Below, one piece after another: positions 1 through 64,000 of a DNA stretch of 64,000 nt (its first letter is position 1; every line of letters begins with the position of its first letter). Origin of the DNA: Pseudanabaena yagii GIHE-NHR1 (GTDB lineage Bacteria; Cyanobacteriota; Cyanobacteriia; Pseudanabaenales; Pseudanabaenaceae); the NCBI RefSeq assembly GCF_012863495.1, contig NZ_JAAVJL010000001.1, positions 1,488,001-1,552,000 on the forward strand. Reading direction: 5' to 3'. Below the pieces are notes generated by a model. It did no database searches, had not been told where the DNA came from, and was given only the letters and a program-made list of their open reading frames with translations. A program made the position numbers and the translations under genes.

Positions 1-2327
1 TTAAGACATCTTTTCAACCAAGTTAATATCCCAGAGCTATCTTGCCAATTGCTTACAATGTTGTTTATGAGTCTCCTTGCTAATTCAAGATTAAACTCAT
101 AAGGACTTTCTTGTTCGGCTTCATGTTGTAAAGTTTTTAGTAATTTACTCGATGTAGGAGTAATCAAGTTTCTATTTCTCACCTCTACAAAGCAATCTGC
201 CGCTAATAATAGATTTGATAGTCCTTCTTTTTTAAGTTTACCTTCATCTAGATACGCACTTTTATCAACTTTCTGCTCCAAAAGAAAATCAATAATATCC
301 GCAACAAATCTAGGTTCGATCATCCCAGAAATTAGCCGTAAAACCTCATGCCATGACTCATCTTGCCAATGCTTACCAAACACATCATTGATTAACTGCT
401 CAATCGTCAGCGTCTGCGACTCCTTAAACTGCCAAACAAACTCCCACGCACAAAAATATTCCAAAAAAGTGCGATGCACAAAACCATAGGAATCTCCACC
501 CAGATCGCAGAGGATGAAATTGCGCGTGCGAAGTTGACCAATCATGATACGGGCAATTTCCCTTGGCTTCTCCACCTCAATCGTCCTCAGATAATCCGTC
601 AAAATGCCCTCCAACTGCGCCGCACTAATCAAATTCCCCGCCAAACCCTTCGCACTCGACTGCATATGATAGGCAACCTTCCGCAACATCGCCTGCTTAT
701 CGCGATAGTCAATCGTTTTCGGATCAATCCGTCGATCCTCCACTAGCGCCCGTTCCACATCCCACTGATGCAACAACACCCTAGAAGATTGGTTATACAG
801 TTCAGGACGATCCCTCGGTAACTCCTGATTACGATTAAGAATCGCCATCATCGTTAATAACAAAGGATTTCCCGCCAACTCCTTAATCGATCGCGACTCC
901 CTAATCGCCTTCTGCAACCGTTCCCGTTTGCGATCCTTATCCGCACCCTCCGCAAAATTCAGATCATGCCAACGCACCACAAAATCCTGCATCTGCTCAT
1001 CATTCAACTCTTGCAGCATAAAGTGCTGAAACCCCGCATCCCTCAACCGTTGTGCCTTATAACCCAACCACCGCGAAGTCGCGATCGATCTCACCGCAGG
1101 ATACTCATTCGTAAAGCGATGGATATCCGTCACCACCTCATCGCGCAACGCAGGATCGAACACCTCATCAATCCCATCAAAAAGGGCAATGACATCACCA
1201 TTCTTCAGCTTTTCATGCAAATCCTGCTGATTCAGCCGACAGGTAATATTCCCACCATGAATAAACGAAACAATATCCTTACATTTTCCTGCTTGCTTAT
1301 CACGGGCATAAGTCCGCAACTCCAACAAAAGCGGCAATGGATACAAAGGTAAATCTCGCACAGGTCGCTCTGCCCAAATCAGCGCTAAATATTGCAACAG
1401 CGTCGATTTTCCTGAACCAGGGTCGCCCAAGATTACCGCATACTTAGCAACCCCATCCTTCGCCAACTCCTGCGGATCGCCCAAAACCTCAAATACCCCC
1501 CGAATCGGTTGCTCGACATAGCGCTTGCGATGATTTTCTAACTCCGCTTCGGCAAGTTCCAACGCATCCAACTGTCCACTCTCCTGCAACAGCCGCGATC
1601 GATCCTTTGGCAACTCATACACCTGCGGAATAAACTCCTGACATTCCCGCAAATTCTGCGGAATAAAGATCTTCCACAGCTTCAACTCGTTGTAATAAAC
1701 CCCAGTCGTATCCAGAGATTCCAGCTTTAAGTTGCCATACTGTTCCCGCAAACCCTCTGCATACTTCTCCAAATCAAAAGCTGGCGCAATTCCTACCGCT
1801 TCTTGCACAGCATCGGCGATTTTATCTAAGGTCTGCACCTCAAAAATCGGACGCAACTTATCCGAATTCTGGACAATCTTCTTCACGGCTCGGATGTAGG
1901 ACTTACTCAAAAAGTCCCAATTCATATCCTCTGGCAAAAGTGGTGAATTCAACTCTGTCCAAACTCTCACCAATAGTGCCGTATTGATCGCCTTACATTC
2001 CACATTAAACGCCATCCCTAGCGCCGCGCTTACCTCTTCGCGCTTAACAAACTTTTGTAAATAGGGAATGTATTGTTTAATGATTGCCTCTTGATAACCC
2101 GCATCCTTGAGTTCTTCCTCAATCAATTCTAGAAATTCTTTGAGCGCTTTCCCATAGGCTTCCTTCAGCAGATTCGGCTCAGGCAAGCGGATCACCTTTT
2201 TCAGGCAATCTTTAAAAAAGTCCTTACCATAATCCTTTGCCGCATCCTGAGCCAAAGTCTCCAAAATGGGATAAACAACGACACCTGCCGCCTGTGTCAC
2301 ACCCCAAACTACCAACCAATCAATCAT
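1..2327 (-). CDS. NACHT-domain NTPase (NLR-like), C-terminus cut by window edge
   Basis: An open reading frame runs from an ATG at 2327, preceded by a GGAG ribosome site, to the window edge, so about 775 residues are visible and the C-terminus is missing. Residues 1-240 are a helical N-terminal region I cannot assign. A NACHT module follows, with Walker A GDPGSGKS near residue 301 and Walker B ALFDGIDE near residue 382. Typical STAND features follow, such as TSRW, the GNPLLLTMMA helix and FVHRTFLEYFCAWEF. The family comprises P-loop ATPase switches that oligomerise on sensing a ligand; many bacterial members act in antiphage immunity. A sensor of HEAT or pentapeptide repeats probably lies beyond the edge. 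NACHT identity is secure; the role is inference. Confidence 0.88.
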   Translation of the reverse strand, partial: MIDWLVVWGVTQAAGVVVYPILETLAQDAAKDYGKDFFKDCLKKVIRLPEPNLLKEAYGKALKEFLELIEEELKDAGYQEAIIKQYIPYLQKFVKREEVSAALGMAFNVECKAINTALLVRVWTELNSPLLPEDMNWDFLSKSYIRAVKKIVQNSDKLRPIFEVQTLDKIADAVQEAVGIAPAFDLEKYAEGLREQYGNLKLESLDTTGVYYNELKLWKIFIPQNLRECQEFIPQVYELPKDRSRLLQESGQLDALELAEAELENHRKRYVEQPIRGVFEVLGDPQELAKDGVAKYAVILGDPGSGKSTLLQYLALIWAERPVRDLPLYPLPLLLELRTYARDKQAGKCKDIVSFIHGGNITCRLNQQDLHEKLKNGDVIALFDGIDEVFDPALRDEVVTDIHRFTNEYPAVRSIATSRWLGYKAQRLRDAGFQHFMLQELNDEQMQDFVVRWHDLNFAEGADKDRKRERLQKAIRESRSIKELAGNPLLLTMMAILNRNQELPRDRPELYNQSSRVLLHQWDVERALVEDRRIDPKTIDYRDKQAMLRKVAYHMQSSAKGLAGNLISAAQLEGILTDYLRTIEVEKPREIARIMIGQLRTRNFILCDLGGDSYGFVHRTFLEYFCAWEFVWQFKESQTLTIEQLINDVFGKHWQDESWHEVLRLISGMIEPRFVADIIDFLLEQKVDKSAYLDEGKLKKEGLSNLLLAADCFVEVRNRNLITPTSSKLLKTLQHEAEQESPYEFNLELARRLINNIVSNWQDSSGILTWLKRCL

Positions 2328-2468
2328 CGCCTCAAACTCCAAGGATATGACTCAGGGATCTTGCCAGCTAAAGCAAATTTTTAGATCCTGCTCTATGTGA
2401 TTATTGTATCAAATCAGCTAAAGTTTTGCTGATATTTTTGCTTTACTTAAATTTTGACCATTCGAGGC

Positions 2469-2510
2469 GATAAAGGCAAGGGCAATTCATGAATTGCCCT
2501 TGCCTTTATC
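2469..2510. terminator. 42-bp near-perfect palindrome between DUF928 and NACHT genes
   Basis: Two arms of about 21 bases, around AAGGGCAATTC, meet at a CATG centre. The palindrome overlaps the stop codon of the DUF928 gene and lies about 140 bases before the NACHT start. There is no clear T-run on the minus strand, so it may be a transcript-end hairpin or a repeat rather than a classical terminator. The rest of 2328-2505 shows nothing else. Confidence 0.5.
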
Positions 2511-3195
2511 TCTTTTGCGGAAAGGCAAGCAGCTTAGCCGATTTCGCATCAATCAGTTCCAATAATTTCTCTGATGATAACAATCTGTAATCACTACATT
2601 GATTGCGGCGACTCTCTTGTAACAATTTTGCCCGTTCGCGACGTGCAATCTGATCTGTAGGATTTATCTTTAACCATTGCGTATAAGCATCAAAAGCATC
2701 ATACCAATAGTAATATTTTGCATAGATACGCGCTTTCCCCAACCAAGTATTTTCACGCTTAACTTCTCGCTCCAAATTTAGATCTGGCTCTCTCTGAATA
2801 TATGCATATGCAGAATCTAGCTCACTCCATTCATTGATAATAGAAGTAGATAAAAGTTGGATTTTCCCATTTAAAAGAGAAGAATTAGAAACAGGCAGCA
2901 CAATCTTATAAAATCCTTCTTCTTCAATTTCCTCATTTCCTCTAAAAAGGCTGCGCCCGCGAGATTCATCCTCCCTAATTCTAAACTTCAGAGTTAACAG
3001 TGATGAAGTGTTTGCATACTTGCGTTTATGGAAATATATATACAAAGGAGGACGCTCAGCAATAGTTCTCCCCCCATCATCAGGAGCAATAATTGCGACA
3101 CAATAACTGCGTACAGAAGCTGGAACTCCCCCTATATAGTTCTTCGCAGTTCCCAACCCATACTGCGTATGTTTTGGCTGAGCGATCGCTGCCAA
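2506..3195 (-). CDS. DUF928 domain protein, 5' end apparently frameshifted
   Basis: The 229 residues match the cyanobacterial DUF928 layout: a beta-rich block with LYIYFHKRK and GFYKIVLPV, then a helical tail ARIYAKYYYWYDAFDAY ending in a tetratricopeptide-like segment. The open frame only offers a TTG start at 3195, which falls inside what looks like the signal-peptide cleavage region (AAIAQ). The upstream part of a signal peptide is present in another frame from ATG 3301 (MRQLIDIWDIAW, then a Trp/Leu-rich hydrophobic stretch). One base fewer in the A5 run at 3207-3211 would join the two. The gene is therefore probably 2506-3301 with a single-base frameshift or sequencing error. Function of DUF928 is unknown; it is usually exported and often sits near CHASE2 genes, which are absent here. 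Confidence 0.7.
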   Translation of the reverse strand: MAAIAQPKHTQYGLGTAKNYIGGVPASVRSYCVAIIAPDDGGRTIAERPPLYIYFHKRKYANTSSLLTLKFRIREDESRGRSLFRGNEEIEEEGFYKIVLPVSNSSLLNGKIQLLSTSIINEWSELDSAYAYIQREPDLNLEREVKRENTWLGKARIYAKYYYWYDAFDAYTQWLKINPTDQIARRERAKLLQESRRNQCSDYRLLSSEKLLELIDAKSAKLLAFPQKR

Positions 3196-3399
3196 GTCAT
3201 ACCCATAAAAACGATAGAAAAAGCAAGCCCCAAAATGTACCCGATAAACCTGTTATCTGTCTTCGCCAAGCTATATCCCAAATATCGATCAGTTGTCGCA
3301 TGATTTTCACCCTTTTGCTTGCATCAATAACTACACCAAACTTGACTCAAGGAGCGATCTCTGAAAACTTAATCTCAACCTTTTAGAGGTCATAATTCA

Positions 3400-3597
3400 A
3401 TGGCAACCTCAGATAACACGCTAGACTCATGGCGCAAGACCCTAGAAACTTTGCTCCAATACTATGCCGATCTTCCTTATCGCTATGGAGACGTGAGTGC
3501 TTACGTCGTTGTTAGTCGCGATCGCAACCACTTCATGATAAAGACAAAATCTGGATGCATTTCTATTTTTCTGGATTCTAAAAATCAAAGTAGATAA
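3400..3597 (+). CDS. truncated XisI-like protein (fdxN element excision controlling factor family)
   Basis: The first 50 residues follow the XisI N-terminal pattern: a helix ending in LLQYYADLPYRYGDVSAY, then the VSRDRNHFMI strand that in full-length proteins precedes the GW-x-G core. Family members are about 110 residues, whereas this one stops at 65 after an unrelated tail (CISIFLDSKNQSR). The last 20 bases overlap the 3' end of the convergent MBOAT gene, which suggests the other half was lost by deletion. No xisH partner is next to it. It is probably a remnant, although it may still be translated. The assignment rests on recalled family pattern and is moderate. Confidence 0.5.
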   Translation: MATSDNTLDSWRKTLETLLQYYADLPYRYGDVSAYVVVSRDRNHFMIKTKSGCISIFLDSKNQSR

Positions 3598-5023
3598 AGG
3601 GCAGTTTCTTGTCGGGGCTGAGGATGCTGACGAGAAATAGACTGATGGGGACTAGGAATAATTTTATTTGCCAATTTAACTGCCACTTGGCGCGATCGCA
3701 TTGATAGGCAACTAGCGACATGAGCAACAAACCGCCCATTAATAAAGTAATTTGCCCCAAGGTAATCCCAAGAGACTCGACATAGATTTTTACACCAAAT
3801 TGAGGATCACTTTGATAGCCCCATAGCCTCTGTAAAAACATGTTGGTATCCGCCAAATTAGGCAAGCGAAAAGGAATCCAACCAACAAAGACAACTAGTT
3901 GGGTCATCAAAATCGCCACAATCTTCATTGGTAGATGTTTCCAGATCTTATTTAGCCCCTCAAATACTGAGCAAAGCTCCATCCACAGACGATGTCCCAC
4001 TAGGGCGGCTCCATGCCAAATTCCCCAAATAATGAAGCCCCAGTTTGCGCCATGCCAGATACCAACTACAAGCATGATGATCATCAAGTTCAGGCAAGTA
4101 CGCCACAGCCCACCACGAGAGCCACCGAGGGGAATATAAAGATAATTCCGCATCCATGCACCGAGGGTCATATGCCAACGTCGCCAAAAATCGGAAATGC
4201 TGGTGGAGAAATAGGGAAAATCAAAGTTTTGCGGTAGCTTAAAGCCTAGTAATAAAGCACTACCCCTTGCCATATCGATATAACCGCTAAAGTCACAGTA
4301 AATTTGAATGCCATAGCCAATTAGGGCAATCCAGAGATCAAGACTACCTGCGCGTTCAGTATTACGAAAACAGAGATCCACAAACCTTGCCATATTGTCG
4401 GCAATGATCCCTTTTTTAACGGCTCCACAGGCAAACAGCCATACGCCTTCAGCGATGTCCGATAATACTGGACGCGATCGCGTTAATAGTTGGGGCGCAA
4501 ACTCTTGGTAGCGGGTAATTGGTCCTGATAGTAACTTCGCAAAAAATAACTTGTAGGCAGCAAAGCTGAGGAAATCCCTTGCAGGAGTATTGCCCCGATA
4601 GGTGTCGATCAAGTAAGCAATCAGTTCAAATACAAAAAAACTTAGGGTAATGGGTGGAATAATGTTTGATTTTGCCCAAATTGCTAAGGAACTACCGACG
4701 GGCAAGCCTGTAATATTGCCAATGACTGTAGCAACAAAGGGAATGTATTTAAATCCAAACAGCAGTAGTACATTAAAAAATACCCCCACAAATAGTAGCC
4801 ACTGCTTTAGAAATTTATCTCCTTTCCGAATTTCTTTACCCAACCAAAAATTAATCGCCAACATTACCAGCAACAGCCAGACATATTGTCTCTGAATAAA
4901 TGAGTAAAACACTAAACTTGCTGTCACAATAACTAACAAGCGTGCTTGCACATTAGGCAGGAGCCAATAAACAATTGCGGTGATAATCAGGAATTGAGCA
5001 TAATCAAGGGACAAAAAATCCAT
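3578..5023 (-). CDS. MBOAT family membrane O-acyltransferase (AlgI/DltB-like)
   Basis: This is a polytopic membrane protein with about ten hydrophobic segments. It has the MBOAT core DFSGYIDMARG, DFWRRWHMTLGAWMRNYLY and the catalytic-histidine segment GIWHGANWGF. Family members move acyl (often acetyl) groups across the membrane onto exopolysaccharide or cell-wall polymers, usually with an AlgX/AlgJ-like partner that is not seen here. An ATG at 5071 would add MDFLPFHLSQFL ahead of a second, similar start MDFLSLDYAQFL. I prefer 5023 because that sequence matches usual family N-termini. Neither start has a good ribosome site. The gene follows DUF1830 with almost no gap and may be co-transcribed with it. 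Confidence 0.85.
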   Translation of the reverse strand: MDFLSLDYAQFLIITAIVYWLLPNVQARLLVIVTASLVFYSFIQRQYVWLLLVMLAINFWLGKEIRKGDKFLKQWLLFVGVFFNVLLLFGFKYIPFVATVIGNITGLPVGSSLAIWAKSNIIPPITLSFFVFELIAYLIDTYRGNTPARDFLSFAAYKLFFAKLLSGPITRYQEFAPQLLTRSRPVLSDIAEGVWLFACGAVKKGIIADNMARFVDLCFRNTERAGSLDLWIALIGYGIQIYCDFSGYIDMARGSALLLGFKLPQNFDFPYFSTSISDFWRRWHMTLGAWMRNYLYIPLGGSRGGLWRTCLNLMIIMLVVGIWHGANWGFIIWGIWHGAALVGHRLWMELCSVFEGLNKIWKHLPMKIVAILMTQLVVFVGWIPFRLPNLADTNMFLQRLWGYQSDPQFGVKIYVESLGITLGQITLLMGGLLLMSLVAYQCDRAKWQLNWQIKLFLVPISLFLVSILSPDKKLPFIYFDF

Positions 5024-5073
5024 TTTTATGCCCATCAAAAACTGGGACAAATGGAAGGGCAGAAAATCCATTG

Positions 5074-5436
5074 CTAGGAGACTACTTCAGGTTCAGGCAT
5101 CGCCAGTAGCATCGATGGATCATCAAGTAGGTCATCATCAAGTGATTTCATGGGAACCCAGCTTGGTAATGTCGAGCTAGCTTCTTCTACCTGTAATTGG
5201 ACACAGGGAATTGTATCCGAAAGTATGGAGCTTGCCATCATCCCTGTGTGAATCTCAACATGAGCTGAGGCGATCGCTTCAAAAATTAAATTTTGTCCGG
5301 GAAATACAACGCGCTCGAAGTACCACAGGGGTACATCGGTAATCCTTGCTATTTGGATTTTGCTAGTGGCATTGACGTATGAGCAGACAATTTTCTTGTC
5401 ATGCAAATCAGCAGGTAAGGGATCAAATAAAGACAT
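5074..5436 (-). CDS. DUF1830 domain protein
   Basis: The 120-residue protein carries the conserved cyanobacterial DUF1830 core: YVNATSKIQIARITDVPLWY, then ERVVFPGQNL, FEA, and HTGMMASSILSDTIPC. The roughly 40-residue acidic C-terminal tail (DDDLLDDPS) is extra to the core. No signal peptide or membrane segment is visible, so it is likely cytosolic. Biochemical function is unknown. It ends three bases before the upstream possible start of the MBOAT gene, which suggests an operon. Confidence 0.8.
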   Translation of the reverse strand: MSLFDPLPADLHDKKIVCSYVNATSKIQIARITDVPLWYFERVVFPGQNLIFEAIASAHVEIHTGMMASSILSDTIPCVQLQVEEASSTLPSWVPMKSLDDDLLDDPSMLLAMPEPEVVS

Positions 5437-6170
5437 AAGATTTTATATTTTATTTATATAGTTTAATAAACCCAAAAAGACCAGATTTTTTCGACTTGAG
5501 TAATCACGATTTAGTTAGCAAAATAAAAATATTCCTAATGGAGCCAAATAACACCTGCCGATATGTTTGGTGGTCACAAGAATAAATGATCTCACTATTG
5601 AATCTAGACATAAAGCTAACATTCAAGACTAACTAAGGATTGTAAACACTACTACAACTTGGAGTTATCTGAGCACGAATTTGATCCCCACCACCTAGGA
5701 TCTCCAAAGTCAATTATGAAAATTTTAATATAAGTACTCACAGAGACATAGCAAGTATAAAAAATCACCAAAACTGTGAAACTAAAGCTAGAAATTTGCG
5801 GGGCTTTAACTTGCTTTTTTCTTGATGACGAGCTTAAGGCAAATGCAGAGTAATGTGTTGACCTACTCTTTATTGTTTGTTGAACGATCGCTAGGTTAAA
5901 CACAAAATCATCCTTAGTGAATACAGCCTATTAACGCTTAAATTATTTTTGAAAGTGCTGCTTCGCCACGCTTTCAAAAATTTCTTAGGATTTCAAGTCA
6001 ACACGCGCTGTAACGTTAAAGTGCATATAATTAAGATATGTAAAGACTTGTTGATTAAAATAGAACCAGTACAGAACCAGTACATTGTTGGCGATCGCCA
6101 TGAAAGCCTCAAGAATAATAAAAACAATTCAAATAATTAAAAAATTATTAAAATTTAGAGATTAAATCCT
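5437..6170. other. 734-bp AT-rich spacer, no convincing gene
   Basis: The two open frames here (83 codons minus at 5652-5903, 63 codons plus at 5949-6140) have no recognisable domain, no ribosome site and irregular composition, so I do not call them. The spacer holds one hairpin repeat at 5943-5984 and presumably the promoters of the divergent DUF1830 and radical SAM genes. I could not pick out a clear sigma-70 promoter. Confidence 0.6.
5943..5984. repeat. dispersed hairpin repeat, TTTTTGAAAGYG family (copy 1)
   Basis: Arms ATTTTTGAAAGTG and CGCTTTCAAAAATTTC surround a GCTTCGC centre. The same arms recur at 7809-7850 and 61739-61782, so this is an interspersed small repeat. The first two copies bracket the radical SAM gene. 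Confidence 0.65.
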
Positions 6171-7805
6171 ATGTCTGCCAATGATCCCCAAAACGATGCG
6201 CGCACCTCATCTGGTGACATATCTGAACCTCTCTCTACAGTATCAGTAGGCAGCGATCGCATTTTGTATGTACGCCTACCATGTAACCCGATTTTTCCGA
6301 TTGGCGTAGTTTATCTATCTGACCATATCCATAAAGTCGCGCCCCATGTCCAGCAAAATATTTTTGATCTCGGCACAGTACCACCCTTAGATTTTTATGC
6401 AGCTCTAGATCGGGCGATCGACAAGTTTCAACCCAATTTACTCGTATTCTCTTGGCGGGACATTCAGATCTATGCACCCGTGGGCGGACGTGGCGGCAAC
6501 CCTCTCCAAAATGCCTTTGAGTTTTACTATGCCAAAAATCCTGTTAAGAAATTGCGGGGTGCGGTGAATGGTTTGCGCCTGTTTACTTCTTACTACACCG
6601 AACTTTGGCGCAATTCGCAATTAATCAGACGTGGGTTAAGTCGAGCAAGACGCTATCACCCAGAAGCCAGAGCCGTGATCGGTGGTGGGGCAGTCAGTGT
6701 GTTCTATGAGCAATTAGGAAATGTATTGCCCAAGGGAACGATTATTTCTGTAGGTGAGGGTGAATCATTATTAGAACGACTAGTCCAAGGGCGGGAAATT
6801 GAAAGCGATCGCTGCTATGTGGTTGGTGAAACCAAACCTCGTCCAAGGCTGATTCATGAAGAACCTGCCCCCATCGAAAAAAGCGCCTGTAACTACGCTT
6901 ATATCGAATCGATTTGGGAAGATTTTAATTACTATTTCCGCGATCGCGACTTTTATATCGGTGTGCAAACCAAGCGCGGCTGTCCTCACAACTGTTGCTA
7001 CTGCATTTACACGGTCATCGAAGGAAAACAGGTTCGCATTAATCCCACCGATGAAGTCATTAAGGAAATGCGTCAACTTTACGATCGTGGTGTGCGTAAT
7101 TTCTGGTTTACCGACGCTCAATTTATTCCTGCCAAAAAATTCATTGATGATGCGGTAGAACTATTGGAAAAGGTCAAGGCTTCAGGCATGACTGACATCC
7201 ATTGGGCAGCCTATATTCGCGCCGACAATCTCACACCTTATCTCTGTCAGCTAATGGTGGAAACAGGTATGAGCTATTTCGAGATTGGGATTACTAGTGG
7301 CTCGCAAGAGTTAGTCCGCAAAATGCGAATGGGCTATAACCTCAAGTCCGTCTTACAAAACTGTCGCGATCTTAAATCCGCAGGCTTCAATGAATTGGTA
7401 TCAGTTAACTATTCCTTTAATGTCATTGATGAAACCTTTGACACCATTCGCCAAACGATCGCCTATCATCGTGAGCTAGAAGCAATATTTGGTGCTGACA
7501 AAGTAGAACCTGCCATTTTCTTTATTGGATTACAACCTCATACTCATCTAGAAGACTATGCTTTCAAGAACAACATTCTCAAGGAAGGCTATAACCCGAT
7601 GAGTATGATGCCTTGGACTGCCAAGAAACTCCTTTGGAATCCTGAGCCACTAGGTTCTTTCTTTGGTGAAGTGTGTCTAGAAGCATGGAAACGTGATGAT
7701 GATGACTTCGGACGTACTGTGATGAATATTCTAGAAGAGCGTCTCGGACGTGCTCCCCTAGAAGAAGCTCTTGCTGCACCCATGAAAGAGTTAGTAAATG
7801 TATAA
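6171..7805 (+). CDS. PSII high-light acclimation radical SAM protein (B12-binding type)
   Basis: At 544 residues this has the organisation of B12-binding-domain radical SAM enzymes. The N-terminal Rossmann-like region (about 30-200) contains ILYVRLPCNPIFPIGVVYL, GGGAVSVFYEQLG and GEGESL. The radical SAM domain has its 4Fe-4S cysteines in GCPHNCCYC near residue 271. Near-invariant cyanobacterial blocks such as YAPVGGRGGNPLQNAFEFYY and WFTDAQFIPA match the family annotated as photosystem II high light acclimation radical SAM protein. The reaction and substrate are not established to my knowledge. The gene stands alone and is flanked by two copies of one hairpin repeat. Family placement is confident and function is by family name only. 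Confidence 0.85.
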   Translation: MSANDPQNDARTSSGDISEPLSTVSVGSDRILYVRLPCNPIFPIGVVYLSDHIHKVAPHVQQNIFDLGTVPPLDFYAALDRAIDKFQPNLLVFSWRDIQIYAPVGGRGGNPLQNAFEFYYAKNPVKKLRGAVNGLRLFTSYYTELWRNSQLIRRGLSRARRYHPEARAVIGGGAVSVFYEQLGNVLPKGTIISVGEGESLLERLVQGREIESDRCYVVGETKPRPRLIHEEPAPIEKSACNYAYIESIWEDFNYYFRDRDFYIGVQTKRGCPHNCCYCIYTVIEGKQVRINPTDEVIKEMRQLYDRGVRNFWFTDAQFIPAKKFIDDAVELLEKVKASGMTDIHWAAYIRADNLTPYLCQLMVETGMSYFEIGITSGSQELVRKMRMGYNLKSVLQNCRDLKSAGFNELVSVNYSFNVIDETFDTIRQTIAYHRELEAIFGADKVEPAIFFIGLQPHTHLEDYAFKNNILKEGYNPMSMMPWTAKKLLWNPEPLGSFFGEVCLEAWKRDDDDFGRTVMNILEERLGRAPLEEALAAPMKELVNV

Positions 7806-7808
7806 AAG

Positions 7809-7850
7809 AATTTTTGAAAGCGGTGCAAAGCATCGCTTTCAAAAATTTCA
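7809..7850. repeat. dispersed hairpin repeat, TTTTTGAAAGYG family (copy 2)
   Basis: Arms GAATTTTTGAAAGCG and CGCTTTCAAAAATTTC flank a GCAAAGC centre. It starts four bases after the radical SAM stop codon, so it probably also works as the transcript end. Confidence 0.65.
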
Positions 7851-7999
7851 GGTCTAAGCCAAGCGCTGTATAACTTTTGTATAACTTTTCAATGGTAATT
7901 ATTTGAGGAGATGGGAATCCTTAATTTTAATGGGGGGATAACAAAAAGTGAAATTTTTATTCGATGTCAGTTACATAGGGAATACATAGGGAATAGATC

Positions 8000-8722
8000 A
8001 TGAAGTTTTTAAATCTAGTGTTGCTATCGGCGACCTTACTCGGAACGGTTTCTGTTTATCCTAATCTTGCGTCAGCACAAACAAATACCCAACCTACTGA
8101 GCAACGTCAAGAAAAACGGGACGAGCATCGTGAGCAGCGCCAAGAAAATCGTGAAAATCGTCAAGAAAAACGGGACGAGCATCGTGAGCAACGCCAAGAT
8201 CAGCGTCAAGAAAAACGGGACGAGCATCGCGAGCAGCGTCAGGAAAGACGGGAACAACGTCAGGAAAAACTCCAAGATCAACGTGACCAGCACCAAGATC
8301 AACGTCAAGAAAAACGTCGTCAAGAACTTCGTGAGCAGTTGCAACGTTTAGAGCAACGTCAAGAAGGTCGCGATAGTCGTCAAGACCGTCGCGAGAACCG
8401 TCAGGATCAGCGCCAAGATCAGCGTCAAGACCGTCGCGAAAACCGTCAGGATAATCGCCAAGACCGTCGCGAGAACCGTCAGGATAATCGTCAAGACCGT
8501 CGCGAAAATCGTCAGGATAATCGCCAAGATCAACGTCAAGACCGTCGCGAGAACCGTCAGGATAATCGCCAAGATCAGCGTCAAGACCGTCGTGAGAACC
8601 GTCAGGATAATCGTCAAGATCAGCGTCAGGATAATCAGGAGCAGCGTCAAAATAATCAACGCCCAGAGCAGTCACCCCCTAAACCTTCTAATAACCAATC
8701 AGTCCCCCCCAAAGCTTCCTAA
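8000..8722 (+). CDS. secreted Arg/Gln/Asp/Asn-rich tandem-repeat protein
   Basis: A clear signal peptide (hydrophobic LVLLSATLLGTVS, cleavage near ASAQ at about residue 27) precedes roughly 200 residues built almost only from R, Q, D, E, N, H and K. The first half repeats EKRDEHREQRQ. The second half repeats a DRRENRQDN-type unit, and the DNA repeats with it (about 8100-8650). A short Pro/Ser/Asn tail ends the protein. There are no cysteines and no hydrophobic core, so it is expected to be disordered or a single charged coil, exported to the periplasm or outside. The antisense strand is also open for 193 codons, which is a by-product of the repeat. Function is unknown. The stop codon lies inside a small interspersed repeat (8719-8814). 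Confidence 0.8.
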   Translation: MKFLNLVLLSATLLGTVSVYPNLASAQTNTQPTEQRQEKRDEHREQRQENRENRQEKRDEHREQRQDQRQEKRDEHREQRQERREQRQEKLQDQRDQHQDQRQEKRRQELREQLQRLEQRQEGRDSRQDRRENRQDQRQDQRQDRRENRQDNRQDRRENRQDNRQDRRENRQDNRQDQRQDRRENRQDNRQDQRQDRRENRQDNRQDQRQDNQEQRQNNQRPEQSPPKPSNNQSVPPKAS

Positions 8723-8814
8723 GTAGCTGAAACCCAACCCTAAAGCTTGTGACGCACGCATAGGGTGCGCCACAAGCTTTAGGGTTTTATATTTAACTGC
8801 ACCCAGCTACTTAG
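8719..8814. repeat. small inverted-repeat element, CTAAGTAGCT ends (copy 1)
   Basis: This 96-bp unit is bounded by CTAAGTAGCT and AGCTACTTAG, with an internal hairpin with arms AACCCTAAAGCTTGTG at 8736-8786. Related ends and layout occur at 50204-50303 and 62078-62153. The TAA stop of the upstream repeat protein lies within its left end. Nothing else is seen in 8815-9065. Confidence 0.6.
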
Positions 8815-9065
8815 AAATTTTTTTGGTCAACGGTAATGATTTAGTATGGAAAATTACAAAGCACTGTATTGACTTGAGATACAGTGCTTTTTGATGAGAG
8901 ATTTGCTTAAAATATTGAGGCTTATATCGGATTAGCAAAGTGATGATCGCGATCACAATTTCTTTGTGAGCAGAATCACATCAAAACCAGATTGAAATCA
9001 CTAGCTCCACGAAAAAATCCACTGATAATAGTTAAGCAAGGGTTAAGGGAATCAGGGGCAGGTAT

Positions 9066-9158
9066 ATGAGAGAACTTACAATTGGCGATTTTATTTTCAA
9101 GTATTACGCTGTGGCGATCGCTTTTTTGTTTGTAGCTGCCACTCTCTCAAATTTATAA
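9066..9158 (+). CDS. 30-residue single-span membrane peptide
   Basis: ATG at 9066 opens a 30-codon frame ending at TAA 9158. The product is MRELTIGDF, then IFKYYAVAIAFLFVAATL, then SNL. It has one predicted transmembrane helix (about residues 11-27) after a short polar start, typical of small subunits of cyanobacterial thylakoid complexes. A purine-rich stretch (AAGGGAATCAGGGGCAGG) precedes it, and a hairpin followed by T-rich DNA ends the unit at 9192-9231. I cannot match it to a named small subunit. Presence of both start and stop signals makes a real gene likely but unproven. Confidence 0.5.
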   Translation: MRELTIGDFIFKYYAVAIAFLFVAATLSNL

Positions 9159-9191
9159 CTCAAAAAGTTTCGATATCTCCAACAAAAATTT

Positions 9192-9231
9192 AAAGCAGTT
9201 TATTCATAAAGCAGGATAGACTGCTTTTTAT
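9192..9231 (+). terminator. terminator after the 30-residue membrane peptide
   Basis: AAAGCAGT and ACTGCTTTTT pair around an 18-base loop and are followed by TTATT. It lies 34 bases past the small gene's stop. Confidence 0.6.
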
Positions 9232-9233
9232 TG

Positions 9234-9279
9234 GCATCAAGTAAAAAAGCCTTGCAATGTAAGGCTTTTTACTTGATGC
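9234..9279. terminator. hairpin with TTGCAATGTAA centre
   Basis: GCATCAAGTAAAAAAGCC and its complement form a 46-bp hairpin facing the end of the minus-strand binding-protein gene. It is probably part of a bidirectional transcript end. Confidence 0.5.
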
Positions 9280-9289
9280 GATTAAATTG

Positions 9290-9368
9290 TTAGGGACTTG
9301 CTATTAATTAAAGTACCTGAGGCTTCGACTCCGCTCAGCCAACGTTAGCTGAGCGAAGTCGAAGCTAG
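9290..9368 (+). repeat. MITE-like element, GGGACTTGC family (copy 1, right end missing)
   Basis: It starts TTAGGGACTTGC, continues with TATTAATTAAAGTACCTG, and has the inner palindrome GGCTTCGACTCCGCTCAGCC and its complement. The right terminal repeat found in the 31511-31626 copy is absent, because the sequence diverges after GAAGCTAG. Confidence 0.7.
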
Positions 9369-9395
9369 TTTGCCGCGCCATCAAAAATCTGTTTT

Positions 9396-10637
9396 TTATT
9401 GGATAAATGTAAACTTGCCGCTATTGCCGTCAGCTTCCATTTTGATTTGGGCAACATAAAACTGCTTTTGCACGATTTCGCCTTCGGGGGTGAAGGAAAT
9501 TTCGCCTAGAGGAGTTTCATATTTACCAGCTAGCAACGTGTCATTGAGTTGGGTGCGAAGTTGAGGTAATGACAAAGTACTGATTTTGGTAGTTTTATCG
9601 AGAGTACTCAAAGCTTCGACAAATACTTGTACACCTGTAAATGCTTGAGCACTGAACTGAGGTGGTTCTTTTTTATTCTGTTCAGTATAGAGCTTACGGA
9701 ATTCAGTATTAATAGGATTCTTCAGTTCAGGGCTATAGGCTTGAGCGATAATGATGCCATCACAGAGCGCTTTGCATACAGGTAGTAGATTGGAAGTATT
9801 GAGACCGTTTCCACCGATAATTAGACCCTTATAACCAAGTTCCCGCAATTGTTTGACCAGATTACCACCATCTGCGGATAAGCCAGAGATGATTACTAAA
9901 TCAGGTTTAACATTAATTGCATTAGTTACTTGAGATTGGAAGTCTGTATCTGTAGTTTGGAAGGTTTGCACAGTGGCAAGTTCCAAACCTTTTTGCTTGA
10001 CGGTTTCTTGGAAAGTACCTGTTTCTGATTTATTAAACGCATCATTTTGGGCATAGAAAACAGCTACTTTCTTAATCTGGGGATTGATTTTGAGAGCTGC
10101 ATCGATCGCATTAGGTGCAACTACCGCGACAGGTGCGGATACTCGCGAGATGTATTTACCGATTTGAGGAATACCCTTTGCTGTATTTGAGGCAGCAATG
10201 ACGGGGACACCTGCACGTTCGGCGATCGGATCAGCACCAAAAGCCTGTTGTGAAAGTGTGGGGCCGACAATACCAACCACTTTATCTTGAGAAATTAGGG
10301 TGTTAAAAGCGTTGATTGCACCTTGCTCATCGCCTGCGGTATCTTGAAAAACTAGACGAATTGGTGTGCCATTAACGCCGCCTTTCTTGTTGAAATAGGC
10401 TTCAGCAATCTTGGCTCCCGTTACGCCTTCCTGTCCAAGTAGCGCCACATTGCTAGTTTGGGCAAACGCGATCCCCAGAGGAATTGCAGTTTGAGCGCCA
10501 CCTGTATTAGGACTATTAGGAGTCGTTGTGCTGGTGGTTGGCGTATTGCTCGTTGGGGTGCAGGCTACCGCTAAGATGCAGGACATCATCGCCGCGATCG
10601 CAAAGCTACAAAGTTGTTTGATTGTTTTTGTCATCAA
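9396..10637 (-). CDS. ABC transporter substrate-binding lipoprotein, branched-chain amino acid type
   Basis: The 413 residues begin with a lipoprotein signal (lipobox LAVAC, Cys26) and a Thr/Pro/Asn-rich linker. The Peripla_BP_6 (LivJ/NatB/UrtA-like) fold follows: IPLGIAFAQTSNVALLGQ, AYFNKKGGVNG, VVGIVGPTLS, VPVIAASNT and DLVIISGLSADGGNLVKQ. It should bind a small polar or branched-chain amino acid in the periplasm and deliver it to a Liv/Nat-type ABC importer. No permease or ATPase of that type is in the window, so the partner must be encoded elsewhere. Cyanobacterial NatB is the nearest named relative I can suggest. The specificity is not visible from sequence. Confidence 0.85.
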   Translation of the reverse strand: MMTKTIKQLCSFAIAAMMSCILAVACTPTSNTPTTSTTTPNSPNTGGAQTAIPLGIAFAQTSNVALLGQEGVTGAKIAEAYFNKKGGVNGTPIRLVFQDTAGDEQGAINAFNTLISQDKVVGIVGPTLSQQAFGADPIAERAGVPVIAASNTAKGIPQIGKYISRVSAPVAVVAPNAIDAALKINPQIKKVAVFYAQNDAFNKSETGTFQETVKQKGLELATVQTFQTTDTDFQSQVTNAINVKPDLVIISGLSADGGNLVKQLRELGYKGLIIGGNGLNTSNLLPVCKALCDGIIIAQAYSPELKNPINTEFRKLYTEQNKKEPPQFSAQAFTGVQVFVEALSTLDKTTKISTLSLPQLRTQLNDTLLAGKYETPLGEISFTPEGEIVQKQFYVAQIKMEADGNSGKFTFIQ

Positions 10638-10703
10638 GTTAGAAGCCTCAATTATTTTTTCTCAAATTAGTCTATAACTTTTATTGCAATTTTCACATTG
10701 ACA

Positions 10704-10740
10704 AGAAACTGTAGCGCGGCAAAGCCGCGCCATAGTTTCT
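10704..10740. terminator. hairpin with GCAAAGC centre upstream of binding-protein gene
   Basis: AGAAACTGTAGCGCGGC pairs with GCCGCGCCATAGTTTCT around AAA. It sits between the divergent starts of the binding-protein and cupin genes, where a terminator is not expected. That suggests an interspersed hairpin. Confidence 0.5.
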
Positions 10741-10842
10741 CATTACCATCATTCTGTAACGATTAGGGCAGATGTCTGCTAAGACTCTGTGATACTTTGC
10801 GATCGCCTATTCTCGAAATATCAAAAAAAGGATTGCGCGACA

Positions 10843-11652
10843 ATGAAACTGTTGAGAATTCCACTCGTGACATTGGGGCTACTTTCAGCGAGCTTTAGCT
10901 ACGACTTAAGCAAATCGCTAGCCAAGGATTTACCAAAATCAGCGATCGCACTCCAAGACAAATACTCGGCGCTGAGCAACTCGACCATCATTGATCTCAA
11001 GGCTCTCACCGCCAATCCGAAGAAATACAATTTTTTTACGTTTAGACCCAACTTAGAAAAGCTGATTCTTTCTGGTGAGGCAAATACTCAGCATATCAGT
11101 ATCCTTTGGTATACCATCCCCAATGGGAGCGTCGGACTACATTATCATTCGATGACTGAGTCTGTTTATACAATTAGTGGCTCACAGACTGATGCAAAAG
11201 GCGTTTATCCTACGGGTTCTCTCTATTTCAATCCGCCTGAAAGTGGCCACAAAATCTCTAATAGTACGGGCTTCTTTATCCTTGCCTACGCATCACCTCC
11301 TGATTTCAAGAGCATAGACAAAATCAAGCCCTATACGCCTGTTCAAATCAATACGTTAGATCCTGATTTGGAAAGCAAATATACGTTTACTAATCCCAAA
11401 AGTGGCGTTAAGGTCTACAACATTCCCCTAGATCCTAAGGGTGGCATGAGTTCTCAAATCATCAAAAGTACGTCACTAACGAGCTATGGATATTCAGGGA
11501 ATTATCTACTTGTGCTTAAGGGAAGTTGCAATATTGATGGAAGAACCTTCAAGAAGGATATGTTGGTTGTCGCGAAGACCATTAAAACGGAATCTTACAA
11601 GCTTAGCGCGACTAAAGATCAGTCTTGTTTGGCTCTAGGAGTTTCCTTCTAA
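10843..11652 (+). CDS. exported cupin-domain protein
   Basis: I choose the ATG at 10843 over a GTG at 10789 because it is followed by a signal peptide (MKLLRIPLVTLGLLSAS) and preceded by AAAAAAGGA. The mature protein has a cupin barrel with metal-type ligands in VGLHYHSMTESVYTISG, then a proline-rich strand YFNPPESGH. A second, weaker cupin-like repeat follows (NYLLVLKGSCNIDGRTF, about residues 215-260), so it may be a bicupin. There is no neighbour to suggest a substrate. The cellular site is probably periplasm. A terminator hairpin follows immediately. Confidence 0.7.
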   Translation: MKLLRIPLVTLGLLSASFSYDLSKSLAKDLPKSAIALQDKYSALSNSTIIDLKALTANPKKYNFFTFRPNLEKLILSGEANTQHISILWYTIPNGSVGLHYHSMTESVYTISGSQTDAKGVYPTGSLYFNPPESGHKISNSTGFFILAYASPPDFKSIDKIKPYTPVQINTLDPDLESKYTFTNPKSGVKVYNIPLDPKGGMSSQIIKSTSLTSYGYSGNYLLVLKGSCNIDGRTFKKDMLVVAKTIKTESYKLSATKDQSCLALGVSF

Positions 11653-11693
11653 AAAAGCTGTGGTGCACACTGCGCGTTCGTCACAGCTTTTTA
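11652..11693 (+). terminator. terminator of the cupin gene
   Basis: AAAAAGCTGTG and CACAGCTTTTTAT pair around a 19-base loop directly after the stop codon. Confidence 0.65.
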
Positions 11694-11699
11694 TCCAAC

Positions 11700-11740
11700 A
11701 AAAAAGAAAAAGAGTTGCGGCGCAACTCTTTTTCTTTTTT
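11700..11740. terminator. bidirectional palindromic terminator (cupin / proS)
   Basis: A 41-bp palindrome reads AAAAAAGAAAAAGAGTTGCG on each strand, with A/T tracts on both sides, between convergent genes. Confidence 0.7.
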
Positions 11741-11766
11741 ATGGGCTATACGAGGGACTATATAGT

Positions 11767-13557
11767 TTACTTGAGTTCGTTTTGTAGGTATTCAACTACT
11801 GACTCAATTTCTACTAAAGTCGCCACCTTTGTTGCCCGATTGACGATTTCGACTTTGCCATCAGCGATCGCCTTACCCGTAACCACCCGATAGGGAATGC
11901 CCACGAGATCAGCATCCTTGAACTTCACACCAGCCCGTTCATCGCGATCGTCGAGCAATACTTCCACACCTGCGGCATCAAGGGCAGTATAGAGCCTTTC
12001 ACCTACATCCATTTGCTTAGCATCGCCCACATTAGGGACAGTGACAATCACATGGTAAGGTGCGATCGCTTTATTCCAGATGATGCCATCTTTGTCGTAG
12101 GATTGTTCCACGGCAGCTTGAGCGAGGCGCGAGACACCTAAACCATAGCAACCCATGACTAAAGGCAGTTCTTCGCCTTGCTCATTAGTGAAGGTCGCCT
12201 TCATCGCTTGCGAGTATTTGGTTCCCAATTGGAAGATATGTCCAACTTCGATACCTCTGGCGGTTTGCAAGATTTGAGAAGGATCGTGAACTGCGCGATC
12301 GCCTGCTTTTGCCTTATCAAGATTTACAACTGTAGGTAATGTAAAATCCTTGCCCCAATTTGCGCCAACAACGTGATAATCAGCTTCATCTGCACCCGTG
12401 ACGAAGTTTTGTAAATGCTCAACAGTGCGATCGGCTAAGCGGAGAAACTTTGGAGAAACTGTGGAACTTTTATCAATATAGGAGTCATCTAGACTTGGTG
12501 AGATAAACCCGACAGGGAGTTTGGAATGCGCCCATTTTTGCTGAGATTCAGGATCGGCAACTTGGAGGTTGATAACGGCTTTTCCACCGTAGTTACTTGC
12601 TAGTTTAGTCAGTTCATTTTGCAGTTTTACTTCATTAACATCGCGATCGCCACGAATGCTAACTAATACTAAAACTGTTGTGCCATTGTCATAAATGACT
12701 TGATAGAGAACCTGCTTCACAACTTGGGTGGGGTCGCATTTCAGCAACTTGCATACAGTTTCGATAGTTCCCTTTTTAGGAGTATGCACTTTCTCGAACT
12801 TGTCAAAATGCGAAGGTACAGCCTCAGGTGGAAGTGATACTGCCTTCTCCACATTGGCGGCATAGCTGCTATCTTCGGTAAAGAGAATGTCATCTTCACC
12901 AGCTTCCGCTAATACCATAAACTCCTGCGAACCCGAACCACCGATCGCACCTGAGTCAGCTTCGACAGCACGGAATTTCAGACCACAGCGATCGAACATC
13001 TTCCGATAAGCGCGATCCATTTCGTAGTAGGTTTCTTTGAGGCTCTCTTCATTTTCATGGAAGGAGTAGCCATCTTTCATGATGAACTCGCGCCCACGCA
13101 TTAACCCAAAGCGAGGACGAATCTCATCGCGGAATTTGGTTTGGATTTGATATAAATGCTGTGGTAATTGGCGATAGGAGCGGATCGTATCTCTAGCGAT
13201 CGCTGTAATAATCTCTTCGTGGGTAGGACCAAGACCGACTTCACGATTAGCGCGATCGGTGAGGGCAAACATGATCCCTTCGGCTTTGGTGTAGGTATCC
13301 CAGCGTCCTGACTCCTGCCATAGTTCCGCAGGTTGCAGTTGCGTCAACAGACATTCCTGCGCCCCTGTGTCGTTCATCTCTTCGCGGACGATCGCCGAAA
13401 TCTTTTGCAAAACGCGCCACATGAGCGGCAAGTATACATACAAGCCTGAACCTACGCGCCTGATGTAGCCCGCACGGAGTAATAGTTTGTGACTTGTGAG
13501 TTCTGCTTCGGCGGGATCTTCACGCAGAGTGACCCAGAGCATTTGAGATAGACGCAT
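11767..13557 (-). CDS. proS: prolyl-tRNA synthetase
   Basis: At 596 residues this is a bacterial-type class II ProRS. Motif 1 lies in the N-terminal [19 protein letters not shown] region. Motif 2 is [21 protein letters not shown]. The proline-binding [20 protein letters not shown] region and motif 3 follow. Between them is the YbaK-like editing insertion (about residues 230-400). A C-terminal anticodon-binding domain contains [10 protein letters not shown] and [18 protein letters not shown]. It charges tRNA-Pro in the cytosol. It stands alone and runs into a bidirectional terminator. No anomalies are visible. The 13558-13760 spacer upstream shows no gene. Confidence 0.96.
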
Positions 13558-13760
13558 ATTGCTGGAGGTATTCGCTGATGTTCGCTAGGGATATTCGCTA
13601 GAATTTCGTTAATTTGTTAACAACTATTCTGCCTGTCAATCATATCAGGACTTGGGACGTTGGGGCTGTCGGTCAGGGGATAGACGATCACCTTAAATGT
13701 AAAGCAATTGATTGGCAATTTCATTGGCTGTCAAGATATCAAGAAGTTCCCGTTATATCC

Positions 13761-14204
13761 TTACAATTCATTAGATCGTTGTAGCATCTTCAAAAGTTTT
13801 GTGTGGTTTTGCCACATTGTCACTCTACTATTTTGATAAACTTTGGCGATGAAAGGGGATTGATTTCCTTTGATGAATCTCTCGATGCTGTCTAGAGCGT
13901 GAATAAAAGTTTGTGCCATTTCTTCACCACTGGCATCACCGATCGCTAAAACAAAAACTCTGGCGTTAGAACTAGCGATCGCTATTTGCTCAGAGGGTGT
14001 GCGTCCAAGATTAGCGTCTTTAGTCAAGACAATCCATCCTCTGCGGCTAACTTCGGGCAACCATTCGACATCTGGAGAGTTGGGGACAAAATGATCGATA
14101 TGCGCTTCGGCATTTGCACCTGCTTTGCGTAGTATTTTGACTAGATTTTTGCCTAAGGCTCTATCTACAAAAAAGATGGGCTTATTGGTGTTTTTCTTGT
14201 TCAC
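13761..14204 (-). CDS. VapC45-type PIN-like toxin
   Basis: The 147-residue protein begins with FFVDRALGKNLVKILRKAG and has VEWLPEVSRRGWIVLTKD followed by a helix and AIASSNARVFVLAIGD. This is the pattern of the VapC45 PIN-like / DUF5615-like nuclease fold with Asp at strand ends. It would be an RNase toxin. It overlaps the preceding DUF433 protein by four bases (ATGA), the usual tight coupling of antitoxin first, toxin second. Target RNA is unknown. Confidence 0.75.
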   Translation of the reverse strand: MNKKNTNKPIFFVDRALGKNLVKILRKAGANAEAHIDHFVPNSPDVEWLPEVSRRGWIVLTKDANLGRTPSEQIAIASSNARVFVLAIGDASGEEMAQTFIHALDSIERFIKGNQSPFIAKVYQNSRVTMWQNHTKLLKMLQRSNEL

Positions 14205-14893
14205 GCGATTTGAGGAGGGAGTTCGTAGCGGATCGCTTCTTCAATTTGGAGTCTTGTGCAGCCGTAGTCTTCAGCAAGTAAATCTATAGAATCTCCTGCT
14301 CGATAGCGTTCGGCAACGATGGATGTGGGAATGCCTGTATCAGCGATCGCTAAACGACCAAAGGATACTGTTGGATCAAAAACAAGCAGTTTGGGGCTAT
14401 CGGATTGATTGGGGCGCAGGTTGGGGAATAGGCGAATGGCAACTTGGCGATCGTATTCGATGCGCTTGAGGAGTTGGTTGAGGGTTTGACGCATGGCTAA
14501 CTGTCCATTTTCGGAGGCGTTAATCAGTCTTCCGACGGATTCGACAAAGAGGTTTACGCCGTCGGTCTGGAAGTCGATGCTTGCAAGGGGATGTGGGGTG
14601 GCAAATTCACGTTCGATGTAGTCAAGGGCGGTGCGAACTTTATCTAGGCGGATATTGTGGTCTTGGCGAATTACTCGTAATACATGGGCTTCTACGAGGT
14701 TGATGAATGAGAGTTGTGAAAATTCGGTGCTAGGGCGTTGGATGAGAGGTGCGGAAAATTGTTGTCCGTCTTTGGTGTTGTAGGTACGCCCATGTAGCCA
14801 AGCTTGTAATGTACCCGATGGAATCCGCAAGTAACGAGCGGCATCGGCTACTGTATAGGCTGGAAGGTTTTGAAGTTTGGTTGCATTTGTCAT
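14201..14893 (-). CDS. VapB45-type antitoxin with HTH and DUF433 domains
   Basis: Residues 10-60 form a helix-turn-helix, with YTVADAARYLRIPSGTLQAW at the recognition helix. The C-terminus (about 165-225) is a DUF433 domain: LLVFDPTVSFGRLAIADTG then IPTSIVAERYRAGDSIDLLAEDYG. The middle is helical and probably dimerises. Such proteins bind their own promoter and neutralise a downstream PIN-like nuclease. Length (230) is normal for the HTH-plus-DUF433 class rather than short DUF433 antitoxins. It is the first gene of the pair with 13761-14204. Confidence 0.78.
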   Translation of the reverse strand: MTNATKLQNLPAYTVADAARYLRIPSGTLQAWLHGRTYNTKDGQQFSAPLIQRPSTEFSQLSFINLVEAHVLRVIRQDHNIRLDKVRTALDYIEREFATPHPLASIDFQTDGVNLFVESVGRLINASENGQLAMRQTLNQLLKRIEYDRQVAIRLFPNLRPNQSDSPKLLVFDPTVSFGRLAIADTGIPTSIVAERYRAGDSIDLLAEDYGCTRLQIEEAIRYELPPQIA

Positions 14894-14901
14894 GTTTAAT
14901 T

Positions 14902-15339
14902 TTAAAGTTCTTGAGTAAGGATTGAGCGAATTTCTTGAATAAACTCACTTGGGGTTTGGATTGTTAAACCACTTTGCTTGGCTACATTAGGAGTAAAGTC
15001 TTTGGTATTGAGACTCAAAAGCCGATCGCATTTAGCTAATAAGGCGACAGCAAGGATAGGGGCATCTTTAGGCTCAATGATTGCTTCCCATTTAACTACA
15101 TCTGCGATCGCGGGATTAGGCAAGATTTCAGGATTAATAACGCTTAGAATTTGTTTGAGGATTGGTAAGGCTTTGGGTAGTTTTTTGGTGATGTTGCGAT
15201 CGCATTCTTCGATGACTTGCTCGGAAATTAGAACTTTAAATAGCCCAATTTCTGCCATGACGATGACGGCATGACTAGCAACACTACGCGAACCGCAAGC
15301 AGCAATGATAACGCTTGAGTCTAAAAATATTCTACGCAC
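14902..15339 (-). CDS. PIN-domain toxin
   Basis: The 145-residue PIN domain starts RRIFLDSSVIIAACGS with its first acidic residue Asp6. It continues with VIEECDRNITKKLP, WEAIIEPKDAPILAVALLAKCDRLLSLNTKDF, which supplies the second and third acidic positions. The predicted activity is Mg-dependent RNase. It overlaps the upstream AbrB-type antitoxin by eight bases, so translation is coupled. It is the second of three toxin-antitoxin modules in a row, all on the same strand, separated from the next pair by only eight bases. Confidence 0.8.
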   Translation of the reverse strand: MRRIFLDSSVIIAACGSRSVASHAVIVMAEIGLFKVLISEQVIEECDRNITKKLPKALPILKQILSVINPEILPNPAIADVVKWEAIIEPKDAPILAVALLAKCDRLLSLNTKDFTPNVAKQSGLTIQTPSEFIQEIRSILTQEL

Positions 15340-15643
15340 TGATTTTAGTTTGTTGTTGCTCTTGCCAAATTGCTTGACGTTCTTCTTGTATTCCTTCTAG
15401 AAGTTCATCGACGGTGACATTATTTGAATTCATTAAGGATACAAAGTTGTCTGTCAGTGTTGTGACTTGGGGGATTCTGGGGACAATTACGGCAAATTCA
15501 CCGATTTGGAGCAGGGTGAGGGTTTGTCCTTCGTGGGTTTGCAAGGTGTTTAGCACATCTTGAGGGATGCTAATTTGTCCTTCTTTTTGTACTTGTAGAG
15601 AGAAGACTTTCATGGAAGTATTTGCTGATTCAGTTAAGGTCAT
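15332..15643 (-). CDS. AbrB/MazE-type antitoxin
   Basis: I start this at ATG 15643 because AGGAGG lies four bases upstream; a longer frame reaches 15682 without such a site. The swapped-hairpin core reads VFSLQVQKEGQISIPQDVLN, then LQTHEGQTLTLLQIGEFAVIVPR. A helical C-terminal tail (VTVDELLEGIQEERQAIWQEQ) would wrap the toxin. The protein is a DNA-binding repressor and antidote of the overlapping PIN toxin. Confidence 0.8.
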   Translation of the reverse strand: MTLTESANTSMKVFSLQVQKEGQISIPQDVLNTLQTHEGQTLTLLQIGEFAVIVPRIPQVTTLTDNFVSLMNSNNVTVDELLEGIQEERQAIWQEQQQTKISA

Positions 15644-15721
15644 CAGTCCTCCTGTTGTATCTTTACAGTATAGTCTTTGCAATTATTAGCGAGTAGATTT
15701 TTTGTAACTCACTCAATTTGT

Positions 15722-16108
15722 TTATGTCCATAACCGTTGAATGGGATAGGCATCAAAGGCGACATCTCGACTAATCACTGTGAGAGATCTGGTAATTGCT
15801 TGGGCGATCAACATTCGGTCAAATGGATCGCGGTGATGTAGTGGAAGATCGCGGATTTGGATGGTGTCGCTAAATGTGATGGGAAGCAATAGAATATCTG
15901 ATGCTTCAAGTTCTGTTTCTATAGTTTCATATTCTTGTTGCAGTGACAGTTTACCGAGATTTAACTTGATGGCAATTTCCCAGAGACTAACGATACTGAG
16001 ATAAACGGTATCGACTTCTTCGATGATATCTTTAAGGTTGCTGGATAGCTCATCGCTATTTTCTGATAGCCAAATAAATGTATGGGTGTCTAGCAGATAT
16101 TGGCTCAT
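15722..16108 (-). CDS. vapC: VapC-family PIN toxin
   Basis: The 128-residue PIN domain has YLLDTHTFIWLSE at the N-terminus (first Asp), YLSIVSLWEIAIKLNLGKL (second acidic), and the signature LPLHHRDPFDRMLIAQA with the remaining Asp residues. The closing strand is LTVISRDVAFDAYPI. This is the VapC subgroup with the HRDPFDR motif, an RNA endonuclease. Its start overlaps the DUF2281 antitoxin stop by four bases. Confidence 0.88.
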   Translation of the reverse strand: MSQYLLDTHTFIWLSENSDELSSNLKDIIEEVDTVYLSIVSLWEIAIKLNLGKLSLQQEYETIETELEASDILLLPITFSDTIQIRDLPLHHRDPFDRMLIAQAITRSLTVISRDVAFDAYPIQRLWT

Positions 16109-16350
16109 TCCATATAGTCCTTAAAGTCTTCTAGTGGCTCGTCAAAGTCCTCGGACAAGGGTAATACGAATGTCCCTTTTAAGATTCCGACTCGACGTTT
16201 TCTAGCTAGTGGTACATCTTGAGTAATTTCTTTGGAGTGGTTATCGAGAAGATATTTGGCATAGTGCAGAATTTCTCGTTTGAGTGGTTCTGGCATCAGG
16301 GCTATGGTTTGCAAGATTTCTGTGTCTAGGGGTTGTGTAGTAGTTGTCAT
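16105..16350 (-). CDS. DUF2281 family antitoxin
   Basis: The 81-residue protein has an N-terminal helix (LDTEILQTIALMPEPLKREI) and LHYAKYLLD typical of DUF2281. A basic linker follows, then ILKGTFVLPLSEDFDEPLEDF, the C-terminal toxin-binding peptide commonly seen in these antitoxins. It precedes and overlaps vapC. Confidence 0.82.
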   Translation of the reverse strand: MTTTTQPLDTEILQTIALMPEPLKREILHYAKYLLDNHSKEITQDVPLARKRRVGILKGTFVLPLSEDFDEPLEDFKDYME

Positions 16351-16376
16351 TGTCTAAGCTCCTGCATAGCTATATT

Positions 16377-16751
16377 TTACTTTTTAGGTTTGGCTTCAAG
16401 TCCTGCTTTGAAGGCGGTAAGGAAGACTTCAACAAAATCATTTTTGGCAATTTTTTTGATGGCTTCAAATGCACCTGCTTTAAATGCAGCAACTAGACGA
16501 TCTTTGAGGGTTGGTTTCTTTTCTATCTCTTCCATTGCGGCGGCGGTGATGATTTCTTTGCCTGCTTCACTGGTGGGATCGGAGATTTGGGGGACGATTC
16601 CTTGCAGGATTTCAACGAGTTCGTTGGCGAGTTCTTGGGTGTTGGGGTCGTCTATGCCGTAGTAGTTGTTTTGTGTGCCGATGTTGTCGCCTGTGACGGT
16701 TTGATCGCCTGCGATGACTTGTCCTACGGGGGCGTTGAAGTTAAAGGTCAT
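16377..16751 (-). CDS. small protein sharing the NACHT-HEAT tail motif, possible effector or adaptor
   Basis: The 124 residues divide in two. Residues 4-29 are Gly/Asn/Gln-rich (FNAPVGQVIAGDQTV, then TGDNIGTQNN). About 15 of 25 positions are identical to the last part (residues 1074-1098) of the NACHT-HEAT protein encoded just upstream on the same strand. Residues 35-124 are helical: an acidic ELANELVEILQGI helix, then amphipathic, Ala/Phe/Lys-rich helices (RLVAAFKAGAFEAIKKIA, VEVFLTAFKAG). There are no cysteines, no signal peptide and no known enzyme motif. The pairing of a shared short motif with an NLR-type switch suggests the two proteins meet through it. The amphipathic helices could be membrane-active. 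Both ideas are inference. Confidence 0.65.
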   Translation of the reverse strand: MTFNFNAPVGQVIAGDQTVTGDNIGTQNNYYGIDDPNTQELANELVEILQGIVPQISDPTSEAGKEIITAAAMEEIEKKPTLKDRLVAAFKAGAFEAIKKIAKNDFVEVFLTAFKAGLEAKPKK

Positions 16752-16783
16752 AGTTTTCTCATTGGGTAATGTTTAGTGGTTGG

Positions 16784-19700
16784 TTAGGAATCAGGTGCTG
16801 TTTTTTGGTTGTTTTGTGTAGCAATATTATTACCATGTACTATTAGGTTTCCAGCAACTACTTTGTCTACTGGTGCTTTGAAGATGTAGGTGTTGCCTGT
16901 GGTAGGTTTGGGTTTGTCTTCGGGGGGTGAAGGTGTTTGGGCTATGTTGTAATTGTAGTATTTGCATCGGGTTTGGATGGCGGTGATGACAGCAGAAATA
17001 TTCGACTCTTCAACAAACACTTTAGGAATAAGATCCACTAATTGAGGTAGTTTTTGAGAGAGAAAAGCTACGTTTTTATCAATAGTAGCAACAGCGATTT
17101 TGCGTAAGGCTTCTACAGTAACCCAATGCACACCATCAACATCATTATCCTTGAGATCTTGAACTAAAAGTTCTACAGCTTTATAACTACCAATATTTCC
17201 TAACGCCTCGGTTGCTCGCTTACGAACAATAAAGTCTTCATTATTAAGATGCTGCATCAAAATTTCTTCAGCTTTGTCACTACCTATTTTTTTTAATGCT
17301 TCTGCTGCTTTCTCACAAAAAACATAGTCTGCATCGTCAGAATATTGAATCTCAGAATTAAGAACTTTAATAATGGGATCAATAGCTTTTTTGCTGCCAA
17401 TCTTTCCTAAAGCCTCTACTACTTTCCTGCGAACAAAATCATCATCAAGGTATTGAATAAGAGGCTCAACAGATTTCTCACTACTAATATTTCCTAATGC
17501 CTCAGATACGCTACAACGGATATCTTCATTTTGAGTTTGAAGAATATGAATAAGAGGCTCAACAGATTCCTCACTACCAATCTTTCCTAATGCTTTTGCT
17601 GCAATTGAACACAACTGATGGTTATGAGAACTAAGAGCTTTAATAAGTGGTTTAACAGCTTCGTTACTACCAATCTTTCCTAATGCTTTTGTCGCACTAG
17701 AACAGATTGTAGGATTTCTATTTTTAAGTGCTTGAATGAGAGGTTCTATAGCTTTGCTACTTCCAATCAGTCCCAATGCGTCTGCTGCACTCGAAGAAAC
17801 ATTAGAACTTCTATTTTTAAGTGCTTCAATAAGAGGTTCAATGGCTCTATAACTACCAATCGATCCTAGAGCCTTTGCTGCCGCTTCTCTTACCCAATAA
17901 TTTTCATCGTTATTAAGTACTTGAATCAATAGATCAATATTTTGATTACTACTAAACTGACTTAGTGCTTGTACTGCTGACTCTCGTATAGAATATTCAT
18001 TATCATGTTTTAAGGCTTGAATTATAGTTGCGATAGCCCTATCACTACCAATCTTTCCTAATACTGTTAATGCTTTACGGCGTACTAAGATATTTTCATT
18101 CTTAGACGTTTGAATTAGGATTTCCTCGGCTTTATCTCCAGTGAATTTCCCTAAAGCGTCAATTGCCAAGTCACTTATATCCCAATCTTCTTTGAAAAAA
18201 TCAATAAGAGATTGAATGGCTTTATCATTGCCAATCTTTGCTAATGCATCTACTACATTTTTGCGGACAAAAGATGTTTGATCTCTAAGGCATTCAATAA
18301 GAGATTCAACAGCTTTATCGCTACCAATTATCCCTAATGCCTCTGCTACTTTTGCACGTACTATAAAATCTTCATCTTTGAGGGCTTTAATAAGAGATAG
18401 AATGTCTTTGTCGCGACCAATCTTACCTAAAGCCTCTGCTGCTTTTGCGCGTACTACATGATTGTAATCTTTGCTGAGATATTGAATGAGTATTTTAATA
18501 TCTTTATCTCCACCATTATTTCCAATTACCTTGGCTATTTCTCTATGTAAAATATAGTCTTCATTTTTAAATGTTTGATTCAATGATTTTAAATATTCGA
18601 TCGCAACATCAGACCTTGTTTCCCCAAAAAGCTCGATCGCATATAACTGAGGAATTTTTCGCTCATCTATTTCCCGAATCAACAACTCAACAGTCTTCTC
18701 CTGAAACCCATACTTCACCGCCCCAGCCAACCTTGCCCCCAACCGCAAATCTACCTCCAAAGAAAGCTTTACCACTCGTACTGCTTTCTCCTCATCGTCA
18801 CTCTCCAGCAAATCCAACATCAGTGCCAAAGGTTCTGTCCATTTCAAATAATTGAGATAGTCATGCTGTAATCGTTCATAGCTGATTTGTTGATTCTCTA
18901 ATAGTCCAAACAACCATTCCGCCGCATAATATTCCTGAATTAATTGATGCTCAAATTCAATGAGATCATTATTAGCCTGAATTAAATGATGCTTTAGTAA
19001 ATCATTTAGCCATCTAATTGCACAGTCATCAGGATATTCTACTTTTCCTTTCAAGAACTCAACCAAGATACTTTCTGCTTGTTGACGCGAAATCGCCACC
19101 CGTGCATCTGTCAGATTTTTTCCGCAAGTCATCTTAAACGCTAGATACTGTAACAACCGCCCACACCATGTCCGCAAGCGCTCTGACAGTAACTCCTTCT
19201 TGCTATCTCTATAGCCCACCGTAAACGCCCGAAACACCATACCCAAATTCGGTGGAATCTGCTCCGACTGCTGAAACAACGAACAAAGCATCCATAACAA
19301 CAAAGGCGTTTGCCCAAACTCCCGCAACCGTCCCGACAACTGCTGCAACAACCTCTCCCCCTGCGTCGGCAAATACGCCATCACAAACTGCTGCATCTGC
19401 GGCTCCGTCAAAGGCTGCATCTCTAACCGCTTCGCAATCCCCAAATCCCCACCCGCACTCAACTCCCGCGTCGTAAAGATCATCGGGCAAGTTTTTTGAT
19501 AAAGCTCCCGAAATTGATTTACCATGACGCGACCGCGATCCGATGGCAACTCATTCACCCCATCCACCAACAGCAACAACTGCCTCTGACGCAATAGCTG
19601 CTTAATCCCCGCCTCATCGATATCCAAGGCAGGATCGTGCTTGTGCATAAAAGCAAGAATGCGATCGCATACAGACGACTCATTCGCCTCCGAGGGCAAA

Positions 19701-20101
19701 TACCGCAACTCCACCAACACAGGGATTTTCGCTCTTGCAATGCTTAACGCATTTTCCGCCTCCTGCAACAACAACCGCGCCAAAGCCGTAGACTTTCCCG
19801 AACCTGGTCTACCTACCAGCAACACATGATCCACCGCATACTTACAGATCCCCTCCAGCACAGGCAATCGCTCGATTTTTTCCTTTTCCCCTTCCTCTTT
19901 TTCCTTTTGACTTTCTACTTTTTCTTTGTCCACCGTCTGCACCATTAAGCCGAAGTCAAAAAATGCAGGCGTAATGCGATCGCGTTCTACCTGTTGCGAT
20001 TCCTGCCCAGTCGCATCCGTCAGCGTATACAAGCGCCACCACTGCTGATAAGCGCTTACCAGCGACCTCAAATAATTATCAAAACAAATCTCAGCAACCA
20101 T
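16784..20101 (-). CDS. NACHT NTPase with HEAT repeats and Gly/Asn-rich C-terminal motif
   Basis: This is an 1105-residue NLR-like protein. A short N-terminal region with a Lys/Glu tract leads to Walker A GRPGSGKST (97-105) and Walker B LLLLVDGVNEL (about 175-185). The sensor-2-like tail follows (FEHQLIQEYYAAEWLFGLL). From about residue 440 to 1040 there are some 17 HEAT/PBS-lyase repeats of about 31 residues (consensus KAVEPLIQALKN..... ALGKIGS). These form a solenoid, probably the ligand sensor. The last 37 residues carry a Gly/Asn/Gln motif matching the next gene's N-terminus. No separate effector domain is visible. It lies between toxin-antitoxin modules and a restriction-modification pair, which fits an antiphage role. 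Confidence 0.9.
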   Translation of the reverse strand: MVAEICFDNYLRSLVSAYQQWWRLYTLTDATGQESQQVERDRITPAFFDFGLMVQTVDKEKVESQKEKEEGEKEKIERLPVLEGICKYAVDHVLLVGRPGSGKSTALARLLLQEAENALSIARAKIPVLVELRYLPSEANESSVCDRILAFMHKHDPALDIDEAGIKQLLRQRQLLLLVDGVNELPSDRGRVMVNQFRELYQKTCPMIFTTRELSAGGDLGIAKRLEMQPLTEPQMQQFVMAYLPTQGERLLQQLSGRLREFGQTPLLLWMLCSLFQQSEQIPPNLGMVFRAFTVGYRDSKKELLSERLRTWCGRLLQYLAFKMTCGKNLTDARVAISRQQAESILVEFLKGKVEYPDDCAIRWLNDLLKHHLIQANNDLIEFEHQLIQEYYAAEWLFGLLENQQISYERLQHDYLNYLKWTEPLALMLDLLESDDEEKAVRVVKLSLEVDLRLGARLAGAVKYGFQEKTVELLIREIDERKIPQLYAIELFGETRSDVAIEYLKSLNQTFKNEDYILHREIAKVIGNNGGDKDIKILIQYLSKDYNHVVRAKAAEALGKIGRDKDILSLIKALKDEDFIVRAKVAEALGIIGSDKAVESLIECLRDQTSFVRKNVVDALAKIGNDKAIQSLIDFFKEDWDISDLAIDALGKFTGDKAEEILIQTSKNENILVRRKALTVLGKIGSDRAIATIIQALKHDNEYSIRESAVQALSQFSSNQNIDLLIQVLNNDENYWVREAAAKALGSIGSYRAIEPLIEALKNRSSNVSSSAADALGLIGSSKAIEPLIQALKNRNPTICSSATKALGKIGSNEAVKPLIKALSSHNHQLCSIAAKALGKIGSEESVEPLIHILQTQNEDIRCSVSEALGNISSEKSVEPLIQYLDDDFVRRKVVEALGKIGSKKAIDPIIKVLNSEIQYSDDADYVFCEKAAEALKKIGSDKAEEILMQHLNNEDFIVRKRATEALGNIGSYKAVELLVQDLKDNDVDGVHWVTVEALRKIAVATIDKNVAFLSQKLPQLVDLIPKVFVEESNISAVITAIQTRCKYYNYNIAQTPSPPEDKPKPTTGNTYIFKAPVDKVVAGNLIVHGNNIATQNNQKTAPDS

Positions 20102-20132
20102 TGAGAAGTTTAGCGTTTTTAGCTATTTTACT

Positions 20133-21413
20133 TCACGCAACACTCGAAATATTGATTTGGTTGAACAAATCCAAGATCACCTCTCTAACCACAGGTACTG
20201 ACACCGAATTACCTAACTGTCGATATGCATAGGTATCTTTAGGATGCAAAATAAATGAATCAGGAAATCCTTGTAATCTCGCACATTCCCTTGGTGTAAT
20301 TCTTCTTATCCTGCCATTATGAACTACGCCTAACTTATGGGCATCACTAGATACAAGCGTAATCGATATACTTTGAGGATCTAAAAACTTGAATACCTCA
20401 AAAGACATATTGCCAGCCACAGGATTATATCTACCTTCTGTCTCTTTGAGATAACCTTTGCAAATCAAACCATTCATAATCTCTGCAAGATTCTCATGGT
20501 CAAAAAAAGTTTTAATTTCATCAAGATTAAGCTTTTTCCCATCTTGATGTGTGCCAAATTTTTTTTTTCGCCTATTAGCAATTAATTCATTCATAAACTC
20601 AATTTCTAAATCATTACACTCCCCTTTAATTCCCAATTCCCATGAATGGATTGAATTACCATTACGATGATCGATTAATCTATATCCATGTAGTTTTTCT
20701 GGACTATTGCCTGTGAATTTTAATAATCTAGCTGTAAAATCTTGAGAACAATCATACTTAATACTTGGATTTGCCTCTAAAATATCAGCAACTACTTTAG
20801 TATTATTAGCATCAGCAAATGAATCAAATAACGTAAGTTGACTAAGCGATCGCTTAAATTCATGGGAATCATTCGCACCCAAGTCAGATTTCAGAGATAA
20901 AATTGGCTGTTGATTGTACAGCCCTAAAATATATACTCGGACACGATTTTGAGGAATACCAAACTTTGAACTATTTAAAATTAGATAAGATACCCCATAG
21001 TTTAAATTTTGTAATCGCTCAATAATTGTCTTGAAAGTACGTCCTTGATCGTGACTAGTTAAACCCCGAACATTTTCTAGCAAAAATGCTTTTGGTTGAT
21101 AATCGCTTAAAAGTTTTTCGATCTCAAAAAACAAGGTTCCTCTAGTATCCACAAATCCTTTTTGTTTCCCAGCATATGAAAATGGCTGACATGGAAACCC
21201 TGCAAGGAGAAAGTCGAATTTTGGGAATTGCTTAATACCGTAAATGTCACCATCTGGCTTCTCTTGATAATTAAGTTCATACGTCTCTTGAGCATATTTA
21301 TCTATTTCTGAAGACAATACACATTTAGTTTGGATGCCAAGATCTTGCATCGCTTGCTCAAAACCCAAACGCATTCCACCAATACCAGCAAATAAATCAA
21401 TAAAATTAATCAT
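20133..21413 (-). CDS. DNA (cytosine-5) methyltransferase of a type II RM system
   Basis: The motifs occur in canonical order. FIDLFAGIGGMRLGFEQA is motif I, and LLAGFPCQPFSYAGKQKGF is motif IV with the catalytic Cys in PCQ. FLLENVRGLTSHDQG is motif VI (ENV). FGIPQNRVRVYILG is motif VIII, and RRITPRECARLQGFPDSF with YRQLGNSVSVPVVREV are IX and X. The target-recognition region spans about 200-330. It methylates cytosine C5 using S-adenosylmethionine. It overlaps the upstream gene by eight bases, and that partner should be the matching endonuclease. Recognition sequence cannot be read from the sequence. Confidence 0.95.
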   Translation of the reverse strand: MINFIDLFAGIGGMRLGFEQAMQDLGIQTKCVLSSEIDKYAQETYELNYQEKPDGDIYGIKQFPKFDFLLAGFPCQPFSYAGKQKGFVDTRGTLFFEIEKLLSDYQPKAFLLENVRGLTSHDQGRTFKTIIERLQNLNYGVSYLILNSSKFGIPQNRVRVYILGLYNQQPILSLKSDLGANDSHEFKRSLSQLTLFDSFADANNTKVVADILEANPSIKYDCSQDFTARLLKFTGNSPEKLHGYRLIDHRNGNSIHSWELGIKGECNDLEIEFMNELIANRRKKKFGTHQDGKKLNLDEIKTFFDHENLAEIMNGLICKGYLKETEGRYNPVAGNMSFEVFKFLDPQSISITLVSSDAHKLGVVHNGRIRRITPRECARLQGFPDSFILHPKDTYAYRQLGNSVSVPVVREVILDLFNQINISSVA

Positions 21414-22437
21414 TTAACTTTTCTTGAATAAAGTTTGCTAAAATTGCGATTTCTTCTTTTGAGTAAGCAACTGTACAGTCACTGAAATTGCAAATATTCC
21501 TGATAGCTGATGATCTTTGGAAGTTGCCTGCGCCATCAATAACATACGCAATCCAAGACCCATTTTCATTCATCAATTTAAAGCGGTTTTCTGCTTGCCC
21601 CGATTTACGCTCAATCACACTATTAGTCGTCACTTGAAAACTAACTTCTATGCCTATTTTCTTCCCATTTTTTTGGACAACTATATCAAATGGCATTCCA
21701 TCACTCTTGTCATAGCCATTTAGAATAATGGAACCGTTTCTGGTTAGTTGATAATCTTGGGTTAGAAACCCTCGTAAAGTCTCTAATACATAAGTTTGAG
21801 CAATTTGTCCCAGACTATTCGTATTTGCTCCCGTAGTAATTCTACTGACATATAAATATTTTTCACGCACATACTTGTCAATTGCTATCTCATCACCAAG
21901 TAAAATACCAATTTCACATTTTTCTAATGCAGCTAGATGCGCAACATCCGAAGTTGCTCCATACAAAAGAATCATAATTAGGTCTTTATGCAATGGAGAC
22001 AATGGAACGACTTTAGTTATTGAAACGCCATCAATATCAAGCTTTGCATTTCCTAAGCCATTGATGGGTAACACTTGAAATTCGTATACTTCAGTCTTTT
22101 CTCGAAAAACATACTGCATCACTCGCCGATTTGTAACTGGATCAATTGCAAAAGTTTCTGTAAACTCCCGCCCCAATCGCTTAATTAGTTCGCCTCCATA
22201 ATCAGCAAGAATAACCAGATGTTTTAGAAATAGATTCGCCGACATTCCCGATGCTTGTAAAACATCAAAGACCTGATGGGGATTGTCACCTGACAGTTTC
22301 AGAATACTGATAAATCGATCTTGGGTTGCAATTAACTTGGGAATAACACTCTCTGCGGCAACCGTTGCTTCTAATTCTTTCGGCCACCACTTGACAGCTT
22401 TTTTCTCCAGTTCTGCAAATGTACGGTTGTAATTCAA
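21406..22437 (-). CDS. probable type II restriction endonuclease partner of the C5 methyltransferase
   Basis: I do not recognise the family by name. The 343-residue protein has a helical N-terminal half and a C-terminal segment MPFDIVVQKNGKKIGIEVSF. This resembles a PD-(D/E)xK core (Asp, about ten residues, Glu), followed by a Gln-rich strand and FKLMNENGSWIAYVIDGAGN. It precedes and overlaps the C5 methyltransferase, the standard layout of a type II restriction-modification operon, which is the main reason for the call. It lies next to an IS630 copy. Alternative: another methyltransferase-associated nuclease. Confidence 0.65.
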   Translation of the reverse strand: MNYNRTFAELEKKAVKWWPKELEATVAAESVIPKLIATQDRFISILKLSGDNPHQVFDVLQASGMSANLFLKHLVILADYGGELIKRLGREFTETFAIDPVTNRRVMQYVFREKTEVYEFQVLPINGLGNAKLDIDGVSITKVVPLSPLHKDLIMILLYGATSDVAHLAALEKCEIGILLGDEIAIDKYVREKYLYVSRITTGANTNSLGQIAQTYVLETLRGFLTQDYQLTRNGSIILNGYDKSDGMPFDIVVQKNGKKIGIEVSFQVTTNSVIERKSGQAENRFKLMNENGSWIAYVIDGAGNFQRSSAIRNICNFSDCTVAYSKEEIAILANFIQEKLND

Positions 22438-22518
22438 TTTTTGTGTTCCTGATTCACCATTGGTTATAGTTTACCAAAACCTGAGAGCGATCGCTCTCTC
22501 CTACCCTGACCTCAAATA

Positions 22519-23636
22519 TACCTTAACAGGGAATAGACTTAACATTATCAAAAGACTGAAAGCGCAAAGTCAATAAAGAATCCAAAGCTGCTTTATGAGT
22601 AGTGCGGGAATTCTCAAGGCAAGAAGCAATAGCAAACTTGAAAGAATCAAAATCAGGGTAATAGACGGAGTAGAGACACTGTTTCTTCACAAATTTCCAA
22701 AGACGCTCAATCAAGTTTAAGTTTGGAGAGTAAGTAGTCAAATAAAGAAGCTCGATATTTAATGACTGAGCCAACTCAAAAACTAAAACACACTTTTGAT
22801 AACGAGCATTATCCAAGACAAGAGTAATGGGTATAGTCAAACCCAAAGCCGCAAGTTTGTGGAGTAAGTCACAAACACTTTGAGCATTGATGTAAGAATC
22901 ATTAGTCACAGTAATCAACTCATGAGTAACAGCATTAAGTGCACCGAGGACATTAAAACGCTGCCTTCCCGACCCAGATTTAAGAAACAAGCGTTCAAAA
23001 CACCACAAAAAGCCTAAATAGGCTCCAAGGACAAAGTGAGCAGCATCAACAAAGAAAACGGCTCTTTGTCCAGATTTAGCTTCCTCTAAGCGCGGTTCTA
23101 GTTTTTTTTAAGAAATTCCTCTTGTGCTGCTGGGTCAGCCTTTGCAGGTATTAGCCCCACTCGACGACAACTCATTCCCATCGATTTCAGGAAATGACGC
23201 ACCTGTTCTCGACTACGGACAATCCCTGTCAACTCAGTAATTTTTTGCTGCTGCATGAGCCAGCGTTTTAGGTGGATGTTCTCGAAAATATATCTCTAAA
23301 CTTTCTTGATGCTGTTTTAGTTCACTCTGGGGGCGATTAAAGGTCAGTTCTTTCAGTTTGCTTATCCCACCTTCTTTATAATCTCGTAAATAGTTCAACA
23401 GTGTCGGTTCACTGATTCTTAGCAGTTGTGTAATTTCCTTGTGCGCGTATTTCTGGCTTTTTAGGTATAGTGCTTCCATTTTTCTCTGCACTCGTGGATG
23501 CGGATGATGGAATCTTTCGTAATGCAGCGCATCTATTTCTTCCTTGGTAAATGTTATTCGGAGCATCTTGGAGAAAAGTTAACGTTTCTTCCATCTTTAC
23601 TCTTATGAAAAATAAAGTCTACCCCCTGTCAAGGTA
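22519..23636 (-). mobile_element. IS630-family insertion sequence, inactivated copy
   Basis: The 1118-bp element has imperfect terminal inverted repeats (TACCTTRACAGGG) and flanking TA dinucleotides, as expected for TA-targeting IS630 elements. By reading, it is the same element as 59065-60181, with one extra A in an A-run (A6 versus A5) that breaks orfA. It marks the right edge of the accessory island that begins near 13.8 kb. Confidence 0.9.
22523..23566 (-). pseudogene. IS630 transposase, orfA frameshifted
   Basis: The gene has the helix-turn-helix orfA start MLRITFTKEEIDALHYERFH and, downstream, the DDE catalytic half: VFFVDAAHFVLG, LVLDNARYQK and SPNLNLIERLWKF. In this copy orfA stops after 110 codons (…LAHAAAKNY) because an A is inserted near 23250. 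The remaining frame resumes as ITELTGIVRS. OrfB is intact in sequence from about 23101 to 22523. The slippery A8C stretch between orfA and orfB is preserved. Confidence 0.88.
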
Positions 23637-23729
23637 TAACCATCAAAACAAATTGCCCTAACCAACAAAAATAGCGGCAAAATTTTGGCTTTATAATAAC
23701 TTTTCGACACCAAAAATGAAATATATACC

Positions 23730-23770
23730 AAAAAGAGAGGTGTGGCACTACGTGCCACACCTCTCTTTTT
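23730..23770. terminator. perfect hairpin terminator after the FecR gene
   Basis: AAAAAGAGAGGTGTGGCAC and its complement pair around TAC, with a T5 end on both strands. It lies just downstream of the FecR-domain gene on the minus strand. Confidence 0.75.
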
Positions 23771-23777
23771 AGCTAAA

Positions 23778-24887
23778 TTAGAATGGGAAGCTAGGTAAAC
23801 TAGGAATAGGAATACTAGGTGTAGGAATTCCGGGAATCGAGATTGGGAAATTCACATTGGGGAAGAGACCATTAAAGACATCTCTAACTTTATTGATTCC
23901 AGGGATTTGATTGGTGAAACCTTGGAATAAATTCCCTTGCAATAGATTGACAAACTCATTTTCAGTGAGTTTTTGGATGATACCCAAATCACCAGTTTGA
24001 GCCACCTCAATCTTTTCTCCCGACTTCAAAACTACTTCATCAATTGCCTGAGCAGGTTGAGACTTGGAGTCAACTGGTTTCTTCCCTGAACTGTTGGGAA
24101 CTGGAGAAGGAGTAACTTTGGGCTTAGGAGTCGGAGAACTCTTAACTTTGGGAATAGTTGGAGCGCTAACATTAGGCTTATTCACCTGATTGGGGGTAGG
24201 TGTTGTCGTCGTAGGCTTATCCGTTGGTTTAGTATTGGGCTTATCACTATCATCAACTAAAGGTTTCGGATTACGCTTTACGACTACTTCGCCTTCTAAA
24301 ACCTTAACCTGTTGATTGCCTGACTCATCTACTTCCAATAAATAAGTTGTGCCCCTCACCCCTGTCGTAATTCCTGAAGAGCAAGCATTGATTGCTCCAT
24401 TAACTAAAATCGTGCCACGGCTCAGTTGAGCGCATTGCCCAATTCTCAATACCGAATTTGCCGATAGTCTTGCCACGGCTCCTGTATTAAATAAAAGCGC
24501 AGTTCTAGAATTGCCAGTGCGAACTTGTTGATTGGCACTGGCGACATCATTAACGTAGGCTTGCTGATTTTGAATAAAAACTTGATTGCCATCCAGAATT
24601 TCCTGCACAGTTGCTTGCGTAGACTGGGCGGATACAGGGGCAAGTTGTGGTGCAGCAAGGGCAAAAACACATAGACCGATCAAGAAAAAGACAAGACGTT
24701 TATATTGTTGAGGTAATTTCAAAAGGTACTGTGGAAAACCCTGTGGAAAAGTCTTAAAAGAAGCCTGTGGAAGATCTTCCCCCAAAGTTTTGGTCACAGA
24801 TTTTAAAAGATCCCATAAAAACATATGCGATAGTTCTCCATAATTAAGCTTGAGAAAGGGTTTAATAAATTGAAGGCTGCGTCCCAA
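23778..24887 (-). CDS. FecR-domain protein with signal anchor
   Basis: The frame of 369 codons could start at 24887 or, more simply, at the Met at 24824 (MFLWDLLKS). A hydrophobic segment near residues 60-85 (LVFFLIGLCVFALAAPQLAP, cleavable at VSAQ) directs export. A FecR domain follows, with VRTGNSRTALLFNTGAVARL, LRIGQCAQLSRGTILVNG and TGVRGTTYLLEVD. A Pro/Thr/Lys-rich linker and a hydrophobic Pro-rich C-terminal tail (ISIPGIPTPSIPIPSL) come last. Cyanobacterial FecR proteins of this sort are periplasmic or surface proteins of unknown role; no sigma factor or TonB receptor is nearby. It is divergent from the ABC ATPase gene. Confidence 0.8.
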   Translation of the reverse strand: MGRSLQFIKPFLKLNYGELSHMFLWDLLKSVTKTLGEDLPQASFKTFPQGFPQYLLKLPQQYKRLVFFLIGLCVFALAAPQLAPVSAQSTQATVQEILDGNQVFIQNQQAYVNDVASANQQVRTGNSRTALLFNTGAVARLSANSVLRIGQCAQLSRGTILVNGAINACSSGITTGVRGTTYLLEVDESGNQQVKVLEGEVVVKRNPKPLVDDSDKPNTKPTDKPTTTTPTPNQVNKPNVSAPTIPKVKSSPTPKPKVTPSPVPNSSGKKPVDSKSQPAQAIDEVVLKSGEKIEVAQTGDLGIIQKLTENEFVNLLQGNLFQGFTNQIPGINKVRDVFNGLFPNVNFPISIPGIPTPSIPIPSLPSFPF

Positions 24888-24921
24888 TTTCTCGATCGCT
24901 TATCGCAAAGACAGTTAAATT

Positions 24922-25701
24922 ATGCAAAAGGTTTCAGCAACATCTGAGTTACTCACCACTAATGCAGCGATCGCTGCCGAGCAGGTCAGCTATCAAACTA
25001 AATTTCGCACACTTTTGACGAATATTTCAGTAGCGATCGCGCAGGGTAGCAAAACTGCGCTAATTGGCGCAACAGGTTCTGGGAAAACGACATTCTTACG
25101 CTTACTCAATCGTTTAACTGATCCTTCCGTTGGCACTATTTTCTTGAATGGTCAAAATATTCAAGAAATTCCTATTCAAACCCTGCGGCGACGGGTGATG
25201 CTGATACCGCAGGAACCGAGCTTGCTAGGGATGAATGTAACTGAAGCGCTAAGCTATCCTCTTAAGCTCCAAAATTTGCCCCAGAGCGAAATTGATATGC
25301 GATCGCAAAAATGGATTGATAAGCTGCAAATCGATCGCAAGTTACTCAATCGCACTGAGCTAGAGCTATCCCTCGGTCAAAGACAATGGATGGCGATCGC
25401 GAGAGCCTTAATCATGGAACCCGAAGTTCTATTGCTCGATGAACCAACCTCGGCATTAGATCGGGGTTTATCGTATTTGTTGTTAGATACCTTAACCGAT
25501 CTAACGCAATTACCCCAGCCTGTAACTGTTGTAATGATTAACCATCAACTCGATCTAGTGCAACCTTGGTGCGATCGCCTTGTTTGTTTACACAAGGGTG
25601 AACTAGTTCAAGATGCAGAAGCAGGACAGGTTAACTGGCAAAGTATCGATGACTTGTTAAAGCGTGATGTCGTCTCAGACGCAAATGAAGAATGGGATTA
25701 A
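24922..25701 (+). CDS. ABC transporter ATP-binding protein (FetA/YbbL-like)
   Basis: This is a single ATPase domain of 259 residues: Walker A GATGSGKTT, Q-loop MLIPQEPSLLG, an unusual signature LSLGQRQWMAIARAL (LSLGQ rather than LSGGQ), Walker B VLLLDEPTSALD, and H-loop VMINHQLD. The LSLGQRQ signature and size fit the FetA/YbbL subgroup, whose permease FetB is thought to export metal. No permease gene is adjacent, so the partner is elsewhere. It is followed by a hairpin shared with the convergent Uma2 gene. Confidence 0.82.
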   Translation: MQKVSATSELLTTNAAIAAEQVSYQTKFRTLLTNISVAIAQGSKTALIGATGSGKTTFLRLLNRLTDPSVGTIFLNGQNIQEIPIQTLRRRVMLIPQEPSLLGMNVTEALSYPLKLQNLPQSEIDMRSQKWIDKLQIDRKLLNRTELELSLGQRQWMAIARALIMEPEVLLLDEPTSALDRGLSYLLLDTLTDLTQLPQPVTVVMINHQLDLVQPWCDRLVCLHKGELVQDAEAGQVNWQSIDDLLKRDVVSDANEEWD

Positions 25702-25721
25702 GCTCAGGGTTCTGCGATTTA

Positions 25722-25763
25722 ACAATTGTTTGTATTGCAGCGAAGCCACAATACAAACAATTT
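25722..25763. terminator. hairpin between convergent ABC and Uma2 genes
   Basis: CAATTGTTTGTATTG and its complement flank a GCGAAGC centre. Confidence 0.65.
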
Positions 25764-25766
25764 GCT

Positions 25767-26324
25767 CTAAAGACTCAGCCAGTTAAAGACTTGTTCAACG
25801 GTTAGAGCTAAATCAATTCCGTTTAGAACTGGCAAGCGATCACTATTGGCAAATTCTCTAACGCGACGATCGCTATCCACTACCAAAATGCTCTCATCCT
25901 CAGCATCAAGTAACCAACCTAGCTCAGTACCATATTCCGCACAGTGTAAAAGTTTACCTAAAACTTGTTTATATTTTTGATCTGGAGATAGAATTTCAAT
26001 TACCCAGTCAGGATGAATTTCAAAACGATTAGCGATGCGACCTGATGGTAGAAGGGGAATTCTCTCCCAACGAAATACAGCTATATCTGGAACGATCGCT
26101 AACCCACCAAAAACACAGCGCAGTTCTGGAAAGGCTTTGGCAATTTTCTGAGACTTAGCGATTTGATTAATAGTTTCGCAGAGTGTACCTTGTAATAGAC
26201 TATGTTCTCCTTGGGGCATCGGCTTCTGGGTGATTTGTCCATGAATAAATTCAGAGGCAGGTTTCGTCTCTGGCAGTTGCAAAAACTCATCTATCGTTAT
26301 GGGTTTAGTTGCTGTAATAGTCAT
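25767..26324 (-). CDS. Uma2 family (DUF820) endonuclease-like protein
   Basis: At 185 residues this is a complete Uma2 protein: TIDEFLQLPETKPASEFIHG, ELRCVFGGLAIVPDIAVFRW, PDWVIEILSPDQ and LGWLLDAEDESILV. The PD...E core places it in the PD-(D/E)xK nuclease superfamily. Uma2 genes are amplified many-fold in cyanobacterial genomes and their function is unresolved. Only one copy is seen here. No signal peptide or partner gene is evident. Confidence 0.88.
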   Translation of the reverse strand: MTITATKPITIDEFLQLPETKPASEFIHGQITQKPMPQGEHSLLQGTLCETINQIAKSQKIAKAFPELRCVFGGLAIVPDIAVFRWERIPLLPSGRIANRFEIHPDWVIEILSPDQKYKQVLGKLLHCAEYGTELGWLLDAEDESILVVDSDRRVREFANSDRLPVLNGIDLALTVEQVFNWLSL

Positions 26325-26370
26325 AGCCCTATGCCCTACAAAACTCCTTTAATATTAACAGCGATCGCTT

Positions 26371-28248
26371 TTACTCAATTCTTAAACTAGTCGGCTTTCC
26401 CCAAATAATCTTTTCATGGGTATAGACCACCATCCCCGGTTTTGAGCCTTTGGGCTTGAATACATGTTTGGGATTAGTACAGACCACAGGCACTTGATCA
26501 CTTTGACGCGCTCGACTGTAATAGGCGGCATAGTTAGCAGCAACTTGGAGATCTTGGTCATCGGCGATCGCCCCTGCGGGTAAACGTAGCAACACATGGC
26601 TACCAGAAATCTCTTGAGCATGGAGCCAGAGGTCATATTCCCCTGCAATGCGGAAAGAAATCAAATCATTTTGATAGTTATTGCGACCTACCCAAACTTC
26701 AAAGCCATTGGGAGTCATAAAGCGGTGACAATCAGGAATTTCGTCCTGCTTACCTTTATTACTTTTATTCTTGCCACCCTTATTATTTTTAGAATTCCCT
26801 TTCGTCCGAGCCACATATTCGGCAGTCACCTTGAGATAGCCCTGTTGAGCTAGTTCCGCGCGAATTTCCTGTAAAGCCGAGAGTTCATTCTGTTCTAATA
26901 AACTAACAGCCGTGGCAACCTGCTCTAGATAAGCGATTTCCTGTTGCACAGATTCTAATAAGGGCGCGATCGCAAGGGCAGCCCGTTTTTGCTTTTGATG
27001 TTTTTTGTAAAAGGACTGGGCATTTTGTGCCGCATTCTGAGTGGGATCGAGGGGAATAGTTATTAATTCACTTGAATGGAAATCAGGAAGGGAAATCTCC
27101 TTCATCCCAATTTCCCAGAGGTGCAAATGCGCCATTAACAAATCAGCTTTGTCTTTAAAATCATCGGCTTGAGTTGAGAGTTGCAGCCGTTCGAGAAATT
27201 CTGTTTCCTTAAGACTTAACTTGCCTAACTGATTTTGAATCGCTTGACTAATCTGCTGGTGCAACTGCTGAAAAGCGACCTGTTCCGTTTGTTGAGAATA
27301 GTAGCGATCGCAAAAATCATTCACGGATAAAGAATTACCCTCATCCCCCAACCCCTTCTCCCAAGGGGGGAGAAGGGGAGTCAAAATATTATTCCCCTCT
27401 CCTGCGGGAGAGGGGCTAGGGGTGAGGGTCTTGTCCCCCTCTCCCCCTTTGGGAGAGGGGCTAGGGGTGAGGGCATATCCTTTCCCTTCTAAACGTGGAT
27501 AGAACTGTTTTTTATCAATGCAGGTCAGCCAAATTTGCCAAGCCCGATAGAGAGATTCCCATTCAGCGAAAGTTAAATCTACAACGTTCTTGTCGCCATG
27601 AATATCCGCGATCGCCAATAGCGATCGCACTAGCGACGAACTCACACCGCGATAATTGCTCAGTAAGTTGCGCTTAATTTCCTTGGGAATCAAAATGAGG
27701 CGATCGCGCCATGCGTCAAAGGATTCATTTAAGCTAGGAATTGCTTCGAGGAGGGCAGGCGGTAACTCGTAGCGATCGCCTGTTTGGATTGGACGGACTC
27801 GTGACTGTTTACTATTTACTTGGTGGGCAGCCGTGACGATTTCGCGATCGGCATTCACCAGAATCGCATTGCTATATTTGCCCATTACTTCTAGATAGAG
27901 ATGCCACTGCACTACATCATCGGGACGTTTAGCAAATTGCAGATCAACTACCCGCTCCCAAGGACTAGTTAGCTGCACAGAGACAAGGGCATATCCTGCG
28001 ACTTGATGCAAAATCTGTTGGCTAAAGGTAAAAGTATCAGGCTGTCTTGGTGGTGGCGCACTGAGGTGGAGTCTCGCGGCCTGTGGATGCCATGACAGCA
28101 ATAGCCATTGTTTCTTTTCTAAAGTTCGTAATTGTAAATGGATCGTATGGCGATCGCTTTGATGCACCTGCTCTAACCTCGCAGGCACACAAGCTGTATT
28201 TAGCTCATGGGTCAAAGCCACAAGTGTTGTCAGGTCAGCAGGTTGCAT
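26371..28248 (-). CDS. rqcH: NFACT family ribosome quality-control protein RqcH (Rqc2 homologue)
   Basis: At 625 residues this has NFACT-N (about 1-230, including YALVSVQLTSPWERVVDLQF), a central HhH/coiled-coil region, and the C-terminal NFACT-R domain: FEVWVGRNNYQNDLISFRIA, DLWLHAQEISGSHVLLR and PKGSKPGMVVYTHEK. It should bind peptidyl-tRNA-obstructed 50S subunits and add alanine tails. An in-frame insert of about 45 residues (259-303, with LTPSPSPKGGEG twice) is encoded by an interspersed repeat and is absent from the family. It sits between NFACT-N and the coiled coil, where it could be tolerated. A basic KNNKGGKNKSNKGK patch precedes NFACT-R. Confidence 0.88.
   Translation of the reverse strand: MQPADLTTLVALTHELNTACVPARLEQVHQSDRHTIHLQLRTLEKKQWLLLSWHPQAARLHLSAPPPRQPDTFTFSQQILHQVAGYALVSVQLTSPWERVVDLQFAKRPDDVVQWHLYLEVMGKYSNAILVNADREIVTAAHQVNSKQSRVRPIQTGDRYELPPALLEAIPSLNESFDAWRDRLILIPKEIKRNLLSNYRGVSSSLVRSLLAIADIHGDKNVVDLTFAEWESLYRAWQIWLTCIDKKQFYPRLEGKGYALTPSPSPKGGEGDKTLTPSPSPAGEGNNILTPLLPPWEKGLGDEGNSLSVNDFCDRYYSQQTEQVAFQQLHQQISQAIQNQLGKLSLKETEFLERLQLSTQADDFKDKADLLMAHLHLWEIGMKEISLPDFHSSELITIPLDPTQNAAQNAQSFYKKHQKQKRAALAIAPLLESVQQEIAYLEQVATAVSLLEQNELSALQEIRAELAQQGYLKVTAEYVARTKGNSKNNKGGKNKSNKGKQDEIPDCHRFMTPNGFEVWVGRNNYQNDLISFRIAGEYDLWLHAQEISGSHVLLRLPAGAIADDQDLQVAANYAAYYSRARQSDQVPVVCTNPKHVFKPKGSKPGMVVYTHEKIIWGKPTSLRIE
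27342..27474 (-). repeat. interspersed repeat inserted in frame in rqcH
   Basis: Three diverged units of CCCTCACCCCTAGCCCCTCT type, each with a small CTCTCCC...GGGAGAG hairpin, occupy 133 bases and keep the reading frame. They encode TLTPSPSPAGEG-like peptides. Confidence 0.8.
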
Positions 28249-28274
28249 GGTTCTAGAATCTCATCTCATAAAAT

Positions 28275-28300
28275 AGAGTGGGCGCAATGCACCCACTCTA
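28275..28300. terminator. hairpin upstream of rqcH
   Basis: TAGAGTGGGTGC-type arms pair around GCAATGC. It lies between the DUF6679-like gene and rqcH on the minus strand and may terminate the former. Confidence 0.5.
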
Positions 28301-28340
28301 GGCTGATAATAAAGGAGGCAGCATTTCCCCCAGTTGGCAA

Positions 28341-28655
28341 TTATTTGTCAGGATCGAGGCGGGGTCGGATTTGTTCAGCTTCAGGACAATCATCGGACAC
28401 TAATAAATCGCTGGATGACATCCCTGTTTTTGTGACCGACGATAGTCTTTGCGTTACCGCACCAATACTCTCTAATCTGACCATTTCTTCCCAAGAGCAA
28501 ACCTCATCTTCGTCTTCAGTCTCGTAACGAATTGTTACTACGTCTCCTTCAATATCTAGTATTCTGGCTCTTTCTAGCCAACGTCCCTGATCCCTCAGGT
28601 AAATCCAAACATCGCTCTTGGCTTCACAAAGTTGATATATTTTGCGATGTAGCAT
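28341..28655 (-). CDS. DUF6679-like small cyanobacterial protein
   Basis: The 104-residue protein begins MLHRKIYQLCEAKSDVWIYL, then RDQGRWLERARILDIEGD, VVTIRYETEDEDE and CSWEEMVRLESIGAV. This beta-rich fold looks like a small SH3/KOW-type barrel and matches what I recall of DUF6679. The C-terminal 35 residues are Ser/Asp-rich and variable. It is probably cytosolic, with no known function. A hairpin terminator lies just downstream at 28275-28300. Confidence 0.6.
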   Translation of the reverse strand: MLHRKIYQLCEAKSDVWIYLRDQGRWLERARILDIEGDVVTIRYETEDEDEVCSWEEMVRLESIGAVTQRLSSVTKTGMSSSDLLVSDDCPEAEQIRPRLDPDK

Positions 28656-28839
28656 TCGCTTATGTCCTCAGGGTTACATAATTTTTAAGGTTAGAGCATA
28701 CCTTAAAAGGTAAAAAACTAACCATTACCATTGTAAACGACTACACAAACATTTAAGAGATATATTTTATACGCTGATTGGGGGGATAGCCCCTAGTATT
28801 GATCATTCAAAAGATAGATTTTTAATTCTTCTCTATTCA

Positions 28840-28880
28840 AGGATTGTTGGTGAGGGGCTTCACCACTCACCAACAATCCT
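28840..28880. terminator. hairpin terminator after the VWA-OmpA gene
   Basis: AGGATTGTTGGTGAG and its complement flank GGGCTTCACCAC, ten bases past the stop codon of the minus-strand gene. Confidence 0.7.
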
Positions 28881-28889
28881 GAGATTTAA

Positions 28890-31370
28890 TTATCTTTGTT
28901 CTTTAAACTGGATGACAACTCGACGATTAAAGGCATTGTCCGTTGCCGTATTATTTTTTCGCAATGGTTGCAACCACGATAACGCCTCAAAAGTGATTTT
29001 GTAATTATTATCAAGTCCGCGATCGCGTAATAACCTCACCACTTCATTTGCCCTTGCTTGGGAAAGATCGAGATTATAGGCATAGTCACCTGTTTTATCG
29101 GTGTGACCACTAACTTGAATGATGCCGCGTCGTCCCTGAATTTTTGACCAGAAGTTATCAATTTTAGTTTCTTCAGGTGGCATCAGTTGCGCTTCGTCAG
29201 AGGGAAAAAATATAGTTACCTCTAGGTCAGGATTGGTAATCGGCAAAATCGAAGGACTAATATTGCGATCGCTATTACGAGCATTGCTGTTAGCCGAATT
29301 ATTATTTGCACTACTAGAACTATTAGTAGAAACTGAATTCTTGCTAGAATCATTTATCGATTTGCTAGCGATATTTTTTTCAGCATTATTACTAGAATTA
29401 TCGCTTGGTTGTTTCCCCAAATTATTATTAAGATTGCTAGGACTATTATTTAATTCTTTTAGAGAATTATTCATAGAATTAGTACTGCTTAATTTCAGGA
29501 AATTGTTAAGAGAATTCTTCTCCGCTAACTCACCCACCATTTTTACAAAGTTGTTGACAGGGCTAGTTGCTGATTTATTACTACTATCTGATTTGTCTAG
29601 CAGTAACTCATTAGGCGATGGCATTACCGAACTAGCAACTTTTGTAGTCTGAATATCATTAAAAGCCTTTGCTAATTGTTGATTGTTACTGCTGACGCTA
29701 GTCTGTGACTTATTACTAGAATTACTAGAAGTAGTGCTACTATCGCTAACTGACTTTTGCTGATTACTACTACTAGCAAGAGTCTGAGACTTAGTAGCTG
29801 AGTTGCTAGAGCCATTATCGTTAGGCTTAGAACTATTCAGATTCGGTTTAGAAGCATTATTCTTCGCAACATTATTAGCGAGTTGAGAATTTGCTCTATT
29901 CGTAGCCGAGGAATTAGTCTCAGTTTCTTTATTGACAGTCGATGTAGAGAGATTTTGGAGTTTAGTATCATCCGATCGCTTAATTAAAATGCCAAAGGCG
30001 ATCGCCGTACCGATAAATGCAGCACCAATAAATACCGCCGCTAACCATTTCCACCAAGGATGGGATGTCTTTTCGTCGCTATCTTGTTCCTCTTCAGTTG
30101 CATCTCCAAATAGAGCAGCATTTCGACTTTCTTTCGCTTGAATTTCAAAGTCAAACAGTTGTTTCTTAGCTAAAGGTGCGATCGCTATAGCCCCTAAAAC
30201 CACTGACTGACGAATGCGCTGATTGCCCACCTCTAGCTCAAACCATTGCGAATCATCACGCATCGCAAAATCAACTTTCGCAGGTAAACCATTGGTATAG
30301 GTTTTAACACAATTACCTGCGTCATCATAGATAAAGCCACTTTCAGCAATAATCTGATTATCATTCACCACTTCTGCAAAAATCTGGGTGAGATTATGCA
30401 TTTCACTAGCAATTTTGTAATCCCAGAGATCGATATCTAAGCCCGTATCAAAATCATCTAACTCTTGCAATTGATAGCGATCAACATCATTACCAATTCC
30501 GATCAAAATCAATTTCAAATAATTGCGCTTACCAACCGCGATCTCTAAAGCTAATTCCTTCGTATAGAGTTTGACCTTCTCTAAATCATCAATCCTGCCA
30601 TCGGTCAAAAAGATATACATCCCCCGTTGTGCTTCACGATATTGATCGACAAAATAAGCGATCGCGGGTAATAGCTTAGTCGTCTTACCAAGTTTAAAAC
30701 TAGCGGGGCCTGTAATTGCTATCCCCTGACAGCTATCCGCATCAAACTCACCCAAAACTTGAATTTCATCACCCTTACCACAGCCCCAATAAATCAGCGA
30801 AGTCTTACCAGTCCCATCCAAACTTCCTGCTAGGTAAGCCGTAAAATCCTGTACTAAGGGCTGCAAAATATTTTCTGTATAGTTAATCTCGTAGCCACGC
30901 TCTTGGATTTCGGCAAAAGCCTCACGCTGAATCTTCCGCGTCGGTTCACCATCCTCCATATAAGCCCATAATCGACCCTGTTTGATATAGTCCGTCAATA
31001 ACTCAGGATCGACGCGAGCCTCCACCTTCCGCCCATAGGCTCGTTTCATCGACGCACTAGCATCTAGCGCTAAACCTGTTCGCCACCCTTCCGCAAATCT
31101 GCCCTGCGGTTCCATCGCGATCGTAAAGTCAATCCGACATTCCAACTCATCCGCCTTTGCACTCGGTTGCGATCGCAGTACATTCACCTCACCAAATTCT
31201 GCGGCAATCAGATTCGCGGGCATCTGAAAACCTTTTAAACTACTTTGCAAATTACCTTGTAAATTGTCTTTGAGATTACTGCTCAATTTATTGTTAATTT
31301 CATCTTTTTTTTCTTCACCATTGACTTCACGTTCTAATTCATTAGTCGCGGAATTATTTTCATGTAGCAT
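28890..31370 (-). CDS. VWA-domain protein with transmembrane segment and C-terminal OmpA domain
   Basis: The 826 residues contain, in order: a short polar leader; a von Willebrand A domain with MIDAS GLALDASASMK near residue 100 and FLTDGRIDDL; a membrane span around 440-462 (WLAAVFIGAAFIGTAIAFGI); a linker of about 230 residues rich in Asn and Ser; and an OmpA/MotB domain (DLEVTIFFPSDEAQL, GHTDKTGDYAYNLDLSQARA, FNRRVVIQF) that should bind peptidoglycan. The VWA part would be cytoplasmic and the OmpA part periplasmic, tethering the cell envelope. Its VWA half is paralogous to the next upstream gene (GEVNV start, DIDLWDY, TGLALDAS versus VGLALDGS). Function is unknown; stress-type VWA (TerY-like) relatives come to mind. 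Confidence 0.85.
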   Translation of the reverse strand: MLHENNSATNELEREVNGEEKKDEINNKLSSNLKDNLQGNLQSSLKGFQMPANLIAAEFGEVNVLRSQPSAKADELECRIDFTIAMEPQGRFAEGWRTGLALDASASMKRAYGRKVEARVDPELLTDYIKQGRLWAYMEDGEPTRKIQREAFAEIQERGYEINYTENILQPLVQDFTAYLAGSLDGTGKTSLIYWGCGKGDEIQVLGEFDADSCQGIAITGPASFKLGKTTKLLPAIAYFVDQYREAQRGMYIFLTDGRIDDLEKVKLYTKELALEIAVGKRNYLKLILIGIGNDVDRYQLQELDDFDTGLDIDLWDYKIASEMHNLTQIFAEVVNDNQIIAESGFIYDDAGNCVKTYTNGLPAKVDFAMRDDSQWFELEVGNQRIRQSVVLGAIAIAPLAKKQLFDFEIQAKESRNAALFGDATEEEQDSDEKTSHPWWKWLAAVFIGAAFIGTAIAFGILIKRSDDTKLQNLSTSTVNKETETNSSATNRANSQLANNVAKNNASKPNLNSSKPNDNGSSNSATKSQTLASSSNQQKSVSDSSTTSSNSSNKSQTSVSSNNQQLAKAFNDIQTTKVASSVMPSPNELLLDKSDSSNKSATSPVNNFVKMVGELAEKNSLNNFLKLSSTNSMNNSLKELNNSPSNLNNNLGKQPSDNSSNNAEKNIASKSINDSSKNSVSTNSSSSANNNSANSNARNSDRNISPSILPITNPDLEVTIFFPSDEAQLMPPEETKIDNFWSKIQGRRGIIQVSGHTDKTGDYAYNLDLSQARANEVVRLLRDRGLDNNYKITFEALSWLQPLRKNNTATDNAFNRRVVIQFKEQR

Positions 31371-31510
31371 GGCAATCTATTTCTCTCGCTTCTTAGAATG
31401 ACTAATCCCAAAACTAGAAATGACATAGTCATATTTTTAGTTTTGAAAACCCTTACTGGATTTGTTTTTTAGTTCGCAAAAGTGTTGGTGCACTTTCAGG
31501 AATCGTTATA

Positions 31511-31626
31511 AGTGACTTGCTATTAATTAAAGTACCTGTGGCTTCGACTCCGCTCAGCCAACGTTAGCTGAGCGAAGTCGAAGCTAGATAACTTTGGTGG
31601 GACATTTTTTATCCGCAAGTCCCTAA
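31511..31626 (+). repeat. MITE-like element, GGGACTTGC family (copy 2, complete)
   Basis: It is about 116 bp. The left end is GTGACTTGCTATTAATTAAA, with an inner palindrome GGCTTCGACTCCGCTCAGCC, then GGTGGGACATTTTTTATCC and the right end GCAAGTCCCTAA, complementary to TTAGGGACTTGC at 9290. It has no coding capacity. Confidence 0.78.
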
Positions 31627-31658
31627 TTGCTTAGGTTTTATGCTATCTCCAAATGGAG

Positions 31659-31693
31659 AGATATAAAACCTTGCAATGCAAGGTTTTATATCT
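31659..31693. terminator. hairpin terminator after the short VWA gene
   Basis: AGATATAAAACCTTGC and its complement flank AAT. It lies 14 bases past the stop codon on the minus strand. Confidence 0.65.
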
Positions 31694-31706
31694 GAGTTCT
31701 ACTGTT

Positions 31707-32714
31707 TTATACGAAATCAACAACATCTTTCCACTGTTCAGATTGAGGAATGAGAGGAACTTCTAGATCCTTGGGCAAAGCTTCAGTAATATCTTGGGTC
31801 ACATTACCGCCAGAAAACTCTAGAGTAAAAGCAGTAGAACCAGCAGGCAATTTAAAGCGCATCAGTGCTGGCACACCCATACTATATTCTTCGCAGACCG
31901 TTCCCGCTTGATTGAGAATCCGTCCATAGTGGGTGACAATCGTTTCCGCAGACACGAATTCTTTAAAAATCTGTTCCAAAATTTGAATATCATCAGCAAC
32001 TTGATAATCCCACAGGTCAATATCACGACCTGCATCATCCTTTACAAAGCTACCTTCAAACATATTATCCAGTTCTTCCAGTTGCTTTTCGTCGATTTCA
32101 TTGCCTACTCCAATCAGTAACAGCTTGATAAATGGTTTAGTTTTATCAGCAATTTCAAGAGCGTATTTAAAGCAATATTCCTTAACATCTTCGAGATCTT
32201 CGATAATGCCATCGGTGATAATCAAACAGATTGCCGCAGGTTGCTTCACTCCGATCGCAGGTGCATCTTTATATTTGTTAATGAAATATCGTAAAGGCGG
32301 TAATAGTTTTGTACCTGTACCCCAAGGAATTTTAGGACCTTTAACTGGAAATTGCTCGATCTCCTCACCGCTAAAGCTACCTAAATCCTCGATGAGTTCA
32401 CCTGCTGCTCCGCAAGCCCAATTAATCAGATCAACCCTACCCGTTGCCGCAAAGTTGGCAAGATATTTGACCATCACCCTTGTGACTGGTTCGACGACAT
32501 TGTGGGTAACAGCAGCACTGGCAAAAAAGCTACTAACAACGCCGCTAATGCCATACATTTTTTTCATTGATGCCGATCCATCTAGAGCTAAGCCAACTCT
32601 TGCGCCCTCGATGTCTGGAACCATCAGAATAGTTGCAACGATGTCAATTTCTCCATTGTTTTGGGGATAGACATTGACTTCACCAAAGGGTTGAACGACA
32701 CTTTTTAACTGCAT
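31707..32714 (-). CDS. von Willebrand A domain protein, short paralogue
   Basis: I start at ATG 32714 (MQLKSVVQPFGEVNVYPQ). The longer frame to 32795 runs through a hairpin at 32759-32791 and has no family match. The 335 residues include the MIDAS GLALDGSASMKKMYG, the second loop WGTGTKLLPPLRYF, ICLIITDGIIEDLEDVKEY and LLLIGVGNEIDEKQLEELD. The C-terminal part is a beta-sandwich (TVCEEYSMGVPALMRFKL), matching the corresponding region of the larger VWA-OmpA protein. There is no membrane segment, so it is probably cytosolic. The tandem arrangement suggests gene duplication with later fusion or loss of the OmpA part. Confidence 0.82.
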   Translation of the reverse strand: MQLKSVVQPFGEVNVYPQNNGEIDIVATILMVPDIEGARVGLALDGSASMKKMYGISGVVSSFFASAAVTHNVVEPVTRVMVKYLANFAATGRVDLINWACGAAGELIEDLGSFSGEEIEQFPVKGPKIPWGTGTKLLPPLRYFINKYKDAPAIGVKQPAAICLIITDGIIEDLEDVKEYCFKYALEIADKTKPFIKLLLIGVGNEIDEKQLEELDNMFEGSFVKDDAGRDIDLWDYQVADDIQILEQIFKEFVSAETIVTHYGRILNQAGTVCEEYSMGVPALMRFKLPAGSTAFTLEFSGGNVTQDITEALPKDLEVPLIPQSEQWKDVVDFV

Positions 32715-32758
32715 ACTCGGACTCTCTGATATTTCACACCAAAATAGTAGCTTATACC

Positions 32759-32791
32759 GATTCAAAAAATGGCGTTGCCATTTTTTGAATC
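32759..32791. repeat. hairpin GATTCAAAAAATGGC, upstream of the short VWA gene
   Basis: Perfect 15-base arms around GTT sit 45 bases upstream of the start codon, where a terminator is not needed. Confidence 0.5.
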
Positions 32792-32932
32792 TCAAAACCT
32801 TACTGGATTTGTTTTTTTAATTCACTAAAGTGTTTGCTCACTTTCATTTCAGTGAGTTGGTATTTTTGCTATAGCCCAAATCAACAGAGACAGCACTTCA
32901 CGCCGTCTTTGTTGATTTATCGGCGCACAAAA

Positions 32933-32991
32933 TCAAAGCCCAAGAAGAGAATGGTGGTGCTTCGCACCACCATTCTCTTCTTGGGCTTTGA
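32933..32991. repeat. 59-bp near-perfect hairpin with GCTTCGC centre
   Basis: Arms of 28 bases (TCAAAGCCCAAGAAGAGAAT, then GGTGGTGC) pair around TTC, in the spacer between the divergent VWA gene and the phosphatase gene. No convergent gene ends here. Outside this and the 45-base repeat at 32790-32838, the 32715-33101 spacer shows nothing. Confidence 0.65.
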
Positions 32992-33101
32992 GCACAAACC
33001 TATGACACACAATGCGCGTGGGTCACTTTAATTATGCCCAGATACTTATAGGATGTTGTAGGAGCCTTAGTGATTCATTTTTGTTTATCTCAACTTAGTC
33101 C

Positions 33102-35201
33102 ATGAACCTCCCCAAACTAGTCGGCAATAGCTCATCCAAATTTCGGCTCAGCACCACAATAGTTGTACCTTTCGTTTTACAAATTGTTGCAGCAGTAGGA
33201 CTAGTTGGCTATCTGTCCTATCGTAATGGTCAAGAATCGGTCAATCGATTAGCCAGTCAGATCAGGACAGAGGTAGCTTCACGCACTAATCAAGTTTTAG
33301 AGGGATATTTCAAAACTCCCTATCAAATTACAAAAAACAACATTAATGCATTAAAACTCAATCATATTAATCTGGAAGATAAGGAAACTGTAGAGCGATA
33401 CTTTGCAGCGCAATTGCAGATTTATCCAATGTTAGGGGAAATTTTTGTCGGTCAGCCTGATGGCACAATGATCTATGTCGGTCGAAAATCCGATGGCAGC
33501 CTACTAGCAGCAACCACGATCGCAGTTCCCCAACGAGCCTTCTATCAATTGGATAGTTTAGGCAATCACAGCAAATTTGAGAAGTTTGATACCTTTGATG
33601 CCCGCACCCGTCCTTGGTATAAAGCCGCCACTGAGAGGCATGGACAATCATGGTCGGGAGTTTACCAGTCACGCACCATTCGGAATTTAGGAACGGCGGC
33701 AGCAGAGCCATATTATGACCAACAGGGAAATCTTGTGGCTGTATTTTCTAATTTCATTATGCTGCAAGGGATTTCCGATTTCCTAACTAGTCTGAAAATT
33801 AGCCCTACTGGACAAGTTTTTGTGATGGATCAGAAAGGATTGTTGATTGCCACTTCAACGGGTGAACATTCTTTTCTTCCTAATGGTACAGATGGAAGTT
33901 TGCAACAAATTCAGGCGATCAAAAGTCAAAACCCTCTAACTTCAAGTGCCGTGAAATATTTGCAGGAAGAGTTTGGAGACTTCAAACGGATTCGGGAACT
34001 GCACGAACTTGCCTTTGATATGGATGGAAAACGTCAATATTTACTGGCTCAGCCCTATTCCGATGGCAAAGGTATTGATTGGTTAGTAGTTGTAGTGGTT
34101 CCAGAATCAGACTTTATGGAACAAATCAACCAAAATACCCAGAATACAATGCTGCTGAGTCTAGTAGCTTTAGTTGTAGTAATTGTGCTTGGGATGTTGA
34201 CAGCAAGGCTAATTACTGCGCCGATTTTGCGCGTTTATCAAGCGGCTAATCGATTAGCAAAAGGGGATTTAGGTGAACAGGTTACCCCTAGCGCGATCGC
34301 CGAAATCAACGAGCTATCCAATGCATTTAATAAGATGTCGGAACAGCTTAAGGAATCCTTTGAGACTTTAGAAGATAAGGTAAGAGAACGCACTGCGGAT
34401 TTAGCGATCGCTAATCAAGAAATCATTACCCTCAATGAAAATCTGCGTAAAGACAATTTGAGGCTAGGGGCGGAAATCGATGTGGTGCGCCAGATGCAGA
34501 CGATGATTTTACCCAATGCCGAAGAGTTAGAAATAGAAGGCTTAGATATTGCTGCCTATATGGATGCGGCGGCGGATGTTGGTGGTGATTATTATGAAGT
34601 TCTCAATAGCGATGGGATCGTTACCTTGGGGATTGGGGATGTGACAGGACATGGGCTAGAGAGTGGCATTTTGATGCTGATGACACAAACGGCAGTGAGA
34701 ACCCTTAAGGAAAGTGGTGAAGGTAATCCTGTAAGGTTTCTGGATATTTTAAATCGCACTCTCTATAAAAATGTACAACGCATTAATTCTGAGAAATGTT
34801 TAACGCTATCGATTCTAAATTATGCCAACGGACAGGTCAGCATTAGCGGTCAGCATGAAGAAACAATTGTGGTACGAAAGTCTGGTGCGATCGAGCGGAT
34901 TGACACGATGGATTTGGGATTTCCGATCGCATTGGATGGTGACATTACCGCTTTTATTAATCAGGTGATTGTGGAGTTACAGCATGGTGATGGGGTAGTG
35001 CTATATACCGATGGTATTACCGAAGCCTGTGATATTCATAAAAATATTTATGGTATCGAACGAATGTGTAATGTCATTAGTCAGCATTGGCATTTACCAT
35101 CTGAGCAGATCAAGGATGCAATTATTGCTGACGTAAGACGACATATTGGTGAGCAGAAAGTATTTGACGATATTACTTTATTAATTCTCAAGCGGCAGTA
35201 A
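33102..35201 (+). CDS. transmembrane sensor PP2C/SpoIIE-type serine phosphatase (dCache-HAMP-SpoIIE)
   Basis: The 699 residues include TM1 (about 20-40, VPFVLQIVAAVGLVGYLSY), a large periplasmic dCache-like domain with DARTRPWYKAATERHGQSW and FVMDQKGLLIATS, and TM2 (about 348-370, MLLSLVALVVVIVLGMLTA). A HAMP domain follows (APILRVYQAANRLAKGDLGE), then a coiled coil and a SpoIIE phosphatase domain: AAYMDAAADVGGDYYEVL, GIGDVTGHGLESGILMLM and DGVVLYTDGITEA. The metal-binding Asp residues are present. It should dephosphorylate an anti-sigma-antagonist-type protein in response to a small ligand. The stop codon abuts a MITE-like element. Confidence 0.92.
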   Translation: MNLPKLVGNSSSKFRLSTTIVVPFVLQIVAAVGLVGYLSYRNGQESVNRLASQIRTEVASRTNQVLEGYFKTPYQITKNNINALKLNHINLEDKETVERYFAAQLQIYPMLGEIFVGQPDGTMIYVGRKSDGSLLAATTIAVPQRAFYQLDSLGNHSKFEKFDTFDARTRPWYKAATERHGQSWSGVYQSRTIRNLGTAAAEPYYDQQGNLVAVFSNFIMLQGISDFLTSLKISPTGQVFVMDQKGLLIATSTGEHSFLPNGTDGSLQQIQAIKSQNPLTSSAVKYLQEEFGDFKRIRELHELAFDMDGKRQYLLAQPYSDGKGIDWLVVVVVPESDFMEQINQNTQNTMLLSLVALVVVIVLGMLTARLITAPILRVYQAANRLAKGDLGEQVTPSAIAEINELSNAFNKMSEQLKESFETLEDKVRERTADLAIANQEIITLNENLRKDNLRLGAEIDVVRQMQTMILPNAEELEIEGLDIAAYMDAAADVGGDYYEVLNSDGIVTLGIGDVTGHGLESGILMLMTQTAVRTLKESGEGNPVRFLDILNRTLYKNVQRINSEKCLTLSILNYANGQVSISGQHEETIVVRKSGAIERIDTMDLGFPIALDGDITAFINQVIVELQHGDGVVLYTDGITEACDIHKNIYGIERMCNVISQHWHLPSEQIKDAIIADVRRHIGEQKVFDDITLLILKRQ

Positions 35202-35310
35202 GGCTCTTGCGGATAAAAAATGTCCCACCTATCTAGCTTCGACTTCGCTCAGCTAACGTTTGCTGAGCGGAGTCGAAGCCACAGGTACTTTAATTAATAG
35301 CAAGTCCCTA
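35202..35310 (-). repeat. MITE-like element, GGGACTTGC family (copy 3, inverted)
   Basis: It reads in reverse relative to copy 2: GCGGATAAAAAATGTCCCACC at the left, the inner palindrome AGCTTCGACTTCGCTCAGCT, and TTTAATTAATAGCAAGTCCC at the right. Its end abuts the TAA stop of the phosphatase gene. Confidence 0.75.
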
Positions 35311-35339
35311 ACCCACAACAAACTTCACAAATTGTCTCT

Positions 35340-35450
35340 ACTTTTTGAGAGAGGGTTTGCTACGCAAACCCTCTCTCAAAAAGTAAAACCCTTGCTAAGC
35401 AAGGGTTTTACTTTTGAATTCTTAAAATTTGCCACTTAACCCGAACTGAC
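35340..35450. repeat. double-hairpin repeat, CCCGAAC family (copy 1)
   Basis: Two adjoining hairpins are present: ACTTTTTGAGAGAGGGTTTGC around TAC at 35340-35384, and AAAGTAAAACCCTTGC around TAA at 35379-35415. A shared AAAAAGT could pair with either. The end AATTTGCCACTTAACCCGAA, then CTGAC, matches the end of the 50640-50771 element. Confidence 0.65.
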
Positions 35451-35451
35451 A

Positions 35452-36459
35452 TCATTTCCGCAGATAGATCCACGGATGTTCTATAAAAGCCGTAATATTA
35501 CCCTTAAATGGTTCACTCTGTGAGCGATTCGGCGCATTTAGTAAATTTAAAAAACGCTCTACATCCTCAAAATTTACCTGATGTATTAAGTAATGAGATA
35601 GAAACTGTCTAACGATTCTTCTTTGCAAAGCTAAAGGCTGATGCTGTACAAGTTGGCGCTGTAAACAAGGTTGGTGAGCATCCCAGATTACAGAAATCCC
35701 CTCTTCAAAAAATTTACGAGCCTGACTCTCTAAATAGCTCACATCACTATGTAAAATCTCGGCGGTTTGAGCGATCGCTGTTTCTAGCTGGGGATTAAAA
35801 TGCTCCTGCAAATAGGGGATTGTCTCTAACCGTAAGCGATTGCGGCGATAGTCGAGATTTTGATTAGTACTATCTTCCCAAATGGGAATGTGGTTTTCCC
35901 GACAAAACTCTGCCGTCTCATGACGACTAACATTTAATAAAGGTCGCACTAAATTAATTTCAGGCGTAAGCGATCGCTGCCAAGTCAAAGCAGCTAAACC
36001 ATCTGCACCACTACCCCGCATCAAGTTATATAGCAAGGTTTCAGCGCGATCGCTACGGGTATGACCTGTCACCACATAATTACATTGATTGACCTGCGCC
36101 ATTTCCACTAATTTCGCATAGCGCCATTCCCTAGCACCTGCCTCACTTTTAGATGGTATCTCAGCAACTCTCATACAAAAAGGAACTCCCCAGGCCTTTG
36201 CAATTTTTTCGACATGACTAGCATTGGCACTGGAGTCACTGCGCCACTGATGATCACAATGTGCGATCGTTAGCCTCCAATTGTATTTTGCCTGCTGCAT
36301 TAACAGGATTTTGGCTAAACATAGAGAGTCCTGTCCCCCAGATACCGCTACTAAAAGATTTGCCCCTCTTAAATCGAGATGCGATCTCATAACTACATTT
36401 ATCTCAGCACGTAATCGCTTAGTAAAGTACCTAGCCAGACCCAATATGTAACTCCACAA
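35452..36459 (-). CDS. tilS: tRNA(Ile)-lysidine synthase
   Basis: The ATP-pyrophosphatase motif SGGQDSLCLAKI follows LLVAV in the N-terminal domain. HCDHQWRSDSSANASHVEKIA, VVTGHTRSDRAETLLYNLMRGSG and the RNRLRLETIPYL motif are those of TilS. It converts C34 to lysidine in tRNA-Ile(CAU), which changes decoding from AUG to AUA. At 335 residues it is of the compact class with a reduced C-terminal region. The frame opens with TTG at 36459; an ATG at 36390 would remove residues that normally precede SGGQDS, so I keep the longer form. Confidence 0.92.
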   Translation of the reverse strand: MWSYILGLARYFTKRLRAEINVVMRSHLDLRGANLLVAVSGGQDSLCLAKILLMQQAKYNWRLTIAHCDHQWRSDSSANASHVEKIAKAWGVPFCMRVAEIPSKSEAGAREWRYAKLVEMAQVNQCNYVVTGHTRSDRAETLLYNLMRGSGADGLAALTWQRSLTPEINLVRPLLNVSRHETAEFCRENHIPIWEDSTNQNLDYRRNRLRLETIPYLQEHFNPQLETAIAQTAEILHSDVSYLESQARKFFEEGISVIWDAHQPCLQRQLVQHQPLALQRRIVRQFLSHYLIHQVNFEDVERFLNLLNAPNRSQSEPFKGNITAFIEHPWIYLRK

Positions 36460-36812
36460 ATCTAAATTAAGGATTGGCGGCGCGAAGCGCCGCCAATCCT
36501 TAATTTAGCACTAACAATTTACTAGGTTTAGGGTAGATGTAGTGCGGACTTCGGTTGTACTGCATTTACCCAACCTATAAGTCCTATCTAAATAATAAAA
36601 TCCAACAAAAAACAACAATTTAATGACATCTAAGGGCATCATAATGTAAGATTGGAAGCCTTCGGCGCAAAAGAATTCGTGCTAAAGCCCCGAAAAATAT
36701 TTCATTTTTGTGTTGTTTTGATGAGAATCGATAGTTTCTCTGAGTGTCTTGAGTCTAGGATTGCACGATTTCGTTAAGTTCAGCAAATTTAGCTCATGGG
36801 TGAGGAATATAA
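36460..36812. other. spacer between tilS and the exported barrel protein
   Basis: Apart from the hairpin at 36462-36508 I see no gene, tRNA or clear promoter. The region has to hold the promoters of both divergent genes. Confidence 0.5.
36462..36508. repeat. 47-bp perfect hairpin with GCGAAGC centre just upstream of tilS
   Basis: Arms of 22 bases (CTAAATTAAGGATTGGCGG, then CGC) flank GAA. It is three bases from the tilS start codon, so it may restrict its translation, or it is an inserted repeat. Confidence 0.65.
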
Positions 36813-38000
36813 ATGCTAAAAAGAAGCTTTACGATAGAGAAATTGCTTCTGGTATGCACAGGAGCAATGATTGGGTTGGGTGCGATCGAGCAGGTCAATG
36901 AGGTCTTTGCTCAGTCAAGCACTGTCTCCACCCAATCACAAGTTACCAGAGATAAAGTTAACAATTCTGGATCTACCAAAAATAAAGTAGTCACCTCTAC
37001 AACGAAAAACAAACTAACTAGTTCCACAACTGCAAAAGCTAAAGTCACTAAGGCTCCAGTTGTAACCAATAGGCTGCCACATTCTGCTAAAGATTTAAAA
37101 GATAAGCAAGTGGATCTTTTTGCTAGTCCTATTGCCTTTAAGACTAGTTCTTCTATCTCACTACCTACCAAGCTTGATAGTAATTTGGTAGACATTGCCC
37201 AATCCACTCAAAAGGTTGCCCAGTCAGGAACAACAACATCTAATTCACCTGACCTGATTCGTCAGCAATTACTCATTCGACCTATCACCACTCAAACCAC
37301 CAACGTATTTATCAAGCGGATCTATACGCCATCGTTAAATGCTGGTACACCCGTTGGCTTTGGTTTAGAAACTGGTGATGCCTTTATTGGTATTTTTGGT
37401 TCCACCGCAGGTAGATTGCGGGATACAGTTGATGGCAGTATCTCAATGGGTACTGGATTGGGAGATGCCAGCAAGTATCTTGCCGTTGAAGGTGTATTCA
37501 ATATCAACAGTATTCGTAACTTTGGCTCCAACGGTTCCTTTGATCTCAAAGTACACAGAATAGTTTATGAAGACTTTTATAGACAGGTTGGTGTTTCTGT
37601 GGGCTGGACGAACTTTGCTAACTACGGAACCAATGCAGGCGGCACACCTTCCTCAGTTTATGGGGCAGCAACAATTTCCCAGTTAACCGATCCTGAAAAT
37701 TTGGATAGCCCTAAACCCTTAATCGCGACTCTTGGTGTTGGTGGTGGTACTTATCGTAAGTCCACAAGCAATGGTGGAGTTGGCGTTTTTGCTAACCTTG
37801 GATATCAGTTTGCCCCACAATGGGGAGCTAGTACAGCATGGTCAGGTCAGGGATTGAACTTTGGCGTAGGATTTTTGCCAGACCCCACTTTGCCCTTGAA
37901 TATTACGCTGACCTATTCCGATGTAACCAACAATAGCGATGCAGGTACTCAGCTAATCTTAGGCGTTAGCTATGGGTTTAACTATACTGGTCGTAAGTAA
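36813..38000 (+). CDS. exported, probably outer-membrane beta-rich protein of unknown function
   Basis: The 395 residues start with a signal peptide (MLKRSFTIEKLLLVCTGAMIG, cleavage near VFAQS). A Thr/Ser/Lys-rich low-complexity linker of about 130 residues comes next. A C-terminal half of alternating, Gly/Asn/aromatic-rich strands follows, for example FGLETGDAFIGIFGST, VGVSVGWTNFANYG and GGVGVFANLGYQF. The terminal strand ends LILGVSYGFNY, as in outer-membrane barrels. No known family is recognised. The gene is followed 78 bases later by another secreted-protein gene on the same strand, perhaps one operon. Confidence 0.65.
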   Translation: MLKRSFTIEKLLLVCTGAMIGLGAIEQVNEVFAQSSTVSTQSQVTRDKVNNSGSTKNKVVTSTTKNKLTSSTTAKAKVTKAPVVTNRLPHSAKDLKDKQVDLFASPIAFKTSSSISLPTKLDSNLVDIAQSTQKVAQSGTTTSNSPDLIRQQLLIRPITTQTTNVFIKRIYTPSLNAGTPVGFGLETGDAFIGIFGSTAGRLRDTVDGSISMGTGLGDASKYLAVEGVFNINSIRNFGSNGSFDLKVHRIVYEDFYRQVGVSVGWTNFANYGTNAGGTPSSVYGAATISQLTDPENLDSPKPLIATLGVGGGTYRKSTSNGGVGVFANLGYQFAPQWGASTAWSGQGLNFGVGFLPDPTLPLNITLTYSDVTNNSDAGTQLILGVSYGFNYTGRK

Positions 38001-38078
38001 GCTGCACCATGTGCCTTGGCGCTACATCCATTTGACGAGTTGAGATCGCTCTGAATACAACCTAGCCCCACAATCAAT

Positions 38079-38777
38079 ATGAAGAAAACATTTCTATCAC
38101 TGCTTGCTTCTTCGCTCTGCTTTGCAGGAATAGCACCCGTTTTTGCAGGAACCACACCCATTTCACCTGGAAATTGTATTTTGTACAATAACTTTGGTTC
38201 GGGTGCTCCTGACGGTGGTTTGTTTGACAATATGTCAAGAACCAAGGTATTCATCACCCTTGAAGGTCAAAAGTTTATTCTTGGTGAACTTAATGCCAAG
38301 AGTCTGCCAGTCTTAAATCCTTTAGCTCAAGGCAATCCAGCAATCAAAGACTTTGTATTTTTGCTCACAGGCGACAAGGGAAAAGTCAACTTTAACAGTC
38401 CTGAAATTGACAAGTCTCAAGCCAACTTAGTTGGTAGATTGACAGGATTAGGGCTAGATTTGGGTGATGGCAGACCTGCAAGACAATTGGTTGCAGCACT
38501 AACCTTGTTGATTCCTTTTGGTAATGAAGCCACACCTTCGGAGACCATTGGAGTTGCTGCGGTTGATGGGACCAAGTTTTATCAAGCGATTACCGCTTTT
38601 AACTCATTAGTTAATGAACTGGTCAATACCGCCAATGGTACAGGTCCTGAAGCAGCTAAAGCTCAAGCCACCCTCAATGCTCTATTGAAAGATGAGACGT
38701 TTAACTCCATTTCTTCCACACTACGTGCCCTAAGAGAACAGTTAAAGGACAAAGAAAGCAAAGAAGAAACCAGATAA
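38079..38777 (+). CDS. secreted protein of unknown function
   Basis: The 232 residues have a standard signal peptide (MKKTFLSLLASSLCFAGIAP, cleavage near VFAG). The mature region contains FGSGAPDGGLFDNMSRTKVF, GRLTGLGLDLGDGRPARQLV and helices ITAFNSLVNELVN and SISSTLRALREQLKDK. It looks mixed alpha/beta with one Cys. I do not recognise a domain. It probably works with the upstream barrel-like protein, as both are exported and closely spaced. A terminator hairpin follows immediately. Confidence 0.65.
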   Translation: MKKTFLSLLASSLCFAGIAPVFAGTTPISPGNCILYNNFGSGAPDGGLFDNMSRTKVFITLEGQKFILGELNAKSLPVLNPLAQGNPAIKDFVFLLTGDKGKVNFNSPEIDKSQANLVGRLTGLGLDLGDGRPARQLVAALTLLIPFGNEATPSETIGVAAVDGTKFYQAITAFNSLVNELVNTANGTGPEAAKAQATLNALLKDETFNSISSTLRALREQLKDKESKEETR

Positions 38778-38780
38778 ATA

Positions 38781-38827
38781 TCTAATCAAAAAGAGGGAAC
38801 GCTATGCGGTCCCTCTTTTTGATTAGA
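38781..38827. terminator. bidirectional terminator (secreted protein / tyrS)
   Basis: TCTAATCAAAAAGAGGGAAC and GGTCCCTCTTTTTGATTAGA flank a GCTATGC centre between convergent genes. It contains the last bases of tyrS. Confidence 0.75.
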
Positions 38828-40037
38828 TTAAGCGTAGAAATTTTTTCTTACCGACTTGTAAAACCTTGCCTGATAATTCTTCAACATTGGCAAAGGTGCG
38901 ATCGCCTAATTTTTCACCATCGAGTTTGACAGCACCATTTTTGATTTGGCTTTGGGCTTCGCTATTACTTTTGCAAAGTCCCGAAGCTTTCACTAAGTAA
39001 TGCAAGGGAGCAGGGAAATTAATTTGCGCCAGATCAAACTCAGGAATATCACCAAGATCGGTAGTATTTCCAGCGAGGACGATTTTTTCGGCATCCTGTT
39101 GGGCTTGGAGTGCGGCTTCAGGGCTATGGTATTGACTAACGATAGCGAGAGCGAGTTGTTTTTGCTTTTCGCGAGGATTTTCGGGGAGAGTGGCGAGTTC
39201 GATATCGGTGAGTAGCTCGAAATATTTATCTACAAGGGCATCGGGGACTTTTTCGAGTTTGGAGTACATACTCAAAGGCTCATCGGTGAGTCCGACATAG
39301 TTGCCGAGGGATTTAGACATTTTTTGAACGCCATCTAAGCCCACTAACAAGGGTAGTAACAGCCCAAACTGGGCAGGTTTGCCTTGACGATTGGGATCTT
39401 TTAGTTGCAGATCGCGACCGACCAGAATATTGAATTTTTGGTCAGTGCCACCTAGCTCCACATCGGAATCGATCGCTACGGAGTCATAGCCTTGCAAAAG
39501 TGGGTACAAAAATTCATGCAGGTAAATGGGATTGCCCTTTTCGTAGCGATCGCTAAATCCTTCTTTAGCAAGCATTTGTCCCACGGTCATGCTAGCTTGT
39601 AATGTGATAATTTGCTGCAAATCAAGTTTATTTAACCATTCACCATTACGGCGCAACTCAAAGCGATCGCTGGAAAAGTCGAGAATTTTCTTCGCTTGAT
39701 CTAAATAAGTCTCAGCATTGTAGGCAACTTCTTCAGGGGTGAGGCGAGGGCGTGCCTCGGAGCGTCCTGTGGGATCGCCGATCTGAGCCGTGAAGTCACC
39801 AATAATTAATACTGCCTTATGTCCTGCATCTTGAAATTGGCGCAGTTTCCGCAGGGCAACGGTATGTCCGAGGTGCAGGTCAGGACGGGTGGGATCGATA
39901 CCTAATTTAATGCGGAGGGGGCTATCGCTCTTTTGAATGCGATCGCGGAGGTTCTCGGATTCATTATTGGGAAATATTTCGACAACGCCACGTTCTAATA
40001 GGGTTGATAGATTTTTGGGATCGGTACTTGGAGACAT
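38823..40037 (-). CDS. tyrS: tyrosyl-tRNA synthetase
   Basis: At 404 residues this is a class I synthetase with HIGH-type motif [24 protein letters not shown], the tyrosine pocket [21 protein letters not shown] and [12 protein letters not shown]. It ends with an S4 RNA-binding domain ([21 protein letters not shown]). The short CP1 and KMSKS spacing indicate the TyrRZ-like type common in cyanobacteria. It charges tRNA-Tyr. The stop codon is inside the bidirectional terminator. Confidence 0.95.
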
Positions 40038-40069
40038 TCTAAAAACAGTTAATTAAAAATTTTTACGAG

Positions 40070-40134
40070 CTATATAGCAATCCTAAATGGTTTGTGGAAG
40101 CGCACCCCCTTCGGGGGGTGCGCTTCCACAAACC
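40070..40134. repeat. hairpin repeat with TATATAGCAATCCTAAATGG lead (copy 1)
   Basis: The lead sequence is followed by a hairpin with arms TTTGTGGAAGCGCACCCCC around TTC. A second copy with the same lead and related arms is at 61803-61866. It lies upstream of tyrS and downstream of the Rpn-family gene's opposite end. Confidence 0.65.
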
Positions 40135-40165
40135 TCAAAAACTACAAGCGTTTGATCATATTACG

Positions 40166-41065
40166 CTAAAGATTGGATTGCTTTAGTGTTTCTATCTCCG
40201 CAAGAGATAAACCCGTAACTTGACAAATTGTTTGCTCATCAACTAGGTTTAACATTTTTTTAGCCATCTCAATTTTATTTTGCTGGATACCTTGCTGAAT
40301 GCCCTCCTCAATACCTTGCTGGATACCTTGCTGAAATCCATCCTTGATCGCCTTAGAAATAGCACCACGCTGATCCTGAATAAAGATTTCACTTTTTTCC
40401 TGATCTTCTAACTCCTCAAGTGTGAGATTTGCTTGATTTGCAATGTAAAAGGCTTTTTTGATTTCAGGAATTTCACCCATGACTTCAGGGATATCAGGGA
40501 GCGATCGTGCTTGATTGAGGAAAAACAGCCATTTATCGACGATAGTTTCTAACTCTGATAATTGTTTTTTGAACTTAGGAAGTTCTACAAAAATCAATTC
40601 AATGTCATAGATCGGATAGTCAATCAAGAAATCTTTTTCTTTGAGAACAAATCTTGAAGTGACGCTTCCTAGCTCGGCAAACATGACAAAATCAGTAATT
40701 GTTAGCGCAATGACGGGATTAAGTAGGTTATAGCTTTGTGCTGATGTGAGTTGGGTGGAATAGGATTTTGCAGCATTATATAAAATGCGCTTTTCAAAGC
40801 CCTCTACATTCAAGACCTGCATCTCGATAATTACAGTGCGATCGCTACCATCCACATCTCTAATTTTTGCCTTGATATCAAGATAAGTATCCTTAACGCC
40901 ACGAATTTTGGGCGCAAGGTAAGGATTTAAGATTTCTAGATCTTGAATGACTGACTTTTCTTCATAAATGAGCGCATTTAAGAAGCTAATCAAGATATCT
41001 TTGCTATCTTCGGAACCGAAGATTTTTTTGAAAGCAAAGTCAATTTTAGGGTTAATGAAGATCAT
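40166..41065 (-). CDS. Rpn family PD-(D/E)XK nuclease (recombination-promoting nuclease/putative transposase)
   Basis: The 299 residues begin FINPKIDFAFKKIFGSEDSK, the hallmark of the Rpn/PD-(D/E)xK family transposase group, followed by YLDIKAKIRDVDGSDRTVIIEMQV with the acidic and QxQ-like catalytic region. The C-terminal tail has a GIQQGI-type degenerate repeat from about 240, common in cyanobacterial paralogues. These proteins are DNA endonucleases that raise RecA-independent recombination in E. coli; the native role is unclear and defence has been proposed. No terminal repeats are seen, so it is not a mobile element here. Confidence 0.85.
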   Translation of the reverse strand: MIFINPKIDFAFKKIFGSEDSKDILISFLNALIYEEKSVIQDLEILNPYLAPKIRGVKDTYLDIKAKIRDVDGSDRTVIIEMQVLNVEGFEKRILYNAAKSYSTQLTSAQSYNLLNPVIALTITDFVMFAELGSVTSRFVLKEKDFLIDYPIYDIELIFVELPKFKKQLSELETIVDKWLFFLNQARSLPDIPEVMGEIPEIKKAFYIANQANLTLEELEDQEKSEIFIQDQRGAISKAIKDGFQQGIQQGIEEGIQQGIQQNKIEMAKKMLNLVDEQTICQVTGLSLAEIETLKQSNL

Positions 41066-41097
41066 GGGAAGTTACCTTGACACGACATTATGAACTT

Positions 41098-42849
41098 TTA
41101 ACCAAAACCTATTGTATCAAACTGGCGAGAATGCAATTGGGCATAGCGTCCTGCTTTTTGCAGCAGTTCATCGTGGGTTCCTGATTCCACGATTTGACCC
41201 TGCTCTAAAACGATAATGCGATCGCTATTTCTAATCGTCGCTAAGCGGTGCGCGATGATGAATACCGTGCGACCTTGCATTAAGCGCTGTAATGCCTCTT
41301 GGACAAGACTTTCGGATTCTGTGTCGAGTGCCGAAGTTGCTTCATCAAGGATCAGAATCTTGGGATTATGGAGAACGGCTCTAGCGATGGAAATCCGTTG
41401 ACGCTGACCGCCAGAGAGATTTACACCGCGCTCTCCTACCCAAGTATCGTACCCTTGAGGAAGTTCCATAATGAAGTCATGGGCATTGGCAATTCTTGCG
41501 GCATTTTCTACTGCTTGAGTATCATAATCCTTCTGTCCGAATGCAATATTCGAGGCAACGGTTCCTGAGAAGAGGATGTTTTCTTGGGGAACAAGGGCTA
41601 ATTGGCGGCGTAGGCTTTTGAGTTGGATATCGCGAATGTCATAGCCATCAATGAGAATCTGTCCAGACTTCACATCATGAAACCTCATCAAGAGGCTCAT
41701 CAAGGTGGATTTCCCTGCACCTGATGCACCGACTAGGGCGATCGCTTCGCCTTTATTGGCGACTAGATTAATATCTGTCAATACTGAGCGATCGCTTTGA
41801 TAATGGAAGCCAACGTTAATATATTCGACTTTGCCTGTAACTTCAGGAAGGGCGATCGCATTGGGCTTCTCGATGACAACAGGCTGAATTTCAAACATCT
41901 CAAAAATGCGATCAACGGATGCTTCCGCTTGCTTGAGTTCGTTGTAGCTATTGGTGGTATTAGAAATTGGGTCAATTAATAATGCCACACCCGCACCAAA
42001 GGCGACAAATTGCTCTGGTTTGAGCCAGTTGTTGGCAATTAACCAACCTCCTAATAAAAACAAAAAGCAAATTCCTGTGGCTTCCAAAAAACCAACTACG
42101 GGATATTGAATCGCTCTCACGCGATCGGCGGCATATTTGCGGCGGCTATTTTGTTCTGCTTCCTGCTTGAACCTTTCGATTTCATAGGATTCGGTAGCAA
42201 AGGCGCGAACAAGGCGAATACCGCTAAAAATTTCCGACAGCAAGGCGGCGAGATTAGAAACTTGATCTTGGCTACGGCGGCTGAGGCTTAACATCCGTTC
42301 GCCAAACCATGCAATTAACAAAGCAATCAAAGGTGCAACTGCAAGCGTAGTCAGCGTCAAAATCCAATTCAAATAGATCATGTACGCCAGCACAAAAATC
42401 AATTGCAATACTGACGGCACAAATTGATGGAAAAATTTGCCGATGACCTCGCCAATGCGATCGATATCCTCAGTGAGGCGATAGGATAAGTCCCCAGTAC
42501 GCGATTCGGCAAAATAGTCTAAATCAAGGGTTTGCAAATGGGTATACACATCAACTCGCAAATCTCTTGCTGCGTTTAGAGCCGCTTGCGACATCATGGA
42601 GTCCTGCCCATACTGCCCCAATCCCCGAAATACAAACATAACTACGGTGAAAGCCGAGAGTTGTAAAATGCCATTCACATCTCCCTTACCCAAAGCTTGA
42701 GCTACACGCCCTAGTAATTCCGCAAGGAGGGGCATCGTACCAATAAAGACTAATGTGCATAAAAAGGCTTTAGCGATTAGAAAACGCTGGGGATACACGT
42801 AATCCCGCATCTGCCAATACGACGATCGCTTTGAAGATTTTTGTTTCAA
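41098..42849 (-). CDS. ABC exporter, fused membrane and ATPase domains (MsbA/HepA-like)
   Basis: The 583 residues comprise six transmembrane helices in the first 310 residues (YFAESRTGDLSYRLTEDIDR coupling region) and an ATPase domain. The ATPase has Walker A GASGAGKST, Q-loop ALVPQENILFSG, signature LSGGQRQRISIARA, Walker B ILILDEATSALD, and H-loop IIAHRL. It forms a homodimer that exports lipids, glycolipids or drugs. The substrate cannot be told from sequence; HepA and MsbA-like proteins are nearest. It stands alone. Confidence 0.9.
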   Translation of the reverse strand: MKQKSSKRSSYWQMRDYVYPQRFLIAKAFLCTLVFIGTMPLLAELLGRVAQALGKGDVNGILQLSAFTVVMFVFRGLGQYGQDSMMSQAALNAARDLRVDVYTHLQTLDLDYFAESRTGDLSYRLTEDIDRIGEVIGKFFHQFVPSVLQLIFVLAYMIYLNWILTLTTLAVAPLIALLIAWFGERMLSLSRRSQDQVSNLAALLSEIFSGIRLVRAFATESYEIERFKQEAEQNSRRKYAADRVRAIQYPVVGFLEATGICFLFLLGGWLIANNWLKPEQFVAFGAGVALLIDPISNTTNSYNELKQAEASVDRIFEMFEIQPVVIEKPNAIALPEVTGKVEYINVGFHYQSDRSVLTDINLVANKGEAIALVGASGAGKSTLMSLLMRFHDVKSGQILIDGYDIRDIQLKSLRRQLALVPQENILFSGTVASNIAFGQKDYDTQAVENAARIANAHDFIMELPQGYDTWVGERGVNLSGGQRQRISIARAVLHNPKILILDEATSALDTESESLVQEALQRLMQGRTVFIIAHRLATIRNSDRIIVLEQGQIVESGTHDELLQKAGRYAQLHSRQFDTIGFG

Positions 42850-42955
42850 ACTCGTAGCTCAACTGTTTGCAATTCACCAAGGATAAGTTTCTCACTTTAT
42901 CGCACCAATTTGACGCGATCGCATAGCTGTTACAGCACAGTGCGCCGAATAATCA

Positions 42956-43008
42956 ACAAAGAAATTTTAGGAAGTGCAGCGAAGTTGCACTTCCCAAAAT
43001 TTCTTTGT
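42956..43008. repeat. hairpin near the YhaV stop and ABC start
   Basis: ACAAAGAAATTTTAGGAAGT and ACTTCCCAAAATTTCTTTGT pair with GCAGCGAAGTTGC in the centre. It may terminate the minus-strand toxin operon. Confidence 0.6.
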
Positions 43009-43047
43009 ACTACTTTACGATTCAACTCAATACCTCAAATTTGGTTG

Positions 43048-43545
43048 TTAATTAATTATTTTTTCTAGCTGTTTTAGGCGATGGGCTTCACCCTCTGCTT
43101 CTTTAAGCAAATCATGCCAATCATTTGGAGGATGACCACTTTCGAGCATTTTCTTAAAAACTCGATAAGCATCTGTATTACTCTCATAGGCTCTTTTAGA
43201 ACCCTCGTCATTTACCCAAGCAAAAACGATGATTTTACTCTCTTGGTGATATCGAAAAAACAATCGGTACTGCTGGAAAAATTTCGCTCGAAACCAATGT
43301 TTATATTCGTTACCAAGCGTTGTACCTTGACGATACTCGCTACGGGTGGGATCTTGGGGAATCACCTCAAATGCTAATTTGGCGATCGCAGCTAGACGCT
43401 TTGTGGCATTTTTCTGTTTGTAATTATTGGGATATTTCTGACGTAATCCTTCAACTTGTTGTAGAAGTGTTTCCAACTGATCTAGAAAAAGAGAATGGGC
43501 AAATATGTTCCATCCATTGATTACTAAAGGCGGACTGGTAGACAA
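43048..43545 (-). CDS. YhaV-family toxin (type II toxin-antitoxin)
   Basis: The 165-residue protein has VINGWNIFAHSLFLDQLETL, then KRLAAIAKLAFEVIPQDPT, FRAKFFQQYRLFFRYHQESK and IIVFAWVNDEGSKRAYES. This matches YhaV, a RelE-superfamily ribosome-dependent RNase. It starts two bases after its antitoxin stops, the usual PrlF-YhaV order. Arg/His catalytic candidates are present in the FRAKFFQQYRLFFRYH region. Confidence 0.88.
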   Translation of the reverse strand: MSTSPPLVINGWNIFAHSLFLDQLETLLQQVEGLRQKYPNNYKQKNATKRLAAIAKLAFEVIPQDPTRSEYRQGTTLGNEYKHWFRAKFFQQYRLFFRYHQESKIIVFAWVNDEGSKRAYESNTDAYRVFKKMLESGHPPNDWHDLLKEAEGEAHRLKQLEKIIN

Positions 43546-43547
43546 AT

Positions 43548-43880
43548 TTATTCATCCTCTTCTCTTAGCGGCGCGTCTAGATCCAAATCAACGTCAGATA
43601 CCAAAGCCTGAACACGACTTACTAAATCTGTACTTAAAACTTGCACATGGTGAGGATTTTTTTCGATATCTTGAGCCAAAAAATTCAGAAATTGACCAAT
43701 GATGGGATCGCTCTCGGTTTGATCGGCACGCGAAATTACAACGCGACCATCTGGCTCAATCGTGTAGCAAATTTTATCCCGTTTGTTTAATCCCAGCACT
43801 TTACGAATCGGATCAGGAATTGTGGTCTGATAGCGATCGGTTAGGGTAGATTCTGAGCGTTGAGCTAGGGTGACAGCCAT
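43548..43880 (-). CDS. PrlF-type antitoxin (AbrB fold)
   Basis: The core LAQRSESTLTDRYQTTIPDP, then IRKVLGLNKRDKICYTIEPDG, is a SpoVT/AbrB swapped-hairpin domain of the PrlF (SohA) type. I prefer ATG 43880 (MAVTLAQRSES), as family proteins begin there; a frame to 43958 exists but adds no conserved residues. It represses its own promoter and neutralises YhaV. The acidic C-terminal tail (DVDLDLDAPLREEDE) would contact the toxin. Confidence 0.85.
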   Translation of the reverse strand: MAVTLAQRSESTLTDRYQTTIPDPIRKVLGLNKRDKICYTIEPDGRVVISRADQTESDPIIGQFLNFLAQDIEKNPHHVQVLSTDLVSRVQALVSDVDLDLDAPLREEDE

Positions 43881-43965
43881 AGCAAATTTTTTAATATGTC
43901 GATTAATATCATCTTTAAGGTAATGCAATTGCATTGTCTTGTCAATGGCATTACTCAATTGGCAG

Positions 43966-44008
43966 CCAAAAGATAAAGGCAGCGCTTCGCACTGCCTTTA
44001 TCTTTTGG
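43966..44008. terminator. perfect hairpin between lipid operon and PrlF gene
   Basis: CCAAAAGATAAAGGCAGCGC and its complement flank TTC. It is nine bases beyond the methyltransferase stop codon and ends the lipid operon. Confidence 0.75.
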
Positions 44009-44016
44009 GGTTGAAG

Positions 44017-44883
44017 CTATATCAACGGTTTCTTGGCGGTAACAACTCCAAAAATGCCATTGGGTTCCATTTGCACCTGAAAATTGTGAAAGCCAGCCTC
44101 TTCAGCCCATCGGCGAGTTAGTTCCCAAGATCGTACTCGCATCACCCAAGGCAGTCCCGTATGGGCAGGCAAGGTACGGGCAATCATTTCTAGTTGCGGA
44201 TGCTGCGGCTGAATTGTAAAAATCAAAGTACCCTCTGGATCGAGAAGTCGATAAAGCTGCTGAAAATGATGCTTGATCAGATCATCATTGGGCAAAATCT
44301 CATGCAAACCCGAAACAATCACCACATTTGGTCTAGGCATTACCCGATCTAGATCTACGTCATTGAAAGCGTCAGCCTGTTCGATTTGGGCGGTAACTCC
44401 AAATTGCAGCGCAAGCTGACGCGCCTTGGTGACATTCTCTAATTTGTAATCACGCAGGGTTGCCGCGATCGCATCAGATGTAAATTCCTGCAATACCTCC
44501 AGATCGTAGCGACCACCACCACAAGCAACATCCAACAAATGACAGGGAATATTTTGCTGCTGATAAGAGCGTAATACCTTGCGGAGAGTCGATTTCATTA
44601 ACTGCGATCGCGCTCTAATACCACACCATCCCCGCGAGTTGAGATAAAACCAATCAATCAGATTTCCTAATGGGGTAATCCCACTCGGTCTATTTTTGTA
44701 AACATACTCCAACATCACACCTGAGTCAAAACCATACTGAAAGCCAATCTGAATCCCTTGCGAGAGCTTTCCAATAGTTTTGAGAGAAAGGTTCATTAAT
44801 CCGTAGTACCACGCTTTAGGATTCCAGACTGGTAAAGGACGCAAGAGTTGTTCGTAAGTGAGGGATGATTTTTGTAGTAACAT
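44017..44883 (-). CDS. class I SAM-dependent methyltransferase, lipid-operon associated (YnbC C-domain type)
   Basis: The 288-residue protein has a helical N-terminal extension of about 115 residues, then a Rossmann methyltransferase: HLLDVACGGGRYDLEVLQEF (motif I), IEQADAFNDVDLDRVM and VVIVSGLHEILPND (motif IV), and LYRLLDPEGTLIFTIQPQHP. This resembles the Methyltransf_20 type, found as the C-terminal half of E. coli YnbC. The alpha/beta hydrolase half of YnbC is absent. It follows plsC by 42 bases and is the last gene of the operon. The substrate is probably a lipid headgroup, by inference. Confidence 0.75.
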   Translation of the reverse strand: MLLQKSSLTYEQLLRPLPVWNPKAWYYGLMNLSLKTIGKLSQGIQIGFQYGFDSGVMLEYVYKNRPSGITPLGNLIDWFYLNSRGWCGIRARSQLMKSTLRKVLRSYQQQNIPCHLLDVACGGGRYDLEVLQEFTSDAIAATLRDYKLENVTKARQLALQFGVTAQIEQADAFNDVDLDRVMPRPNVVIVSGLHEILPNDDLIKHHFQQLYRLLDPEGTLIFTIQPQHPQLEMIARTLPAHTGLPWVMRVRSWELTRRWAEEAGFHNFQVQMEPNGIFGVVTAKKPLI

Positions 44884-44925
44884 TTTGAATTCTCGAAGAT
44901 AAGTAAAAGTGGGTAAAGAATTGCT

Positions 44926-45579
44926 TCAAATTGAAATTAGCCTGTCGTCTGATAACTTCTGGATACGCTCTGTCAGTTGCTGGAGAAAGACTTGCTTCTG
45001 TCCATTCCAGTACAACGACTCACCGATGCAGATCCAGCATAGTAAGGGAATAGGAAGAAAGTCACCTTTAGGAAGTGATTTGCCAAGCCCATGTAGAAAA
45101 ATGGGAATAATCGGCACATCAGGATTTTGTTTAGCTAGATGAGCGATGCCACTTCTAAACTCACTAAGGCTTTCAGGTGCTCCTCTCGTGCCTTCGGGAT
45201 AGAGAATCAGGATCTGATTTTGAGCGATCGCCTCAGCACAGTTTTTAAAGAAGTTGCGATGATGACAACTATTTTCTCGGCAGTTACCTGCTTCCGTCGA
45301 GACAGGAATAATGTTGAGAATATGTCGAGCAAACCATGCTAAACATGGACTTTGTTGTAGGAAATACTGCTCGTTTGCCACGGGGCGGAGATTCTGCACC
45401 TTTGATAATGGGAATAGTGACAAGAGAACGAGGGTATCTAGATGACTATTGTGATTAGCGACTAGAATCGCGGCTCCTGATCTGGGTAATCTCTCCCGAT
45501 GCTGGATGCGTAATCCCAAAAGAATCAAGACGATGATTTTTGTGGTCAGAAAGAAAATAATCCTAAGAATTCGTTTCAT
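44926..45579 (-). CDS. 1-acyl-sn-glycerol-3-phosphate acyltransferase family (PlsC-like)
   Basis: The 217 residues have an N-terminal membrane helix (IIFFLTTKIIVLILLGL), then AAILVANHNSHLDTLVLLSLF with the HX4D motif, and LILYPEGTRGAPESLSEFRS with the EGTR motif. This is a complete LPLAT core. It transfers an acyl chain to a lysophospholipid at the membrane. It overlaps the CdsA-like gene by four bases. The operon context suggests a specialised lipid rather than bulk phosphatidic acid synthesis. Confidence 0.88.
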   Translation of the reverse strand: MKRILRIIFFLTTKIIVLILLGLRIQHRERLPRSGAAILVANHNSHLDTLVLLSLFPLSKVQNLRPVANEQYFLQQSPCLAWFARHILNIIPVSTEAGNCRENSCHHRNFFKNCAEAIAQNQILILYPEGTRGAPESLSEFRSGIAHLAKQNPDVPIIPIFLHGLGKSLPKGDFLPIPLLCWICIGESLYWNGQKQVFLQQLTERIQKLSDDRLISI

Positions 45580-46529
45580 AGTAATTGCCCGTGGTAGTAG
45601 AAATAAACGGTGAAGTGGAAGAATAAAGGAGCAGTGTAAGTAAGACTATCAATGCGATCCAAAATGCCACCATGACCGGGGATGAGAGTGCCACTGTCCT
45701 TAATGCCTAAATCTCGTTTGATCGCCGAGATATTGACATCACCGATAAATCCCGTCAGGCTAAGCAGTAGCCCTAAACAAGCAGAATGGAGTAAATCAAA
45801 GGGAGTCAGCCAAGGTGCTAAGGTGATCGCTAATCCCGTAGTTGTGAGAATGCCACCCAGCAAGCCTTCAACAGTTTTATTGGGACTGACTTTGGGAATA
45901 ATTTTGTGACGACCTAATAGTTTGCCGAAGATGTACTGAGCGATATCATTGATTTCCGTCAGCAGTAATAAATAAACTAATAAACCTGTCCCTCCTGCGA
46001 TCGGATTGCCGTTTAGTGGCAGCATGATTAGGTAGGAAAGATGGCTGATGGTGTAGACATTTAACATCAGTCCCCAATGGAGCGTACCGATCGCATTGAG
46101 AAATCCTTCAGTTTCTCCATTGAGCAACATTCGCATCGGTAAGAACAGGAACATATAGATGGGAATGAAGATCAGAAACATGCCATACCAGCCAATGTAA
46201 ATCCAGAAATATTGGAGTATGATCGCTAGATAAGCCCAAAGTAAAACTCGGCGATCGCTCAAACGAGTAGGAATAAGGGAGAGATATTCTCTGAGGGCAA
46301 TAAAACTGAGCACCATAAAAAAGACAATGGAAATGGGTTGCTTCAGTAATATGGCAAAACTGAAAATCATCACCATAATCCACCAAGATTTGATGCGGGC
46401 TTTCAGTTCGCTATAGTCATTTTCCTGATGACTGAATGCTAAGCCGAGGACTGTAAATGAGGCGATCGCGAGCAATCCAAAAATGCCTGCGAAGGTATAA
46501 AGTACTGGAGTTGCCAAGTTTATTTCCAT
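45576..46529 (-). CDS. phosphatidate cytidylyltransferase-like protein (CdsA/YnbB type)
   Basis: At 317 residues this has about eight membrane spans and the complete CDP-diglyceride synthase signature SAIKRDLGIKDSGTLIPGHG, then GILDRIDSLTY. It activates phosphatidic acid or a related lipid with CTP. It is longer and more hydrophobic at the N-terminus than housekeeping CdsA. It overlaps the downstream and upstream genes by 4 and 10 bases. YnbB of E. coli is a CdsA homologue in an operon of the same order. It is probably not the only cdsA in the genome, but that cannot be checked here. Confidence 0.88.
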   Translation of the reverse strand: MEINLATPVLYTFAGIFGLLAIASFTVLGLAFSHQENDYSELKARIKSWWIMVMIFSFAILLKQPISIVFFMVLSFIALREYLSLIPTRLSDRRVLLWAYLAIILQYFWIYIGWYGMFLIFIPIYMFLFLPMRMLLNGETEGFLNAIGTLHWGLMLNVYTISHLSYLIMLPLNGNPIAGGTGLLVYLLLLTEINDIAQYIFGKLLGRHKIIPKVSPNKTVEGLLGGILTTTGLAITLAPWLTPFDLLHSACLGLLLSLTGFIGDVNISAIKRDLGIKDSGTLIPGHGGILDRIDSLTYTAPLFFHFTVYFYYHGQLL

Positions 46530-47158
46530 GAATCCACCTCCTGAAGCATTCCTTGAACGCTATTGCCAATTGTCCAAAGCTGAAGAAAAATCACGCCACT
46601 CAAAAGGATGTTTAGCCATTGAGTAGGATCAATTCCCCAACCTAATATCAAGCCAATTAACCCAAAAACTAAGGCGCGATCGCTTTTGCCCATTGGTCCT
46701 TCGTAGTGACGTTTATGATCAATCTCATAGCCTAAGACTCCCACCATTTCAGTGATAATCGCTAAAATCACAATCCCGACAATCAAGGGAGCAGAAACGC
46801 CTGCAATTAGAGCAAAGGGTAAGTAAAGCAAAACATCGGACAAGACATCTCCCACCTCATTGAGAATGCATCCAAATTTAGTAGTCTTTTCATATTCACG
46901 GGCAAGCATTCCATCGATCGCATTGAGAGCCATGCGTACTAATAAGGCGATCGGCAGAAATAATAAAACTGATTGAGTAGTAGGCAAAAAAGGTATCGAC
47001 AGTTGTGTACTTTGCACAAGTGCTAGCCCTGTCAACCCCGACAACAAAATCGCCGAGATCGTCACTTGGTTGGGAGAAATTTGCCACGTTGCTAATTTTT
47101 GGACTAGCGGACGCAGTAGATTTTGAAATGCTGATTTGCATTGATAGATGGAAACCAT
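46520..47158 (-). CDS. CDP-alcohol phosphatidyltransferase-like protein (YnbA type) with altered Asp motif
   Basis: The 212-residue polytopic protein carries the CDP-alcohol phosphotransferase motif as NAIDGMLAREYEKTTKFG, then CILNEVGDVLSD. Two of the four Asp positions are Asn: the first (NxxDG in place of DxxDG) and the third (GxxxN in place of GxxxD). DG, AR and the last D are kept. It would transfer a phosphatidyl group from CDP-diacylglycerol to an alcohol. It is the first gene of the four-gene operon. Whether the Asn changes are typical of the YnbA clade or inactivating I cannot tell; no other damage is visible. Confidence 0.8.
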   Translation of the reverse strand: MVSIYQCKSAFQNLLRPLVQKLATWQISPNQVTISAILLSGLTGLALVQSTQLSIPFLPTTQSVLLFLPIALLVRMALNAIDGMLAREYEKTTKFGCILNEVGDVLSDVLLYLPFALIAGVSAPLIVGIVILAIITEMVGVLGYEIDHKRHYEGPMGKSDRALVFGLIGLILGWGIDPTQWLNILLSGVIFLQLWTIGNSVQGMLQEVDSWK

Positions 47159-47310
47159 TAGCTTCTCCGAGAACTCATGGTTTAATCATGCAGCTTGTAC
47201 CTATGTAATGAGAATGACTTGATCGATGAAGCTACGATCGCCACGAAGTTTAAAGAAGTAGATCGAACTAGGGCGAAGTTTTTTTGCAAAGCTTGTTATA
47301 TTAGTAATCA

Positions 47311-47345
47311 GTTTTACCTTGCTCCTCAGGTACAAGGTAAAACTA
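47311..47345. other. hairpin in the leader of the 47366 gene
   Basis: AGTTTTACCTTG and CAAGGTAAAACT flank CTCCTCAGGTA, 20 bases before the start codon. It could be an attenuator or the stem of an RNA leader. Confidence 0.45.
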
Positions 47346-47365
47346 TTAGTTAATTAGTCGTCAAT

Positions 47366-48412
47366 ATGTCAGGACTACCAGCATTTCGTCCCGAAGCCCT
47401 TGAGCAATGGCTTCCCCGAACACTCCAAAACCATTATGTAGACTTATTGCTACGACGCATAGGAATGACAAGGCGCAGAGCCGATTGTTTTGTACGACTA
47501 GCGCTCTATTTATTTTTGAAAAATTGCCAATCTCGCAAGGAACTTCCAAAACCACCACTGACAGAGTTATCTTTTCCGCAGGGATGGGTGGAGTGCAGTT
47601 GCCTCGAAGCCGCAGATGTGTTTTATAGCGATCGCGATCGTGGGGGCGATCGCGCAGCGGGAATGATGCTGAATAAGTTAGTCGATTTAGGATTAATTCA
47701 AAAGCAATTTGACGGCAACTGCACTCAAGTGAAATTTCATGCAATGCCAGATTTACTGAAAAGTGATGCCAAGAATCTCCATATAAGCTTTGCGATCGAT
47801 GCCTTTGATCCTCGTAGTGATGCAATTCCGATCGCAAATTTGTTAGCGAATAATTACAACTGGCTCAATCGTAATAACGATGCAGTCACCTATCGCATTG
47901 CGAATATTCTGCGTGACTGGGCAAGTCAATACACAGCAGGCTTAAGGGTATTACGTCGCAGCGACAATCAGAATCCTGTTGGTTTTTATGCGTTCTATCC
48001 CACCAAACGCGAGTCAGAAGTTAAATTTTTTGAACCGCCTAGTCGAGGTCTGCATCTGAGTCAAGTTGCGGATGTCGATCCATTTCAAATGGCTTTGGCA
48101 GGAGATGAGACTTGTCGATCTCTTTTTGTGAGAAGTTGGGTGATTGATAGTGACTATCGACAAGCAGCCCAAATGGAACTTCTGCTAGATGCCCAACAAA
48201 CCATGAAGAAAATGCAGCAAGATTTCCCGAACCTGTGGGATATGTATACGTTAATTATTCATCCCAGTTATGCAGAACTAAGTCTAGCATTGGGATTTCA
48301 AAAGACTAATGCCGATCCCAAAATGCCTCTCTATTGGATGTATCAAGCCGTCGATCGATTCTTGAAACTTGATATGCAAAACTTAATGAGGGACGCGCAG
48401 TCCCTAAACTAA
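47366..48412 (+). CDS. uncharacterised cyanobacterial protein
   Basis: I do not recognise a named family. The 348 residues contain a helical N-terminal third (RRIGMTRRRADCFVRLALYL) and a winged-helix-like region (GGDRAAGMMLNKLVDLGLIQ). The C-terminal half with ILRDWASQYTAGLRVLRRSD, VGFYAFYPTK and LIIHPSYAELSLALGFQ has the strand and loop pattern of a GNAT-like fold. No signal peptide or membrane span is visible. A DNA-binding plus acetyltransferase-like layout is inference. It stands alone, followed by two hairpins. Confidence 0.7.
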   Translation: MSGLPAFRPEALEQWLPRTLQNHYVDLLLRRIGMTRRRADCFVRLALYLFLKNCQSRKELPKPPLTELSFPQGWVECSCLEAADVFYSDRDRGGDRAAGMMLNKLVDLGLIQKQFDGNCTQVKFHAMPDLLKSDAKNLHISFAIDAFDPRSDAIPIANLLANNYNWLNRNNDAVTYRIANILRDWASQYTAGLRVLRRSDNQNPVGFYAFYPTKRESEVKFFEPPSRGLHLSQVADVDPFQMALAGDETCRSLFVRSWVIDSDYRQAAQMELLLDAQQTMKKMQQDFPNLWDMYTLIIHPSYAELSLALGFQKTNADPKMPLYWMYQAVDRFLKLDMQNLMRDAQSLN

Positions 48413-48472
48413 GAAAATTTTTAAAAATCTTCTTGTGGTTCGTTTGATCGAGAAGTGCTGTAGGAAATCAGA

Positions 48473-48507
48473 TTTGTTGAGGTGCGGCTTCGCCGCACCT
48501 CAACAAA
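48473..48507. terminator. hairpin with GCTTCGC centre after the 47366 gene
   Basis: TTTGTTGAGGTGCGGC and its complement flank TTC. Confidence 0.65.
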
Positions 48508-48555
48508 TTAAATAGCTAGGTAGCTAGCGCTGTACGCCTATAGTGTCAGAGTTTT

Positions 48556-48619
48556 TAAAACCCTAAGAAATTTCGGAAAGGCTTAGTTTGTAAGCCTTTC
48601 CGAAATTTCTTAGGGTTTT
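48556..48619. repeat. 64-bp hairpin with 27-base arms before crtH
   Basis: AAAACCCTAAGAAATTTCGG and its complement form the outer stem, with AAAGGCTTA and TAAGCCTTT inside. Sequences like AGCGCTGTAYRSYWTA lie on either side. Nothing else is seen in 48413-48671. Confidence 0.6.
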
Positions 48620-48671
48620 AGATCAGCGCGAAGCGCTGTATAGTAAGTAGAGATTTTGATTAAGAAATGTA

Positions 48672-50186
48672 ATGGCGCAAACACTCGATGCGGATGTAAT
48701 TGTAATTGGCTCAGGGATTGGTGGATTAGTCACCGCGACCCAATTGGCGGCGAAGGGGGCAAGTGTAATTGTCCTAGAGCGCTACTTGATTGCAGGGGGG
48801 AGTGGCGGCTATTTTGAGCGCAATGGCTACCGCTTTGATGTGGGCGCATCGATGATCTTTGGTTTTGGCGATCGCGGCACGACGAATCTCCTCACCCGTG
48901 CGCTGGCGGCGGTGAATATGAAAATGGAGACGATTCCCGATCCTGTGCAGATCCATTACCATTTGCCGAATAATCTGGAAATCGAGGTGCATCGTGATTA
49001 TGAGCAGTTTATTAAAGAATTAGGCGATCGCTTTCCCCATGAACGTGAGGGAATTCGCAAGTTTTACGATGAATGTTGGAAGATTTTTAATTGCTTAAAT
49101 GCGATCGAGTTGCTGTCCCTCGAAGAATGGCGCTACTTGATGCGCGTATTTTTCCAGAATCCTTTTGCTTGTTTGGGTTTAGCTGCTTACTTGCCCCAAA
49201 ATGCAGGGGATATCGCCAAGAAATATATTCTCGATCCTGAGTTGTTACAATTCATCGATATGGAATGCTACTGCTGGTCAGTGGTTCCCGCCGATCGCAC
49301 ACCAGCGATTAATGCAGGGATGGTGTTTAGCGATCGCCATTACGGTGGCATTAACTATCCCGTCGGTGGCGTGGGCAAGATTGCTGAAAAATTGGCGGAA
49401 GGTTTGGACAAAGCGGGTGGAGAGATTCGCTATGGGGCAAGGGTGACCCAGATTATACCCAAAGCAAAGTCGGGTAAAGGTGCGATCGGTGTAAAGCTGG
49501 CGAGTGGTGAAACTCTCTATGCGAAGAAGGTTGTTTCTAATGCCACACGTTGGGATACCTTTGGGAACTTGCTTAAGGATGAACCTTTGCCAAGTGGTGA
49601 AAAGGGATGGCAATCGCGCTATCAAAAATCCCCCAGTTTCTTGAGCTTGCATCTTGGTGTTGAAGCTTCCGCAATTCCCGATGATGCAGCTTGTCACCAT
49701 ATCTTGCTGGAAGATTGGAACGATATGCAGAAAGAACAAGGCACGATTTTTGTGTCGATTCCCACATTACTCGATCGCTCTCTTGCTCCTGAAGGTCATC
49801 ACATTGTGCATACCTTTACGCCTAGCTGGATGAGTGAATGGGAAGGTTTATCGCCTTCGGAATATGAAGCGAAGAAAAATGAGGCAGCGAGAAAATTATG
49901 CGATCGCCTGCTAGCAATTTTCCCTAAACTAGAAGACTGTCTCGACTATCAAGAAGTCGGTACACCCCGCAGCCACCGCCGCTTCCTCGGTCGTACTGAT
50001 GGAACCTATGGACCAATTCCTGCTGGTAAACCTTTAGGACTATTGGGAATGCCTTTTAATCGAACTTCGATTCCTGATTTATATTGTGTCGGCGATAGCA
50101 CTTTCCCCGGTCAAGGTTTAAATGCTGTAGCATTTTCTGGCTTTGCCTGTGGGCATTTGGTGGCATCATCTTTAGGACTTGTATAG
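48672..50186 (+). CDS. crtH: carotenoid (prolycopene) isomerase
   Basis: The 504 residues start with an FAD-binding dinucleotide motif ([20 protein letters not shown]) and [20 protein letters not shown]. It continues with conserved CRTISO blocks such as [40 protein letters not shown], and, near the end, [18 protein letters not shown]. It converts tetra-cis lycopene (prolycopene) to all-trans lycopene in carotenoid synthesis on the membrane. Length and motifs are normal. It is a strong marker of cyanobacterial or plastid origin. It stands alone. Confidence 0.93.
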
Positions 50187-50203
50187 CAACTGATATCTTA
50201 ATA

Positions 50204-50303
50204 CCTAAGTAGCTCAGCATAGTTATAAACCAAACCCAAATTTCTGTTTCGCCCGCTATGCGGGCGAAACAGAAATTTGGGTTTTAAGTTTACTTATGTT
50301 TAG
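50204..50303. repeat. inverted-repeat element, CTAAGTAGCT family (copy 2)
   Basis: Left end CCTAAGTAGCTCAGCATAG, inner hairpin AACCCAAATTTCTGTTTCGC around a GCTATGC centre, and a degenerate right end (TTTACTTATG). Confidence 0.55.
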
Positions 50304-50332
50304 ATATAGTTGTTTTAAATAATTTGTAGAGG

Positions 50333-50384
50333 GGCTTCGACTCCGCTCAGCCATCGGTGTAAGCTAGCTGAGCGAAGTCGAAGC
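50333..50384. repeat. GGGACTTGC-family element, inner palindrome only (copy 4)
   Basis: GGCTTCGACTCCGCTCAGCC and GCTGAGCGAAGTCGAAGC flank a longer loop than in the other copies. The terminal repeats are absent. Confidence 0.65.
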
Positions 50385-50560
50385 TGTAGTTCTTATTTGA
50401 ATTATCTATACTTATCTTTACACTCATGGATGTTCTCAGGAAGAAAAACTGGAAAATTTGATGGAACTGCAATTTTTATGGGCAGTTGGGTATAGTTAGG
50501 ACTTAATGGGTTGTATCTTCGTGCTATTACCCGTTTATTAAAATTCCGCAAAAATATCCA

Positions 50561-50595
50561 AATACCCTTTCACTAGACCGAAAGGGTATTTTTTA
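50561..50595 (+). terminator. hairpin with T6 tail
   Basis: AAATACCCTTTC and GAAAGGGTATTTTTT pair around an eight-base loop. There is no gene within 350 bases upstream on the plus strand except crtH, so it may end a small RNA. Confidence 0.5.
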
Positions 50596-50634
50596 TCTTT
50601 TAAGAAGAGGATGTCTTCTTAAAAGATAAAAAAC
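50590..50634. repeat. hairpin TTTTTTATCTTTTAAGAAGA
   Basis: It overlaps the T6 tail of the previous hairpin, so the two stems are alternatives. Arms are about 20 bases. Confidence 0.5.
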
Positions 50635-50639
50635 GCGAG

Positions 50640-50771
50640 TTCGGGATAATTTGAAACGGGCTTTGAGAGAGGGTTTGCTACGCAAACCCTCTCTCAAAGC
50701 CCAAAAGTAAAAGCCTTGCTTAGCAAGGCTTTTACTTTTGGGCTTTTAAAATTTGCCAACTTAACCCGAAC
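50640..50771. repeat. double-hairpin repeat, CCCGAAC family (copy 2, complete)
   Basis: The 132-bp unit is bounded by GTTCGGGATAA and TTAACCCGAAC, with two hairpins: TTTGAGAGAGGGTTTGC around TAC, and AAAAGTAAAAGCCTTGC around TTA. The layout matches 35340-35450, which lacks the left end. Confidence 0.7.
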
Positions 50772-50779
50772 TGACGTTA

Positions 50780-50822
50780 AAAAGGATAAGTGGTGGCGCA
50801 AAGCGCCACCACTTATCCTTTT
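50780..50822. terminator. perfect hairpin terminator after the GNAT gene
   Basis: AAAAGGATAAGTGGTGGCGC and its complement flank AAA, 21 bases past the minus-strand stop codon. Confidence 0.75.
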
Positions 50823-50842
50823 GGGCTGCCATATTTACTTTT

Positions 50843-51295
50843 TTAAGTAAGGTGTTTAATCATTAAATGACGCTTCTCTCGGTGAAAGCCTAACTTGGTA
50901 TAAAGTGCTTCGGCAGGACTATTCCAATGATCGACAACTAGAGATAACGATCGCATATTCTGACTTTTTAAATAATCCTCAATTAAAACAAATACACTTT
51001 TGCCAATGCCTTTACCACGATAGTCTTCGCGTATATATAGCTCATCAACAAGTCCACAGCGACCATGATATTCCATACTAAAAAAGAAAGTTAGAGCTAC
51101 ATAACCAATTGGGCGATCGCGATCGCAAATTAGCCAAATCAATCCAAACTTCTCATCGCTGAGTAGAGCCATAAAAGCTTTAACTACATTGTCATCAAAA
51201 GCAATTTGATCAAATTGATAGAACTCCTGTACTAGTTCCATCAGGGGATCGACATCAATAAATTGTGCTAACCGAAAATTAATATCGCTACTCAT
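50843..51295 (-). CDS. GNAT family N-acetyltransferase
   Basis: The 150-residue protein has RLAQFIDVDPLMELVQEFYQ, PIGYVALTFFFSMEY, then LVDELYIREDYRGKGIGKSV (acetyl-CoA binding R/QxxGxG) and ALYTKLGFHREKRHLM. This is a complete small GNAT domain. The acceptor is unknown. It starts one base after the tautomerase-like gene ends, so the two are translated together. Confidence 0.9.
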   Translation of the reverse strand: MSSDINFRLAQFIDVDPLMELVQEFYQFDQIAFDDNVVKAFMALLSDEKFGLIWLICDRDRPIGYVALTFFFSMEYHGRCGLVDELYIREDYRGKGIGKSVFVLIEDYLKSQNMRSLSLVVDHWNSPAEALYTKLGFHREKRHLMIKHLT

Positions 51296-51685
51296 TTATA
51301 CATTGACCTTGTAACTTAGGTTTAGTTCATCACCTGCCATGCCCCGAAGCCCCCAATTATGGCTAGCTGTCTCAATTAGGATTATCTCAATATCTATGGG
51401 GGCAATATCCAGCTTTTCTTTTAATCGTTCAAACAATAAGCGATATAGGGATTTTTTTGCTTCTACAGAACGTCCTGAGAATAGTAAGATTTCGATAATG
51501 ATATATTTTTCACTGCGATCGCTAGGAGATTCAAAGTCTTCAGCTTGTAATGGAAAGAATCTTTGAAACCTCTTTTCGGGTGGATAGTTTAGGGCATCCA
51601 CAACACAGGAATGAATTGTCGATGATAGAACTTCTCGATGCTGTTGAATGAAATCAGCATTTCCATAGATCTTAGTTTGTGGCAT
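51296..51685 (-). CDS. tautomerase family protein
   Basis: The 129 residues resemble the Tautomerase_2 type: PQTKIYGNADFIQQHREVLS, LSSTIHSCVVDALNYPPEKR, IIIEILLFSGRSVEAKKSLY and IEIILIETASHNWGLRGMAG. The catalytic N-terminal Pro (Pro2 after Met removal) is present. It shares an operon with the GNAT gene. The substrate is unknown. Confidence 0.75.
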   Translation of the reverse strand: MPQTKIYGNADFIQQHREVLSSTIHSCVVDALNYPPEKRFQRFFPLQAEDFESPSDRSEKYIIIEILLFSGRSVEAKKSLYRLLFERLKEKLDIAPIDIEIILIETASHNWGLRGMAGDELNLSYKVNV

Positions 51686-51776
51686 AACTTAGGGTTTGAG
51701 AGTAAGACTTGGTAAATTTCTAGTATAGTTTCATTTACAGCAAGTTGCGACAGTACAGGTAGACAATCAAAACAGC

Positions 51777-52091
51777 ATGAGAAAACAAATTTTTTTCGCG
51801 ATTAAATGGACATCAACGCTTCTCATTGCTAGCGTGATTGGATTGGAGTTATGGAAGATTTATGGTGGAGTAATTGAGCCTCAAATGTCTATCCTTATTC
51901 CAATATCACTATTTGGACGATTTGCCCTCACCATCCATTGTATTGAAGCAGTGATTGCCTATATTTACGCACCTGCTTCCCAAAAACCACCCATCCAATA
52001 CGGAATCTATACTTTCTTTGCTGGCACTATTGCCCTCGTCGAGCTATTTGATCAACGCAAAGCAGATAACTCTAACTACTTAGCAAAATAA
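51777..52091 (+). CDS. small membrane protein, three predicted spans, unknown function
   Basis: The 104 residues have hydrophobic spans at about 6-25, 38-63 (LIPISLFGRFALTIHCIEAV) and 75-92 (YGIYTFFAGTIALVELF). The pattern resembles small TMEM254-like domain proteins, but I am not sure of the match. The last 12 bases overlap the end of the convergent ZnuC-like gene. Confidence 0.6.
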   Translation: MRKQIFFAIKWTSTLLIASVIGLELWKIYGGVIEPQMSILIPISLFGRFALTIHCIEAVIAYIYAPASQKPPIQYGIYTFFAGTIALVELFDQRKADNSNYLAK

Positions 52092-52829
52092 TAGTTCTTC
52101 AGAATGATCGTCGTGGGTGCTAGGTGCGATCGCACCGCCATAGGCACTCTGAATATTTTCTGGAGTTAATACCTGTCGAGGTGTACCACTGGCGACTAAA
52201 TGACGATTGAGTAATAACAACTGATCGTAGCGATCAAGGGTATTGCCCCATTCATGACAGCTAATCAGTAAAGTTTTGCCTTCTTGTCTTAACTCGTTGT
52301 AAATTTGCCACATTAACGCCTCGGTCTTTTTATCAACGGCAGTTAAAGGCTCATCCAATAACAAAATATCTGCCTGTTGCGCCAAGGCTCGCGCTAAAAA
52401 TACCCGTTGCTGCTGCCCACCTGAAAGATTTTTAATTGGGCGATCGCGTAAATCATAAAGCTCGACTCGTTCTAAGGCAGCTTTGACAATTTCCTGAGAT
52501 TGGCGACTTGTCCGACCAAACCAACCACTGTGCATCGTCCGTGACATCATCACCACATTCCACACGGTCACAGGATAGTCCCAATCAATTTGCGATCGCT
52601 GTGGCAGATAGGCAACTTTGTGACGTTGCTGCTTCAGAGGACGTTCGTAATAAAAAATCTGACCGCTTTGAGCAGGAATCAATTCCAGCATTGCTTTGAG
52701 TAAGGTGCTTTTGCCTGCGCCATTAGCCCCGATCAACCCCACTAATGAACCAGAACTGAGGCTAAAGGAAATATTCGATAGTGCGGTCACTTCGCGATAT
52801 TTCACAGATAGGTTTTGCACTTCAAGCAT
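52080..52829 (-). CDS. metal ABC transporter ATP-binding protein (ZnuC/MntA-like)
   Basis: The 249-residue ATPase has Walker A GANGAGKST, a Q-loop AYLPQRSQIDWDYPVTVWNV (the DWDYPVTV signature of Zn/Mn importers), signature LSGGQQQRVFLARAL, Walker B ILLLDEPLTAVD and H-loop ISCHEWG. The C-terminal tail has His (STHDDHSEE). It should power uptake of zinc or manganese. No solute-binding or permease gene is adjacent, because an IS66 lies upstream and a convergent gene downstream. A Zur-box-like site 16 bases upstream favours zinc. Confidence 0.85.
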   Translation of the reverse strand: MLEVQNLSVKYREVTALSNISFSLSSGSLVGLIGANGAGKSTLLKAMLELIPAQSGQIFYYERPLKQQRHKVAYLPQRSQIDWDYPVTVWNVVMMSRTMHSGWFGRTSRQSQEIVKAALERVELYDLRDRPIKNLSGGQQQRVFLARALAQQADILLLDEPLTAVDKKTEALMWQIYNELRQEGKTLLISCHEWGNTLDRYDQLLLLNRHLVASGTPRQVLTPENIQSAYGGAIAPSTHDDHSEELLFC

Positions 52830-52844
52830 AAGCAGCTCAAGAAA

Positions 52845-52859
52845 TGATAATCGTTTTCA
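52845..52859 (-). promoter_or_regulatory. Zur-box-like operator upstream of the ZnuC-like gene
   Basis: TGATAATCGTTTTCA fits the cyanobacterial 7-1-7 Zur palindrome TGATAATNATTATCA at 13 of 15 positions counting N. It sits 16-30 bases before the start codon, so it would overlap the transcription or translation start. Confidence 0.6.
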
Positions 52860-53012
52860 AAATTATACTCACAAATTTAGAAATTCGCATATAAAAAAGT
52901 AGTATTTCAAATTTACTGCCCCAAGAGTTTATTAAAAGCCACAGCTTACAGTCAGCTATTTTCCTATCTTAGGATTCTTGCCTGATTCCACAAATACTCT
53001 GTTAGATTTAAG

Positions 53013-54432
53013 GTAATAGCTCAACCTAAAGCAAACAAGGGTTTGGCGGGGTTCAAAGCGATGATAATGGACTCAAAAGCAGAAAAGCCTTGTCTTTTTC
53101 CAGTATTGACAATCGAGCGAACAGCCGCAAATAAATCACGCCCCCAATCAGAGCGAAACCCATTCGTAACTTTTCTAAAAATGACACTCCAACGCAAAGC
53201 CTGTTCGCTAGAGTTATTAGTCGGTGGGATGGTGTGGTCATCTAAAAACAGGAATAAGTTTTCTCGTAATTCTCGATAACGTTTCTGTAACCTAAGTCCA
53301 TCTTCTTGAGTCGGTAACAAATCGAGCATACTGTCGAGGTCTCGATACAATCGACATCGGTATTGGTAACGGGTAGAGTCAGCTAAATCCGACCATCGCC
53401 TTCGCAGCACCAAAGCTCGTAGCAGCAGTTTTTTCATCCTGCCAGAGAAAATATGGTCTCCTGCATCAATTCCATACTGACAATCTCTGAGTTGATGGGC
53501 AAGACAAACTTGCCATGCTGTCGCGGGATTCGTCTTTTGGGCGCTAAATAAATCTGATACCCATACCTCTGGTTGATGCTCTGCCATTACTTCGGTGATG
53601 ACATCTCCACCTCTAGAAGGTCGGATGATATGAAAACATACTTGCTCGTTCTGGAATACCCATTCCCATTGATTTTTGCCATTAACCCTTGCACTGGTTT
53701 CATCACTGCATACTAATCGAGATGTCCTCAGAGCTTGGATTATTCCTGATATTTCAGATTCTAGTTGTCCTTTTACTCTTGTTAAGAGGTTGGAGATTGC
53801 TCCTTCCGATATTTTTAACCCAAATACTTCGCTCAGCATTTGCTGCATTCTTCCATAGCTTATCCCGTGACTGTATCTCATCGTTGTCACTAGGGCTGCG
53901 ATTCGATCTCCAAAGGGACTTCCTACTTCAAAGCCTACGGGTACTGCTGCGATTTGTTCCTGTCCGCAATGCTCACACTTGCATCCATACCTTTCGATTC
54001 TGGTCACGATTGGCTTGATTGGTGGTATGTCGATCTTGTCGTATCTTTCCAGTAATACTTGTATTGACTCGCTAATCTCTTTCCCGCATTCTGTACAACT
54101 TTTCACGGTTGCTTTGATTGTTTGGTCTGGATTTTCACTCAGTTGACGACCTCCTCCGTCTCTACCTATGCTTCCTGCTCGTTTGCCTTCTGTTTCTTCT
54201 GGATTATTAATCTCTGCTTTAAATCCTTTGGCTGGGGGCAAACTTGAGTTCTTTGCGGTCTTCTTTGGTTTCTTTTCTAGCTGTTTCTGTAGTTTTTGTA
54301 GTTCTTCCCATAGCTTGACTATCAAGGCTTCTTTTGCCTCGTCTGTTAGTTCTTTTAGGTTGGGTAGTTCCTTCATTTCTTTAATTTATCAGCTTTTGCC
54401 TTTTTGTCAATTTTCCTACGTTGAGCTATTAC
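53013..54432 (-). mobile_element. IS66-family insertion sequence with 8-bp target duplication
   Basis: The 1420-bp element ends in inverted repeats GTAATAGCTCAAC and GTTGAGCTATTAC. Both flanks are GATTTAAG (53005-53012 and 54433-54440), a perfect 8-bp target duplication, as expected for IS66. The single large ORF is intact, and no tnpA/tnpB accessory genes are present. Insertion appears recent. Confidence 0.93.
53021..54376 (-). CDS. IS66 family transposase
   Basis: The 451 residues have an N-terminal coiled region (EALIVKLWEELQKLQKQLEK), a zinc-finger-like CTECGKEI and CKCEHCGQ, the DDE IS66 core LVCSDETSARVNG, VSDLFSAQK, CLAHQLRDCQYG and IPPTNNSSEQALRWSVIFRK (the E and R region), and a C-terminal IS66 tail. 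The catalytic triad is visible (D in SDET, D in VSDLF, E in SSEQA). The product is full-length. Confidence 0.93.
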   Translation of the reverse strand: MKELPNLKELTDEAKEALIVKLWEELQKLQKQLEKKPKKTAKNSSLPPAKGFKAEINNPEETEGKRAGSIGRDGGGRQLSENPDQTIKATVKSCTECGKEISESIQVLLERYDKIDIPPIKPIVTRIERYGCKCEHCGQEQIAAVPVGFEVGSPFGDRIAALVTTMRYSHGISYGRMQQMLSEVFGLKISEGAISNLLTRVKGQLESEISGIIQALRTSRLVCSDETSARVNGKNQWEWVFQNEQVCFHIIRPSRGGDVITEVMAEHQPEVWVSDLFSAQKTNPATAWQVCLAHQLRDCQYGIDAGDHIFSGRMKKLLLRALVLRRRWSDLADSTRYQYRCRLYRDLDSMLDLLPTQEDGLRLQKRYRELRENLFLFLDDHTIPPTNNSSEQALRWSVIFRKVTNGFRSDWGRDLFAAVRSIVNTGKRQGFSAFESIIIALNPAKPLFALG

Positions 54433-54556
54433 GATTTAAGTTATCTATGTCTACGGCACTGGTCAGTTAAATCGTGATCGACGTATTTGCGTCTTTTTTA
54501 TCGTTATGAAATGGACGTTTCAGAACCCATCACACATTAGCTGACCAATGCCATGT

Positions 54557-55555
54557 CTACATTCCCATACGCTTCAATATAGAATTTGCAAAACTAGAAG
54601 CAGATGTATATTCAGGAGAAGATTTTTGAAGTTTTGGGTTAGTGTCACAATCAGGACAACTGAACCCAATATCTATAAGTTGACGGTCAAGATCAGGATC
54701 TGAAATATAATCACTAAAAAGATAATGTTCCCCGATAAAACGATTACATTTCTTACAAGTATTAGCAACATAACTAGCCTTTTCAATATTGCTGTATTGC
54801 TTTTTCAAAAAGCATCCATTGTCATTGGCAATTTGAATTTCATCAGTAGATAAGCTATTCAAGTCCATATGCATATTAGATTGCACAGCCACAACTTTCA
54901 TTGGTGAGTGACATTTCCAACATGATGCATCAACAATAATCAACTGCTTTTTCTGCTTATAGTGATTACACTTTGGACATTTTGGATGAGTAGTGCATAA
55001 GTCAACTCGGTCGGGTTTTAGATCGTCATGATTTAGGCGATCTACATCTTGATCGGAGTTTAGAATGTATAAAACAGGAGTAATCTTATTCTTGGTGTAG
55101 TATTCAATCGTTGATTCTGAAGGCTTGTGAGTTACAATCACCTCAATTACGGCAATTACTTTTCCGTCTTTATCTAATAGTGCAATATCAGGACAGCAGA
55201 TTCCTAAATCATGCTCTAGCCTAACCTGTGTTGCTTTCTTCAATAGGTTCCCTTTGTGTATATCATTGCAAATAGCACATTTCCAATGAATATTTAAAGG
55301 TAGATTTTGATCTAAGTGATGTTGAATTTTATTGTGGAGTAGAGTCTTAAACCCGTAATGCAAAGCTGATTCTGGTGTGCAATTAGGACTAATAGACTTA
55401 TGAGCAAAGTGTGGTCGTTTCTTTAAGCCTTTACGGAGAATAAAGGGCTGTTTGCAGTCTGGACAAAAGTATGAGCTATTTTTGTCTGCATCTTTTGCAT
55501 TGATCAAATCCTTTAGTGGTGTTTCCCCAATAGAGTAAAGAATTTCATTAGCCAT
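54557..55555 (-). CDS. CoiA-like / zinc-ribbon nuclease-type protein
   Basis: I start at ATG 55555 (MANEILYSIGE). The frame to 55645 adds a hydrophobic stretch without family support. The 332 residues begin with a zinc ribbon (YFCPDCKQPFILRKGLKKR, then PHFAHK) as in CoiA. A PD-(D/E)xK-like core follows (VRLEHDLGICCPDIALLDKD, then GKVIAVIEVIVTHK). Further CxxC pairs come after (CPKCNH, CWKCHSPM, CKKCNRFIG, CPDCDTN). CoiA-family proteins assist recombination during competence. A role in DNA uptake or mobile-element biology is inferred. Several cysteine clusters make it larger than typical CoiA. Confidence 0.7.
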   Translation of the reverse strand: MANEILYSIGETPLKDLINAKDADKNSSYFCPDCKQPFILRKGLKKRPHFAHKSISPNCTPESALHYGFKTLLHNKIQHHLDQNLPLNIHWKCAICNDIHKGNLLKKATQVRLEHDLGICCPDIALLDKDGKVIAVIEVIVTHKPSESTIEYYTKNKITPVLYILNSDQDVDRLNHDDLKPDRVDLCTTHPKCPKCNHYKQKKQLIIVDASCWKCHSPMKVVAVQSNMHMDLNSLSTDEIQIANDNGCFLKKQYSNIEKASYVANTCKKCNRFIGEHYLFSDYISDPDLDRQLIDIGFSCPDCDTNPKLQKSSPEYTSASSFANSILKRMGM

Positions 55556-55636
55556 AACGATAACGATAAAAGTAATGACTAAATAATAACTTTTCCTTAC
55601 TTGTAGAGAGATTAGAGAAAATACCTTACAAATACA

Positions 55637-55688
55637 GAAACCCAAAGAATTAAACCAGCATCAGTCGTTGCCGTTCATCTTTGGGTTT
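55637..55688. terminator. hairpin terminator after the hli gene
   Basis: GAAACCCAAAGA and TCTTTGGGTTT pair around a loop of about 28 bases, between the hli stop and the CoiA-like start. Confidence 0.5.
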
Positions 55689-55727
55689 ATATATTTCAGT
55701 AAAAGTAGCAATAGCTAGCTATAACTA

Positions 55728-56042
55728 CTATGCGTCTTTAGTGGCTTTGACTGCGTAGTAGCCTAGCAATGTCGCAATGGTGAAACCAGTAAAGAATAGG
55801 GCAAACAAAACGCTGATGCCGCCTGTAATACCGACTTGGGCGAGAATACCTTTACCTGTAATTACCTCATTCGCAAAACCAGCGACTAAGCCAATCATTG
55901 CCATGCGTCCGTTCCAAGTTTCGGCAAAGTTACTGAAACCAAATACGCCTGCCCCTGTAGGATTTACATTAAGACCGACTGGGGTAACTGCTTCGGAAGT
56001 ATCGTTATCGCTAATTGGGGTCTTGGTTGGTGTAGATACCAT
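55728..56042 (-). CDS. high-light-inducible chlorophyll-binding protein (HLIP) with two helices
   Basis: The 104 residues contain the Chl-binding helix FGFSNFAETWNGRMAMIGLV with the ExxNxR motif (ETWNGR), then ITGKGILAQVGI. A second hydrophobic helix follows (VLFALFFTGFTIATLLGYYA). Usual cyanobacterial HLIPs are about 50-70 residues with one helix. It is a thylakoid protein that would bind chlorophyll/carotenoid and protect photosystem II assembly under stress. A ribosome site AGGAAA and an HLR1-like element precede it. Confidence 0.88.
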   Translation of the reverse strand: MVSTPTKTPISDNDTSEAVTPVGLNVNPTGAGVFGFSNFAETWNGRMAMIGLVAGFANEVITGKGILAQVGITGGISVLFALFFTGFTIATLLGYYAVKATKDA

Positions 56043-56110
56043 GATGAATTGCTTTCCTACAGAAGTTGAGTGAGTGCTAACTTTATATTAATTAACTAAA
56101 CTTTACATTT

Positions 56111-56128
56111 TCTGTAAACAAATGTAAA
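56111..56128 (-). promoter_or_regulatory. HLR1-like RpaB-binding element upstream of hli
   Basis: On the minus strand TTTACATTTGTTTACAGA fits the HLR1 consensus, two (G/T)TTACA(T/A)(T/A) units separated by two bases, with one mismatch. It is 69-86 bases upstream of the hli start. RpaB is known to bind HLR1 in hli and psb promoters and to respond to high light. The site also lies close upstream of the divergent kinase gene. Confidence 0.65.
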
Positions 56129-56143
56129 TCTACCGTCGGAAAT

Positions 56144-57622
56144 ATGCCCTACTGCCTCAACCCTAGCTGTCAGAAGCCGAACAATCCTGAAGGATGCAGA
56201 TTTTGCATGAATTGCGGTAAAAATTTGCAACTTAAGGGTTTATACGAGGCGATCGCTTTAATTGGGCAGGGTGGAATGGGGCGGACTTTTCGAGCAGTTG
56301 ATCTTGGACGGTTGGGGCAACCCTGCGCGATCAAGCAATTTTTGCCGCAATTTCGAGAACCACAGTTAATGGAAAAAGCGATCGCCCTTTTTGAAAGTGA
56401 AGCTGCCCAACTCAAAGCCCTTGGTTCGCATCCGCAGATCCCCGAATTAATCGCCTATTTTGAAGAAGATGGATGTCTCTATTTAGTCCAAGAACTCATC
56501 GAAGGCGAAAATCTCTATAACGAGTTGCAGAGTCAAGGCATCTTTAGCGAAACCAAGATTTATCAACTCCTAGCAGATATTCTGCCCGTTCTCCAATTTA
56601 TCCATGATCGCCAAGTCATCCATCGCGATATTAAGCCAGACAATATTGTTAGGAAAAACTCAATTACGAATTACGAATTACGAATTACGAATTACGAATT
56701 ACCAGTGCCTAGCCTTGTCCTAGTCGATTTCGGTGCGGCTAAAGCTTTTACTATGGATACTGCGAGTCGCACAGGGACTCTAATCGGGAGTGCGGAATAT
56801 GTGGCTCCAGAACAAGCGAGAGGTAAGGCTGTGCCTCAAAGTGATCTTTATAGTTTGGGAGTGACTTGTATTCATTTATTAACGGGGATTTCGCCTTTTG
56901 ATCTGTATGACGATGTTAGTGATCGCTGGATTTGGCGCGAAAAGCTACAAGCTCCTATTTCTAGTCATTTGGCAAATATTCTCGATCGCCTCTTAGCCAG
57001 AGCAATTGCCAATCGTTATCGTTCTGCGAATGAGGTATTGCAAGATCTGCGATCTTTAAATCTATCTTCAACTAATGCGATCACTCCTCGTGCTAGTTCC
57101 TATATTCAAAGTTATTCTCAAGCCTATACCCAAATTAAACAACTTCAAGAATTACTCAGTTTAGGGCAATGGCAAGAAGGCGATCGCCTTACAAATAAAA
57201 TCATTTTGGCACTAGCGAATAAACATAAAATCGCTGAACTTACTGCCGATGATATTGATAATATTGCCTGTGATGTTTGGATGGCGATCGATCAAGCATG
57301 GATGGAGTTTAGTAATCAGCACTTTGGCTGGAGTACTCAAAAACAAATTTGGAAGAGTATCGGTGGCAGGTTGATTTATGAAGAATCTACCTATTGGGAA
57401 TTTGCCAATATCTATGAGAAGTTTAGCGATCGCGTCGGGTGGCGCAGACCACGCTGGCTCAATCTCGGCCTGTCTCCAAAGATCTGGCGCAAATATGAAA
57501 ATCTGATCTTTGCGATCACAGCTCCACGCGGACATTTGCCGAGCCTATTTTTTTGGGAAGGTTTTAATTTAGTAGATATAGTGCTTTATCGCCTAGAGAT
57601 ATGTCGCCAAAGCAGATCATGA
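56144..57622 (+). CDS. serine/threonine protein kinase with zinc ribbon and C-terminal GUN4 domain
   Basis: The 492 residues begin with a zinc ribbon (CLNPSCQKPN, then CRFCMNCGKNL). The Hanks-type kinase domain follows: GQGGMGRTF glycine loop, CAIKQFL lysine, VIHRDIKPDN catalytic loop, VDFGAAKA (DFG) and VAPEQARGKA. The GUN4-like domain occupies about 325-492 (LQELLSLGQWQEGDRLTNKI, FGWSTQKQIWKSIGG and APRGHLPSLFFW). GUN4 binds porphyrins and activates Mg-chelatase, so this fusion may link tetrapyrrole sensing to phosphorylation. An in-frame heptamer repeat lies between catalytic loop and DFG (56662-56703). Divergent from hli, with a shared upstream region. Confidence 0.9.
   Translation: MPYCLNPSCQKPNNPEGCRFCMNCGKNLQLKGLYEAIALIGQGGMGRTFRAVDLGRLGQPCAIKQFLPQFREPQLMEKAIALFESEAAQLKALGSHPQIPELIAYFEEDGCLYLVQELIEGENLYNELQSQGIFSETKIYQLLADILPVLQFIHDRQVIHRDIKPDNIVRKNSITNYELRITNYELPVPSLVLVDFGAAKAFTMDTASRTGTLIGSAEYVAPEQARGKAVPQSDLYSLGVTCIHLLTGISPFDLYDDVSDRWIWREKLQAPISSHLANILDRLLARAIANRYRSANEVLQDLRSLNLSSTNAITPRASSYIQSYSQAYTQIKQLQELLSLGQWQEGDRLTNKIILALANKHKIAELTADDIDNIACDVWMAIDQAWMEFSNQHFGWSTQKQIWKSIGGRLIYEESTYWEFANIYEKFSDRVGWRRPRWLNLGLSPKIWRKYENLIFAITAPRGHLPSLFFWEGFNLVDIVLYRLEICRQSRS
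56662..56703 (+). repeat. in-frame heptanucleotide repeat (AATTACG)n in the kinase gene
   Basis: Five perfect AATTACG copies and one AATTACC, 42 bases, encode ITNYELRITNYEL. The number keeps the reading frame. This resembles the short tandemly repeated heptamers known in cyanobacteria. Confidence 0.85.
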
Positions 57623-57763
57623 ATTGCCCCTGCTTTACCAATCAGCCACTAGTAGTCATCATCATCAGAATATTGCGCTGGAGCTTTACCTTTTTGCTCA
57701 ATTACCTTAGGCTGTTTGAGCTTAGGATTAGGTTCTTCAATACTTTCTAAGACCACATTAAAT

Positions 57764-59023
57764 TTACCACCAATCGCCAAAATCAAACACATAGGTAATG
57801 CGATCGCCAATATTAATTTGCCAGTCTCTCAGCAAAATCTCATCGGTAAAGCCATCATCTTCACCATGTTGAGTATAAGGATGATAAATACTCTTTTGAA
57901 AGCCTTGACGATCTTTGTAGGTAAATTGATGGAGATGATCGTTATCAAAATCAAAGGATTCGAGAATTGCGGAACTAAAATCATAGAGTGTGAGATGAGA
58001 AGGAATTGCAATCTTGCACCAGATCGTCTCGGTAGAAAATTTATCCCTAGATTTTGGAATATGGATTTGGAGGGATACTTTGAAGATGAAGATCCCATTG
58101 CGAGCTTCAGGCTCAGGTAGCTGCAAATTATTCTCCCATTCAGGAAATAAATCGAGGGCTTGAAATTCCTCTTGCAAAATTTCGGTGGGAGTTGATTGCT
58201 GCATGACAATATCTAAGTTGAGGTTTTGGTTAGTCTCTTCTGCTAACAGTTCTAAAAACTCATTATCCGATTCACCAATCAGTCCCTTTTTCCAATTAGT
58301 TTTACTCAACAATTCCATAATTACCTTCCCAAACGGTAAAGCCTTGACCTTGATTATCCTCCATCCTTTACCTAATAAGGGAGCCGCATCTTCTAGTTCT
58401 ACAAATCCAAACAAATCTAATAAGGCAAGATTATGGAGCTTCAGGCGGCTCAACCATTCGTTGTTTTTAGTACCCTCTGTAAAGTCTAAATCCTCTTTTT
58501 GTAACTGATCCCAAGTATTAAACACATAGAACCATTCAGGGAAAGTTCGTCTCGTATCTTCCATGATGTCTTCACTGGCATAATAAATCCATGTGGCAAG
58601 TAGATTGAAATATTTCTCAATCGCGCTTAATCTCTGCCATGAGTTTAAAACTTGAGAATCAATGCGTAATATATTCTTCTTTTTGTCTAGTTGTACCTGC
58701 GCGATCGCTGAAGCCCTCAAAAGCAAATAAAGTCCATGGATATAGGGATAAGACTTCTGGCTCGGACGCTGAAAATCGATAGTGATGGGGTGACTGAGAC
58801 GACTGTTAAGATCGGCAAGATATTTGGGAGCGATCGCATGTTGATTTGCACTCACTTCAACTTTGTGCAGTTGCAAAAACTCAATCATTGCTTCAAAATC
58901 TTGCACAATTGCACTTGGCTGATTTGCAGAAAAAGTCTGTTGTCTCAACAACTGCTGCGCCAACAGGGATAAAGGTTCTTTATTAGAACTATCCTTGGGG
59001 AAGAGATACAGTAAATTCAGCAT
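57764..59023 (-). CDS. pRiA4b ORF-3-like protein, C-terminus frameshifted
   Basis: The 419-residue frame has a long helical N-terminal part and a C-terminal pRiA4b ORF-3-like domain (FIFKVSLQIHIPKSRDKF, ILESFDFDNDHLHQFTYKD, GDRITYVFDFGDWW). It stops right after FGDWW, within the domain's last strand. Reading on after removal of one base near 57766 gives KFNVVLESIEEPNPKLKQ and ends ...QYSDDDDY at 57649. A single inserted T at the W-W-[stop] site therefore truncates about 40 residues. Either a pseudogene in the making or a sequence error. Function unknown. Confidence 0.7.
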   Translation of the reverse strand: MLNLLYLFPKDSSNKEPLSLLAQQLLRQQTFSANQPSAIVQDFEAMIEFLQLHKVEVSANQHAIAPKYLADLNSRLSHPITIDFQRPSQKSYPYIHGLYLLLRASAIAQVQLDKKKNILRIDSQVLNSWQRLSAIEKYFNLLATWIYYASEDIMEDTRRTFPEWFYVFNTWDQLQKEDLDFTEGTKNNEWLSRLKLHNLALLDLFGFVELEDAAPLLGKGWRIIKVKALPFGKVIMELLSKTNWKKGLIGESDNEFLELLAEETNQNLNLDIVMQQSTPTEILQEEFQALDLFPEWENNLQLPEPEARNGIFIFKVSLQIHIPKSRDKFSTETIWCKIAIPSHLTLYDFSSAILESFDFDNDHLHQFTYKDRQGFQKSIYHPYTQHGEDDGFTDEILLRDWQINIGDRITYVFDFGDWW

Positions 59024-59134
59024 ATCAGTTGCTATCTAGGGTGATAGGACTAAAGATGACAATATACCTTGACAGGGGGTAGACTTTATTTTTCATAAGA
59101 GTAAAGATGGAAGAAACGTTAACTTTTCTCCAAG

Positions 59135-59602
59135 ATGCTCCGAATAACATTTACCAAGGAAGAAATAGATGCGCTGCATTACGAAAGATTCCATCATCCG
59201 CATCCACGAGTGCAGAGAAAAATGGAAGCACTATACCTAAAAAGCCAGAAATACGCGCACAAGGAAATTACACAACTGCTAAGAATCAGTGAACCGACAC
59301 TGTTGAACTATTTACGAGATTATAAAGAAGGTGGGATAAGCAAACTGAAAGAACTGACCTTTAATCGCCCCCAGAGTGAACTAAAACAGCATCAAGAAAG
59401 TTTAGAGATATATTTTCGAGAACATCCACCTAAAACGCTGGCTCATGCAGCAGCAAAAATTACTGAGTTGACAGGGATTGTCCGTAGTCGAGAACAGGTG
59501 CGTCATTTCCTGAAATCGATGGGAATGAGTTGTCGTCGAGTGGGGCTAATACCTGCAAAGGCTGACCCAGCAGCACAAGAGGAATTTCTTAAAAAAAACT
59601 AG
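59135..59602 (+). CDS. IS630 transposase orfA (HTH part)
   Basis: The 155 residues hold two helix-turn-helix-like regions (YAHKEITQLLRISEPTLLNY and REQVRHFLKSMGMSCRRVGL). The frame ends EEFLKKN at TAG 59600-59602. The last codons are AAA AAA AAC, containing the canonical -1 slippery heptamer A AAA AAC (within A8C at 59591-59599). Slippage would join it to orfB. Confidence 0.9.
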   Translation: MLRITFTKEEIDALHYERFHHPHPRVQRKMEALYLKSQKYAHKEITQLLRISEPTLLNYLRDYKEGGISKLKELTFNRPQSELKQHQESLEIYFREHPPKTLAHAAAKITELTGIVRSREQVRHFLKSMGMSCRRVGLIPAKADPAAQEEFLKKN

Positions 59603-60177
59603 AACCGCGCTTAGAGGAAGCTAAATCTGGACAAAGAGCCGTTTTCTTTGTTGATGCTGCTCACTTTGTCCTTGGAGCCTATTTAGGCTTTTTGTGGTGT
59701 TTTGAACGCTTGTTTCTTAAATCTGGGTCGGGAAGGCAGCGTTTTAATGTCCTCGGTGCACTTAATGCTGTTACTCATGAGTTGATTACTGTGACTAATG
59801 ATTCTTACATCAATGCTCAAAGTGTTTGTGACTTACTCCACAAACTTGCGGCTTTGGGTTTGACTATACCCATTACTCTTGTCTTGGATAATGCTCGTTA
59901 TCAAAAGTGTGTTTTAGTTTTTGAGTTGGCTCAGTCATTAAATATCGAGCTTCTTTATTTGACTACTTACTCTCCAAACTTAAACTTGATTGAGCGTCTT
60001 TGGAAATTTGTGAAGAAACAGTGTCTCTACTCCGTCTATTACCCTGATTTTGATTCTTTCAAGTTTGCTATTGCTTCTTGCCTTGAGAATTCCCGCACTA
60101 CTCATAAAGCAGCTTTGGATTCTTTATTGACTTTGCGCTTTCAGTCTTTTGATAATGTTAAGTCTATTCCCTGTTAA
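59599..60177 (+). CDS. IS630 transposase orfB (DDE catalytic part), expressed by -1 frameshift
   Basis: In the -1 frame from CTA 59599 the protein reads LEPRLEEAKSGQRAVFFVDA (first Asp), LVLDNARYQK (second Asp), and SPNLNLIERLWKF (Glu), the Tc1/mariner-type DDE triad. An ATG at 59692 could start a shorter orfB that lacks the first Asp, so translation from it should give an inactive protein. Fusion by programmed frameshifting is the likely route. Confidence 0.85.
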   Translation, partial: LEPRLEEAKSGQRAVFFVDAAHFVLGAYLGFLWCFERLFLKSGSGRQRFNVLGALNAVTHELITVTNDSYINAQSVCDLLHKLAALGLTIPITLVLDNARYQKCVLVFELAQSLNIELLYLTTYSPNLNLIERLWKFVKKQCLYSVYYPDFDSFKFAIASCLENSRTTHKAALDSLLTLRFQSFDNVKSIPC

Positions 60178-60226
60178 GGTATATCTTGGTTTAGGGTTGA
60201 ACGCAAATCACTCTAACTCTAAAACC

Positions 60227-61459
60227 TTAACTGGGTAAATCATCAATAAAGACTTTCTCTTCAGGCTCAGATTTAGCATTCAGTAGATATCTCTTGATCT
60301 GCTCACCAATTTTTTCATTACCTGATGTCTTGGAGATAAAGGCTGTAGCACCAACAAAATGGGATCTGATCCGATCAATGAGGGAATCATTACTGGTCAG
60401 GATTAAAATCGGTGTGTCCTTAAACTCTGGAATACGGCGAATTTGGGCACAAAGTTCATAACCACCGACAATGGGCATGATCAAGTCCAAAATAATCATT
60501 TCAGGCTTATGTTCAATCAGTAGAGGTAAGACCTTGATTGATTCCTTAATTCCTAAGAAGCCAAAGCCAAAGCCTGTAACAATCTGCTCAATTGTCGCGC
60601 ATACTTGATTGCTATCATCCACACAGGCAATGAGGGGACGAGACAAAATGGATTGCTCTTGTCTTTTTTCTGGCAACTGTTGTGTAGATTCAGGGCTAGA
60701 CTCTCTATTGGGCGCGATCGCAGGAATAGGGGCTTGGATATCAGCAACTTCGGCTAGTCCAATCAGACCTCGATGGTAATAGACCATGAGCGACTGGACG
60801 AGAGTGAGTAAATCCTTTTTCATCCATGTCGATAACTCTCGTAGCGATCGCCGACCATCAAGGATCGTAATTAAAGTTTTATAGGTTAGTTCTGATGCTT
60901 CTTCTTTAAGTTGTTCAGGACGCTTAATCCAAGGCGACAGATTTGGCGAAAAGTCAGCAATGCCTAATTTACGCCATGTAATCCAATCTTCGTGAGCCTG
61001 CTCAATGGCATGTTCAGCATGGATTAAAGCAATCACAGGTGTAATTTCATCTTCAAAATCACAGTAATAGGTGATTCTTTCGTTTGCCGCACATTGGATG
61101 ATATCGAATAGCACCTCATGAACGAAGCTTTCAATAATTGGCGAGATTTGCTCACGAGATAAGACCATCCGCTTCATGAGGATCACCAGCACATGGTAGT
61201 CCCATAGTCTAATTTCCTCAGCAGTACGCAGAGAGATTTTGTTAAAGTCGATTTGTAATTTATATTGCCCCATTAACCGCCGCCAACGTCGATGGTTATG
61301 GACACCCCCAGAAGCCCATACCAATCTGCCATGGCAATAGTAAATACTCCATTTATATTCTTTGACACTGTGAAGTTCTAGTTTGCCAGTAAATTGTTTT
61401 CGTCCATAGCCACGTAATTGCTCAACAAGGCTATAAACAGCTAGGTTATCTGTATCCAT
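60227..61459 (-). CDS. PatA-type response regulator (DUF4388 plus REC)
   Basis: The 410 residues have an N-terminal PatA-type DUF4388 domain (FTGKLELHSVKEYKWSIYYC, then HGRLVWASGG). A helical middle part, a Pro/Ser/Gln-rich linker around 245-270 and a C-terminal receiver domain follow (LIACVDDSNQVCATIEQIV, MIILDLIMPIVGGYELCAQI, LILTSNDS and FISKTSGNEK). The phosphorylation Asp is in LDLIMP, the acidic pair is DD, and Lys is in SKT. This is the PatA/PilG-like architecture used in cyanobacterial phototaxis and heterocyst patterning. No chemotaxis genes are adjacent. It follows IS630 by 45 bases. Confidence 0.9.
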   Translation of the reverse strand: MDTDNLAVYSLVEQLRGYGRKQFTGKLELHSVKEYKWSIYYCHGRLVWASGGVHNHRRWRRLMGQYKLQIDFNKISLRTAEEIRLWDYHVLVILMKRMVLSREQISPIIESFVHEVLFDIIQCAANERITYYCDFEDEITPVIALIHAEHAIEQAHEDWITWRKLGIADFSPNLSPWIKRPEQLKEEASELTYKTLITILDGRRSLRELSTWMKKDLLTLVQSLMVYYHRGLIGLAEVADIQAPIPAIAPNRESSPESTQQLPEKRQEQSILSRPLIACVDDSNQVCATIEQIVTGFGFGFLGIKESIKVLPLLIEHKPEMIILDLIMPIVGGYELCAQIRRIPEFKDTPILILTSNDSLIDRIRSHFVGATAFISKTSGNEKIGEQIKRYLLNAKSEPEEKVFIDDLPS

Positions 61460-61738
61460 TTGCCATCCATGCGTCTTAGAAATTAATTTTTCTAGTGAGA
61501 AGGATCGAAAAGTTGACTTTTAATTTTAAAAATTATGAAATCAGGCGATCGCAAAATTTTTACTAACTGAGCAAAAAATTAATTGTTGGTGAATTAATTC
61601 CTCAATATCAAAATCAACATAAAGCATATAACAATAAACTACGAAATTAGAAGGCTAAGGCTTTACCTTAAAGGCTATAACAGTTTTTTAATGTATAAAT
61701 TCTGGTCTATAGGACATTGCATTGAATTAAAAATTCAG

Positions 61739-61782
61739 AGAAATTTTTGAAAGTGCACCGAAGCTATGGTTTCAAAAATTCC
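61739..61782. repeat. dispersed hairpin repeat, TTTTTGAAAGYG family (copy 3)
   Basis: AAATTTTTGAAAGTGC and its partner GGTTTCAAAAATT flank ACCGAAGCTAT. It is more degenerate than copies 1 and 2. Confidence 0.6.
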
Positions 61783-61802
61783 TCTGTACTACTTCAAGGT
61801 TA

Positions 61803-61866
61803 TATATAGCAATCCTAAATGGTTTGAGGAAGCGCACCCCAAAGGGGTGCGCTTCCTCAAACCATT
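61803..61866. repeat. hairpin repeat with TATATAGCAATCCTAAATGG lead (copy 2)
   Basis: The lead is followed by arms GGTTTGAGGAAGCGCACCCC around AAA. Copy 1 at 40070-40134 uses GTGG where this has GAGG. Confidence 0.65.
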
Positions 61867-61981
61867 TAGGGGCTTGACGAGAAAAAAGGTACCACCGAGT
61901 TTGTAAGGCTTCGACTTCGCTCAGCCAACGTTGGCTGAGCGAAGTCGAAGCCTTAGGTACTTTAATTAATCGCAAGTCCCT
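61867..61981 (-). repeat. MITE-like element, GGGACTTGC family (copy 5)
   Basis: It begins TAGGGGCTTGACGAGAAAAA, has the inner palindrome AAGGCTTCGACTTCGCTCAG with its complement, and ends TTTAATTAATCGCAAGTCCC. The left half differs from copies 2 and 3; the right terminal repeat is intact. Confidence 0.7.
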
Positions 61982-62077
61982 GCACCGCCACTCATCTTTT
62001 GCGTTTAAAATTGCATGGTTATACAAACAAAAATCTATCTCAGTCAGATTTTTGAGCTTTTATTTGTTTAAATCTGC

Positions 62078-62153
62078 ATATTGTTATACCGCCCACTATG
62101 CGAGCGGTATAACAATATATGGGTTAGTTGATAACGATGCTGAGCTACTTAAG
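62078..62153. repeat. inverted-repeat element, CTAAGTAGCT family (copy 3)
   Basis: Hairpin CATATTGTTATACCGCCC around a CTATGCGA centre, then GATAACGATGCTGAGCTACT, then TAAG at the right. The left end is not conserved. Confidence 0.55.
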
Positions 62154-62283
62154 TCAAATAAAAGCTGCAATACTACAACAAGTCGATATTTAGATCGCCT
62201 GTACCCAATTCTGTAGTATCTTGATGGAGACTTGGCGCTCTTCTATTTTAATGTCTTGCAACTTTTAGGTTTATTCCATACCA

Positions 62284-63996
62284 ATGTCGAAGTCATCTAG
62301 AATCAACAAATCTGCACAAAAAAAACAATCGACGCTGATGTATATAGGCATCGGAGCTGCTGTAGTTGCCGCAGGAGCAGGGGGAGCCTATTTCTATTTT
62401 GCTCAGCGATCGCAAGCAACGAAAGGGATTTTAGGAGCGGCGGCAGTGATCCCCCAAGAAGCACAGGTGGTTATGGCATTTAACACCAAATCTGAGCCTT
62501 GGAATAAGTTGGCTCAGTTTGGTACACCAGCTTCCCAAAAGCTACTGGGTGAAGGAATTACCAAGTCACCGCTAAATTCTTTATTAGTGCAAAGTAAGAC
62601 TGAATATAGCCGTGATGTTCAGCCTTGGCTAGAAGGCTATATTATGACTGCACTCGTTCCCAATGCTGCCCAGCCCCAAGCACCTGCGGCAACCTTGGTG
62701 ATTGCCCCAACTCGCGATCGCAGTAAGTCCGAAGCCTTTTTATCAAAATATCGTGAAGCTTTGACCCAACAAGGGGCAAGATTTAGCCCCAAGCAGTACA
62801 AAGATGTCACCTATTATGAGTCCCCAACCCGTGATCCCAACAACAGTGTGGTCACAGCAGATATTGGCGGGCAATATGTAGCGATCGCCACAAGTCCTAA
62901 CTTAATTCAACAGGCGATCGATACTTACAAAGGTAGCAATCCTTCCCTCGCCAAGAAACCCATCTTTGCCAAAATCTACGGCTCAGCGAATCAGACTAAA
63001 ATTGCTGAACCATTGCTACAGGTTTATCTCGATGGACAAGTAGCTCTCGAATTTATTGGTTCTCAAGCAAAGCTGAATTTGAATGAATCCGCTATCACTC
63101 AGTCTCGACGAGAACTGGATGCGATGACCCTCACTGGTGGTACACAAAAGGAAGGTTTACGCTTTGAGATTAATACTTATCTCAAGAATGACAATTCCAA
63201 TCCATTAGTTAATAACGAAGCGAAAGTTCTCAATCTCTTGCCACAGGAAACTTTTCTATTAGTTTCAGGTGTAAACCTCTATCAATCTTGGCAGTCGCTA
63301 GTTGCTCAAGCGAAGGGAAATGCTAGTTCATCCCAACTGATTGATCAGATTCGTAAAGGGGTTAAAGATGCAACGAAGCTAGATCTTGATCAAGATATTC
63401 TCAAATGGATGAATGGTGAGTTTGCGATCGCGGCAATTCCCAATAATCAAGGTATCCTCGTTAGCCCCGGGTTTGGTTTTGTAGCGATCGCTCAAGCTAG
63501 CGATCAGAATGCTGCCCAAACTGCTCTCGACAAAATTGATAAAGCGGCTCAGTCTTCGAGTGGACTATTACCCAAAGGTGTTGAGTTAAAGCAAAAACAA
63601 ATTGGCGATAAATCTGTAGTCACTTGGGCGATCGCCAATACTAATGTCGCAACCCGTGGCACTTTAGATAACAATTTTGTCTTCTGGTCAATGGGTGATC
63701 TCGCCGATACCTTTGTACCAAAGCCTGCGAATAGCTTACCCGCAAGCAGTCCTTTCCAAATCCTCACAACTGGGCTTCCCAAATCCAACGGTGGTTATTT
63801 CTATTTGAATATGACCACAGCTCTAACCCTCGCTGATCGACTATTACCTCCCGAAGTCAAGTCCAATCCTAACTTTACCGAAGTTCGGGCAGTTCTTGAT
63901 GCGATTAACGGTATTGCGGTGACTTCCACTAATGTGGACTCTAAAACCACCCGTTTAGACTTCCTATTCACACTTAAACCCACCCCCGGAAATTAG
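62284..63996 (+). CDS. DUF3352 domain-containing protein
   Basis: The 570 residues begin with a short polar segment and a membrane anchor at about 17-38 (MYIGIGAAVVAAGAGGAYFY). The DUF3352 fold follows: AQVVMAFNTKSEPWNKLAQF, ALVPNAAQPQAPAATLVIAP, ALTQQGARFSPKQYKDVTYY, MNGEFAIAAIPNNQGILVSP and NSLPASSPFQILTTGLPKSN. It is anchored in the membrane with the domain in the periplasm or lumen. It is conserved in cyanobacteria with unknown function. The start has a weak ribosome site; the sequence ends a few bases before the window edge. Confidence 0.88.
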   Translation: MSKSSRINKSAQKKQSTLMYIGIGAAVVAAGAGGAYFYFAQRSQATKGILGAAAVIPQEAQVVMAFNTKSEPWNKLAQFGTPASQKLLGEGITKSPLNSLLVQSKTEYSRDVQPWLEGYIMTALVPNAAQPQAPAATLVIAPTRDRSKSEAFLSKYREALTQQGARFSPKQYKDVTYYESPTRDPNNSVVTADIGGQYVAIATSPNLIQQAIDTYKGSNPSLAKKPIFAKIYGSANQTKIAEPLLQVYLDGQVALEFIGSQAKLNLNESAITQSRRELDAMTLTGGTQKEGLRFEINTYLKNDNSNPLVNNEAKVLNLLPQETFLLVSGVNLYQSWQSLVAQAKGNASSSQLIDQIRKGVKDATKLDLDQDILKWMNGEFAIAAIPNNQGILVSPGFGFVAIAQASDQNAAQTALDKIDKAAQSSSGLLPKGVELKQKQIGDKSVVTWAIANTNVATRGTLDNNFVFWSMGDLADTFVPKPANSLPASSPFQILTTGLPKSNGGYFYLNMTTALTLADRLLPPEVKSNPNFTEVRAVLDAINGIAVTSTNVDSKTTRLDFLFTLKPTPGN

Positions 63997-64000
63997 ATAG

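Follow-up and report, generated by a model that had tools for sequence, protein, structure and literature searches.

A Pseudanabaena operon related to E. coli ynb and Pseudomonas aeruginosa arc1 and its probable place in a second CDP-diacylglycerol branch

Relation to the ynb and arc1 clusters

In Pseudomonas aeruginosa, antagonism resistance cluster 1 (arc1) is under Gac/Rsm control and helps cells to survive type VI attack, and loss of this cluster, which contains PA2541, impairs defence (PMC8926400). Four arc1 genes resemble enzymes of phosphatidylglycerol synthesis, and the paper names no product; one arc1 gene helped against the phospholipase toxin Tle3, but removal of Tle3 from the attacker did not rescue arc1 mutants (PMC8926400). 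A transposon mutant of PA2537 showed altered Congo red colonies and lower survival in a mouse airway screen (PMC2246019). In E. coli, overproduction of YnbB raised MPIase but could not replace CdsA (PMC6362211), as is expected of a specialised CDP-diacylglycerol synthase, and disruption of ynbC was linked to polyphosphate accumulation in one background, a link that the Keio background did not reproduce (PMC2435150).

The operon described here has four genes on the minus strand of the window (the whole 64,000-nucleotide stretch of Pseudanabaena yagii GIHE-NHR1 DNA that was analysed). Its features, in window coordinates, are:

46520-47158, minus strand: CDP-alcohol phosphatidyltransferase of the YnbA/Arc1A family, 212 amino acids; PF01066 (CDP-OH_P_transf), 1.3e-8
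46835-46924, minus strand: altered transferase signature N79-x2-D-G-x2-A-R-x8-G-x3-N100-E-x2-D104-x3-D108, with asparagine at canonical D1 and D3
46559-46561, minus strand: Ser200 of the transferase, Arg in the 95 other homologues, aligned with Arg195 of M. tuberculosis PgsA1
45576-46529, minus strand: second CdsA (CDP-diacylglycerol synthase) of the YnbB/Arc1F family, 317 amino acids; PF01148 (CTP_transf_1), 9.3e-66
44926-45579, minus strand: PlsC-type acyltransferase, Arc1E-like, 217 amino acids; PF01553 (Acyltransferase), 1.8e-20
44017-44883, minus strand: stand-alone class I SAM methyltransferase, 288 amino acids; PF12147 (Methyltransf_20), 2.9e-79
43966-44008, unstranded: terminator-like hairpin, a perfect 17-bp inverted repeat found in the sequence, -32.4 kcal/mol
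47366-48412, plus strand: divergent gene of 348 amino acids with no Pfam family, neighbour of the operon in Pseudanabaena

The open reading frames called on the window overlap by 10 and 4 bp and leave a gap of 42 bp before the last, and together with Pfam they reproduce to the base the gene positions, overlaps, gap and four enzyme classes given in the preliminary description. All four Pfam assignments exceed their cut-offs, and the set goes far beyond chance; in NCBIfam none of the four proteins reaches an equivalog above cut-off. The CdsA carries a complete CDS signature (SAIKRDLGIKDSGTLIPGHGGILDRID), which fits S-x-[LIVMF]-K-R-x4-K-D...H-G-G-x2-D-R-x-D, the pattern that we take to be the CDS signature in PROSITE. 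The PlsC motifs NHxSxxD (as NHNSHLD) and PEGTR are likewise complete on reading the sequence, as is, by inspection, the SAM motif DVACGGGRY of the methyltransferase. Codon comparison with six Pseudanabaena relatives gave omega values of 0.05-0.24 for all four genes, indicating purifying selection. For the operon promoter, consensus matches were no more frequent than in shuffled sequence.

The hairpin is placed after the operon's last stop codon and before the next gene, and beyond it, directly downstream of the operon, lies a PrlF antitoxin / YhaV toxin pair (43048-43958, minus strand). On the other side, the 348-amino-acid gene adjoins the operon in six other loci (82-86%) and in the two nearest relatives (94%), and it keeps its place by the Pseudanabaena operon even where the block is plasmid-borne. 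It was rejected as a member of the cassette since other cyanobacteria have the gene without the cassette, and it probably lies outside the lipid pathway.

The likeness to ynbABC pointed out in the preliminary description proved to be real homology, at 44-45% for the transferase and 38% between the methyltransferase and the YnbC C-terminal domain; the Pseudanabaena operon has adjacent YnbA and YnbB homologues together with a PF12147 domain. Common to it and to E. coli K-12 ynbABCD are therefore ynbA, ynbB and the methyltransferase half of ynbC. However, K-12 lacks the plsC of the Pseudanabaena operon, YnbC is a hydrolase-methyltransferase fusion whereas the Pseudanabaena enzyme has no hydrolase domain, and the YnbD phosphatase has no counterpart beside the Pseudanabaena operon. 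The ynb clusters of an E. coli plasmid, Citrobacter and Leminorella do contain plsC (ynbA-ynbB-plsC-ynbC), so plsC is not an addition. The E. coli / Citrobacter plasmid cluster has the four positions and the order of the Pseudanabaena operon, although there ynbC encodes the hydrolase fusion and is followed by a YnbD-type phosphatase (by annotation in Citrobacter, by tblastn in E. coli).

The preliminary description overlooked both arc1, the source of a phenotype for the family, and the altered active-site motif. As a probe we took 21 bases from the PA2541 deletion primers given in appendix 3 of PMC8926400; among 398 Pseudomonadaceae genomes it matched one, exactly. Two more arc1 primers are exact in the same 15-kb stretch, while a further primer does not match and yet another fails in its longest form, so the matched genome is that of P. 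aeruginosa or a close sister. The matched gene is a YnbA homologue of 211 amino acids, followed in order by a hydrolase-methyltransferase, a PAP2/dual-specificity phosphatase, a 150-amino-acid protein, PlsC and CdsA. By gene content and primer sequence this cluster is arc1A-F (PA2541-PA2536), and of the same kind as the Pseudanabaena operon.

Homologues of arc1A (46-47%), arc1F (45%), arc1E (32%) and the C-terminal half of arc1B (37%) were recognised by tblastn, the first three standing together in the Pseudanabaena operon. The gene order nevertheless differs, and where arc1B is a hydrolase-methyltransferase fusion, Pseudanabaena has the methyltransferase alone (288 amino acids). Neither arc1C (PAP2 plus dual-specificity phosphatase) nor arc1D was found beside the operon; hydrolase, phosphatase and arc1D are called absent on the content of the cluster, and the host genome has many unrelated alpha/beta hydrolases. 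In addition, arc1 is Gac/Rsm-controlled with a defence phenotype in P. aeruginosa, whereas the Pseudanabaena operon is known from its sequence.

Host genome and distribution of the cassette

The host Pseudanabaena genome (5.57 Mb, 99.8% complete) contains a further cdsA at C1:899869 and a further pgsA at C1:2352959, and its housekeeping PgsA has the canonical aspartate motif. The preliminary description had taken the operon copies not to be the housekeeping ones and had proposed a search for second copies of cdsA and pgsA, whose absence would have pointed the other way; since both exist elsewhere, that view is upheld.

The full cassette occurs in 4 of 292 sampled genomes of the cyanobacterial phylum, with more distant or partial versions in one further family of the phylum, and the four genes keep an identical order in other Pseudanabaena and in two more cyanobacterial genera. 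Within Pseudanabaena, the transferase is present in 17 of 26 genomes, all 17 of which also encode the methyltransferase, and the other nine have neither. In Pseudanabaena sp. ABRG5-3 the four-gene block is carried on plasmid ABRG53d, beside nifT, nifZ, nifV, nifK and nifD. A virus-borne origin was rejected, as no relative was found among viral contigs.

A contig scan with the transferase alignment confirmed 578 relatives, of which the best 80 were kept. The core of transferase, CdsA and PlsC recurs in more than 10 phyla, usually without the methyltransferase: among the best 80 of the 578 loci, some of which end at contig ends, this trio alone was nearby in 48, and a PF12147 domain was present too in 23. 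In a quick CdsA tree built without an outgroup row, the 57 scored rows show at least 11 switches in the presence of the methyltransferase, and the CdsA copies from cyanobacteria form one supported group. The neighbourhood counts and the tree switches make the trio the core and the methyltransferase a module. Such a neighbourhood analysis had been recommended in the preliminary description, whose "added" acyltransferase it does not support, since most loci have the trio with plsC as their core and it is K-12 that lacks plsC. As for the specialised, perhaps methylated, phospholipid suggested there, the specialised part is likely, given the second cdsA and pgsA elsewhere in the genome, while the methylation of the lipid was not substantiated: no PF12147 gene was found anywhere in the genome for 37 of 40 trio-only genomes, and one of the other three matches is weak.

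Several variants were observed around the core. In 15 loci (L064, L073, L075, L096, L101 and ten others) the trio has a small membrane-protein family in its neighbourhood; one member weakly matches VTT (DedA-like), and the family could transport the lipid product. Two genomes of the phylum's f31 family, probably Gastranaerophilales, encode the transferase homologue as a fusion with a flavodoxin-like domain (L048 8223-9311, L049 7761-8849). The variant cluster of a Moraxella osloensis plasmid (L054) includes a patatin-like phospholipase and a short-chain dehydrogenase, and in it the transferase runs into hydrolase-like sequence, possibly through a frameshift.

Transferase active site and methyltransferase target

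Known CDP-alcohol transferases share the motif DxxDGxxAR(x8)GxxxDxxxD, whose four aspartates bind two metals, the last of them presumably acting as the base (PMC6506517, PMC8633023). The YnbA/Arc1A family reads NxxDG...GxxxN[ED]xxD instead. All 96 homologues have asparagine at both D1 and D3, D1 having been partly favoured by the search because one of the two scan patterns included the first asparagine, and D3 being in neither pattern; the E. coli, Vibrio, Bacteroides and Shinella homologues taken from tblastn or annotation agree on asparagine. In these 96 homologues D3 is followed directly by Glu or Asp, and D4 by an aspartate four residues further on; our alignment places this aspartate in M. 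tuberculosis PgsA1 as well, so it is not unique to the family. In phosphatidylserine synthase, the change equivalent to that at D3 (D62N) abolished activity, and extra Mg2+ brought no rescue (PMC8633023).

K158 and R161 are invariant; in the alignment they fall on R152-P-E-R155, the anion-site segment of M. tuberculosis PgsA1 (PMC6506517). Despite these two residues the acceptor cannot be named, since 90 of the 96 homologues have Val or Ile (Val in the Pseudanabaena copy) in place of the Arg/Lys after D4 that inositol-phosphate requires. At position 200 the two nearest Pseudanabaena copies have Arg, and the window copy alone has Ser. The AlphaFold model of the transferase (pLDDT 94) has the CDP-AP transmembrane fold and its best PDB folds are phosphatidylinositol phosphate (PIP) synthases (5d92, 6h53/6h59; TM-score 0.75 over the query), the enzymes to which it is nearest by both fold and sequence. 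These share D2, D4 and the basic anion-site residues with it, but have Asp at D1 and D3 and Arg after D4, where Pseudanabaena has Asn, Asn and Val.

The methyltransferase (AlphaFold pLDDT 92) corresponds to the C-terminal half of YnbC/Arc1B. Versions from outside cyanobacteria are, like YnbC, almost all fusions with an alpha/beta hydrolase; the cyanobacterial and Gastranaerophilales enzymes stand alone. The structure did not yield a specific methyl target, its best PDB fold (3ocj) being an uncharacterised protein and its weak sequence matches to FPP methyltransferases and cyclopropane synthase being generic class I ones. Because transferase and methyltransferase are co-inherited exactly, the trio's lipid is a plausible methyl target in Pseudanabaena; given that most trio-only genomes lack PF12147, however, the target need not be the trio's product.

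A probable second CDP-diacylglycerol branch and its alternatives

We consider it somewhat probable that the operon encodes a dedicated second CDP-diacylglycerol branch, parallel to the housekeeping one, that makes a minor special phospholipid. The PlsC enzyme would acylate lysophosphatidate or a lysophospholipid, the second CdsA would convert phosphatidate into the branch's own CDP-diacylglycerol, and the YnbA-type transferase would pass the phosphatidyl group to a presumed alcohol acceptor, giving a minor, probably anionic, phospholipid, which the methyltransferase might then methylate on a putative head-group or acyl-chain site. By analogy with arc1, the lipid may have a protective role in Pseudanabaena, helping membranes to withstand attack or envelope damage.

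The observed basis for the branch is homology, complete motifs (except transferase D1 and D3), co-inheritance in Pseudanabaena and purifying selection. We count in its favour the second cdsA and pgsA, the core in more than 10 phyla, the co-occurrence in 17 of 26 genomes, the likeness to PIP synthases, K158 and R161, the YnbB data, the homology to arc1 and the omega values. Against it stand the replacement of two of the four catalytic aspartates by asparagine, which makes the transferase chemistry uncertain, Ser200 in place of a near-invariant Arg, the Val or Ile after D4, the absence of phosphatase and hydrolase beside the operon, and the fact that we found no product of any family member in the open-licence literature.

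The operon could instead serve lysophospholipid salvage, recapturing lysolipids and phosphatidate from phospholipase damage and rebuilding an ordinary phosphatidylglycerol-like lipid with no new class, although we regard this as unlikely. Such a role would suit the membership of PlsC in the core, the LplT-PlsC-Aas fusion genes that adjoin the trio in some loci, the lysophospholipase-like hydrolase added in most methyltransferase-bearing proteobacterial versions and the help of one arc1 gene against Tle3. However, that hydrolase is missing in the Pseudanabaena operon, salvage needs neither the methyltransferase nor a divergent transferase, and arc1 mutants still suffered when the attacker lacked Tle3.

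Even more doubtful is that the transferase homologue no longer acts as a transferase but binds CDP-diacylglycerol or hydrolyses it, the operon then regulating CDP-diacylglycerol and phosphatidate pools. The invariant asparagines, by which two metal ligands are gone, and the D62N result speak for such a loss; but D2, D4, D108, E101, K158 and R161 vary hardly or not at all, which with the low omega suggests a retained active site, and a CdsA partner implies that CDP-diacylglycerol is consumed. That the operon is merely a housekeeping or backup cdsA and pgsA, for all that the enzyme classes are identical, is highly improbable and was rejected, canonical copies of both being present elsewhere in the host genome and most sampled cyanobacteria lacking the cassette.

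Returning to the dedicated second branch, a tentative possibility is that YnbA/Arc1A forms a mechanistically separate class of CDP-alcohol transferases, with asparagine for two metal-binding aspartates (their role perhaps taken by E101 and D108), making an undescribed phospholipid that in Pseudanabaena would be methylated by the stand-alone PF12147 enzyme. The comparison joins three bodies of work, on the orphan E. coli ynb operon, the P. aeruginosa arc1 defence cluster and the cassette of more than 10 phyla, for which we found no earlier connection in open-licence papers. It reduces the question of the arc1/ynb product to four small proteins without hydrolase and phosphatase, and the invariant D-to-N changes challenge the superfamily rule that all four aspartates are needed.
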